34,923 bases of DNA from positions 1 through 34,923 of the IMG/VR virus record IMGVR_UViG_3300009026_000028; one strand, written 5' to 3'. Made by a program: the position numbers and the translations under genes. The DNA is from a virus. This document shows, one piece after another, positions 1 to 34,923 of this stretch (within the stretch, counting starts at the first letter, position 1; the number at the start of each line of letters is the position of its first letter). The notes under the pieces were generated by a model that saw only the letters and a list, made by a program, of their open reading frames with translations, was not told where the DNA came from and made no database searches.

Positions 1-43
1 CTCATCCGCCAGAGTTGAACTTCAATAAGGATAGACACATCAG

Positions 44-595
44 ATGACAAAAGACATTAAAGCATTAATGCCAAGTAAAGCTTGGAATAAATTCGAGGAA
101 GCACGACCGTACGTCACCACATCAGGTTTCGCGGTTGACGAGGATGGACGATTTCCAATTCTCTACCGTGGGCCAAACGTCCGCAGTGCACGTAATTGCT
201 GGAGTTTGCCCAGCGGGTTGCACGAGATCGGGTACACGCTCGGTCAACAATTCGAGATTGAACTCGCTGAGGAGCTCAATATTGACGGAGTTGGACAGCG
301 ATACATCCAGATGTTCAATTATGAAAACATTTCACCCGCTGACAACTGGCACTGGGTTATCAATGTCGGTGTTATTCCAGTACGCTGTAAGTTTAAGGAC
401 ATGGTCAACAAGGAACCAGAGAAGCACACACAACTTCGACTGGTTACGCTAACAGAGATGTACGCAATACCAATGACCCAGTGGGCACCGGGTTTAGGTT
501 CTGCTCTGATCACTAACAGCCGTCGTATTCACGAGACCGTTAGTGCAGTTTCACGCGATCTAAGGAGTTCAAATGCGGCACATCGTATCTCATAG
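44..595 (+). CDS. Nudix hydrolase family protein (degenerate Nudix box)
   Basis: A 183-residue protein with a Nudix-type core. Strand and loop residues GFAVDEDGRF (28-37) lead to the box at residues 58-80, which begins SGLHEIG and ends IELAEELNI. The spacing fits the consensus Gx5Ex7REUxEExGU, and the metal-binding EE pair (76-77) is kept. The first E is Y, the R is I and the final G is N, so the box is degenerate. Nudix enzymes cleave nucleoside diphosphates linked to another moiety. The substrate here cannot be told. AAGGA lies about 13 nt upstream of the ATG, a loose ribosome site. The gene overlaps the next by 23 nt, which links it to the thymidylate-synthase-fold enzyme and hints at dNTP pool cleansing (inference). 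The first 18 bases of the window could be the last codons and TGA of a preceding gene. Confidence 0.7.
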   Translation: MTKDIKALMPSKAWNKFEEARPYVTTSGFAVDEDGRFPILYRGPNVRSARNCWSLPSGLHEIGYTLGQQFEIELAEELNIDGVGQRYIQMFNYENISPADNWHWVINVGVIPVRCKFKDMVNKEPEKHTQLRLVTLTEMYAIPMTQWAPGLGSALITNSRRIHETVSAVSRDLRSSNAAHRIS

Positions 596-1337
596 CACAA
601 GTCAAGGTTGGCTAAGCGTTCTACGCGATGTACTCCTCAACCATGAGTATGAAACAAGCCCACGCGGATTTAAAATACGTGAGGTTATTGATTACTCCAT
701 CGAGATTGGCGATCCTAGCAGCAAGCCGGTTACGTGTGGACACCTCGACATCGACAGCAAGATTCAGCGGTACACTGGGGCTGAACTGGAGCTCTATGAG
801 AGCAAGACGTTATTGGCCACTGAATTTGCTAGGGCAAGTAAGTTTTGGCTGACAATCGCCAATCCGGATGGCACGGTAAATAGCAACTACGGTTACTTGG
901 CGAAGTCAGTGATGGATGGTGGACAGGCTGGTGTATCAGGTTGGCAATGGACAATTAACACGCTGCGCAAGGATATGGATAGCCGTCAGGCGATTATTCA
1001 CTACAACCGGCCAATGCACATGAATCCGGAGACGAAGGATTTCCCATGCACCATTTGCACCCAGTACTTCATCCGCGAGAATAAGTTGCACGCCATCACC
1101 TACATGCGCAGCAATGATGCTCGACGTGGATTACCATACGACCTGTCGTGGTTCTGCAAGACGATGGAAGATATGCTGGTAGAGCTCAAGGAGTACTATC
1201 CTAATCTAACCCTAGGCAAGTATCGACACCATGCCGGTAGCATGCATCTCTACGAGCGGGATTGGCCTGAGGTAGAGAAGATTTTGTCACAGGTTCAAAT
1301 CATCACCAACGAGGTGGTATTAAACAAAGGATTTTAA
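573..1337 (+). CDS. Thymidylate synthase-fold enzyme, probable dCMP (hydroxy)methylase
   Basis: A 254-residue member of the thymidylate synthase / dCMP hydroxymethylase family. Visible motifs are SRQAIIHYNRP (137-147), the catalytic Cys in FPCTICTQYF (Cys159), the phosphate-binding MRSND (178-182), GLPYD (186-190) and HLY (225-227). The spacing Cys159 to Asp190 (31 residues) equals the E. coli ThyA spacing from its catalytic Cys to Asn177. That Asn contacts the uracil ring of dUMP. In T4 dCMP hydroxymethylase it is Asp, as here, so dCMP is the likelier substrate. Whether the product is methyl- or hydroxymethyl-dCMP cannot be read from sequence. The start is well supported by AAGGAG at 562-567, five bases before the ATG. 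It sits in a + strand gene run with a Nudix hydrolase and a kinase fusion, which fits nucleotide remodelling. Confidence 0.85.
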   Translation: MRHIVSHSTSQGWLSVLRDVLLNHEYETSPRGFKIREVIDYSIEIGDPSSKPVTCGHLDIDSKIQRYTGAELELYESKTLLATEFARASKFWLTIANPDGTVNSNYGYLAKSVMDGGQAGVSGWQWTINTLRKDMDSRQAIIHYNRPMHMNPETKDFPCTICTQYFIRENKLHAITYMRSNDARRGLPYDLSWFCKTMEDMLVELKEYYPNLTLGKYRHHAGSMHLYERDWPEVEKILSQVQIITNEVVLNKGF

Positions 1338-1340
1338 TTT

Positions 1341-1775
1341 ATGGTAAACGCATACGTAACACTAAAGAAGGTGTCCAAGAAGGACAAAAACATTGTAACA
1401 GCTGAGCTCTCTGGGCCGCTATCGCAGTACGTCAATAAACGGCAGCATACTGAATTCGTCATTCGCTTTCACAAGGGATACGCTGATACGAAATATGACA
1501 TCCCTGTTGTATTTCGTGTGAACCGTGCTGGTAAAACAGCTTGCACCTCAGCTTGGCCAACGATTCTCGATGGTCTGCGTCCGGAGGTTGGTCGTACGAT
1601 GAAGGTTGAAACAACTGGAGTTGTTGCGATTCACGACCTGGTGCCAGAGACCACGAGCATCACGTTTTCATACCCGACAAAGCGGAGTGCTATGCCAAAG
1701 ACGAAGTCGTCAACGAAGGGTGGCAAATTGAAGGCCATATCAACCCGTAGCGGCGTAACGATCGTTAGATCCTAA
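1341..1775 (+). CDS. Hypothetical basic protein
   Basis: A 144-residue protein I do not recognise. The first 110 residues look like an all-beta or mixed domain (alternating hydrophobic strands such as YDIPVVFRV and SITFSY). The last 30 residues are rich in Lys, Ser and Thr and would be a flexible, positively charged tail able to contact nucleic acid. AAAGGA lies 9 nt before the ATG, and the gene begins 3 nt after the thymidylate-synthase-fold gene. It ends 3 nt before the SbcD-like gene, so the three are almost certainly co-transcribed. No catalytic motif is visible. A role in DNA metabolism is suggested only by position. Confidence 0.75.
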   Translation: MVNAYVTLKKVSKKDKNIVTAELSGPLSQYVNKRQHTEFVIRFHKGYADTKYDIPVVFRVNRAGKTACTSAWPTILDGLRPEVGRTMKVETTGVVAIHDLVPETTSITFSYPTKRSAMPKTKSSTKGGKLKAISTRSGVTIVRS

Positions 1776-1778
1776 CAG

Positions 1779-2795
1779 ATGAAAGTTGCAATATTCGGCG
1801 ATCTACAGGCTTGTGAGGGTGGTGAACGACTCCGTTCTGATGGCTCAATTCCTCTTCAAAGATGGCGAATCTCCAAGTTTTATAGGGACTTGCGACGAAT
1901 CGTTGACGACAACGGATGCGTGGTCGTTGTTGATCTTGGAGACACTACCGATGACCGGAGTAGTATCCCAATCCCAACAATAGATGTGCTCATGGAGGGC
2001 ATTCTGTCACTCCGTGAACTCCTCTGTTGGAAGCTCATTGGTAACCATGAGCAGTTCTATAGGTCGCCGGATATGCATCCTGGTAGGTTATATTCTGAGG
2101 TGTTCCAAGTAGTGGCGCGTTCTGTGTCACAGGAGATTGGCGGAGTCTCCTGCCTATTCTCATCGTATAACGACAACCACGACGAGATTATGGAGGACAT
2201 CCACAACTTCCTAGGGAAGAACAAGGGCAGGAAGAAAGTATTGTTTGGCCACTGGGGAGTGCATGGTACCGCCATTAACGGTGGTACGCTGGAGGGTGGC
2301 ATGAACAGGGAGTATCTCAATGACAATTTTGATGCCGTATTTCTTGGCCATATTCATAAGCCACAGCGGATGGATAAAATATGGATTGTTGGTAGCCCGT
2401 TTCAACAGAATTTTGGCGAGAGCGGTGAGCGAAAATGGGTGCTCATCTTTGACACGGAGACGTTGGAAGTATCACCAGTCTATCTTGACGACTACCCAAA
2501 ATACCATGCCATTCCCGTTGGCGAGTTTAACAAATTGAAGACAATCGGCGAGGATAGGTACAAGGTTATTTGCCGATCGCCAGAGGAATCGCAGTCAGTG
2601 CTTGACCACCCAGCTGGTGGTCAGGTTACAATTATCACCGACTATGAGAAGGGTAACACCGCTAATGAATCGGTTGGTTCGTCGGCATTAATATCTCACG
2701 AGGAAATGATTGAGCGATGGCTGCAAAAAACTCCCGCACCGCATGGTTGGGATGTTCTTGGTCTTAAATCGTTTGGAGCTGAATTGCAGAAATGA
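1779..2795 (+). CDS. SbcD/Mre11-like calcineurin-family phosphoesterase (T4 gp47-like)
   Basis: A 338-residue metallophosphoesterase. The metal-binding motifs appear in order: GDLQ (7-10), GDTTD (54-58), GNHE (88-91), GHWG (157-160) and GHIH (190-193). This is the five-motif pattern of the Mre11/SbcD/T4 gp47 nuclease group. After the catalytic core there is a roughly 120-residue C-terminal region, where family members cap the nuclease and bind their ATPase partner. In that family the protein works with a SbcC/Rad50/gp46 ATPase to process DNA ends. No such partner is in this window, and it could lie beyond the left edge. The start codon has no obvious Shine-Dalgarno sequence. Its stop overlaps the next gene as ATGA, so the two are translationally coupled. 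A simple DNA or nucleotide phosphoesterase is the alternative. Confidence 0.85.
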   Translation: MKVAIFGDLQACEGGERLRSDGSIPLQRWRISKFYRDLRRIVDDNGCVVVVDLGDTTDDRSSIPIPTIDVLMEGILSLRELLCWKLIGNHEQFYRSPDMHPGRLYSEVFQVVARSVSQEIGGVSCLFSSYNDNHDEIMEDIHNFLGKNKGRKKVLFGHWGVHGTAINGGTLEGGMNREYLNDNFDAVFLGHIHKPQRMDKIWIVGSPFQQNFGESGERKWVLIFDTETLEVSPVYLDDYPKYHAIPVGEFNKLKTIGEDRYKVICRSPEESQSVLDHPAGGQVTIITDYEKGNTANESVGSSALISHEEMIERWLQKTPAPHGWDVLGLKSFGAELQK

Positions 2796-3799
2796 ACACA
2801 CCACGCCACCCTATATTTGTTTTCTACGGTCATGACGGTGCCGGTAAAACCACGCTCATTGAGCGTATGCAGAGGATCTATGGCGGTAAGCGTATCCATC
2901 TCGGATACAGATGGAAGAGTGAGATGTTTCGCTATCACCTCGCCGCTATTCGTCGTGCCGTGAGATTCGCCTCCACCGAGGCACCAGTTTACCTAGACCG
3001 TGGTTGGCTCTGCGAGAACGTCTATGCTGATGAATACCGCGGTGGTAGTCAATGGCCGCACATGGGACGAATGTTAGACCGCGTCCTGTTGGCCTATGGT
3101 GCATTGAATGTTGTTTGTAGCTTAGACCCAACTACCGCCGGTAGTAATCACCTGGTCAACACCGCCGATAGACACGAGTTATTCGCGGATGGCATGGACC
3201 GTGTCGCCTCACGCTACCTCAAGTTACTCGCTGGTAGAAACGATTTACTTCCACGAACCTCATACCCAGATGACCTGGGTACGCACATCTTTGACCGCCG
3301 ACATGATTGGATACGGCACAACTGGAAAGCCGAACCGGTTGATGAATACTGCCGGTATTTGATGACAAAGTGGATTGGTAATGAGAGTCTCGCTGGAGGG
3401 TATCTACCTAGCAGGGAACACCGTAACATCGTCGGTAATACCGCAAAATACGGGAAATACATGATTTGCGGTGATAGGACCAAAACGGATGAATACCGCC
3501 GTGGTTGGCCATTTATTGAGTACCAGCATAGTAGCCTCTACCTGGCCCAAGCATTACACCGAATTAATCTGCCGGAGCATCTCACCGCATACACTAATGT
3601 AGACTGCATTGAACGGTGGTACGATCACCCTCGATTCAAGGATCGTAGATACCTGGCTCTCGGAAGAAATGCCTCAGATGTGCTAACCGAGGCCGGCATA
3701 GAGCACGGGATGGTACCACACCCAAGCTACCATAAACGGTTTTGCCATGATAACGAGGCGTACGCAAAGCTAATTGAGGAAAATCTATATGAAAAATAA
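2792..3799 (+). CDS. P-loop (thymidylate-kinase-like) kinase fused to a uracil-DNA-glycosylase-like domain
   Basis: A 335-residue two-domain protein. The N-terminal domain (about 1-190) has the Walker A motif GHDGAGKTT (13-21) and LDRGW (68-72), where thymidylate kinases carry their DR motif. This suggests a nucleotide or nucleic-acid kinase. The C-terminal domain (about 215-335) follows the order of the UDG superfamily: strand plus loop YMICGDRT (223-230), GWPF (238-241), YTNVD (267-271), LALGRNA (288-294) and HPSYHKRF (310-317). HPS is the classical motif 2 of UDGs. Motif 1 is not canonical, lacking the GQDPYH or GEAPG form, so glycosylase activity is uncertain. The gene is coupled by ATGA to the SbcD-like gene. 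The fusion could be a dNMP kinase with a base-sensing or base-modifying domain. The kinase call is firm; the UDG-like fold is inferred. Confidence 0.75.
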   Translation: MNTPRHPIFVFYGHDGAGKTTLIERMQRIYGGKRIHLGYRWKSEMFRYHLAAIRRAVRFASTEAPVYLDRGWLCENVYADEYRGGSQWPHMGRMLDRVLLAYGALNVVCSLDPTTAGSNHLVNTADRHELFADGMDRVASRYLKLLAGRNDLLPRTSYPDDLGTHIFDRRHDWIRHNWKAEPVDEYCRYLMTKWIGNESLAGGYLPSREHRNIVGNTAKYGKYMICGDRTKTDEYRRGWPFIEYQHSSLYLAQALHRINLPEHLTAYTNVDCIERWYDHPRFKDRRYLALGRNASDVLTEAGIEHGMVPHPSYHKRFCHDNEAYAKLIEENLYEK

Positions 3800-3968
3800 G
3801 AGAGGTCCAATCGTACCACCGGCGTCCAAGAAGCAAAAATCTATCGTGCGCCACGGACCACCGCGCACCAAGAAACAGCTAGAGACTGAGATACGGTTTG
3901 ACAGGCTTATCTCTGAGAAGGGCCTAAAAACGCTAACGAAATGGCTGAAGGGTCTACAAAAATCCTAG
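3789..3968 (+). CDS. Small basic hypothetical protein
   Basis: A protein of 59 residues, strongly basic (Lys and Arg throughout), with a disordered N-terminus and a short helical C-terminus ending LTKWLKGLQKS. The ATG at 3789 is chosen because GAGGA at 3776-3780 sits 8 nt upstream. An in-frame TTG at 3774 lies on top of that site and is unlikely. It overlaps the end of the kinase fusion gene by 11 nt. Charge and size suggest a nucleic-acid-binding or inhibitor-type phage protein, but no family is recognised. Confidence 0.65.
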   Translation: MKNKRGPIVPPASKKQKSIVRHGPPRTKKQLETEIRFDRLISEKGLKTLTKWLKGLQKS

Positions 3969-4303
3969 CGGCTAGGTACACATTTTCCAAACAGTAGGTC
4001 AACAACTGTCTCAGGTTTTGCAGCATTCTCTAATTCTTCAAACCGTTCGCCTTCGTCATCTCTTTTAATACATAGCACCTTAACGCCACCCTTCTGGCAC
4101 GATGTAACCATGATTGAGTAGCACTTGGTTGACACCTCAAAGGCTAAATATCCGTCATGAACCTTTGGGTAGCACTTAACGTCGCTGTCACAGCACTTAT
4201 CTACCATAAGTGCCTTTAGTTTCTCAACGAATGATAACACTGCTTGGCTGCTCTCATGGAGCAGGCACTCCGCTAACTTAACCGCTTTTTCCCTAATTGT
4301 CAT
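3965..4303 (-). CDS. Hypothetical protein
   Basis: An unrecognised protein of about 112 residues on the opposite strand to its neighbours. It has a helical N-terminal half (EKAVKLAECLLHESSQAVLSFVEKLKAL), then a Cys-containing strand-rich part (DKCCDSDVKCYPK, TKCYSIMV, VKVLCIK). Five or more Cys residues in a small protein suggest a metal site or disulphides, but no standard zinc-finger spacing is evident. The frame stays open to a TTG at 4366. The ATG at 4303 is preferred as the conventional codon, though neither has a good ribosome site. It converges on the small + strand gene, with a 4 nt overlap at 3965-3968. Confidence 0.55.
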   Translation of the reverse strand: MTIREKAVKLAECLLHESSQAVLSFVEKLKALMVDKCCDSDVKCYPKVHDGYLAFEVSTKCYSIMVTSCQKGGVKVLCIKRDDEGERFEELENAAKPETVVDLLFGKCVPSR

Positions 4304-4380
4304 AGAATAACTATCCACGATGACGTGCGGGTGTATTCTCCTAGCATGATCAACAAAATTGTTCAAGTAGGGTGGCCATC

Positions 4381-5004
4381 ATGAGAGGCCCAGACAAGGA
4401 TAACCCATTATACGCGTTAGAGATAGCAAGGAATATAGCCAAGTGGATGTGGAAGGACGGTAAAAATACCGCCCAGATTGCTGACAGACTTGAGTGCAGT
4501 CGTAGCCAGGTGATTTCCTACATGATCGCAGTGCGAAAGACGGACAAGAAGTCGTTTCCATTGCGCTGGGCACACACTAAAAACGTTCGTGGTGGCCGCA
4601 GATTCTGGGAGAATGAACGCGGTGCGATATTGAAGCACCTTAACTCCGGAGTCACAGCTAAACAATTGTCCGTGGTGTATGGTGTTACGCGAGAACGAAT
4701 TCGCCAGGTGATAGCTGGTTACGGAATTGACTACCAGCAATACATCGACAGCTACAGGCTGGTAAAAGAACGACGCTCGTGTGCAAATGAGCTGAAACGG
4801 AAGGAGGAGTTGACGAGACGATCGCTGGCAAAAAAGATGCCGAAGATCCTCGAGGTCTCCAATCTCTACGCCTCTGATTTAACCTACCACGAGATAGAGG
4901 ATAGACTAGGATTTAAACGTGGACACCTGGCCTCAAAGATCGCCAGATACCGTGCCATTTGCCCAGACCTATTCCCAATAAGAAAGCCACGGGTATTACG
5001 GTAG
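4381..5004 (+). CDS. Three-HTH DNA-binding protein with a sigma-70 region 4-like motif
   Basis: A 207-residue protein with three helix-turn-helix candidates. They are TAQIADRLECSRSQVISY (30-47), TAKQLSVVYGVTRERIRQV (92-110) and LTYHEIEDRLGFKRGHLASK (167-186). The middle one contains GVTRERIRQ, the hallmark of sigma-70 region 4.2, which reads the -35 element. Basic linkers separate the motifs and the C-terminus is basic (RKPRVLR). The ATG at 4381 is preferred over an in-frame GTG at 4372 because AGGG at 4369-4372 gives an 8 nt spacing. The likely role is transcription control, for instance a middle or late regulator or sigma-like factor. A homing-type or resolvase-like protein is less likely because no catalytic motif is present. 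Confidence 0.7.
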   Translation: MRGPDKDNPLYALEIARNIAKWMWKDGKNTAQIADRLECSRSQVISYMIAVRKTDKKSFPLRWAHTKNVRGGRRFWENERGAILKHLNSGVTAKQLSVVYGVTRERIRQVIAGYGIDYQQYIDSYRLVKERRSCANELKRKEELTRRSLAKKMPKILEVSNLYASDLTYHEIEDRLGFKRGHLASKIARYRAICPDLFPIRKPRVLR

Positions 5005-5024
5005 CTTTCCACGGTGCGCTGGAC

Positions 5025-5435
5025 ATGTATTCTCCAGCTGTGCAATGCAAGCTTAAATCCTCACAGATCAACAAACTACCAACAGCGGTAAGACATTACG
5101 TCCAGGCATGGATGAAGGATAAGAATAGCCGCCGTGTCTTCTACCGTGAGGTGGCCTTGGTCAATATTGAGGAGGATGTCCGTTACACGGCGTTCAACCT
5201 CGAATCAGGTCTAGCAGCCACAGGACGAGCTGGCGGTGAGTGGAATGGCCAAGGAGATTTTACACCAGGCAAAGAATTATCGCTGCCGCGTGGAGTTGCT
5301 ATGGTTGCCCATGGAATATATGGCGGTGCTTGGTATTTGACGGTCTATTGGAACCCAAACAGCATGAGACCTCAGTACACCACGTTCCTAGGCAATGCCC
5401 AAGGCCCGTCTAACCAAACACTGAGCCTCATCTAA
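5025..5435 (+). CDS. Hypothetical protein
   Basis: A protein of 136 residues from the ATG at 5025. The frame extends back to a TTG at 4959 inside the HTH gene, with no ribosome site there. The sequence has a basic N-terminal third (QCKLKSSQINKLPTAVRHYVQAWMKDKNSRR) and a glycine- and aromatic-rich second half (GRAGGEWNGQGDF, HGIYGGAWYLTVYWNPNSM) that looks beta-stranded. No family is recognised. It lies 21 nt after the HTH gene and its 3' end overlaps the end of the converging 847-residue repeat protein by 48 nt. Confidence 0.6.
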   Translation: MYSPAVQCKLKSSQINKLPTAVRHYVQAWMKDKNSRRVFYREVALVNIEEDVRYTAFNLESGLAATGRAGGEWNGQGDFTPGKELSLPRGVAMVAHGIYGGAWYLTVYWNPNSMRPQYTTFLGNAQGPSNQTLSLI

Positions 5436-7931
5436 CATAGCCTTTGAGGCAGTTTGGCTTGGATAGGCGCGGGAAAGAAATCGATGTATCAGGCTGTCAG
5501 CTAGTTCAGCATAATCTGGATCGTCCATGCTTAAATTGTCAGCGGCGTCATTGGCGATAGTGCTGTATCCACCACCGTCAATGAACCGCGAAAGGACAAC
5601 GGCATATAGGACAACGGCGTATACGCCACAATCACCTATCAATCTAGCGCTAACTCTGATTTCATTTAATCCGTCTAGTGGAATATTGGCGATGTTTTTA
5701 CCAGAACCGTCGGCTCTAACACGGTCCACAGGTACTCCAATGTCGGTTAAGGCATTAACCGTTCTATCCATCAAATCGATGAGGCATGGATTAGCGTTAG
5801 GAAGAGCGGCGTGAACGTCCACTGACTCGTCTAAGACGGCCTTTGAAGCGGTCTCTGATGGAAACATTTGAGCCATAATCATAGACACGAAATAGTTAAC
5901 AAGCTCATCGTCGATCTTACCACTTTCGTCTGGTGGGACGGTTATATGTCCTAATGGCACTGACGTCTTCCGCCTATTTCCCGGTTGAAGACCGACCGTT
6001 GATGAATCGATTGGCTCCTCAGCTGATATTGTTCCGCTGGAATAGGAGTTGACCATCAGTCTAATTCGACGACCACTACTAAATCCTATGGTGCGTAGTG
6101 ACGGGGAGATGCATGGCTTCGACACACCCAGCGATATGATGCTGGTGGAGAGTTCGTTCAGAATCCTTTCAACGTAGGAGTCAACGTGTTCCACCTCATC
6201 ATAGAATCCCTCGGCTAAAACCGCGTTATTTGCGGTACCTGTTGGGTCTGCGGCAGCTAGAAAATCGTCTACTCTCAATAACCGTAAGTTAAGTCCAGTC
6301 CAATAGAATTTGTTATATGGATAACCTGAGATGTCGGTATGGCCATCTCTAGCAATTTCAATTCGCACACCGCCGACAGTCTTTATGATCAAATCTTTCT
6401 CTTGACTATCCTCTGATGTGTATTCGACGTCGTGCGCGTCGAGAATATTGAGGATGATCCTGCTGTTCTCCTTAAATTTGCCATACCGTAGATCTTCACC
6501 TTCGTCGATTACGGCGGTATCTGCGGCGCCGCTAGGATCAATGATTGCTAGCAATTTAGAAGGTGGAAATTCCTCCTCAGGATTAGTGCCAAAGTATACC
6601 TGTTCTGCTCCGTGGTAAATTGCAATCAGTCCGTCGTTGTTGTACACTGAGGCTAGAGGTTGACCATTAACCACTACTCGCCATATTCCTGTGTTAATCC
6701 GTATATTGCGGTAAGTAACTCCAGCGCTATCGCAGACATCTCCAATGTAGTCTAGATTGCGTTTGGCTGAATCTGGTAGGTGGTATGCGTTGCTGCTCTC
6801 ATTAAGTACCGCGCTAGCAGCTGTCTCAGACGGGAAAATCTGAACCGTAAGCAAGGACACAAACTGATCCACTAGGTTGCTGTCAACAGAGTGCAAGACA
6901 TCGTCAGGTATGATTACTGAATCTCGAACCGCACCGTCGTATTGGAACTCACCAGGGCGTACATCAGATCTGGGTCGGTCATTGAGCAGCTCCGCGGTGA
7001 TACGACGCCCAATGTAGGTGCTTACCCAGAATCTAATTCGGCGACTGCCACAAAATTTAATGATGGCGGTGTTGCCGGTGTTTAACAGCATTTCAGCGTC
7101 TCTACCCATCGATTTCACATACAGGCTAAAACTGTTAGCCATGGCTCTCACGTAATTCTCTAGGCCAACAGTAGCCTTGTCGGCAGTATAATCATATCCT
7201 GATTCGCCTAGCACGGAATGCACCGCCACACGCTCTGGGTATAGAGTAGAAATCATGGTGTCAAAATGCCGCAAATAATCTACCTGCTCCACGAATAGAT
7301 ATTCATAGTCGGTTTGCTTAATGCCACCACCATCGATAGATAGGAATAGCTTGCGATTTCCGCAGAGAAAATGAAAAATTGTTTCGCCTATTACAACCCA
7401 CCGCGAGTTTACCGTGCGTGTCGGTTCAACACTATAGGCTATGCCGTATTTGTCGAGAACCTTCGTAAACAGACTTACATACCACTCTACTTTGCTCCCG
7501 GTCTCAGATTCACCAAGTAACGCATCCACGGCGGCGCGCTCAGGATAGAAATACGCAATCGCGGAGTCAACAAGCCCATCCACCTGCGCCATGTCAACCG
7601 GATTATCGCCAACCTCAACGGCGGCTATGCCAACCGATGGTCCGCGCTCCCCAGTGTGAAGAAGCAGGGTGCGTGATTCTGTCGGCTCAATAACCACAAT
7701 AGAACCGGTTCTAAATGATGCCACCCAAATCTCGAATAGCCGTCCATCCTCGAACGATATCAGCCTAATGGTGCGCGTTGTTCTGACGATTTTGGCCTCT
7801 ACACCGTAGGACTGCAGCCTGGATATGAAAGCAGACGCGATTGAGGTGAGCCAGTCGGCCATATTACCAGCCTCCTGGTCCGCGGTGGACTTGCTCAGCA
7901 CCACATATTTAGTATCTGTCACCTCTGGCAT
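5388..7931 (-). CDS. 847-residue protein of seven divergent tandem repeats, function unknown
   Basis: A large acidic protein made of repeats, each closing with a recognisable helix of the form YPxxTAxxAVLxES. These helices lie at about residues 129-142, 231-244, 366-379, 465-478, 562-575, 690-703 and 823-836, so units are about 98-136 residues long. Within units one sees an open strand pattern, for example SGRRIRLMVNSYSSGTISAEE (619-639) against SRRIRFWVSTYIGRRITAEL (296-315), and a preceding helix ending in a G followed by two strands. The second and fifth to sixth units are closest. No enzyme motif, signal peptide or membrane segment is visible. It is the last gene of the - strand small-gene train, 27 nt after the nuclease gene, with TATTATA just before the ATG. 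It could be a scaffold, a decoy or a structural protein. Confidence 0.85.
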   Translation of the reverse strand: MPEVTDTKYVVLSKSTADQEAGNMADWLTSIASAFISRLQSYGVEAKIVRTTRTIRLISFEDGRLFEIWVASFRTGSIVVIEPTESRTLLLHTGERGPSVGIAAVEVGDNPVDMAQVDGLVDSAIAYFYPERAAVDALLGESETGSKVEWYVSLFTKVLDKYGIAYSVEPTRTVNSRWVVIGETIFHFLCGNRKLFLSIDGGGIKQTDYEYLFVEQVDYLRHFDTMISTLYPERVAVHSVLGESGYDYTADKATVGLENYVRAMANSFSLYVKSMGRDAEMLLNTGNTAIIKFCGSRRIRFWVSTYIGRRITAELLNDRPRSDVRPGEFQYDGAVRDSVIIPDDVLHSVDSNLVDQFVSLLTVQIFPSETAASAVLNESSNAYHLPDSAKRNLDYIGDVCDSAGVTYRNIRINTGIWRVVVNGQPLASVYNNDGLIAIYHGAEQVYFGTNPEEEFPPSKLLAIIDPSGAADTAVIDEGEDLRYGKFKENSRIILNILDAHDVEYTSEDSQEKDLIIKTVGGVRIEIARDGHTDISGYPYNKFYWTGLNLRLLRVDDFLAAADPTGTANNAVLAEGFYDEVEHVDSYVERILNELSTSIISLGVSKPCISPSLRTIGFSSGRRIRLMVNSYSSGTISAEEPIDSSTVGLQPGNRRKTSVPLGHITVPPDESGKIDDELVNYFVSMIMAQMFPSETASKAVLDESVDVHAALPNANPCLIDLMDRTVNALTDIGVPVDRVRADGSGKNIANIPLDGLNEIRVSARLIGDCGVYAVVLYAVVLSRFIDGGGYSTIANDAADNLSMDDPDYAELADSLIHRFLSRAYPSQTASKAMLDEAQCLVRRALGIA

Positions 7932-7958
7932 GGTATAATAACAACCCAGCGAAGCTCT

Positions 7959-8225
7959 TCATATTCGCACACCTTCCAACATATCACAAAACAGATCAAC
8001 GCTCTGTGATCCTTGTATCATGATGATGTTCGGTGCTCGCTGGAGCTGCTTGTCAGATCTCGGCGTATGTCCTGATTTTACCTCGATGTAGACACCGTAG
8101 GTTGGGAGGTAGAAATCAAGTTGGCAATCATTGTGCTCCTCCTCAATGAATGCGATACCAGCATCCGTAAGGCGCTGTCTAACCTTATTTTCGAGCGGGC
8201 AAGTTAGTTGTTTTACTGGATTCAT
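7959..8225 (-). CDS. PD-(D/E)XK-like nuclease domain protein
   Basis: A protein of 88 residues from the ATG at 8225. The start is fixed by a 4 nt ATGA overlap with the upstream DUF551-like gene, although the frame is open further upstream. A helix with Glu12 (PLENKVRQRLTDAGI) is followed by QLDFYLPTYGVYIEVKSG, giving Asp37 and the E48-V-K50 pair. This is the D-(n)-ExK core of PD-(D/E)XK nucleases such as Holliday-junction resolvases, VSR and restriction enzymes. The protein is minimal in length, so it may act as a dimer. A role in phage recombination or host DNA breakdown is possible. The substrate is not predictable. Confidence 0.6.
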   Translation of the reverse strand: MNPVKQLTCPLENKVRQRLTDAGIAFIEEEHNDCQLDFYLPTYGVYIEVKSGHTPRSDKQLQRAPNIIMIQGSQSVDLFCDMLEGVRI

Positions 8226-8533
8226 TGTTTTCTCAGTGGTGATGGAAATTGCACTGGCATCCAATAGGATCCTACATACCAGCTCTCTATCGGCGTATCC
8301 CATGCCTGAAAGTGCATGCCTCCATGATTGCACCATAGCACATCTCCATTGTCATTGGCGTCAGAGGCGGCTGGTTTACGCATGGAAACTGGTATCCAAC
8401 CATCAGGATCGGCCTCCTTGTGAATTGGCGTTAGGTTGCATACCTGGTTAACTTCATATTCCTCACCTGTGGTTTCCATATACCGGCACCAGATGGATCG
8501 CTTTGGACCATCAATCCTGTCCCAAGCACTCAT
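8222..8533 (-). CDS. DUF551-like phage protein
   Basis: A protein of 103 residues. DGWIPVSMRKPAASDANDNGDVLWCN is typical of the DUF551 family, whose members begin with a W-I-x-V-x-x-x-x-P signature followed by a V-L strand and end in a Y/W-x-P strand. Here the end is YVGSYWMPVQFPSPL. DUF551 is common in phage early regions and has no known function. It is coupled by ATGA to both its upstream and downstream neighbours. Confidence 0.7.
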   Translation of the reverse strand: MSAWDRIDGPKRSIWCRYMETTGEEYEVNQVCNLTPIHKEADPDGWIPVSMRKPAASDANDNGDVLWCNHGGMHFQAWDTPIESWYVGSYWMPVQFPSPLRKQ

Positions 8534-8766
8534 TTAGCCTCCCAAATAGCCGTAAACTCACGGTACGTGCGGTATCTCCGCGTTGGTTCTCTGCCTGGGT
8601 AATACTCGACATCCGTCCAAGCACCTAGGATAGAGGTATCGCGTCCAACCGTTTTGCAATCCATACCCTTGATACAGCCACAGTAATAATCAGACCTCTG
8701 CTCGGCAGTGAGTATAAGATAGACGACCCACAAGATGTGAATCCAGAGGAAATTTAAGACTTTCAC
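8530..8766 (-). CDS. Small membrane-anchored protein
   Basis: A protein of 78 residues starting at GTG (8764-8766), coupled by a GTGA overlap to the gene upstream. Residues 4-20 (LNFLWIHILWVVYLILT) form one hydrophobic helix near the N-terminus. A Cys-containing soluble domain with many Tyr and Arg follows (DYYCGCIKGMDCK, RRYRTYREF). The hydrophobic stretch lacks a lipobox and probably acts as an uncleaved anchor. Function is unknown. Position in the early train suggests a host-takeover or envelope-directed protein. Confidence 0.6.
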   Translation of the reverse strand: MKVLNFLWIHILWVVYLILTAEQRSDYYCGCIKGMDCKTVGRDTSILGAWTDVEYYPGREPTRRYRTYREFTAIWEAK

Positions 8767-8954
8767 TTTTTAGGTTCCCATGTCTTTGTACCATCAGGGT
8801 GTTGGACTAATTCAACCTTAACCTTGCCGGTGAGCGCATCGATTTGCCCTTGCCTATATCCAATACCGTAAACTTCACCGATTACACACACCCAGAACAC
8901 TGTGGCCGCTGCACACCCAGATAGAAAAACTGAAGTATATGAAAGACCGCTCAT
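8763..8954 (-). CDS. Small transmembrane phage protein
   Basis: A protein of 63 residues with one membrane helix (about 6-30, SYTSVFLSGCAAATVFWVCVIGEVY). A conserved-looking tail follows with the run GYRQGQIDALTGKVKVEL, then HPDGTKTWEP. I associate this tail type with small single-pass proteins found in many phages, function unknown. AAGGAGG lies 5 nt before the ATG, one of the best ribosome sites in the window. Its start abuts the stop of the 54-residue gene upstream, and its end overlaps the next gene as GTGA. Confidence 0.65.
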   Translation of the reverse strand: MSGLSYTSVFLSGCAAATVFWVCVIGEVYGIGYRQGQIDALTGKVKVELVQHPDGTKTWEPKK

Positions 8955-9119
8955 CTATGCCTCCTTCGTAAATTGTTGCCTTTTCTCAAGCTCCATCACT
9001 CGATCGCGCAACTCATCTATTAACTTGTTCTGGCCCTTTATGAGCTGCACGAGGTGTTCAGAACACCACTCTAGGTGTTTAATTCTTCTTCCATAATAAA
9101 ACCAGTTAAAGATGTTCAT
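8955..9119 (-). CDS. 54-residue coiled-coil microprotein
   Basis: A short reading frame of 54 codons, beginning MNIFNWFYYGRRIKHLEW. It ends in a heptad-like helix with the run LVQLIKGQNKLIDELRD followed by MELEKRQQ. Support comes from AGGAGG four bases before the ATG, an ATGA overlap with the preceding gene and a stop codon directly abutting the next ATG. Together these fill the otherwise empty gap in the train. The helix suggests oligomerisation or partner binding. No family is recognised. Confidence 0.65.
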   Translation of the reverse strand: MNIFNWFYYGRRIKHLEWCSEHLVQLIKGQNKLIDELRDRVMELEKRQQFTKEA

Positions 9120-9325
9120 CCTGCCTCCTGCGTGGCCATCTCGTCTAGCGCCGCGAAATATGCGTCCTTAGCCGTGTTAAAATCTCCGAGCAATTCCTCG
9201 TTGGTCAAGGCGCGCAAAACTTGCTGCCCATCCCTGTCTTCCACCACCGCGCTAGGTCTGTATTTCGATCGGTGAAATTCAATTTCAAACGTGCATCGTA
9301 GCTTCTCTAGTTTCCACTTGTTCAT
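9116..9325 (-). CDS. Hypothetical protein
   Basis: A protein of 69 residues. The N-terminal half is beta-like and basic (WKLEKLRCTFEIEFHRSKYRP) and the C-terminal half an acidic helix (NEELLGDFNTAKDAYFAALDEMA). AGGAGA precedes the ATG, and ATGA overlaps join it to both neighbours. No function is recognised. Confidence 0.6.
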   Translation of the reverse strand: MNKWKLEKLRCTFEIEFHRSKYRPSAVVEDRDGQQVLRALTNEELLGDFNTAKDAYFAALDEMATQEAG

Positions 9326-9627
9326 CCTAATCTCCTTTTTGTCTGCAATCGCTCTAGTTCTTCAAGCTCAGGCAGTGTGATGGTACTTTCGCATTCCTTT
9401 GACACCAGATATGAAAACCGCACATCCTCTTTATTGGTTAACCCGTGCAAATTTTCTTTTGCCCGGTCACGCTCGCGAACCTTGCGTGCTACGGCAGCGC
9501 AACCTGCTTCAATCAGTTTCTTCTCGGTCGGCGTTAGGTCACTCCAATGTGCAGCGCAAAAACCTTTCTTACGAACCGCCCTTCCTCGGGCCTCTAGGTA
9601 TATCTGGCCTAAACTCTTCTTTTTCAT
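9322..9627 (-). CDS. Hypothetical helical protein
   Basis: A protein of 101 residues, strongly charged and mostly helical (GQIYLEARGRAVRKKG, LTPTEKKLIEAGCAAVARKVRERDRAKENL, LPELEELERLQTKRR). No catalytic pattern is visible. It overlaps its upstream neighbour as ATGA and its downstream neighbour in the same way, placing it in the coupled early train. The basic N-terminus and acidic C-terminus resemble small regulatory phage proteins, but nothing specific can be claimed. Confidence 0.6.
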   Translation of the reverse strand: MKKKSLGQIYLEARGRAVRKKGFCAAHWSDLTPTEKKLIEAGCAAVARKVRERDRAKENLHGLTNKEDVRFSYLVSKECESTITLPELEELERLQTKRRLG

Positions 9628-9950
9628 ACGGCGTCAACCTCTCCGATGGCCCTATCCACTAGATTCACCAACCGGATATCATCCAGCTTGTTTTCACGCA
9701 TGTTACCCTTATAGGCTCCATAAGGGATGTATTTCTTTGCCGACTGCAATAGACCTGTAAGTTCCTTTATTCTCGCCTCCTGGGCGTCACGAACCTGGCG
9801 CAGGGCTTCAAAGATTACTGGTTCTGCGCCGGTGGCACTATAGCTGGAGGATGTCCTGCCTAATCCGAATGTGATGTCTATGGCCTCATCGTCTATCCTC
9901 TTACTCGTGGATTCAGCGATGCTCCGTAGTTCGTTGTCAGACTGTTTCAC
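9624..9950 (-). CDS. Hypothetical protein
   Basis: A protein of 108 residues starting at GTG, with AGGAGA four bases upstream. A central helix (EALRQVRDAQEARIKELTGLLQSAKKYI, shown here in part) is coiled-coil-like. The C-terminal piece (DIRLVNLVDRAIGEVDAV) is another helix. The start overlaps the stop of the 54-residue gene upstream as GTGA. Function unknown. Confidence 0.6.
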   Translation of the reverse strand: MKQSDNELRSIAESTSKRIDDEAIDITFGLGRTSSSYSATGAEPVIFEALRQVRDAQEARIKELTGLLQSAKKYIPYGAYKGNMRENKLDDIRLVNLVDRAIGEVDAV

Positions 9951-10111
9951 ATGGTCTCCTTATTTAACTTCTCTAACTCGGCCAAAGTCTCAGGATCCTT
10001 TAGAATCTCAACCACCCTGCTGAAGATCTTTGCCTGCAGTTCAATTGGACAAAGTTGCAATATTGCTAGGCAGAATATTCTTTCAACCGTCGCAGATAGT
10101 AGATGTCTCAT
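9947..10111 (-). CDS. 54-residue helical microprotein
   Basis: A short reading frame of 54 codons beginning MRHLLSATVERIFCLAILQL and ending LEKLNKETM. It is predicted to be almost entirely helical. Its TGA overlaps the GTG start of the next gene by the GTGA arrangement used throughout this train, and it fills the gap between its neighbours. The ribosome site is weaker (GGAAA close to the ATG). The hydrophobic, Cys-containing N-terminal helix (about 12-23) could associate with membrane or a partner. Confidence 0.55.
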   Translation of the reverse strand: MRHLLSATVERIFCLAILQLCPIELQAKIFSRVVEILKDPETLAELEKLNKETM

Positions 10112-10123
10112 ACGTTTCCATCT

Positions 10124-10390
10124 TTACCGGTATTGACAGGCCCTTGCTCGCCGTGTTTCATCTACCGTGTTCCAGTAGCGATCCTTGCAACGGGTGCAAC
10201 AGAACGCTTGCTGATAGGACCTTTTCTGCACCCGTCTCTCACAGGTTGGGCAGGTTATAGTCATACCAACCTTAGCCGATTTAGACGCGTCATAGGTGGC
10301 GATCATACCGCCTACCCGACAGGTAACGCTACCTTCATCACACTGGTCGTCCAATGCCTCCGCCTCTGTCACATGGTTGTCATTGTTCAT
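10124..10390 (-). CDS. Small zinc-finger-like protein
   Basis: A protein of 88 residues from the ATG at 10390, chosen because GGAGA lies 5 nt upstream and because the ATG overlaps the stop of a preceding 30-residue gene as ATGA. An upstream in-frame ATG at 10447 has no ribosome site. CPTC (47-50) and CCTRC (64-68) form a four-Cys zinc ribbon or treble-clef pattern within ITCPTCERRVQKRSYQQAF. Small zinc-ribbon phage proteins often bind nucleic acid or host polymerase. The role here is unknown. Confidence 0.65.
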   Translation of the reverse strand: MNNDNHVTEAEALDDQCDEGSVTCRVGGMIATYDASKSAKVGMTITCPTCERRVQKRSYQQAFCCTRCKDRYWNTVDETRRARACQYR

Positions 10391-10479
10391 TTGTCTCTCC
10401 AGCAGGAGAAACAATAGCAAATCGTAAAACACGCCGCTATTGAACATGTTATAATTGCATCATAAACGCTAGTATTCAT
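10387..10479 (-). CDS. 30-residue Cys-rich hydrophobic microprotein
   Basis: A 30-codon frame beginning MNTSVYDAIITCSIAACFTI and ending in WRDK. It is supported by AAGGAG a few bases before the ATG and by an ATGA overlap with the zinc-finger gene. The hydrophobic span of about 17 residues, with five Cys, could insert in the membrane. The frame is very short, so it could instead be a leader peptide that couples translation of the downstream gene. Confidence 0.45.
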   Translation of the reverse strand: MNTSVYDAIITCSIAACFTICYCFSCWRDK

Positions 10480-10652
10480 TTTCTCCTTTTAGATTGGTGA
10501 ACCGCCTGAATCTATTCGGCTGACACCCACTCAGTTGGGAGCATTATGCACCTAGCACAGCACCCGCTGTGATTTGGCACCGCCTTATTCCGCCGTTGGC
10601 ACGGTTCGTATAGTAGAATACACGGTTGGCGGTGGGTGGAAAGAACTTAGAC
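10480..10652 (-). other. Non-coding gap, probable leader or promoter zone of the - strand gene train
   Basis: 173 bases without a supportable gene on either strand. A perfect 6 bp hairpin (CACAGC at 10556-10561, loop ACCC, GCTGTG at 10566-10571) lies in the middle with no T-run, so it is not a clear intrinsic terminator. On the - strand, CATAAT lies just downstream of the hairpin and could be a -10 element, but no good -35 is visible. No tRNA fold was found. Confidence 0.3.
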
Positions 10653-11045
10653 CTACCGCAACTCTGCCTTCCAACCAACGTCGTCCACCGTGATGCTACG
10701 AACACTCACCAAACGTGGCTTGGACACCTCAGCGTGCACCGTGTTAAACAGCGGCACCTGACCATAGTACCGGTCATGGTGCACAGAGATGAGCCGCCTC
10801 TCAGTCCTATGTGCCTCAGCCCTATCCTCGTACCAGCTGATAGACCGGATACGCACCGGTGATGAACACTTGGCCATTGCTTGGGCCAAGTAGAGGTATA
10901 GATCCGCGCGGTGGTGGTCTATGCGACCAAACTCAGAACGCTTCACCCGGTTAAGGTGGGTGGAGAAGCGACCAATGCGGTTGGTAACGCCATAGTAGAC
11001 CGCCATGTCGTGGATGGGGCAGAGGATTTCGTAGACGTGGTGCAT
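10653..11045 (-). CDS. GIY-YIG nuclease domain protein
   Basis: A protein of 130 residues. The GIY-YIG signature appears as HVYEI (3-7) and VYYGVTN (16-22), followed by the conserved Arg and His (R26, H30 in GRFSTHL) and a candidate catalytic Glu (E82 in HRTERRLI). The domain is complete but there is little beyond it for DNA recognition. It begins 1 nt after the double GIY-YIG gene ends and has AGGTG four bases before the ATG. It is probably a homing-type or stand-alone nuclease. Confidence 0.75.
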   Translation of the reverse strand: MHHVYEILCPIHDMAVYYGVTNRIGRFSTHLNRVKRSEFGRIDHHRADLYLYLAQAMAKCSSPVRIRSISWYEDRAEAHRTERRLISVHHDRYYGQVPLFNTVHAEVSKPRLVSVRSITVDDVGWKAELR

Positions 11046-11046
11046 G

Positions 11047-12159
11047 CTACACCTGCGCCCTTCCGAAGGAGAATGACATATAGATTAGCTTGCGCTTAGA
11101 GATACTGTACGCCGCATCCACCTCGTCCAGCTTGCGGAGATGCTCCAACACCTCAGCCTCAGGTGCGCCAGATTTATCGAGCCGCTTAGCCTCCTTGGTG
11201 ATAGCCTTGCGGTCAAGGAAGCGCTGCGCCTTCTGTGTCGGTGTGAGGTGTGACCACGGTGTGTCGCGTTTGTAGGCGGGAATTAGGCCAGCCTTGCGCT
11301 TCTCGTAGGTCTCGAGGTAGAGCCGCTTACGCTCCTCCATCTGCTCAGGCGTAAACTGCTTGTGCTCGGTGACGTAGGGACCACGTTTTTTACCTCTGGC
11401 TCTCTCGCCGATGGCCGCCTTCTCCTCGTCGGTGAGGTTACGGCGTGGTTTGCTAGCTCCGAGTTCGTGTCCACCAACACCTGACAATTTGTTATAAAAA
11501 CCTTCTGTACCGTAAGCAGCAATCCGCTTAGCGATCTCCGCCTGCTCGACGAGAATGACCTCCCATTTCTTTAATCCTGACGCTAGTTTTATGATTTTCC
11601 AATTCTTGTCATATATTTTGGAATACATTTCGTTATGACCACAATTAATCGGCGGGTCTCCTCTGAGCCACTTCTTTAATCCAGTCTCGTGCATCGCCAT
11701 GCGACACCAGCCATCATCCCTGTCAGAATTGTATTCTTCAGCACCTTCACCGATATAGACCGGGATGTCGTCCACGGTTATAGCATAAACGCAGCACAGC
11801 TTGTCCCATGTCTTTAAACCAATCTTACCGCCACCACGAATGTTGATGGTTGGTTTTACTAACCCGATAAGTCTAGCCTCCTCTGCTTCAGCGGATGATT
11901 GAGCATTGCGCCCGTCCCACTCCGCGATCTTCTCGAACCTGTAACCAGGATTCTCTAGCAGGTAGTCATATAGTTCGTGATGACCAGTTCCTGGAGCGTG
12001 CGTACTAATAGACTTCTGGTGTGACTGGATTCGGTCGTAAAATACCCTATTCCATTTAGTGAACTGAGTCTTACCCTTGCCGATGTATAGAACCTCTCCA
12101 GTATTGCTAACGATTCGGTAAACGTAGTGAACTTCTCTTTCGTGCCTTTGTTTGCTCAT
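11047..12159 (-). CDS. Protein with two tandem GIY-YIG nuclease domains, homing endonuclease-like
   Basis: A 370-residue protein. Domain 1 (about 10-110) has HYVYRI (11-16), LYIGKGK (24-30), R43 and H47, and a Glu cluster EAEEARLIGL (91-100). Domain 2 (about 120-225) has CVYAI (123-127), VYIGEGA (134-140), R153 and H157, and VEQAEIAKR (204-212) followed by FYNKL. Past 235 comes a basic, NUMOD3-like stretch (RRNLTDEEKAAIGERARGKKR), which in homing enzymes contacts DNA, then a charged helical tail. It lies downstream of the capsid gene, separated by its terminator, the usual setting for a free-standing homing gene. CCTCC rather than GGAGG precedes the ATG, so the ribosome site is absent. Confidence 0.75.
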   Translation of the reverse strand: MSKQRHEREVHYVYRIVSNTGEVLYIGKGKTQFTKWNRVFYDRIQSHQKSISTHAPGTGHHELYDYLLENPGYRFEKIAEWDGRNAQSSAEAEEARLIGLVKPTINIRGGGKIGLKTWDKLCCVYAITVDDIPVYIGEGAEEYNSDRDDGWCRMAMHETGLKKWLRGDPPINCGHNEMYSKIYDKNWKIIKLASGLKKWEVILVEQAEIAKRIAAYGTEGFYNKLSGVGGHELGASKPRRNLTDEEKAAIGERARGKKRGPYVTEHKQFTPEQMEERKRLYLETYEKRKAGLIPAYKRDTPWSHLTPTQKAQRFLDRKAITKEAKRLDKSGAPEAEVLEHLRKLDEVDAAYSISKRKLIYMSFSFGRAQV

Positions 12160-12215
12160 GGAGGTAGAACACTAGCAAGTAAGAATTTTGCATAAGAAGT
12201 TTTAATTAATACAAC

Positions 12216-12249
12216 GAAAAACCGCTGCAGGATTGCTCCTGCAGCGGTT
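12216..12249 (-). terminator. Strong intrinsic terminator after the major capsid gene
   Basis: An 11 bp perfect stem (12222-12232 pairing with 12237-12247) with a 4-base loop, extended by two A-T pairs. On the - strand it is followed by TTTTT (12217-12221). It lies 33 nt beyond the capsid gene stop and reads in the capsid gene's direction. It should end the abundant capsid transcript before the GIY-YIG genes. Confidence 0.9.
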
Positions 12250-12281
12250 GAATCTTACTCGATTGCTTAAGTCAAACTAAA

Positions 12282-13712
12282 TTAATAATTTGTGTAAGCG
12301 TTTGTCACGAAGCCTCTCCCGAACATCTTCGAATTCACGCATTTCTTTGCGAATGAAGTTGCGAATCCTTTCGAATTCACGAAGTCTGTGAGCATGTAGT
12401 TAGGTGTGGTGTACAGTTTTTGGTACTCCGCGAGAACGTAACCGGTCTCAACCCAGCTATCACCTTTGTAACCCATGAGGAACTCGTCCACAGGGTAGTG
12501 AGGATCAGCATAGACTTTGAGTCCAGTGAGGTCTCCAACATATTGGATACCTTGAGCAGTTGCGGAACCTTTCGACACGAATTGTGGGAGGGTTTCGATG
12601 ACTGTCAGGGCTTGCATACCAACGAGCAACCAGTTACCACGGACACGGTTAGTGGCGCGGAAGATGAAGTTGCTGAGGGTAGTGATACCGTCGATGATCG
12701 ACAACTTGTGGGTTTGATATGATACGTTAGTATCAGGTACTGCGTCCCAAGTTACAACACCAGCGTTGGCGCGTCCACGAATATCATTGATGACCGTACG
12801 GTTCTTTTGATATTGGAGGGCACCTGTGATGGCGTTAAGAAGAACTGACTCTGCTTTGATGTTGTACATCGCTTGCAAGTTTTGGTCAGCCTCTTCAGTC
12901 CAATTGGTTTTGAGCTTGTAGACTTGCGCCGTTACGGGTGCAGATGTCAATTTGAGCTCGAGACCTTGGAGGTTGCTGTTGCCTTCAGAGTTGTAGGCGT
13001 ATGTTGCGAGGGCCTCAGTGGTATTAGCTGCGCCAGCGACGCTGATAGCGCCAGTAACGTAGTTGATTGTACCAGTGAAAGAACCAGCGAGAACACCGTT
13101 TCCATCATCTTGAGCAACTCCAGATCCAACAGTCACAACCACTGTACCAGCGCGAACTGGTGTGTATGCGAGTGTTCCGGATGCTGCACCAGAACCGTTT
13201 GTGGTGCTGATGGATTCACTGTCAACTACTTCAGAGGAATCTGTGTAGCGGTCAGTTGCACCAGCGAGTGCTTGCCACATAGGCGATCCAGCAGGGACGT
13301 TTCCTTTTGCTTGGCTTGTGACGATGTCCATATAGACGATCTGACTTGTGGGTCCTGGCATAGGCTGCAAGGAGACCAATTGGTCAATGATGTCGTTTTC
13401 GGACATGTTAGCGATGATTGGGAAAATCCATTTATCAAAGCTACCGAGGTTTGAGGTACGTGTGCTTTCATCCATTGCTCCGTACTTACGGCGGCAATTT
13501 TCCAACATAACGGCTGCATAGCGAGCTTTGTGCTCGGGCATGTGGCCGACTAATTCTTTCCAACCTTTCGCTTCCCAGAGGCCGCGAGGGTTGTCTTTGA
13601 TCCCAGCTTCACGAATGGACAGGGCGGCTCCGAGTTCAAGCGCTTCAGAGACGCTTGGAACAGAACCGGCGCCAGAGGCCAACGTGGGGCGATCTTCATG
13701 CATTACGATCAT
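12282..13712 (-). CDS. Major capsid protein, T4 gp23-like (HK97 fold)
   Basis: A 476-residue capsid protein. The region WIFPIIANMSENDIIDQLVSLQPMPGPTSQIVYMD (around 95-129, given in parts elsewhere) matches the gp23-type family signature in which QPMPGP (116-121) precedes a strand. The C-terminal half has the P-domain pattern NWLLVGMQALTVIETLP and LTGLKVYADPHYP. Residues about 165-255 are Ser, Gly and Thr rich and beta-like (GTVVVTVGSG, GTINYVTGAISV). They look like a surface-exposed inserted domain. It is preceded by the protease-scaffold gene and followed by a strong terminator, as expected for a highly expressed late gene. GGAG lies 10 nt before the ATG. The folding helper is plausibly the GroES-like protein at 31648. 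Confidence 0.9.
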   Translation of the reverse strand: MIVMHEDRPTLASGAGSVPSVSEALELGAALSIREAGIKDNPRGLWEAKGWKELVGHMPEHKARYAAVMLENCRRKYGAMDESTRTSNLGSFDKWIFPIIANMSENDIIDQLVSLQPMPGPTSQIVYMDIVTSQAKGNVPAGSPMWQALAGATDRYTDSSEVVDSESISTTNGSGAASGTLAYTPVRAGTVVVTVGSGVAQDDGNGVLAGSFTGTINYVTGAISVAGAANTTEALATYAYNSEGNSNLQGLELKLTSAPVTAQVYKLKTNWTEEADQNLQAMYNIKAESVLLNAITGALQYQKNRTVINDIRGRANAGVVTWDAVPDTNVSYQTHKLSIIDGITTLSNFIFRATNRVRGNWLLVGMQALTVIETLPQFVSKGSATAQGIQYVGDLTGLKVYADPHYPVDEFLMGYKGDSWVETGYVLAEYQKLYTTPNYMLTDFVNSKGFATSFAKKCVNSKMFGRGFVTNAYTNY

Positions 13713-13746
13713 TTTATTTTACTCCAGTTTTGGTTTTGTTTTGAGA

Positions 13747-14670
13747 TTATTTTACACCGGCGAGGCGTCGCACAAGCGCCATCGATTCATCGAGTGAACC
13801 AATTTTGGGGCGTGTGAATTCCATCACAGAGTATTTGCTAATCTCGGTTGCTGGCTTACCGTCTTTAGGGGCCGCTCCCTCTTTTTTCGACTCAGCGACT
13901 ACCTCTTTAACTTCCTCAGTCTTTTCGACTTTGGTTGCTTTGGGTGTAGCTTCGGGCTTTGTCTCATTCGCTTCCGCAGGTGTCATTGACTCCTGTAAAG
14001 CTAAAACGTCTTTGGATGTTTTGCATTCGTCGAGTTTCTTGCGAATCTCGTCGGTCAATTTTTCACCCAATTGCATCTCAACGAGCGTACGTGAGAGGCG
14101 GGTTGTATCAGCATGATAGCGCTCAGCCATCAATGTCAACGCTTTACCCTTTACATCGACATCTTTATTGAGGCCTTTGTAACGTTCAGCGAGGATATCA
14201 AGGGCGCTTGTTGCGACTTCATACCGGTTTTCCAAAGTAGCCATCTTGCCTTTGAGCGTCTCGGAGAGCTTGTAGTATGACTTACCGCGTTTAACCGCCT
14301 CAGAGAGGAGGGTACCACGGGAGACAAACTTCTGCGCTGTTTTACCAAGCGACTCGTGGAGTTGCTTTGCGTATGCAGCGAGCTTTGTGTTGACAGCAAC
14401 AAGGGATGTTTGGTCTTTGACGAGTTGGATGTTAGCCTTGCGAGGTGCTTCGACCGCCTCTGTAAGACCTTTTTCAATAGCTGACAATTCTTCGTGAAGT
14501 TTCTTCGCGTCCCAGTCAATGGAGCGATCCTCTGCTTGGGCTGCTGAGATTTCACGATGAAGGTTGTCGGCTCGATTAAAGGCCTCCGAGATTTGGGACG
14601 GAGACATATCGCTAGGTTTGGATCCTTTTAGTGAGAGAATACTCTCACGAATTTCACCTAGTTTCTTCAT
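13747..14670 (-). CDS. Possible internal in-frame scaffold product
   Basis: The Met at residue 242 of the protease-scaffold fusion (ATG at 14670) follows AGGTGAAA, a ribosome-site-like sequence about four bases away. It lies at the boundary between the protease and the coiled-coil domain. Initiation there would give about 307 residues of pure scaffold, like the nested Nu3 product inside lambda gene C. This is a proposal from position and sequence only. Confidence 0.35.
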   Translation of the reverse strand: MKKLGEIRESILSLKGSKPSDMSPSQISEAFNRADNLHREISAAQAEDRSIDWDAKKLHEELSAIEKGLTEAVEAPRKANIQLVKDQTSLVAVNTKLAAYAKQLHESLGKTAQKFVSRGTLLSEAVKRGKSYYKLSETLKGKMATLENRYEVATSALDILAERYKGLNKDVDVKGKALTLMAERYHADTTRLSRTLVEMQLGEKLTDEIRKKLDECKTSKDVLALQESMTPAEANETKPEATPKATKVEKTEEVKEVVAESKKEGAAPKDGKPATEISKYSVMEFTRPKIGSLDESMALVRRLAGVK

Positions 14671-15393
14671 TTTCACCTGTGTTTTAATTGTTTTCACAGT
14701 TTCTTCTAATTGTCCAGCTTCGTCCGAGACGATTGGGTTAGAAATGGTTTCAGACACGATCGTTGGTGCACCGTGCGTTGGCTGAGCTAAATCGCTAATC
14801 TTAATGGTATGGTCTGTGGACTCGCATTTAGGTGTCAAAATTGCTTGGACGAAACTAGGTGTATGGACAATATCCCAACCTTCACAGACGAAATCTTCAC
14901 AAACGTAGGTCTGTCCACCGCGTGATTCAACTGAACCGAAACCGCGTGAAGAGACCATTGGATTGTAACCATTCTCAATGAGGGTACGAATCTTTTGACC
15001 CTCAGGCGTGTCGAGTAGGAGGACTTCACCGTAAACTGTGCCATCCTCGTTGAGTTTGGCATTGGTGACCATGTGGGAAATTGGGCTGCGAAGATCGATA
15101 CGACCGCTCTCTGGGTGTTCGAGTAACCCGAATGAGGCACGGCTCTTGATGAGGCGTTGGAGATGGCTATCTTCCTTAAGGTTGCTCTCCCAAACCCGGC
15201 GTGGGTAGATGCGACCATTACCGTTGACTACGTCACATACTGAGAAGGTACCAGGGATGGAGTACGTCGTAAGTTTACGACCAGCGCTCTCGGAGATCTG
15301 CTCCTTAATATTGCGTCGGTCTGGGTTGAATGGCCAAGTGTCTTCAAGAAGGATCTTACTCACGATATAGATATGCGATCGCGGGTGCGGCAT
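13747..15393 (-). CDS. Prohead protease (T4 gp21-like, U9/S77) fused to head scaffold
   Basis: A 548-residue protein. Residues 1 to about 195 are the protease: NGNGRIYPRRVW (57-68), LLEHPESG with His93, SPISHMVT (103-110), then VSSRGFGS with Ser148/149 and WDIVHTPSF with Asp174. This matches the His-Ser-Asp order of gp21-type prohead proteases. Residues about 225-500 are charged and helical (coiled-coil), and the extreme C-terminus (MEFTRPKIGSLDESMALVRRLAGVK, last 25) is conserved-looking. This is typical of a scaffold that binds the capsid protein. In T4 these are separate genes (21 and 22), so here they are one polypeptide. An internal ATG at 14670 may also produce free scaffold. No ribosome site precedes the ATG at 15393. 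Confidence 0.85.
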   Translation of the reverse strand: MPHPRSHIYIVSKILLEDTWPFNPDRRNIKEQISESAGRKLTTYSIPGTFSVCDVVNGNGRIYPRRVWESNLKEDSHLQRLIKSRASFGLLEHPESGRIDLRSPISHMVTNAKLNEDGTVYGEVLLLDTPEGQKIRTLIENGYNPMVSSRGFGSVESRGGQTYVCEDFVCEGWDIVHTPSFVQAILTPKCESTDHTIKISDLAQPTHGAPTIVSETISNPIVSDEAGQLEETVKTIKTQVKMKKLGEIRESILSLKGSKPSDMSPSQISEAFNRADNLHREISAAQAEDRSIDWDAKKLHEELSAIEKGLTEAVEAPRKANIQLVKDQTSLVAVNTKLAAYAKQLHESLGKTAQKFVSRGTLLSEAVKRGKSYYKLSETLKGKMATLENRYEVATSALDILAERYKGLNKDVDVKGKALTLMAERYHADTTRLSRTLVEMQLGEKLTDEIRKKLDECKTSKDVLALQESMTPAEANETKPEATPKATKVEKTEEVKEVVAESKKEGAAPKDGKPATEISKYSVMEFTRPKIGSLDESMALVRRLAGVK

Positions 15394-15489
15394 ACTAGTG
15401 ATGCGGTGAAGCGTGTCTGCGGTGATTGAAGATCAATCGATGGAATTAAAAACTTCTTTCCACCGGTCAAATACTATGTATCCTATCCT

Positions 15490-16443
15490 ATGCCAATGCG
15501 AAACTCAGGCTACGCCTGTCTGAATCTAAGTACATCTACGAAGATGCGAACCGTCCGTGCCGGTGTCTACGACAAGCTACGCCAGGCCAACCGGGCTGAC
15601 GCCCTATTCAAGCTTTTTGATGTAGCAGCCGACAATCTACGCGACCTCCAACTCATTGTCAACTGGAACAGCGATAATAACTGTAACGTTTATAGGATTT
15701 CGTCGAGCCTCATTCCACTTATGAGTTACATGCCGCAGGAGGATTGGGACGAATTAATCTCCTACTTCTATTTGGACCTGCGGAATGCATGCACAGTGTA
15801 CGATGAATCTACGGCGCTGTCCAACATTGGTTGCCGGTTCTCCATCCATCCATCTAATTTTAATAGCCTTGGAGCGGAAAAGCAGTCTACCGTCGATACC
15901 ACCATTCTCGATCTTAATCGGCATGGTGAGATGATTGAACGGCTGGGTCTCACCGGTAGGTTAGCATGTCCTATGTGCCTGCACCTATCGAACGGCGCAA
16001 CCAAGGATCCTGACGCTCTCGTCTATCGCATCCGCAAATCAATGGAACGGCTATCACCTGTCGTGCTCAATAACCTATGTTTTGAAACCGAGGATCGTGG
16101 CATGTGGCGCTGGCAAAACATTAAAAAGTATTTTCCGGATATGCCAATCATCCTTGACACACTCCACCATGCCTGTAACAATGAAGGTGAATCGGTGGAG
16201 GTGGCGCTAGATGCCGTTGCTCCAACCTGGGGAAATCACGTGCCGCTCATTCACCATAGCACGAGTAAAAATTGGGATAACCAAAAGGACCGGCGATCGC
16301 ACTCAGACTACGCTAATCCACTGCCTAGTTGCCTAGTGGACCATGGTGTTGTTTTTGACGTTGAACTCGAGGCTAAGAAAAAGGATCTAGCTTGGATTCA
16401 GTTTACCGCGGAACACGGCCTCGTCTATGGCTATAGATTATAA
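15490..16443 (+). CDS. UV-damage endonuclease, UvdE/UvsE family
   Basis: A 317-residue protein covering the whole family length. The N-terminus has GYACLNLS (7-14) and KMRTVRAG, then NLRDLQLIVNWN and YRISSSLIPLMS. The middle has FSIHPSNFNSL and DLNRHGEM, and the C-terminal third has LNNLCFETED and DTLHHACN, with metal-ligand His, Glu and Asp in the order seen in UVDE TIM barrels. UVDE cuts DNA 5' of UV photoproducts to start alternative excision repair. No ribosome site is visible before the ATG. It is a lone + strand gene between the head module and the fibre module, and its 3' end overlaps the converging gene by 6 nt. A general sugar-isomerase-like TIM barrel is the alternative but less likely. 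Confidence 0.85.
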   Translation: MPMRNSGYACLNLSTSTKMRTVRAGVYDKLRQANRADALFKLFDVAADNLRDLQLIVNWNSDNNCNVYRISSSLIPLMSYMPQEDWDELISYFYLDLRNACTVYDESTALSNIGCRFSIHPSNFNSLGAEKQSTVDTTILDLNRHGEMIERLGLTGRLACPMCLHLSNGATKDPDALVYRIRKSMERLSPVVLNNLCFETEDRGMWRWQNIKKYFPDMPIILDTLHHACNNEGESVEVALDAVAPTWGNHVPLIHHSTSKNWDNQKDRRSHSDYANPLPSCLVDHGVVFDVELEAKKKDLAWIQFTAEHGLVYGYRL

Positions 16444-16809
16444 TCCGGCGGTCTTAATTCCAAATCCATCGAATGTGTTAGTTAGGGTCCAACGATCCTT
16501 AGAATTCATTGTAACCTCAGCAATAACGTAGCTATTGGCACCATTTACAAGCTCTACCACAATTGTTATAGTAGCACTATGCCCGTTAAAAATGTTGATG
16601 TCGCGGATGATTCGTCGCACACCACTGCCTGGTGCTGTGCAAATGATAACATCTGAGGTACCTGACAGCACGCCAGTCTGTGACGCTGGAACAAACGTGA
16701 TGCTGCCTGCATCAGCATAGTGCGAACTAAATGTTGGCTGTGTCGCTGGATTTGATAAAACCCGCGCTTTGACGTATTTTACCGTGCTATCTAGGACAAT
16801 CAGTTTCAT
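16438..16809 (-). CDS. Beta-domain tail protein, paralogue of the N-terminus of the 846-residue collagen-like fibre
   Basis: A protein of 123 residues that aligns over its full length with residues 1-125 of the collagen-like fibre at 19936-22476. Compare MKLIVLDSTVK with [24 protein letters not shown] with [13 protein letters not shown], and VRRIIRDINIFN with [12 protein letters not shown]. It is probably a beta-sandwich structural or attachment domain of the virion. It is coupled by ATGA to the DUF4376-like gene upstream. The shared domain suggests that it binds the same partner as the fibre, perhaps as a cap or competitor. Confidence 0.65.
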   Translation of the reverse strand: MKLIVLDSTVKYVKARVLSNPATQPTFSSHYADAGSITFVPASQTGVLSGTSDVIICTAPGSGVRRIIRDINIFNGHSATITIVVELVNGANSYVIAEVTMNSKDRWTLTNTFDGFGIKTAGL

Positions 16810-17333
16810 GTATTAATTACAGTTCGGTACTGGGATCGAACCTGGTTAAAATAAATGCCATACTCGAGAATGATCTGTCTGGCCTCAGCCATCGTAATCT
16901 CGTAGTCTATGCCATCCGCGCCCGTTATCGCGAATGGTGAATTTACCGCGGCTGGGTTAGCCTCGATGATTCCGCCCAGAAGAACGTATGCACCAAGCAG
17001 CATGTTTCTATCCTTCTCCTCAAGGGAGATAATGAAACCGCGCTGGGTGTCAAATCCTTGGGCTATGATGTTCTTAAAACCCGTGAGCGCAATCTCCTCC
17101 GGGCTTATCTCTGAAACGGCATAGTTCATCGTGACAGTCGTATTCGACACCGTTAGGCCAATCGGCGCGACGCGCTGCGCCAACGGATTGTATGGTGGAA
17201 TAACGTCGATGTACTCTTTTAGAACAGGTTGACCGTTCGGGTTTGTAGCGATCTTTGACACGTCCTGAATATCCCTAGACTCTGGGTTTCCAACTACCCG
17301 ATTGAACTCATCAACGAAAACGTACTTTTTCAT
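16806..17333 (-). CDS. Tail-fibre-associated protein, DUF4376-like
   Basis: A protein of 175 residues. The N-terminal part is a small strand domain with IPPYNPLAQRV (45-55). The C-terminal part ends YEITMAEARQIILEYGIYFNQVRSQ, which resembles the DUF4376 domain seen in phage tail-fibre regions. It sits between the lectin-like paralogues and the small beta-domain protein, which supports a fibre or fibre-assembly role. TATAAT lies 8 nt before the ATG and no ribosome site is present. The family call rests on memory of the C-terminal pattern and is moderate. Confidence 0.55.
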   Translation of the reverse strand: MKKYVFVDEFNRVVGNPESRDIQDVSKIATNPNGQPVLKEYIDVIPPYNPLAQRVAPIGLTVSNTTVTMNYAVSEISPEEIALTGFKNIIAQGFDTQRGFIISLEEKDRNMLLGAYVLLGGIIEANPAAVNSPFAITGADGIDYEITMAEARQIILEYGIYFNQVRSQYRTVINT

Positions 17334-17341
17334 ATATATTA

Positions 17342-17347
17342 ATTATA
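17342..17347 (-). promoter_or_regulatory. TATAAT hexamer upstream of the DUF4376-like gene
   Basis: A perfect TATAAT on the - strand lies 8 nt before the ATG of the 175-residue gene, within an AT-only stretch. No -35 match is seen at the usual distance. T4 late promoters likewise need only a TATA-type -10 element, so this could be a late promoter with a very short leader. Chance AT-richness is the alternative. Confidence 0.25.
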
Positions 17348-17381
17348 GGATCAGTCTTACGGCGATGGTGCCAGATTGGGC

Positions 17382-18248
17382 TTAAACCTGCCGTCCAATC
17401 TCAGTTTGAAAGTTTTGGACTCTAGTATGAAGATTAGACACCTCAGTAGAGGTCATTGACGTATTCGCTAGAAAATAAAATCCCATGGAGCCGGTGTGAA
17501 ATTCCGCGGTGCCGTCTGACTGCGCAGAAAAAACTCTAATGCTATAGGTCGAATAGGATGTGCTCAGCGCGTTTCTTCCTGTCACTGGAGTCTGACTACC
17601 AACATACACCTCTCCACCAGTACTGGTAACCGCAGAACGAACGATCGTTATACACCGCAGAACGTTGGTTAGACCAGTGATAATGTCATCACCAAAGTTG
17701 TTCGCTACATCAACGTTGATCTGAGTGGTTGATCCGTTCGTACCAATCCAAGCATTTCCAATGCTATTTTGGTCAGTTCCAATCATGCTTCTAGCGCTAG
17801 CTCCGTCAACCGGAGACGCGGTTCTATTATACACCCCAAAAGCAAACAATCCTGAGGATTGAAGAGAGACTAACGAAACTCCGGTGTTTAGAAATTTTCC
17901 AGATGAGCCAGTTATACCAGTTGTCAGTGTATAGTCACCAGAGACAAATCCGGTAATAGCATCCGTGGTGGTACCCATGGACTTAACCTGCGGTATAGTC
18001 GCATCAGTCAAGGAGTACCCACAAAATAGGTTTAATCTCTTAATCTTACCGGTTGCGCCATAAGTGATGCCATCTGTATCTAACCCGTAGAAAAAAGTAG
18101 ACATGGCGGACAGCATGGTATACGTGCCAGTTCCACCGGAATTCATCCATAGCGATACTACTGGATGAAAGGTTGATCCGGTGATAATGATAGATGATCT
18201 TGGACCGGCGATCATTTCACCTGTTGACTTTAAAACTCTCACTGACAT
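17382..18248 (-). CDS. Lectin-like tail protein, paralogue 3 of 3
   Basis: A 288-residue protein, the most divergent of three tandem paralogues. Shared landmarks are HPVVSLWMNSGG (28-39), FFYGLDTDGITYGATGKIKR, FCGYSLTDATIPQV and the C-terminal helix VSNLHTRVQNFQTEIGRQV. The rest is Ser/Thr/Gly-rich beta structure like concanavalin A/LamG-type lectin domains found in phage fibres. The middle third differs from its paralogues. It starts 1 nt after the previous paralogue, with a GGAGG site carried in the end of that gene. The likely role is receptor binding or a virion surface protein. Confidence 0.7.
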   Translation of the reverse strand: MSVRVLKSTGEMIAGPRSSIIITGSTFHPVVSLWMNSGGTGTYTMLSAMSTFFYGLDTDGITYGATGKIKRLNLFCGYSLTDATIPQVKSMGTTTDAITGFVSGDYTLTTGITGSSGKFLNTGVSLVSLQSSGLFAFGVYNRTASPVDGASARSMIGTDQNSIGNAWIGTNGSTTQINVDVANNFGDDIITGLTNVLRCITIVRSAVTSTGGEVYVGSQTPVTGRNALSTSYSTYSIRVFSAQSDGTAEFHTGSMGFYFLANTSMTSTEVSNLHTRVQNFQTEIGRQV

Positions 18249-18249
18249 A

Positions 18250-19095
18250 TTACACCTGCCTCCCTAGCGAGGTTTGGAACGCTTGGATACGAGCGTATAG
18301 GTTACTTATCTGTGTAGCCGTTAAGGCTAGGCCAATGTAATAACCACCGCATATGCCGGTTGCCTGATTATATCCGGTGGCGTTTCCAAATATACCAACG
18401 TTTACGGCGTTTGAACCAGTGTAGGCTGCACCTGTTACGGTATTATCCTGCGTTCCATTTCTATATATTTTGGACACGCCTCCTGCCTCCATTGTCGCGA
18501 CATAGAAACCAACTCGTCCACCAACAGTTTCATTAAGATATCCCTGTTGAGGATTATATAGTCCGAGATTAGCTCCTCCAGTGTGACCAAGAAAAAATCG
18601 ATTCGCTGCGCCAATCCAAAGACCGTTAGATAGGTCAGTGGTGTTATCAACTCGTATATAGGCTCCGCATGAAACATCACTATTAGATAGTGTGCTATCC
18701 AACACGCCGGTGTTAAGCCACTTATTTCCACCGCTCCCAGTTCCACTTGGCCGAGTTAGTCCAGTGGCCTCCGTGTAATTTCCAGAGACGAACGCTGTGC
18801 CGCCGGAATTTGTATCCGTGGTAGTACCGATGGAAGTTACCTGCGGAATGAGGCAGTCAGTTAATGATGACCCACAGAATAGGTTTAATCTCTTAATCTT
18901 ACCAGAGGACCCGTATGTTATACCGTCAGTATCTAACCCATAGAAAAAAGAAGAAATGGCTGTTAACGTAGTATTTCCAGCTGAGGCACCTGCAGCCAAC
19001 CACGACGTGACGACTGGATGAACTGATATCCTAGCGATTGAGGCGTAGTAACCAAAGTCGGTAGTTCCATCGGATCGCCTAACTCGTATAGCCAT
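18250..19095 (-). CDS. Lectin-like tail protein, paralogue 2 of 3
   Basis: A 281-residue protein of the same family as its two neighbours. Conserved blocks include HPVVTSWLAAG, FFYGLDTDGITYGSSGKIKR, FCGSSLTDCLIPQV, the FVSGNYTEATGL region, and the C-terminus LYARIQAFQTSLGRQV, nearly identical to the next paralogue. The central region (about 130-240) is variable. GGAGG lies 10 nt before the ATG, inside the 3' end of the upstream paralogue. Probable tail-tip or fibre subunit. Confidence 0.7.
   Translation of the reverse strand: MAIRVRRSDGTTDFGYYASIARISVHPVVTSWLAAGASAGNTTLTAISSFFYGLDTDGITYGSSGKIKRLNLFCGSSLTDCLIPQVTSIGTTTDTNSGGTAFVSGNYTEATGLTRPSGTGSGGNKWLNTGVLDSTLSNSDVSCGAYIRVDNTTDLSNGLWIGAANRFFLGHTGGANLGLYNPQQGYLNETVGGRVGFYVATMEAGGVSKIYRNGTQDNTVTGAAYTGSNAVNVGIFGNATGYNQATGICGGYYIGLALTATQISNLYARIQAFQTSLGRQV
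18251..18281. repeat. 31-bp direct repeat copy A at a paralogue junction
   Basis: Identical over 31 bp to 19098-19128. It covers the last codons and stop of the lectin-like gene upstream on the - strand and contains the GGAGG ribosome site of the next one. Perfect identity at an otherwise diverged junction points to a recent duplication or ongoing gene conversion. Confidence 0.85.
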
Positions 19096-19096
19096 A

Positions 19097-19935
19097 CTAC
19101 ACCTGCCTCCCTAGCGAGGTTTGGAACGTTTGCATTCGTGAATATAGATTAGCCTGATCGGTAGCACCTAGATATTGCCCAATGTAATAACTCGCTACCT
19201 TAACGGTTGACGATAACACGTTGCTAGTTGCTCTAAAAACCTCTATTGTTCCGGATAGGACGGTTGGATTGGCCGCCGTAGTTGACACTTGCGTACCGTT
19301 TTTAAACAGCCGACCAAAGTCTGTGCTAGTTCCACCACTGAACCAACCCTGCGTTGGTGTTGACTGGGACGCGCCGGAGCCAAGCGTAAAATAGTAGGCC
19401 AAAGTTCCAGAGGCATAGAGTGCTAAGGATCGATTGGATGCATCTGACCCTAAGGCATAGGTGTTGCCAGAGAAGGAAGAGAACTTGAGATACGTTCCAA
19501 CTGAATAATCCTGCTGCGGTATAGCAGAGTCAGAGTTGCTTACCCCGGTGGATAGGTACTTTGTTGAACCATCGCCGGTTAATCCACCAGATGACCCTGT
19601 CTCAACATAGTCTCCTGAGACAAAAGGACCGTTATTGGTGTCAGTTGAATTACCTAGCGACAGTATCTGTGGTCGTAGGCAATCCGTAAGTGAAGCTCCA
19701 CAGAATAGGTTTAGTCGTTTAATCTTGCCGGATGAACCATATGTTATGCCATCGGCATCAAGACCGGTAAAAAATGCAGACATCGCGGATTTAGTGGAAT
19801 CTGACGCTGACCCACCTGCTACGACCCAATCAACCACTACGTTGTGGTACGGATAATTTATTCCAGAGTAACTAGAGTTTGTTTGAACGGTTGTTCCGTC
19901 TCTCTTCGCTACTAGGATTGGAAAGTATTCTCTCA

Positions 19936-19936
<1 letters not shown>
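19097..19936 (-). CDS. Lectin-like tail protein, paralogue 1 of 3
   Basis: A 279-residue protein, first of the three tandem paralogues. It has the conserved pattern FFTGLDADGITYGSSGKIKR, FCGASLTDCLRPQI, FVSGDYVETGSSGGLTGDG and the C-terminal LYSRMQTFQTSLGRQV. The variable centre carries Ser/Thr-rich strands (NRSLALYASGTLAYYF). Its ATG overlaps the stop of the collagen-like fibre as TAATG, so it should be expressed with the fibre. No strong ribosome site of its own is seen. Confidence 0.7.
19098..19128. repeat. 31-bp direct repeat copy B at a paralogue junction
   Basis: Identical over 31 bp to 18251-18281, at the junction between paralogues 1 and 2. It encodes the conserved C-terminus GRQV and supplies the ribosome site for the following gene. 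Confidence 0.85.
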
Positions 19937-22476
<2,540 letters not shown>

Positions 22477-22571
22477 TTAGTTTTTCCTTGTGTAATTGGT
22501 ATAACTATAGCGCGGTATGGACAAAGCGCCCAACCAGCATCTCCAACGGGAGCACGACCTGTAGTTAATTC

Positions 22572-25007
22572 ATGGCATCTGATGATAACATTTTTCGGTA
22601 CCTTAAATTTGACTACTCTAGTCATCTCCAAACATTGCTTGACCGCGTACGTAGCCGGTGGAGCCTTACCTGGAACGATTTTCAAACAAACAGCTTTGGT
22701 CGGGTGCTGGTTGATCTGATCGCCTGGAGTAACTCTACTTTGGCGTATACGCTGAATCGTGCGGCAAACGAGCTATCGCTACCAACTATGACACTCCGTG
22801 AGAGTGCCGTGCGGTTAGGATCGCTTGTCAATTATTCGCTGCGCAACCCCGGCAGCGCGACTGTCTCCTGTGAAGCGTCGCTATCCACCACCTCCTCACG
22901 GGACGTTACCGTCTCTAAGGGTACGGTTATTACTGCCTCCACAGACAGTCCTGTGCTATTTGAAGTCGCAGCTGATTACACTATCAAAGCAGGTTCACTA
23001 ACCCCTGAGAGCCAAGTTGCTGTTATAACCAATTCGTTCTCAGGTGTAAACGTTATTCAAACTCTCCTCGTTGTTCAGTCAGGTGGCATCTACGCTGATC
23101 TTGCTGACAGTTCAATCGATGTCTATGGTGTTATTGCTCCTGGGCAGAGCATTCGGCAGTATGGAGTATCTGGAGCTCCAGTCTATACTGTCCAAGAGAT
23201 TACGTATGGCGCTGGAACAGGACGAAGCAGAGTTGTTTTAGACCGCGTCTGGTCTGGGACTAGCGGATCAATTAGTGCCGAGGTCTATGATCGACGAATC
23301 ACGCTGATACAGGGACAGAGCTTTCTTGACGAATACACCGCCCCGAGCACTGAGATTCAAAATCAAATCTATCCGCTAACGCAGTCGCCGGTTGCCCAGG
23401 GATCTATTACCGTTAAAGTCAACGGAACTCCGTGGTCATCCACATCGCTAATTAAGAGCGGAGCGGCGAGTTTAGCCTACGAAATTAAAACCGGTGTCAC
23501 AGGTTTAACCTATGTGATATTCGGCGATGGCAGCTTTGGCCAGATTCCGTCACCTGAGAGTCTTATTAGCATTGATTATCGAGTTGGTGGTGGAACGTCA
23601 GGTAATATCGGTCAGGGCAAAATCAACACCAGCATTATTGGATTAGACTCAATTGGTAACCCAGTCAGCATCGCTATCACTAATTCAAGTGGTGGTGGAT
23701 CCGGTGGAACTGACGCTGAAACGCTCAATGAAGCCCGCATTAACATTCCACGCTGGGTATTAAGCAATGACCGAGCAGTCACGGCCCAGGATTACGAGAT
23801 TCTTGCGTCGAACTACAGCGATCCATCCTATGGACAAGTAAAATTCGCTAGAGCCGTGTCGCGAGTTGAGAATAACCTACTAGAAGGTAATCTAGTACTA
23901 ATATACGCCTGGACCACCGGTGCCGATGGATCACTGGTTCCGCTGTCTACTAACCTTAAACGTGCGCTTGAGGATTACCTTAAGAGCAAGAGCGTTGGCA
24001 CAGACGTTCCAGTGGTAGTGGATGGAACAAGCATTCCATACCCAGTGTCTGTTCGCGTCCTACTGTCACAGGATGCACAAAGCTCGCAGGATGTACGCAC
24101 CGCCGTTAAGACAGCTATAAACGCTGTAGTATCGTCAGTGTCACCTGGAGACGAGATCGTCTATTCCGATGTGGTATCTTCTATTGTGGCAGTAAGCGGA
24201 GTTAGCCAAGTCGAAATCGCAACTCCGTCCTCTAATTTCCTACCGAGTAACAATTCAACCATCGTTACGGTACCTGATTCAAGCAAGGAATACTCGGTTA
24301 CTCTAACGAGTCTCGGCGGTAACGTTTACACCGGGCAGTTAGATCTATATCCAATTAAGCCATGGAGTGTTCGCCTATACGTCGACGGTGTTGAACTTAG
24401 CCTGCTACCGGACGCTGATCCAGACTGGGCAATTATTGTTGGTGAAGGTGTTGCCTCGTATGAGGTCGGTCTACTCGCCAATCGGCCTAGCGCAGCGCTT
24501 CTCTCCTTCTTTAGATCAGCCGATGATGGACGGATCTACTCTAGCAACGGTGCCGCATGGTCTATCGTAGATTACGGAGGCAGTCGAATCAATCTTAAGA
24601 CTGGTGAGCTAGTCATTAGCACCACGGCGTCTGTGTCGGAGGTGACGTACACCATTATTCCAATCGCTAGTTACGCGAATCGAAACAGAGTTAACCTCTA
24701 TGTGACGTACTCCGGTGACTCTAGCGGCCAAACCCGGCAAGTCCTACGTAAGAATCTGCGCGGCTGGATATCGAGCATTGGAGTTGGAGCAAGTCTGTTT
24801 AAGTCGCCAGTGAAAGATTCTGCTGGTTCAGTTATTCTAGAGAGCAGTCGTAGCAATGTGGAATGGACTGTTCTACTAACCCAAGGTGTCACTGGTGTGA
24901 CTAGAATTTCAATTGGACAGGCCAACAACGGTCTAAATCGGATTGATCCTGCCTCCAACGAGGTTATGGATTTCGATCAAATTATCATCAACGGATTAAA
25001 CGAATAA
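22572..25007 (+). CDS. Baseplate wedge protein, T4 gp6-like
   Basis: An 811-residue protein. The N-terminus has FDYSSHLQTLLDRVRSRW, then LVDLIAWSNSTLAYTLNRAANE and LRESAVRLGSLVNYSLRNPGSATV, the pattern of gp6 and baseplate J-type proteins. The core has DAETLNEARINIPRWVLSNDRAVTAQDYE (about 380-408), another gp6/J hallmark, before a mainly beta C-terminal half (about 550-811) carrying Ig- or fibre-like strands. gp6 forms the ring that joins baseplate wedges and controls sheath contraction. No ribosome site precedes the ATG, and the start lies in a 95-bp divergent gap with the collagen fibre. Confidence 0.9.
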   Translation: MASDDNIFRYLKFDYSSHLQTLLDRVRSRWSLTWNDFQTNSFGRVLVDLIAWSNSTLAYTLNRAANELSLPTMTLRESAVRLGSLVNYSLRNPGSATVSCEASLSTTSSRDVTVSKGTVITASTDSPVLFEVAADYTIKAGSLTPESQVAVITNSFSGVNVIQTLLVVQSGGIYADLADSSIDVYGVIAPGQSIRQYGVSGAPVYTVQEITYGAGTGRSRVVLDRVWSGTSGSISAEVYDRRITLIQGQSFLDEYTAPSTEIQNQIYPLTQSPVAQGSITVKVNGTPWSSTSLIKSGAASLAYEIKTGVTGLTYVIFGDGSFGQIPSPESLISIDYRVGGGTSGNIGQGKINTSIIGLDSIGNPVSIAITNSSGGGSGGTDAETLNEARINIPRWVLSNDRAVTAQDYEILASNYSDPSYGQVKFARAVSRVENNLLEGNLVLIYAWTTGADGSLVPLSTNLKRALEDYLKSKSVGTDVPVVVDGTSIPYPVSVRVLLSQDAQSSQDVRTAVKTAINAVVSSVSPGDEIVYSDVVSSIVAVSGVSQVEIATPSSNFLPSNNSTIVTVPDSSKEYSVTLTSLGGNVYTGQLDLYPIKPWSVRLYVDGVELSLLPDADPDWAIIVGEGVASYEVGLLANRPSAALLSFFRSADDGRIYSSNGAAWSIVDYGGSRINLKTGELVISTTASVSEVTYTIIPIASYANRNRVNLYVTYSGDSSGQTRQVLRKNLRGWISSIGVGASLFKSPVKDSAGSVILESSRSNVEWTVLLTQGVTGVTRISIGQANNGLNRIDPASNEVMDFDQIIINGLNE

Positions 25008-25019
25008 GGTTCTTAACAC

Positions 25020-25493
25020 ATGAAAAAATACATACTTCTACTAGCAGCAGCGTTGTTTATCACGACAGGGTGCGATCATCAAACTCCTGTTAATTCTCCT
25101 GAGACAGGGGCTACAGTAGCTAAAGATTACTCGCTGGAGTTGTCCATCGTTCGTTCTGGTGTGTCGTTCGCGTGTACTACGGCGTTGAACGTCGCTGTTA
25201 GTTCCCAAGATAGAATCAATAAGGCGGACATGATTTACGCCTGTGCTAAGGCTATTCGTACTCTAGCCGGTGGAAATGTTCCAACTCCAGTTGAAGTCGC
25301 CGCGGTTATTACGCTGTGGATGCCGGATAAAGCGCATTGGGCAAATCTTGCCAGTTCTATTAGTCGTGTCTATGCTGGAGCGTTTTCTAATCTGCACGGT
25401 AACCCATTACTGGCGGTAAAGTTTCTCGAACAAATTGCTCTTGGATGCGAGGAGTCAGCCGGATCAGTAATCAGATCAGTCACAGGAATTTAA
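25020..25493 (+). CDS. Phage lipoprotein
   Basis: A 157-residue protein with a cleaved lipoprotein signal: positive MKK, hydrophobic YILLLAAALFI and lipobox TTGC, with Cys18 as the acylated residue. The mature part has a Cys pair (C52, C74 region) and helices, ending in IALGCEESAGSVIRSVTGI. Phage lipoproteins near baseplate genes can be superinfection-exclusion factors or lysis components, and neither can be chosen from sequence. AAGG lies about 10 nt before the ATG. Confidence 0.75.
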   Translation: MKKYILLLAAALFITTGCDHQTPVNSPETGATVAKDYSLELSIVRSGVSFACTTALNVAVSSQDRINKADMIYACAKAIRTLAGGNVPTPVEVAAVITLWMPDKAHWANLASSISRVYAGAFSNLHGNPLLAVKFLEQIALGCEESAGSVIRSVTGI

Positions 25494-25494
25494 C

Positions 25495-25710
25495 ATGTAC
25501 GATTTCATTGGACTCGCAAAGAGCGCGTTTGACGTTGCTGGTAACTGGCTGGGTTGGCAACGCGAGAAGGATCAGCGCATTAACGCGCCTGAGATTAAGG
25601 AAAACGTTGAGGCCATAAACGACAAGAAGAAAATGGATCAATTTACCGCTGACGTTGAGAAGGCCAAAAAAACTGGAGATTTAGATGAAATTCGCAAAGC
25701 TGCTTCTTAG
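25495..25710 (+). CDS. Small charged helical protein
   Basis: A protein of 71 residues with an N-terminal amphipathic helix (MYDFIGLAKSAFDVAGNWLGW) and a Lys/Glu-rich C-terminal helix. AGGA lies 7 nt before the ATG, and its 3' end overlaps the following lipoprotein by 26 nt. The three genes at 25020-26023 behave as one unit. The arrangement recalls lysis or tail-accessory cassettes, but no motif decides the role. Confidence 0.6.
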   Translation: MYDFIGLAKSAFDVAGNWLGWQREKDQRINAPEIKENVEAINDKKKMDQFTADVEKAKKTGDLDEIRKAAS

Positions 25711-26023
25711 TATTATCGTAATCTCAGTCTTTATTGGCTGTGCTCATACTGTTGTTCCAACAACCGAGGTTCGTAATTCCACAGCATCATACGACGGCAA
25801 CGATAAGAACAGCGGTATTGTCTCCACCTGTCCTGGAGGATTCGTCGTTACCGACAAGTTTCTCGCTAGATACGACGTTCTAGCAGAAAAATACGGTGCT
25901 AAATTTGTTCCGAAGGTTAAGAAGGGCGACGGAGTAACTGGCCACGTCATTGACAGCGAACATATGGTTAAGTTTCTGCAGATGAATAATTGGAATAAGG
26001 CCGGAATAGCTCCAGCGCGCTAA
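25685..26023 (+). CDS. Second phage lipoprotein
   Basis: A protein of 112 residues with signal MKFAKLLLSIIVISVF and a lipobox-like IGC (Cys19), followed by a short polar linker and a mature domain. GGAG lies 6 nt before the ATG, inside the upstream gene. Its stop overlaps the converging gene by 4 nt. The gene could be an outer-membrane spanin subunit or an exclusion lipoprotein, since size and lipobox fit both. Proline content is too low to be confident of a spanin. Confidence 0.65.
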   Translation: MKFAKLLLSIIVISVFIGCAHTVVPTTEVRNSTASYDGNDKNSGIVSTCPGGFVVTDKFLARYDVLAEKYGAKFVPKVKKGDGVTGHVIDSEHMVKFLQMNNWNKAGIAPAR

Positions 26024-26367
26024 GGAGTCACGATTTTGTCACTAGCCATATTGGCGTAGTAGGAGCTCAAATCTGTGGCATTATTATAATTCTTGTTCCA
26101 CTCGGCTCTAAGTTCGATGATCTGATCCCTATTGATCGATACGAAAGTTCCAGCGGGATGTTGAACTTGAATGACGTTTCCTTCGGCTTCTAAATCTAAA
26201 ATAGTGCTAAACTTAGCGCTGCTCACTCTTTTACAGTAGACCACGTCCAACCGACTTCCGTCTGTTGGATCGCGGTAATTTTTAAATATGACATTGAAAA
26301 CGATTTCGCCTACATCGGCAATGGTTTTTAGTTGATCACTGGTTAGTACAGTAGAGCATCCACACAT
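26020..26367 (-). CDS. Hypothetical protein
   Basis: A protein of 115 residues. The N-terminus MCGCSTVLTSDQLKTIADVG looks like the mature end of a lipoprotein, but no hydrophobic signal precedes it: an in-frame stop lies 9 nt upstream of the ATG. The rest is mixed helix and strand (VFNVIFKNYRDPTDGSRLDVVYCK). It is 6 nt after the short collagen-like gene. Function unknown. Confidence 0.6.
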   Translation of the reverse strand: MCGCSTVLTSDQLKTIADVGEIVFNVIFKNYRDPTDGSRLDVVYCKRVSSAKFSTILDLEAEGNVIQVQHPAGTFVSINRDQIIELRAEWNKNYNNATDLSSYYANMASDKIVTP

Positions 26368-26373
26368 AATAGA

Positions 26374-26877
26374 TCAAATCGAGTTAAACCATAGACGAGC
26401 TAGCGCTTCATCTGTATTTCCTGGTCCGGTTGCTCCAGTAACTCCAACCACTCCAGTAGCGCCGGTTACACCGACTCCAGTAGCGCCGGTTATGCCGGTT
26501 GCTCCAGTAACTCCAACCACTCCGGTTGCGCCGGTTATGCCGGTTGCACCATTTACACCAGCCACTCCGGTTGCGCCGGTTATTCCGGTAACTCCTATGG
26601 CTCCGGTTGCGCCAGTAACACCGGCAGATCCAGCAACGCCGGTGGCTCCAGTAACTCCTGTGGCACCTCTTGCACCGGTAGCTCCGGTAACTCCGGTAGC
26701 TCCGGTAACTCCTGTGGCACCTCTTGCACCGGTAGCTCCGGTAACTCCTGTGGCACCATCTGATCCGGCGCCTGATCCACCGCTACTTGATCCTCCGGCG
26801 CCTGTGGCGCCAGTAGCCCCAATGTAAGAGCTCAGCGACCTAAAATCAGGCCTATTTGTATTGTGCCAACCAGACAT
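26374..26877 (-). CDS. Short collagen-like protein
   Basis: A protein of 167 residues. A short polar N-terminus ([19 protein letters not shown]) leads into a Ser/Gly spacer and about 40 Gly-X-Y triplets, mostly GAT, GVT and GAR. The C-terminus is only about 16 residues ([15 protein letters not shown]), with no clear globular head. It is probably a virion fibre or fibre cap. It shares its triplet style with the long fibre and with the protein at 28645. No ribosome site is obvious before the ATG. Confidence 0.7.
26415..26820. repeat. Collagen-coding tandem repeat DNA, copy 2
   Basis: Nine-base periodic DNA coding Gly-X-Y triplets on the - strand, with exact internal duplication of a block encoding [12 protein letters not shown]. 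It is close in codon use to the long repeat at 20626-22098, so recombination between them is possible. Confidence 0.75.
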
Positions 26878-26910
26878 GGTCTAACTACTTGTTTTAACGA
26901 ACCATCTAGA

Positions 26911-27141
26911 TTAAACGTTGGCGTTATAGTACCTTGTCCACCGATTGTTGACCATAAACATCTGACTCTCTACTTTAGAGCCATTTAATCGTCTACTGGC
27001 CGACGAACTGCACACTCCAGTTGCCTCGGCGAATTCATAACTATTTATCCACCCTTTGGGTGGCGCTTTCCTAGCGTTGACGATTCCCATCGATTTTGCT
27101 AATTTATTGGCCCAATCAGATGATGTGCTTTTTGATTTCAC
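26911..27141 (-). CDS. Small HTH-like protein
   Basis: A protein of 76 residues from the GTG at 27141. This start is chosen for its GTGA overlap with the phosphoesterase stop and for GGAG six bases upstream. A longer frame opens at a GTG at 27171 without those features. Residues corresponding to SYEFAEATGVCSSSASRRLNG form a helix-turn-helix-like segment, and the C-terminus is basic and aromatic. It may regulate transcription, at low certainty. Confidence 0.5.
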   Translation of the reverse strand: MKSKSTSSDWANKLAKSMGIVNARKAPPKGWINSYEFAEATGVCSSSASRRLNGSKVESQMFMVNNRWTRYYNANV

Positions 27142-27887
27142 AGAGACTCCATTCCAGTAGGTAAAACCCACATTCCGTTAGTTTCCTTCGCTTGCCAAAC
27201 CTCGACGTGCTTGCCACTGACTACTCCATAAACCCAGCCATGCCGCCAAGCTCGTCGCTGAACAAAACTCTTAGCGTATTCAGGATTCTTATTGCACAGG
27301 CAACCACCCATCATACCAAATGTTTGACCCATGCCGGTGGAGGAAGAGTACTGTATGTTATGTCCATGTCCTTGAATAATGCTGCACCCGAAATCTTGAG
27401 TGGCCATTCTTGCGGCGTATTTTCCATGATGAAAACCGTGCGTAACGCGAACGTTTGACGCGCCAAGCTGGTAAAAATTGATGTCGATATCGTATTTAAT
27501 CTGTTGGCAGTCCATCTTTCTACACAACTTATCAAGGTTGTTAATACCTTCATTGGCATAGTCTTTTATGACGCCTTCTTTAGCTCGCTCTGCTGTATCC
27601 CAGAGTCTCTCGTCGTGGTTTCCATGGAGCCATACAGTAGGTTTTAATTTCTCAAGCCATAACGTTCCTTCGTCTACGTCGTGCTTCATGCTCTCGCCCT
27701 TGTCTACGTCAGACGCTTTGGACCGGAGTTGCTTGAAGTCAAAGATATCGCCGCCAGCGATACGGAGTTGGGGTTTGTAGTGTTCGATAAATTTGAAGAA
27801 GGCGGCGTTAGCCTTCGTGTCTTGATAGGCACCATGCGGATCAAAACCAATTACGAACTTGGTCCAGGATTTTGTTATGTTGGCCAC
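27138..27887 (-). CDS. Calcineurin-like metallophosphoesterase
   Basis: A 249-residue enzyme starting at GTG. The metal-binding motifs appear in order: DPHG (16-19), GGDIFDF (45-51), HGNHDER (88-94), THGFHHGK (149-156) and GHGHN (173-177). Unlike the SbcD-like gene at 1779 it has no C-terminal extension, so it is a compact phosphoesterase, perhaps acting on nucleotides or nucleic acid ends. It lies after the dCMP deaminase on the same strand with a 25 nt gap. No ribosome site is visible. Confidence 0.8.
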   Translation of the reverse strand: MANITKSWTKFVIGFDPHGAYQDTKANAAFFKFIEHYKPQLRIAGGDIFDFKQLRSKASDVDKGESMKHDVDEGTLWLEKLKPTVWLHGNHDERLWDTAERAKEGVIKDYANEGINNLDKLCRKMDCQQIKYDIDINFYQLGASNVRVTHGFHHGKYAARMATQDFGCSIIQGHGHNIQYSSSTGMGQTFGMMGGCLCNKNPEYAKSFVQRRAWRHGWVYGVVSGKHVEVWQAKETNGMWVLPTGMESL

Positions 27888-27912
27888 GCAGTACTAAGTA
27901 CACGTGTAAATG

Positions 27913-28371
27913 TCAACAACTTTTTACTAGCCGATTAGTAGCAGATTTCACGAGTCGCTTAGAGACCTTGGTAACCTTTACTCCGTATTTCTTGAATATT
28001 AGTTTGCTGCTACTTCGGTCTCTCTCATATTCCTCAAGGTAGAGCACGTTCTTTACGCCGAAAGCTGAGAGGGCCTGCGCGCAAGATACACACGGTATCG
28101 TAGTACAGGCCACAGTGTGTATCTCTCGTCCCTGGGCAGCCCGTAGAAGATTGATCTCAGCGTGAATGCAGTATAATCTGCGCTTGTCGCGATTCTTCCA
28201 GAAACTAAGCGGCGCGTTTACTTTTGTCTTGAGTCCATTATATCCAGTACCGACAACCATGCCGCTGGCGTCTATGCCAACCGCGCCAACTTGACGGTGT
28301 AAATCCTCGGACCTCAGGCTAGCCGCCATAGCAATTAGCATGAGATAAACTTTACGGTCAATTCTCTTCAC
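27913..28371 (-). CDS. dCMP deaminase family zinc enzyme
   Basis: A 152-residue protein. The zinc and catalytic motifs are CIHAEINLL with H70-A-E72 and TTIPCVSCAQAL with PC94xxC97. The N-terminus (SLRSEDLHRQVGAV and GTGYNGL) matches deoxycytidylate deaminases, which convert dCMP to dUMP. The GTG start at 28371 is preferred over ATG at residue 11 because residues 2-10 align with the family's first helix. In T4 this enzyme works alongside dCMP hydroxymethylase, which fits the dCMP-type enzyme at 573. It is far from that gene here. No ribosome site is visible. Confidence 0.85.
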   Translation of the reverse strand: MKRIDRKVYLMLIAMAASLRSEDLHRQVGAVGIDASGMVVGTGYNGLKTKVNAPLSFWKNRDKRRLYCIHAEINLLRAAQGREIHTVACTTIPCVSCAQALSAFGVKNVLYLEEYERDRSSSKLIFKKYGVKVTKVSKRLVKSATNRLVKSC

Positions 28372-28405
28372 GCAATTAGAACACTGACGATGTAATTAGT
28401 AGTAT

Positions 28406-28645
28406 ATGAGTTCGAGTTTCAATAACAAAAATTTTGCTCCAAACAGTCTTGCTGAAAAGGTTATCCAAGTAGATAACGCGGTTGAGTCAGTAACATCATT
28501 TACGTATTTAGACGCTGGTACCGTTAATGAGCGCATCTCGACGCTAACGAAGAGCAGTGCCTCACTCGGTCTATCCTACGTTGATACCTTTACATACGCT
28601 GGAACTCCAGGATTTTACCGCGTCACTAACATCACGAGGTCCTAA
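28406..28645 (+). CDS. Small fibre-module protein
   Basis: A protein of 79 residues, mostly Ser, Thr, Asn and Val with beta-like strands ([31 protein letters not shown]). Size and composition suit a virion component near fibres. It opens the + strand fibre module and overlaps the collagen-like gene as TAATG. No ribosome site precedes its ATG. No family is recognised. Confidence 0.6.
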
Positions 28646-29235
28646 TGAATTTCTCAGACGTTCCAATTCTCGACACGATTTACGCTCGTAAGTCAGCCCT
28701 CGCAGGAGTCGCTGGAGTTACCGGTGCAACCGGAGTAACCGGTGCAACTGGCGCTGGAGTTACCGGTGCAACCGGAGTAACCGGTGCAACTGGCGCTGGA
28801 GTTACTGGCGCTACAGGTGTAGTTGGCGTAACCGGAGTAACCGGCGTAGTCGGTGTAACCGGTGCAACTGGCGTAACTGGTCCGCAAGGAACACCGTCAA
28901 GCGTTCTAATAACGACAAGCGCCGCTGGAAACCAAACCGTGACATTTCCAACCGGTGGAATAAATCAAGTTTTAAAAATCGACGCTGCCGCTGGAGCTGG
29001 ATCGTACAACTACAAAGTTATTCTCGGTGCGCCAGCTAGTGGATCAGGACAATTAACGCTTGTTAGACTAGAGATGCCGGCAAGCACCAACCCTGTTATA
29101 GAATTTAGAAATCTTACAATCGGCGGTACGAACCTACTGGACGTCACCGGAATAGCGACGGCGTCAAGCGTGTCTGCCGCGTTCTACTACTATGGATCAA
29201 ATTGGATTCAACTCTACGCAACCTATGACCCTTAA
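28645..29235 (+). CDS. Collagen-like tail fibre protein with C-terminal beta head
   Basis: A protein of 196 residues. After a 19-residue leader come about 22 Gly-X-Y triplets (GVTGATG style, about 20-85), then a globular C-terminal domain with strands [23 protein letters not shown] and [21 protein letters not shown]. The head resembles small trimeric fibre-tip domains. GAGG precedes the ATG by 5 nt and the start is coupled to the gene upstream. Confidence 0.7.
28702..28896. repeat. Collagen-coding tandem repeat DNA, copy 3
   Basis: Nine-base periodic DNA on the + strand, with a 45-bp block repeated exactly at its start. It is the third of three such regions and lies in the opposite orientation to the other two. 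Confidence 0.75.
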
Positions 29236-29243
29236 GGAAAATT

Positions 29244-30467
29244 ATGGCAAGTTTACCAAATAATGTAATAGCAACAGCGGCTAACCAGACCACTGGAAAC
29301 GCTTCTCTTTCTTCTATCGACACAAAGACATTAGCTGCTGGTCAAGCAGTGATGGCCTCTAGCTCACCCGTGGTCATCGCCTCAAATCAAACTGCAATTC
29401 CTTCCTCGCAATCAGGAACGTGGAACGTAACCAATGTTTCTGGTACGGTTAGTTTGCCAACAGGAGCATCGACAGAAGCAACGCTTTCTTCTTTAGATGC
29501 AAAAGTCACCGCAGTTAATACTGGAGCTGTCGTCGTTTCATCTTCTGCATTACCAAGTGGAGCATCGACTGCCGCTAAACAGCCTGCCATAGGAACAGCA
29601 GGCACAGCTTCGGCTGACGTAATCACTGTCCAAGGTGTCGCTTCGATGACGGCACTTAAGGTTGATGGGTCAGCAGTAACTCAGCCCGTTAGTGCAGTGT
29701 CCCTACCATTACCATCCGGGGCTTCCACTTCAGCCTTACAAACAACGGGAAATACCTCTTTAGGAAACCTCGATACAAACCTTGGAGCGGTTGCGGATGC
29801 AGCAGTTTCGGCGGGGGCAACTGGATCTCTTGCAGCTAAGTTACGACGGGTATCCACAGACATTGGAACTCTTGTTACTAAAGTGGCGGGGGCTGCATTT
29901 GGAACGGCAGGAACACCGTCTGCCGATGTCATCTCAATTCAGGGGGTCGCCAGTGGAACCGTAATTCCTACGGTTCTCGATTCCTACGCAACGGTAATCA
30001 CATCGAATACAACGACACGCCCCGCCGATACTACGGCTTATGCCGTTGGGGATCTGATTGCTAATTCAACAACGGCGGGTTCTGTAACGCCTTTCTCTTT
30101 TGCTAATGCTACACGAGTTGTAGCAGGAAGCGGAGAAATCCAAGCCGTTCGACTCTATAAGAGCGGAACTTCTCTAACTAACGCCAATTTCCGAGTTCAT
30201 TTTTATCTTGCGACGGTGACTCCTAGCAACGGCGACAATGGCGTATGGCTGACTCCAATCGCTAATTATATCGGCTCGTTTGACGTAACTTGCGATAAGG
30301 CGTTCACTGACGGTGCAGAGGGAGCGGGACTTCCTACAGTGGGAATGGTTCGACGTTTCCAGCTTCCTTCAGGAACTACGCTTTACGCTCTCTTAGAAGC
30401 CCGTGGAGCTTATACTCCTACGAGCGGCGAGACGTTCAACATCAAAGCCGAGATTTCTAGGTTTTAA
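29244..30467 (+). CDS. Repeat-rich phage tail/fibre protein
   Basis: A 407-residue protein of low complexity in its first 250 residues, with recurring phrases: LPSGAST, GTAGTASADVITVQGVAS (matched by GTAGTPSADVISIQGVAS) and SLSSIDTK/TLSSLDAK. This style is common in predicted virion structural proteins. The C-terminal 150 residues form a distinct beta domain (GEIQAVRLYKSGTSLTNANFRVHFYLATV). AAGGAAAATT precedes the ATG. It probably forms a long thin fibre or shaft with a head domain. Confidence 0.7.
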   Translation: MASLPNNVIATAANQTTGNASLSSIDTKTLAAGQAVMASSSPVVIASNQTAIPSSQSGTWNVTNVSGTVSLPTGASTEATLSSLDAKVTAVNTGAVVVSSSALPSGASTAAKQPAIGTAGTASADVITVQGVASMTALKVDGSAVTQPVSAVSLPLPSGASTSALQTTGNTSLGNLDTNLGAVADAAVSAGATGSLAAKLRRVSTDIGTLVTKVAGAAFGTAGTPSADVISIQGVASGTVIPTVLDSYATVITSNTTTRPADTTAYAVGDLIANSTTAGSVTPFSFANATRVVAGSGEIQAVRLYKSGTSLTNANFRVHFYLATVTPSNGDNGVWLTPIANYIGSFDVTCDKAFTDGAEGAGLPTVGMVRRFQLPSGTTLYALLEARGAYTPTSGETFNIKAEISRF

Positions 30468-30468
30468 A

Positions 30469-31248
30469 ATGCATCCGATTACTCGACAAAAATTCAGTCC
30501 GCTTATTTTGGATAATATTCCAAACATTGCACAATTTTGTGTTTCATTGCGTCGACTAACAGTCAAATATAATGGTGCGTTGATTCGGGTTAGGAGGTCT
30601 TCTGACAATTCAGAAAGCGATATTAGTTTCAACTCACAAGGAGTTCTTGATTCAGTTTCCCTTTTAAATTTTGTGGGTGCGAATAACGGTTTTATCACAA
30701 AATGGTACGACCAAAGCGGAAATGGTTACCATGTGGATCAAACAACTGCTGCCTTTCAACCTAAAATTATTAGCAGCGGTTCGTTGAATTTAATAAATAA
30801 TAAACCTACTATCTCTTTTTTAAAATCAAGCACGCAATCCCTTTCAAATGCTGCCTCTTTTTTAGTAAGATCAACTTATATAGTCGCAAGTTATACTGGG
30901 GCAACTTATGCGGATTATGATGGAGCTAATTGTGATATGGGAGTTTCCACTTTTGGAATTTTAGGTGACGCAGCCACAACTAGCCTATACCAATCATTTA
31001 AAACAAATTATGTGAATGGGATACAAACAAGCGTTACGCCTATGAATAATTCTTTATTTGTCGCAGTATCACAAGAAACTAACATGGATTCTACATGGAA
31101 TGGGTTTAATATTGGCAAACAATCATCCTATCTCTTTAGGACATGGGATGGAAATATTTCAGAAGCTTTCAATTTTTCAACTAGAAGCGTTTCTGATAAA
31201 CGATTGATAGAATTAAATCAATCAAAATACTATAACATTACTTTATGA
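30469..31248 (+). CDS. GH54/AbfB-like (arabinofuranosidase-type) lectin protein
   Basis: A protein of 259 residues from the ATG at 30469, 1 nt after the preceding stop, with AGG 7 nt upstream. The N-terminal half carries the GH54-type catalytic-domain pattern in FCVSLRRLTVKYNGALIRVRRSSDN, then DISFNSQGVLD, LNFVGANNGFITKWYDQSGNGYH and QPKII. Phages use this fold in receptor-binding or polysaccharide-acting fibre proteins. The C-terminal half matches LamG-like strands. The DNA is visibly richer in A and T than its neighbours, which suggests recent acquisition. Catalytic activity cannot be confirmed. Confidence 0.7.
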   Translation: MHPITRQKFSPLILDNIPNIAQFCVSLRRLTVKYNGALIRVRRSSDNSESDISFNSQGVLDSVSLLNFVGANNGFITKWYDQSGNGYHVDQTTAAFQPKIISSGSLNLINNKPTISFLKSSTQSLSNAASFLVRSTYIVASYTGATYADYDGANCDMGVSTFGILGDAATTSLYQSFKTNYVNGIQTSVTPMNNSLFVAVSQETNMDSTWNGFNIGKQSSYLFRTWDGNISEAFNFSTRSVSDKRLIELNQSKYYNITL

Positions 31249-31514
31249 AAACCTATCTAATCTCAAATTTAAAAAGCGAAATTGATTCGGCTAATATTTT
31301 AATTTCGAAAAATATGGGTTTAGGAGATAGTGATGAAGTAACAAAGTTTTGGGATAATCCTATTCAAATCAAAGCGTCCTCGACTATTGGATCAATACAA
31401 ATTCCCGCTCATCCTGTTTACACCGCCGATCCATCTAAACTCAACTGGTGGGCAATCCAGAAACCAGAAACAAGATTTATGACGGGGGTTAGTTTGACGG
31501 AGATCGAAGTTTAA
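31245..31514 (+). CDS. Hypothetical protein linked to the GH54-like gene
   Basis: A protein of 89 residues, with ATGA overlap to the lectin gene and the same AT-rich base use. Segments TKFWDNPIQIKAS, PAHPVYTADPSKLNWWAIQKPETRF and TGVSLTEIEV suggest a small chaperone or accessory for the fibre, but no family is recognised. Its last codon is followed directly by an ATG for a 13-codon frame. Confidence 0.6.
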   Translation: MKTYLISNLKSEIDSANILISKNMGLGDSDEVTKFWDNPIQIKASSTIGSIQIPAHPVYTADPSKLNWWAIQKPETRFMTGVSLTEIEV

Positions 31515-31647
31515 ATGCCAACGTTCACGGGCGTTTCTTGGCACGAAGTTTTTTAGGTAAATAACGTCGCCGGCATGTGCGCTATTTAAAGAAGAGATTT
31601 GGCGCGAAACTTTGTTCTGTTATCAATAACTTAACAAGGAAGCACAT
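31515..31647 (+). other. Non-coding gap with possible weak terminator
   Basis: 133 bases between the AT-rich fibre genes and the GroES-like gene. A 13-codon frame starts at 31515 and may be a fragment of a lost gene. GCCAA at 31518-31522 can pair with TTGGC 16 bases on, with inner pairing interrupted, and TTTTTT follows nearby, so weak termination is possible. A TTGGCG and a TATCAA 16 bases apart near 31600-31627 could be a poor promoter. Confidence 0.3.
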
Positions 31648-32205
31648 CTGTCTAAAAAAATACAAATGGTCGGTGAGTGGATCGCAGCCGTCGAGGTTGG
31701 CGAGAAATTTGAAGGTGATCTTATCATGACACCTGACAACACGAAGGAACGAAGACTCGCTAAGGTAGTAAGTGTCGGTGATACCGTGCGCACCGTTGCC
31801 GAAGGTGACGTGGTTTTCGCGCAAATCCCTGTTAGCATGCGTAGCATGTTCAACAACTACTTTGAATTAGAAGGAACGAAATATATGCAAGTGAAGGATA
31901 CCGAGATTGTTGCTACAGTTAAAAATCAACGGCTGTCTGTTGAAAACTTTACGCCTAACGCTGAATGGTGTTTACTAGAATCCTGGTTAGACCGTGATCC
32001 AAATAGCCTGATTATCAACACCGATAATCACGCTGACCGCAACGCATTGCGGTACCGGATTCTTAAGCTGTCAGATAGTTACACTGGAGTGTACAAGGTT
32101 GGCGAAGAGGTAGTTGTTCAGCGTGAGCGCACTACACTTATCAATTTTGGTTCAACTGACTACTGGTATATTCACGTCCAATTCATCACCGGCCGCGTCC
32201 TGTAA
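31648..32205 (+). CDS. GroES/gp31-like co-chaperonin with two tandem domains, apparent CTG start
   Basis: A protein of 185 residues if read from CTG at 31648, or 179 from the ATG at 31666. The first half has IAAVEVGEKFEGDLIM, KVVSVGDTV, VAEGDVVFAQIP and YMQVKDTEIVA, following the GroES/Cpn10 order of strands, G-D/V turn and C-terminal d-x-I-A. The second half (AEWCLLESWLDRDPNSLIIN, YKVGEEVVVQRERT, YIHVQFITGRV) repeats the pattern, so the protein is probably two fused GroES-type domains. The CTG is proposed because AAGGA (31636-31640) sits exactly 7 nt before it, whereas the ATG has none. T4 gp31 helps fold gp23, the capsid protein family found at 12282. Confidence 0.55.
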   Translation: MSKKIQMVGEWIAAVEVGEKFEGDLIMTPDNTKERRLAKVVSVGDTVRTVAEGDVVFAQIPVSMRSMFNNYFELEGTKYMQVKDTEIVATVKNQRLSVENFTPNAEWCLLESWLDRDPNSLIINTDNHADRNALRYRILKLSDSYTGVYKVGEEVVVQRERTTLINFGSTDYWYIHVQFITGRVL

Positions 32206-32225
32206 CACTGTTTTGTTGTTAATAC

Positions 32226-32822
32226 ATGCATAATGCACCTGACGACGACATCGGGATATTGCTTAAGGGCATATCTAAGGTTGTTTCAAAGATTGTAATA
32301 CGTGCTATTGAGGATGATCCAGATTCATTTAAGGATGAATTAAACCCTGAGTTTCAATACGATCCAACCGTTGAGGCGCTGGATCATCTCAGTCAGTCAT
32401 TCTTAACCGGCGCGCCTGTTGACCGTAAGAAGATTGACCATGTCGTCTTCAACCAGGAGGACAGGGCGCAGTTAATGGACAGTCTCAGTACTGCTCATGA
32501 ATATGCTCGTTTGGTTAGGTTCCTCAAGACGCGTAGCAAATTAGAATCCGTGTTGCATAGGGCCTGCGAGATCGGTAAGTTAACGCCGTCTGAAACGCTC
32601 GTGTTTCTGCAATACATCACCTCCGAGCTTAGTACAATTAACAAGCGAATTAAGTCTGGCGGCACTAACATCAAGGATATTGAATCTATTCTCGGTAAGA
32701 TTGACTACGCCATGAACGTCGCAGATGAGAACAAGTTAGCGCAGTACGCGGACACAAATCCACAGGCCCGTGAAATGATTCGCCGAATCGGTCATAAGAT
32801 CCAGAAATCTGTTAAGGACTAG
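32226..32822 (+). CDS. Candidate terminase small subunit
   Basis: A protein of 198 residues, mainly helical and acidic at the N-terminus. A basic helical segment follows (RLVRFLKTRSKLESVLHRACEIGKLTPSE), then a coiled-coil-like stretch (QYITSELSTINKRIKSGGTNIKDIESILGKIDYAM). It lies 14 nt before the terminase large subunit, which is the usual place for the small subunit. Small terminases are poorly conserved, so the name rests on position and helical content. No ribosome site is visible before the ATG. Confidence 0.45.
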   Translation: MHNAPDDDIGILLKGISKVVSKIVIRAIEDDPDSFKDELNPEFQYDPTVEALDHLSQSFLTGAPVDRKKIDHVVFNQEDRAQLMDSLSTAHEYARLVRFLKTRSKLESVLHRACEIGKLTPSETLVFLQYITSELSTINKRIKSGGTNIKDIESILGKIDYAMNVADENKLAQYADTNPQAREMIRRIGHKIQKSVKD

Positions 32823-32836
32823 AGGTTCTGACCACA

Positions 32837-34923
32837 GTGCCACGCAAGACCAAAAAATCCCAAACCATCGTTGATTCAGGCATCCATGAGATTCTTAAGG
32901 GTGAAAACCTACTAGACATCTTCAATAGTCTACAGCAGGGTGAGAAGGACTTGTTTGAGCAGGTGGTTAACGAGATACGTAACGGTGGTTCAACGACTGA
33001 ACTTCAGAACCTATGGAAGCTTGATTATATTAAGCCACCGCCAACCATCAACCAATTCATCTTTGACGATTACTACCTCGGTCAGGTTATTAAACCGCAG
33101 GACGATAACCCTGGTATGTGGCCAACCTGGATTGAGAGGTTAGTCGACGATTTTGATCTTGACAGTCGAATAAGCAATCTCGTTATCACAGGTTCGCTTG
33201 GTGGTGGTAAGACCTTTGTCACCTGCGTTATTATGATGTATCGGATTACGCTAGCGGCGATGCTGCGAAATCCACAGAATTTCTACGGTCTCAGTAAGGG
33301 TAGTAGGTTGGTCTATGCCATTCTCTCGGTTACACGGGCGGTTGTCGCAGAGACGGCGTTTGGTGACATGCTCAATTTTATGAGTAACTCACCATTCTTC
33401 ATGGAGCAGCTCAATTTCAATCCAAACAGCAAATATGTCAACCAGAGTGTTAATCTTGGTAAAGGATTGATGCTAACCGCTGGTTCGCAGGGTCAGCACG
33501 TTATTGGTCGAAATGCTATCGGTATCGCTATCGATGAGGGTAACTTCCGTCGTGAGGCTAACCCAGACATGCAGGCATACAAGCTCTACGAGAAGGTTCG
33601 TACCCGTATTAAGAATCGTTTTCAAAAAATGGCAGGTTTCTTACCGGCTATCTCAATTATCTCATCCTCAGCAACCGGCGAGTCGAGCTTTACTGAGAAG
33701 GTTATCGGTGACATCACTAAGCTGAATGACGAACGAATTGAGAAGGTCTACCGTGTCTGCTTCTACGAGATGAAGGATTCGAAACGGTGGTGGAAGGCAA
33801 TCGACAAGCTCAAGTTAGACAAGGAAGTCTATGCGTCAATCGTTCCAAAGCAAACACAAAAGCTTAAGGAGCGTAGGTTTAAGGTTTCGTATGGTATCAA
33901 GAATGTGGATCCACGGATGCTTGACGGATGGTATGACGACAAGGGAAACAAGATTTCAGGTGTTGCCCACGAGGATACACCAAACGGTGCAAAGGTTGAG
34001 CTTGTACCCGAAGACTTTATCGAGGAGTTCAAACGGAACACTAAGGTTGCCCTCCAGGATCTTAGCGGAATCTCAGTTGGTGGATCTATGCGGCTGTTCG
34101 CCAATCTCACAGACGTCTTCAAGTGCATGCAGGATTCAATCAGATTCGGTGTATTGGACTCTCGTAAGCCCGGTGTCAAACGTCTACCTATCTCCTCGGA
34201 GGATGATCAGCAGGTTTGGGATTACCTGGAGCACAAGAATTTCTTAACGCGAGTCGCTGGCACTGTCGTTCCATTACGGCACCCAAATGCGCTCCGATTT
34301 GCTCATCTCGATCTTGCGACACGGACTGTGGCCGGGTTGTCTATTTGCCACCGCGTCGGCACCAAGAATGTTAAGCTTTTCGATCCGCTCAAAGGTACGC
34401 ACGTCGAGGAGGATCGCGTGTTGGTTGAATATGACATGATTCTGCCGATTACCGCCGGTTTCACTAAGCCGATCAATTTTGAGAAGATCATGAAATTCTT
34501 CATCTGGTTGAAGGAACGTGCTGGTTTTAACTTTGGGTTAATCACCGCGGATCAATTCCAATCCCATACGACACTCCAGATGCTAGAGGAGCGCGGTTTT
34601 AAAACCGGTTACCTATCGTTGGACCGTGAGAAGAAACCGTACTATGGTTGGAGAACGGCGTTCGAAGAGGGTCGTATCCTTATTCCGCAGTACGAAGAGA
34701 ACGAGCTTCTTATTACCGAGATGGAGAACCTGCTAGATCTACCCAAGAAAATTGACCACCCAGAGCAAGTACAGGGAGGCGCTGAGGGGAGTAAAGACAT
34801 CACAGATTCAGCCGCAGGTGCATTCTGGAACGCTGTTATGGGTGAAACCGAGAACGCTGCCATCGAAAACCAGTTGCCAATCCAATCCAACGAGTTACCT
34901 GGTGGCATGACTGGAACTGCGGA
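32837..34923 (+). CDS. Terminase large subunit (partial, runs off the right edge)
   Basis: An open frame from the GTG at 32837 to the window end, at least 695 codons. Walker A is GSLGGGKT (119-126), Walker B is GIAIDEG with D233 and E234, and the RNase H-like nuclease domain starts at FAHLDLATRT with D492. ITADQFQS (D572) and KDITDSAAGAFW (D654, D657) complete the acidic site. This is the two-domain motor that packages DNA and cuts concatemers. The N-terminal 100 residues are helical. GAGG lies upstream but loosely spaced. The C-terminus is missing from this window, although the D654 region suggests only a short tail remains. Confidence 0.9.
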   Translation, partial: MPRKTKKSQTIVDSGIHEILKGENLLDIFNSLQQGEKDLFEQVVNEIRNGGSTTELQNLWKLDYIKPPPTINQFIFDDYYLGQVIKPQDDNPGMWPTWIERLVDDFDLDSRISNLVITGSLGGGKTFVTCVIMMYRITLAAMLRNPQNFYGLSKGSRLVYAILSVTRAVVAETAFGDMLNFMSNSPFFMEQLNFNPNSKYVNQSVNLGKGLMLTAGSQGQHVIGRNAIGIAIDEGNFRREANPDMQAYKLYEKVRTRIKNRFQKMAGFLPAISIISSSATGESSFTEKVIGDITKLNDERIEKVYRVCFYEMKDSKRWWKAIDKLKLDKEVYASIVPKQTQKLKERRFKVSYGIKNVDPRMLDGWYDDKGNKISGVAHEDTPNGAKVELVPEDFIEEFKRNTKVALQDLSGISVGGSMRLFANLTDVFKCMQDSIRFGVLDSRKPGVKRLPISSEDDQQVWDYLEHKNFLTRVAGTVVPLRHPNALRFAHLDLATRTVAGLSICHRVGTKNVKLFDPLKGTHVEEDRVLVEYDMILPITAGFTKPINFEKIMKFFIWLKERAGFNFGLITADQFQSHTTLQMLEERGFKTGYLSLDREKKPYYGWRTAFEEGRILIPQYEENELLITEMENLLDLPKKIDHPEQVQGGAEGSKDITDSAAGAFWNAVMGETENAAIENQLPIQSNELPGGMTGTA

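Follow-up and report, generated by a model that had tools for sequence, protein, structure and literature searches.

The window analyzed here is the whole 34,923-nucleotide stretch of the IMG/VR virus record IMGVR_UViG_3300009026_000028. Near its beginning, an open reading frame on the plus strand starts with ATG, overlaps the 3′ end of an upstream SbcD-like gene by four bases, and encodes a protein of 335 amino acids. Its translation, a full-length AlphaFold model (pLDDT 85, pTM 0.86), and full-length relatives confirm that it consists of a P-loop domain resembling thymidylate kinases (TMPK-like) and, after it, a bona fide domain of the UDG superfamily. The parts of this fusion gene and the associated genes of the window are as follows.

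2792..3799, plus strand: whole fusion gene, dNMP-kinase-like plus UDG-superfamily domain
2810..3391, plus strand: N-terminal P-loop kinase domain (approximately residues 7-200), YorR/thymidylate-kinase-like by structural matches and by PHROG 761 “thymidylate kinase” (3.7e-6)
2828..2854, plus strand: Walker A motif, residues 13-21 (GHDGAGKTT)
2996..3001, plus strand: TMPK-type DR motif, residues 69-70 (D69-R70)
3413..3796, plus strand: C-terminal UDG-superfamily domain (approximately residues 208-335), by profile, Pfam, AlphaFold model, Foldseek, and structure comparison
3470..3475, plus strand: UDG motif A, G227-D228, whose acid aligns with UdgX E52
3509..3514, plus strand: P240-F241, where UDGs have the base-stacking Phe; opposite LPFVG of UdgX in the alignment
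3596..3598, plus strand: N269, at the position of the Asn that binds uracil (UdgX N91); opposite ITNAV of UdgX in the alignment
3719..3742, plus strand: UDG motif B, residues 310-317 (HPSYHKRF), with H310 at UdgX H178 and R316 at UdgX R184
573..1337, plus strand: thymidylate-synthase-family gene with a T4 gp42-type signature (Cys-Thr...Asp), predicted dCMP hydroxymethylase
44..595, plus strand: Nudix-like gene, weak match to PHROG 1198 MutT/Nudix (0.0037)
27913..28371, minus strand: dCMP/cytidine deaminase family gene, in another part of the window (PF00383, 1.3e-16)

The N-terminal domain is a TMPK-like dNMP kinase by its Walker A motif, its DR motif, and its overall fold. Both motifs lie where a sequence-only reading of this DNA had placed them, and they are invariant in 38 relatives (G13, D15, G16, G18, and K19 in Walker A; D69 and R70, then E75 and Y78, in and after the DR motif). 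In the AlphaFold model, the closest structures to the kinase domain are YorR (3kb2, Z 15.9) and thymidylate kinases (Z of about 14). Profile comparisons match the domain along most of its length, with E values of about 1e-20 to 1e-30, to stand-alone phage dNMP kinases that include those of pelagiphages, Microbacterium phage Didgeridoo, and Vibrio phage VAP7. Phage thymidylate/dNMP kinases of this kind (PHROG 761; pelagiphage, Microbacterium phage, and YorR types) share the entire N-terminal domain with its Walker A and DR motifs; the ones compared here, unlike the fusion, consist of this domain only and lack a UDG-like part.

The C-terminal domain is a member of the UDG superfamily by fold, profile, and pocket residues. 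When an AlphaFold model of residues 199-335 (pLDDT 82.8, pTM 0.80) was compared with the PDB by Foldseek, the top 37 matches (E up to 0.001) were all UDGs, with family-4 UDGs and UdgX on top and a best E of 1e-5. This result bears out the UDG fold that the sequence-only reading had suggested from the segments YMICGDRT, GWPF, YTNVD, LALGRNA, and HPSYHKRF, which indeed run in UDG order through residues 223-317. A VIA comparison of the model with family-4 UDG/UdgX gave a Z of 10.6 and an rmsd of 3.2 over 125 residues. At the level of sequence, a profile built from 34 homologous C-terminal domains matched 27 family-4 UDG/UdgX sequences of solved structure in the PDB (E 1.5e-4 to 9e-4), and the Pfam UDG model (PF03167) was matched by 16 of the 34 family members (best 1.3e-8). 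The C-terminal domain of the window sequence by itself has no Pfam match, and the window protein used as a lone query gave no UDG signal in Pfam or PDB sequence searches and no relative in IMG/VR. Single-protein searches thus yielded little here, and an alignment of the family was needed to see the UDG signal. PADLOC returned mostly P-loop matches and nothing glycosylase-like.

A profile-profile alignment of the C-terminal domain with a UdgX/family-4 pair (E 1e-9) yields a map of individual residues. UdgX binds uracil through N91 and H178, uses E52 as the base, and touches the DNA backbone with R184 (PMC10359453); the stacking Phe carries no residue number in that source. Among 38 aligned relatives of the window protein, motif A retains the Gly in 37 and Glu or Asp in 36, the stacking Phe is present in 37, and the uracil-binding Asn is present in 37. 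Motif B retains its His in 37, its Pro in all 38, and its Arg in 37, with the same His-to-Arg spacing as in HPS(S/A)(L/V)(L/V)R184 of UdgX. The exceptions are two relatives without the motif-A acid, one without the Asn, and one without the His. These counts do not include 18 additional loci, for which a pattern-based tally of motif residues was unreliable. Motif A had been described earlier as noncanonical, and it is: the window protein has GDRT and its relatives have G[ED]xx, versus GEQPG or GEGPG in UdgX and family 4, yet the acid at the catalytic position is present.

The fusion protein therefore shares with family-4 UDGs and UdgX the fold, the motif order, the motif-A acid, the stacking Phe, the Asn, and the His and Arg of motif B, but it differs from them in being joined to a kinase, in its form of motif A (G[ED]xx instead of GExPG), and in being shorter. 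The alignment of C-terminal domains contains no conserved set corresponding to the four Fe-S cluster cysteines of family-4 UDGs. The KRRIH loop of UdgX, with its covalent His109, is also missing, and fewer residues separate the Asn motif from LGxxA. In the pairs that allowed measurement, dN/dS of the C-terminal domain is 0.04-0.44, similar to that of the kinase domain. Given this purifying selection and residues kept in 36-37 of 38 relatives, we conclude that the domain holds a conserved pocket and is not a relic. The same conserved residues suggest that it may be an active glycosylase, for which uracil excision is the predicted reaction.

Full-length relatives of the fusion are encoded by three sequenced phage genomes, namely those of Pseudoxanthomonas phage PW916, Stenotrophomonas phage AXL3 (gp29), and ctUtU524. 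These homologues are 25-29% identical to the window protein, adjoin the same pathway genes, and are recorded as thymidylate kinase or hypothetical only, or are unannotated; the PW916 gene (2319-3299 of our locus L002) is absent from the annotation of its record. In IMG/VR, the fusion occurs in dozens of contigs. Among 45 IMG/VR loci, most are full-length and five encode a short kinase only, without the UDG part. A scan of genome contigs revealed at least one fusion in contigs of metagenome-assembled genomes (a Gallionella MAG contig) and at least one kinase-only match. Most homologues carry the conserved UDG pocket, and thus they are not simple kinases with an unrelated extension. A scan with the C-terminal domain alone, for which the query was a closer subset of the alignment rather than the full diverse set, gave the same picture from the other side, as every match with the 5′ end of the gene present proved to be a fusion. 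Vibrio phage VAP7 was considered as a carrier on the basis of a weak full-length tblastn match and was rejected, because its kinase is a separate gene and its record showed no UDG-like domain. We found no prior description of a kinase-UDG fusion in the open-access literature searched. The fusion is a new joining of known folds, situated in a known kind of pathway.

The nature of that pathway is indicated by the thymidylate-synthase (TS) family gene, which adjoins the fusion in nearly every locus. The window copy matches the family in Pfam (1.1e-15) and is 30% identical to T4 gp42 (E 7e-24), the dCMP hydroxymethylase. As in gp42, the catalytic Cys of the aligned homologues is followed by Thr, and Asp takes the place of E. 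coli TS Asn177, in 47 of 47 loci. In contrast, TS relatives of the dUMP-hydroxymethylase type from SPO1-, ViI-, and M6-type phages have Asn at both positions (Cys-Asn...Asn). Those phages make hmU-derived DNA. Work on TS and gp42 indicates that Asp at position 177 steers the enzyme toward dCMP. Two other columns of the multiple alignment, those of E58 and Y94 in the window enzyme, look misaligned, and a pairwise alignment with gp42 puts a Glu and a Tyr at those positions. From these residues, describing the gene at 573-1337 as a thymidylate synthase is probably wrong. In the scan with the C-terminal domain alone, 32 of 33 matches adjoin an enzyme with the Cys-Thr...Asp pattern, and the remaining one adjoins a Cys-His...Asp enzyme.

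Other frequent neighbors of the fusion in its relatives are dCMP deaminase and NTP-PPase genes. The window has the deaminase and the weak Nudix match, and the Nudix-like gene may replace the NTP-PPase found in relatives. The predicted set of steps is the same as that of the T4 hmC pathway (gp42 dCMP hydroxymethylase, gp1 dNMP kinase, gp56 dCTPase, and cd dCMP deaminase), with hmC as the predicted product. We know of no glycosylase domain on the T4 kinase gp1. The dCMP-type neighbors support the role in DNA-base metabolism that had been proposed for the fusion at the outset, and this gene context argues for a kinase substrate of the dCMP type rather than dTMP.

Phage AXL3 provides a further indication. 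Only 2 of 37 restriction enzymes cut the phage DNA, both with A/T-only sites, and 35 were resisted; the AXL3 authors proposed altered G/C bases (PMC7504290). AXL3 also carries a separate ThyX, and its authors place gp28 and gp29 in thymidylate synthesis (PMC7504290). Taken with the gp42-type signature in all 47 loci, the restriction pattern indicates that modified dCMP is the most likely product of the pathway. The TS-family residues, the frequent deaminase and NTP-PPase neighbors, and the published data on restriction resistance and ThyX together argue for modified cytosine.

In the pelagiphages HTVC200P and S28C10, the kinase adjoins an Asp-type TS homologue and no UDG-like domain was found anywhere in their records. 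These kinase-only genomes, together with the five kinase-only IMG/VR loci, indicate that the UDG domain is accessory and not essential to the pathway. The “thymidylate synthase” of VAP7 (4341-5243 of our locus L004) likewise has Asp at the 177 position and adjoins the kinase and an NTP-PPase-like gene, and VAP7 is possibly another cytosine-modifying phage. A SAM methyltransferase gene is present upstream of the fusion near many fused loci (among our loci L007-L051) but is absent from all five kinase-only loci, although these numbers are small; the methyltransferase may act together with the UDG-type variant.

We tentatively favor a model in which the protein is a kinase for modified dCMP that also carries a glycosylase for the removal of uracil-type bases (U or hmU), operating in a phage cytosine-modification pathway. 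The neighboring gp42-like enzyme would make a modified dCMP (5-hydroxymethyl-dCMP), and the N-terminal dNMP kinase would phosphorylate this nucleotide and thus permit its entry into DNA. The C-terminal domain would be a minimal family-4-like UDG without an Fe-S cluster that still has the residues with which an active enzyme forms its pocket and contacts the backbone, and it would excise U, or hmU arising from deaminated hmC, from DNA. Such excision should be safe where the thymine of the phage is normal, and it could be useful while the dCMP/dUMP pool is rerouted. Because a uracil-type glycosylase would harm a phage with hmU but not a phage with modified cytosine, this activity fits the cytosine-modified setting. 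The fusion is probably not just an ordinary thymidylate kinase but both maker and checker of modified cytosine. A broader version, in which a nucleotide kinase with built-in glycosylase proofreading makes modified dCDP and removes the uracil-type by-product from either DNA or the nucleotide pool, has perhaps a modest chance of being correct.

Other functions for the UDG-like domain should be weighed against this model. SPO1-type and phiLo DNA polymerases, from phages with modified bases, also carry an N-terminal UDG-like domain on a DNA-synthesis enzyme, although there the partner is a polymerase and not a kinase. The domain of the SPO1-type CampHawk polymerase (9130-10959 of our locus L053) matches PF03167 at 3.2e-22, and the phiLo polymerase (9qhs) matches our C-terminal model with a Z of 9.1. 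By analogy with these family-A polymerases, the domain of the fusion might bind a base or abasic site without excision, positioning the kinase at replication forks or sensing modified DNA, and the fusion cluster is often close to DNA polymerase genes. SPO1 DNA contains hmU. However, the CampHawk domain keeps the acid but has Ser in place of the Asn and Met in place of the Phe, and thus has a degenerate pocket, whereas relatives of the fusion retain these residues. Binding alone is accordingly a minority prospect in our estimation. An active uracil-type glycosylase instead fits the retention of the pocket here, where T should be normal, its loss in CampHawk, and the occurrence of the C-terminal domain beside Cys-Thr...Asp enzymes. 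It is also conceivable, if rather doubtful, that the domain edits free nucleotides by hydrolyzing dUMP or hm-dUMP produced by deamination, so that the kinase cannot pass them on. Its fusion to a monophosphate kinase, the dCMP deaminase as a common neighbor, and the retained uracil-binding Asn and His positions would suit such a role, but R316 corresponds to a DNA-backbone contact of UdgX, and we know of no UDG-fold enzyme that prefers mononucleotides.

The role of the kinase can be questioned in a similar manner. An ordinary dTMP kinase in thymidylate supply, as printed for AXL3 gp29 (PMC7504290), with an incidental C-terminal domain, would agree with the structural likeness to thymidylate kinases. 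This is improbable considering that the neighboring “thymidylate synthase” is of the dCMP type in all aligned loci, that AXL3 has its own ThyX and resists enzymes with G/C sites, and that the C-terminal domain is under selection with a conserved pocket. The sequence-only reading had raised two options, one of which was a DNA-level kinase that would resemble the 5-hmdU DNA kinase (HMUDK) of M6-like phages, with the UDG-like domain flipping a hydroxymethyl base for the kinase to phosphorylate. Both proteins do place a P-loop kinase in a base-modification context, and here the kinase sits on a base-flipping fold in a hydroxymethylation setting. However, profile similarity to the HMUDK of an M6-like phage is limited to 23 columns around Walker A, and the window protein matches neither HMUDK Pfam model (PF18748, P-loop; PF18723, helical) at an E of 1, although both models match M6-like phage proteins as a control. 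Because the whole domain instead resembles stand-alone dNMP kinases, including those of pelagiphages without a UDG domain, a monophosphate kinase is much likelier, and we consider phosphorylation at the DNA level very improbable. The second option, a pool kinase with an added domain, fits better, with the amendment that its substrate is predicted to be cytosine-type, not thymine-type.

Phages with modified cytosine must make an altered nucleotide and avoid miscoding deamination products, and their DNA also comes under attack from host glycosylases such as Brig1. Brig1, compared here by description rather than sequence, shares with the fusion a UDG-superfamily fold and a link to hydroxymethylcytosine biology, but it is a host defense enzyme that excises glucosyl-hmC, is not phage-encoded, and has no kinase (PMC11078745). 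That a single phage enzyme unites the charging of nucleotides with a glycosylase fold whose pocket is intact suggests a physical coupling between synthesis and quality control. If the broader proofreading version of the model is correct, the protein would be a bifunctional enzyme of a new type and would give a virus with modified DNA a new means of guarding its base code. In practical terms, a “thymidylate kinase” beside a “thymidylate synthase” in these phages is probably a pair of mislabeled cytosine-pathway genes.

Several other genes in the window merit brief description. A UvdE-type UV endonuclease gene (PF03851, 4e-31) is located at 15490-16443 on the plus strand, and the product of 11047-12159 (minus strand) has a weak endonuclease match (PHROG 1111, 5.7e-5) and the look of a GIY-YIG-type nuclease. 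An 847-residue protein encoded at 5388-7931 (minus strand) is built of recurring similar segments and has no Pfam or PHROGs match. Long collagen-like GATGVTG repeats are present in the proteins encoded at 19936-22476 and 26374-26877 (both minus strand) and at 28645-29235 (plus strand). Antisense to 19936-22476 runs a long open frame of PV/PT repeats, which is likely an artefact of the repeats.
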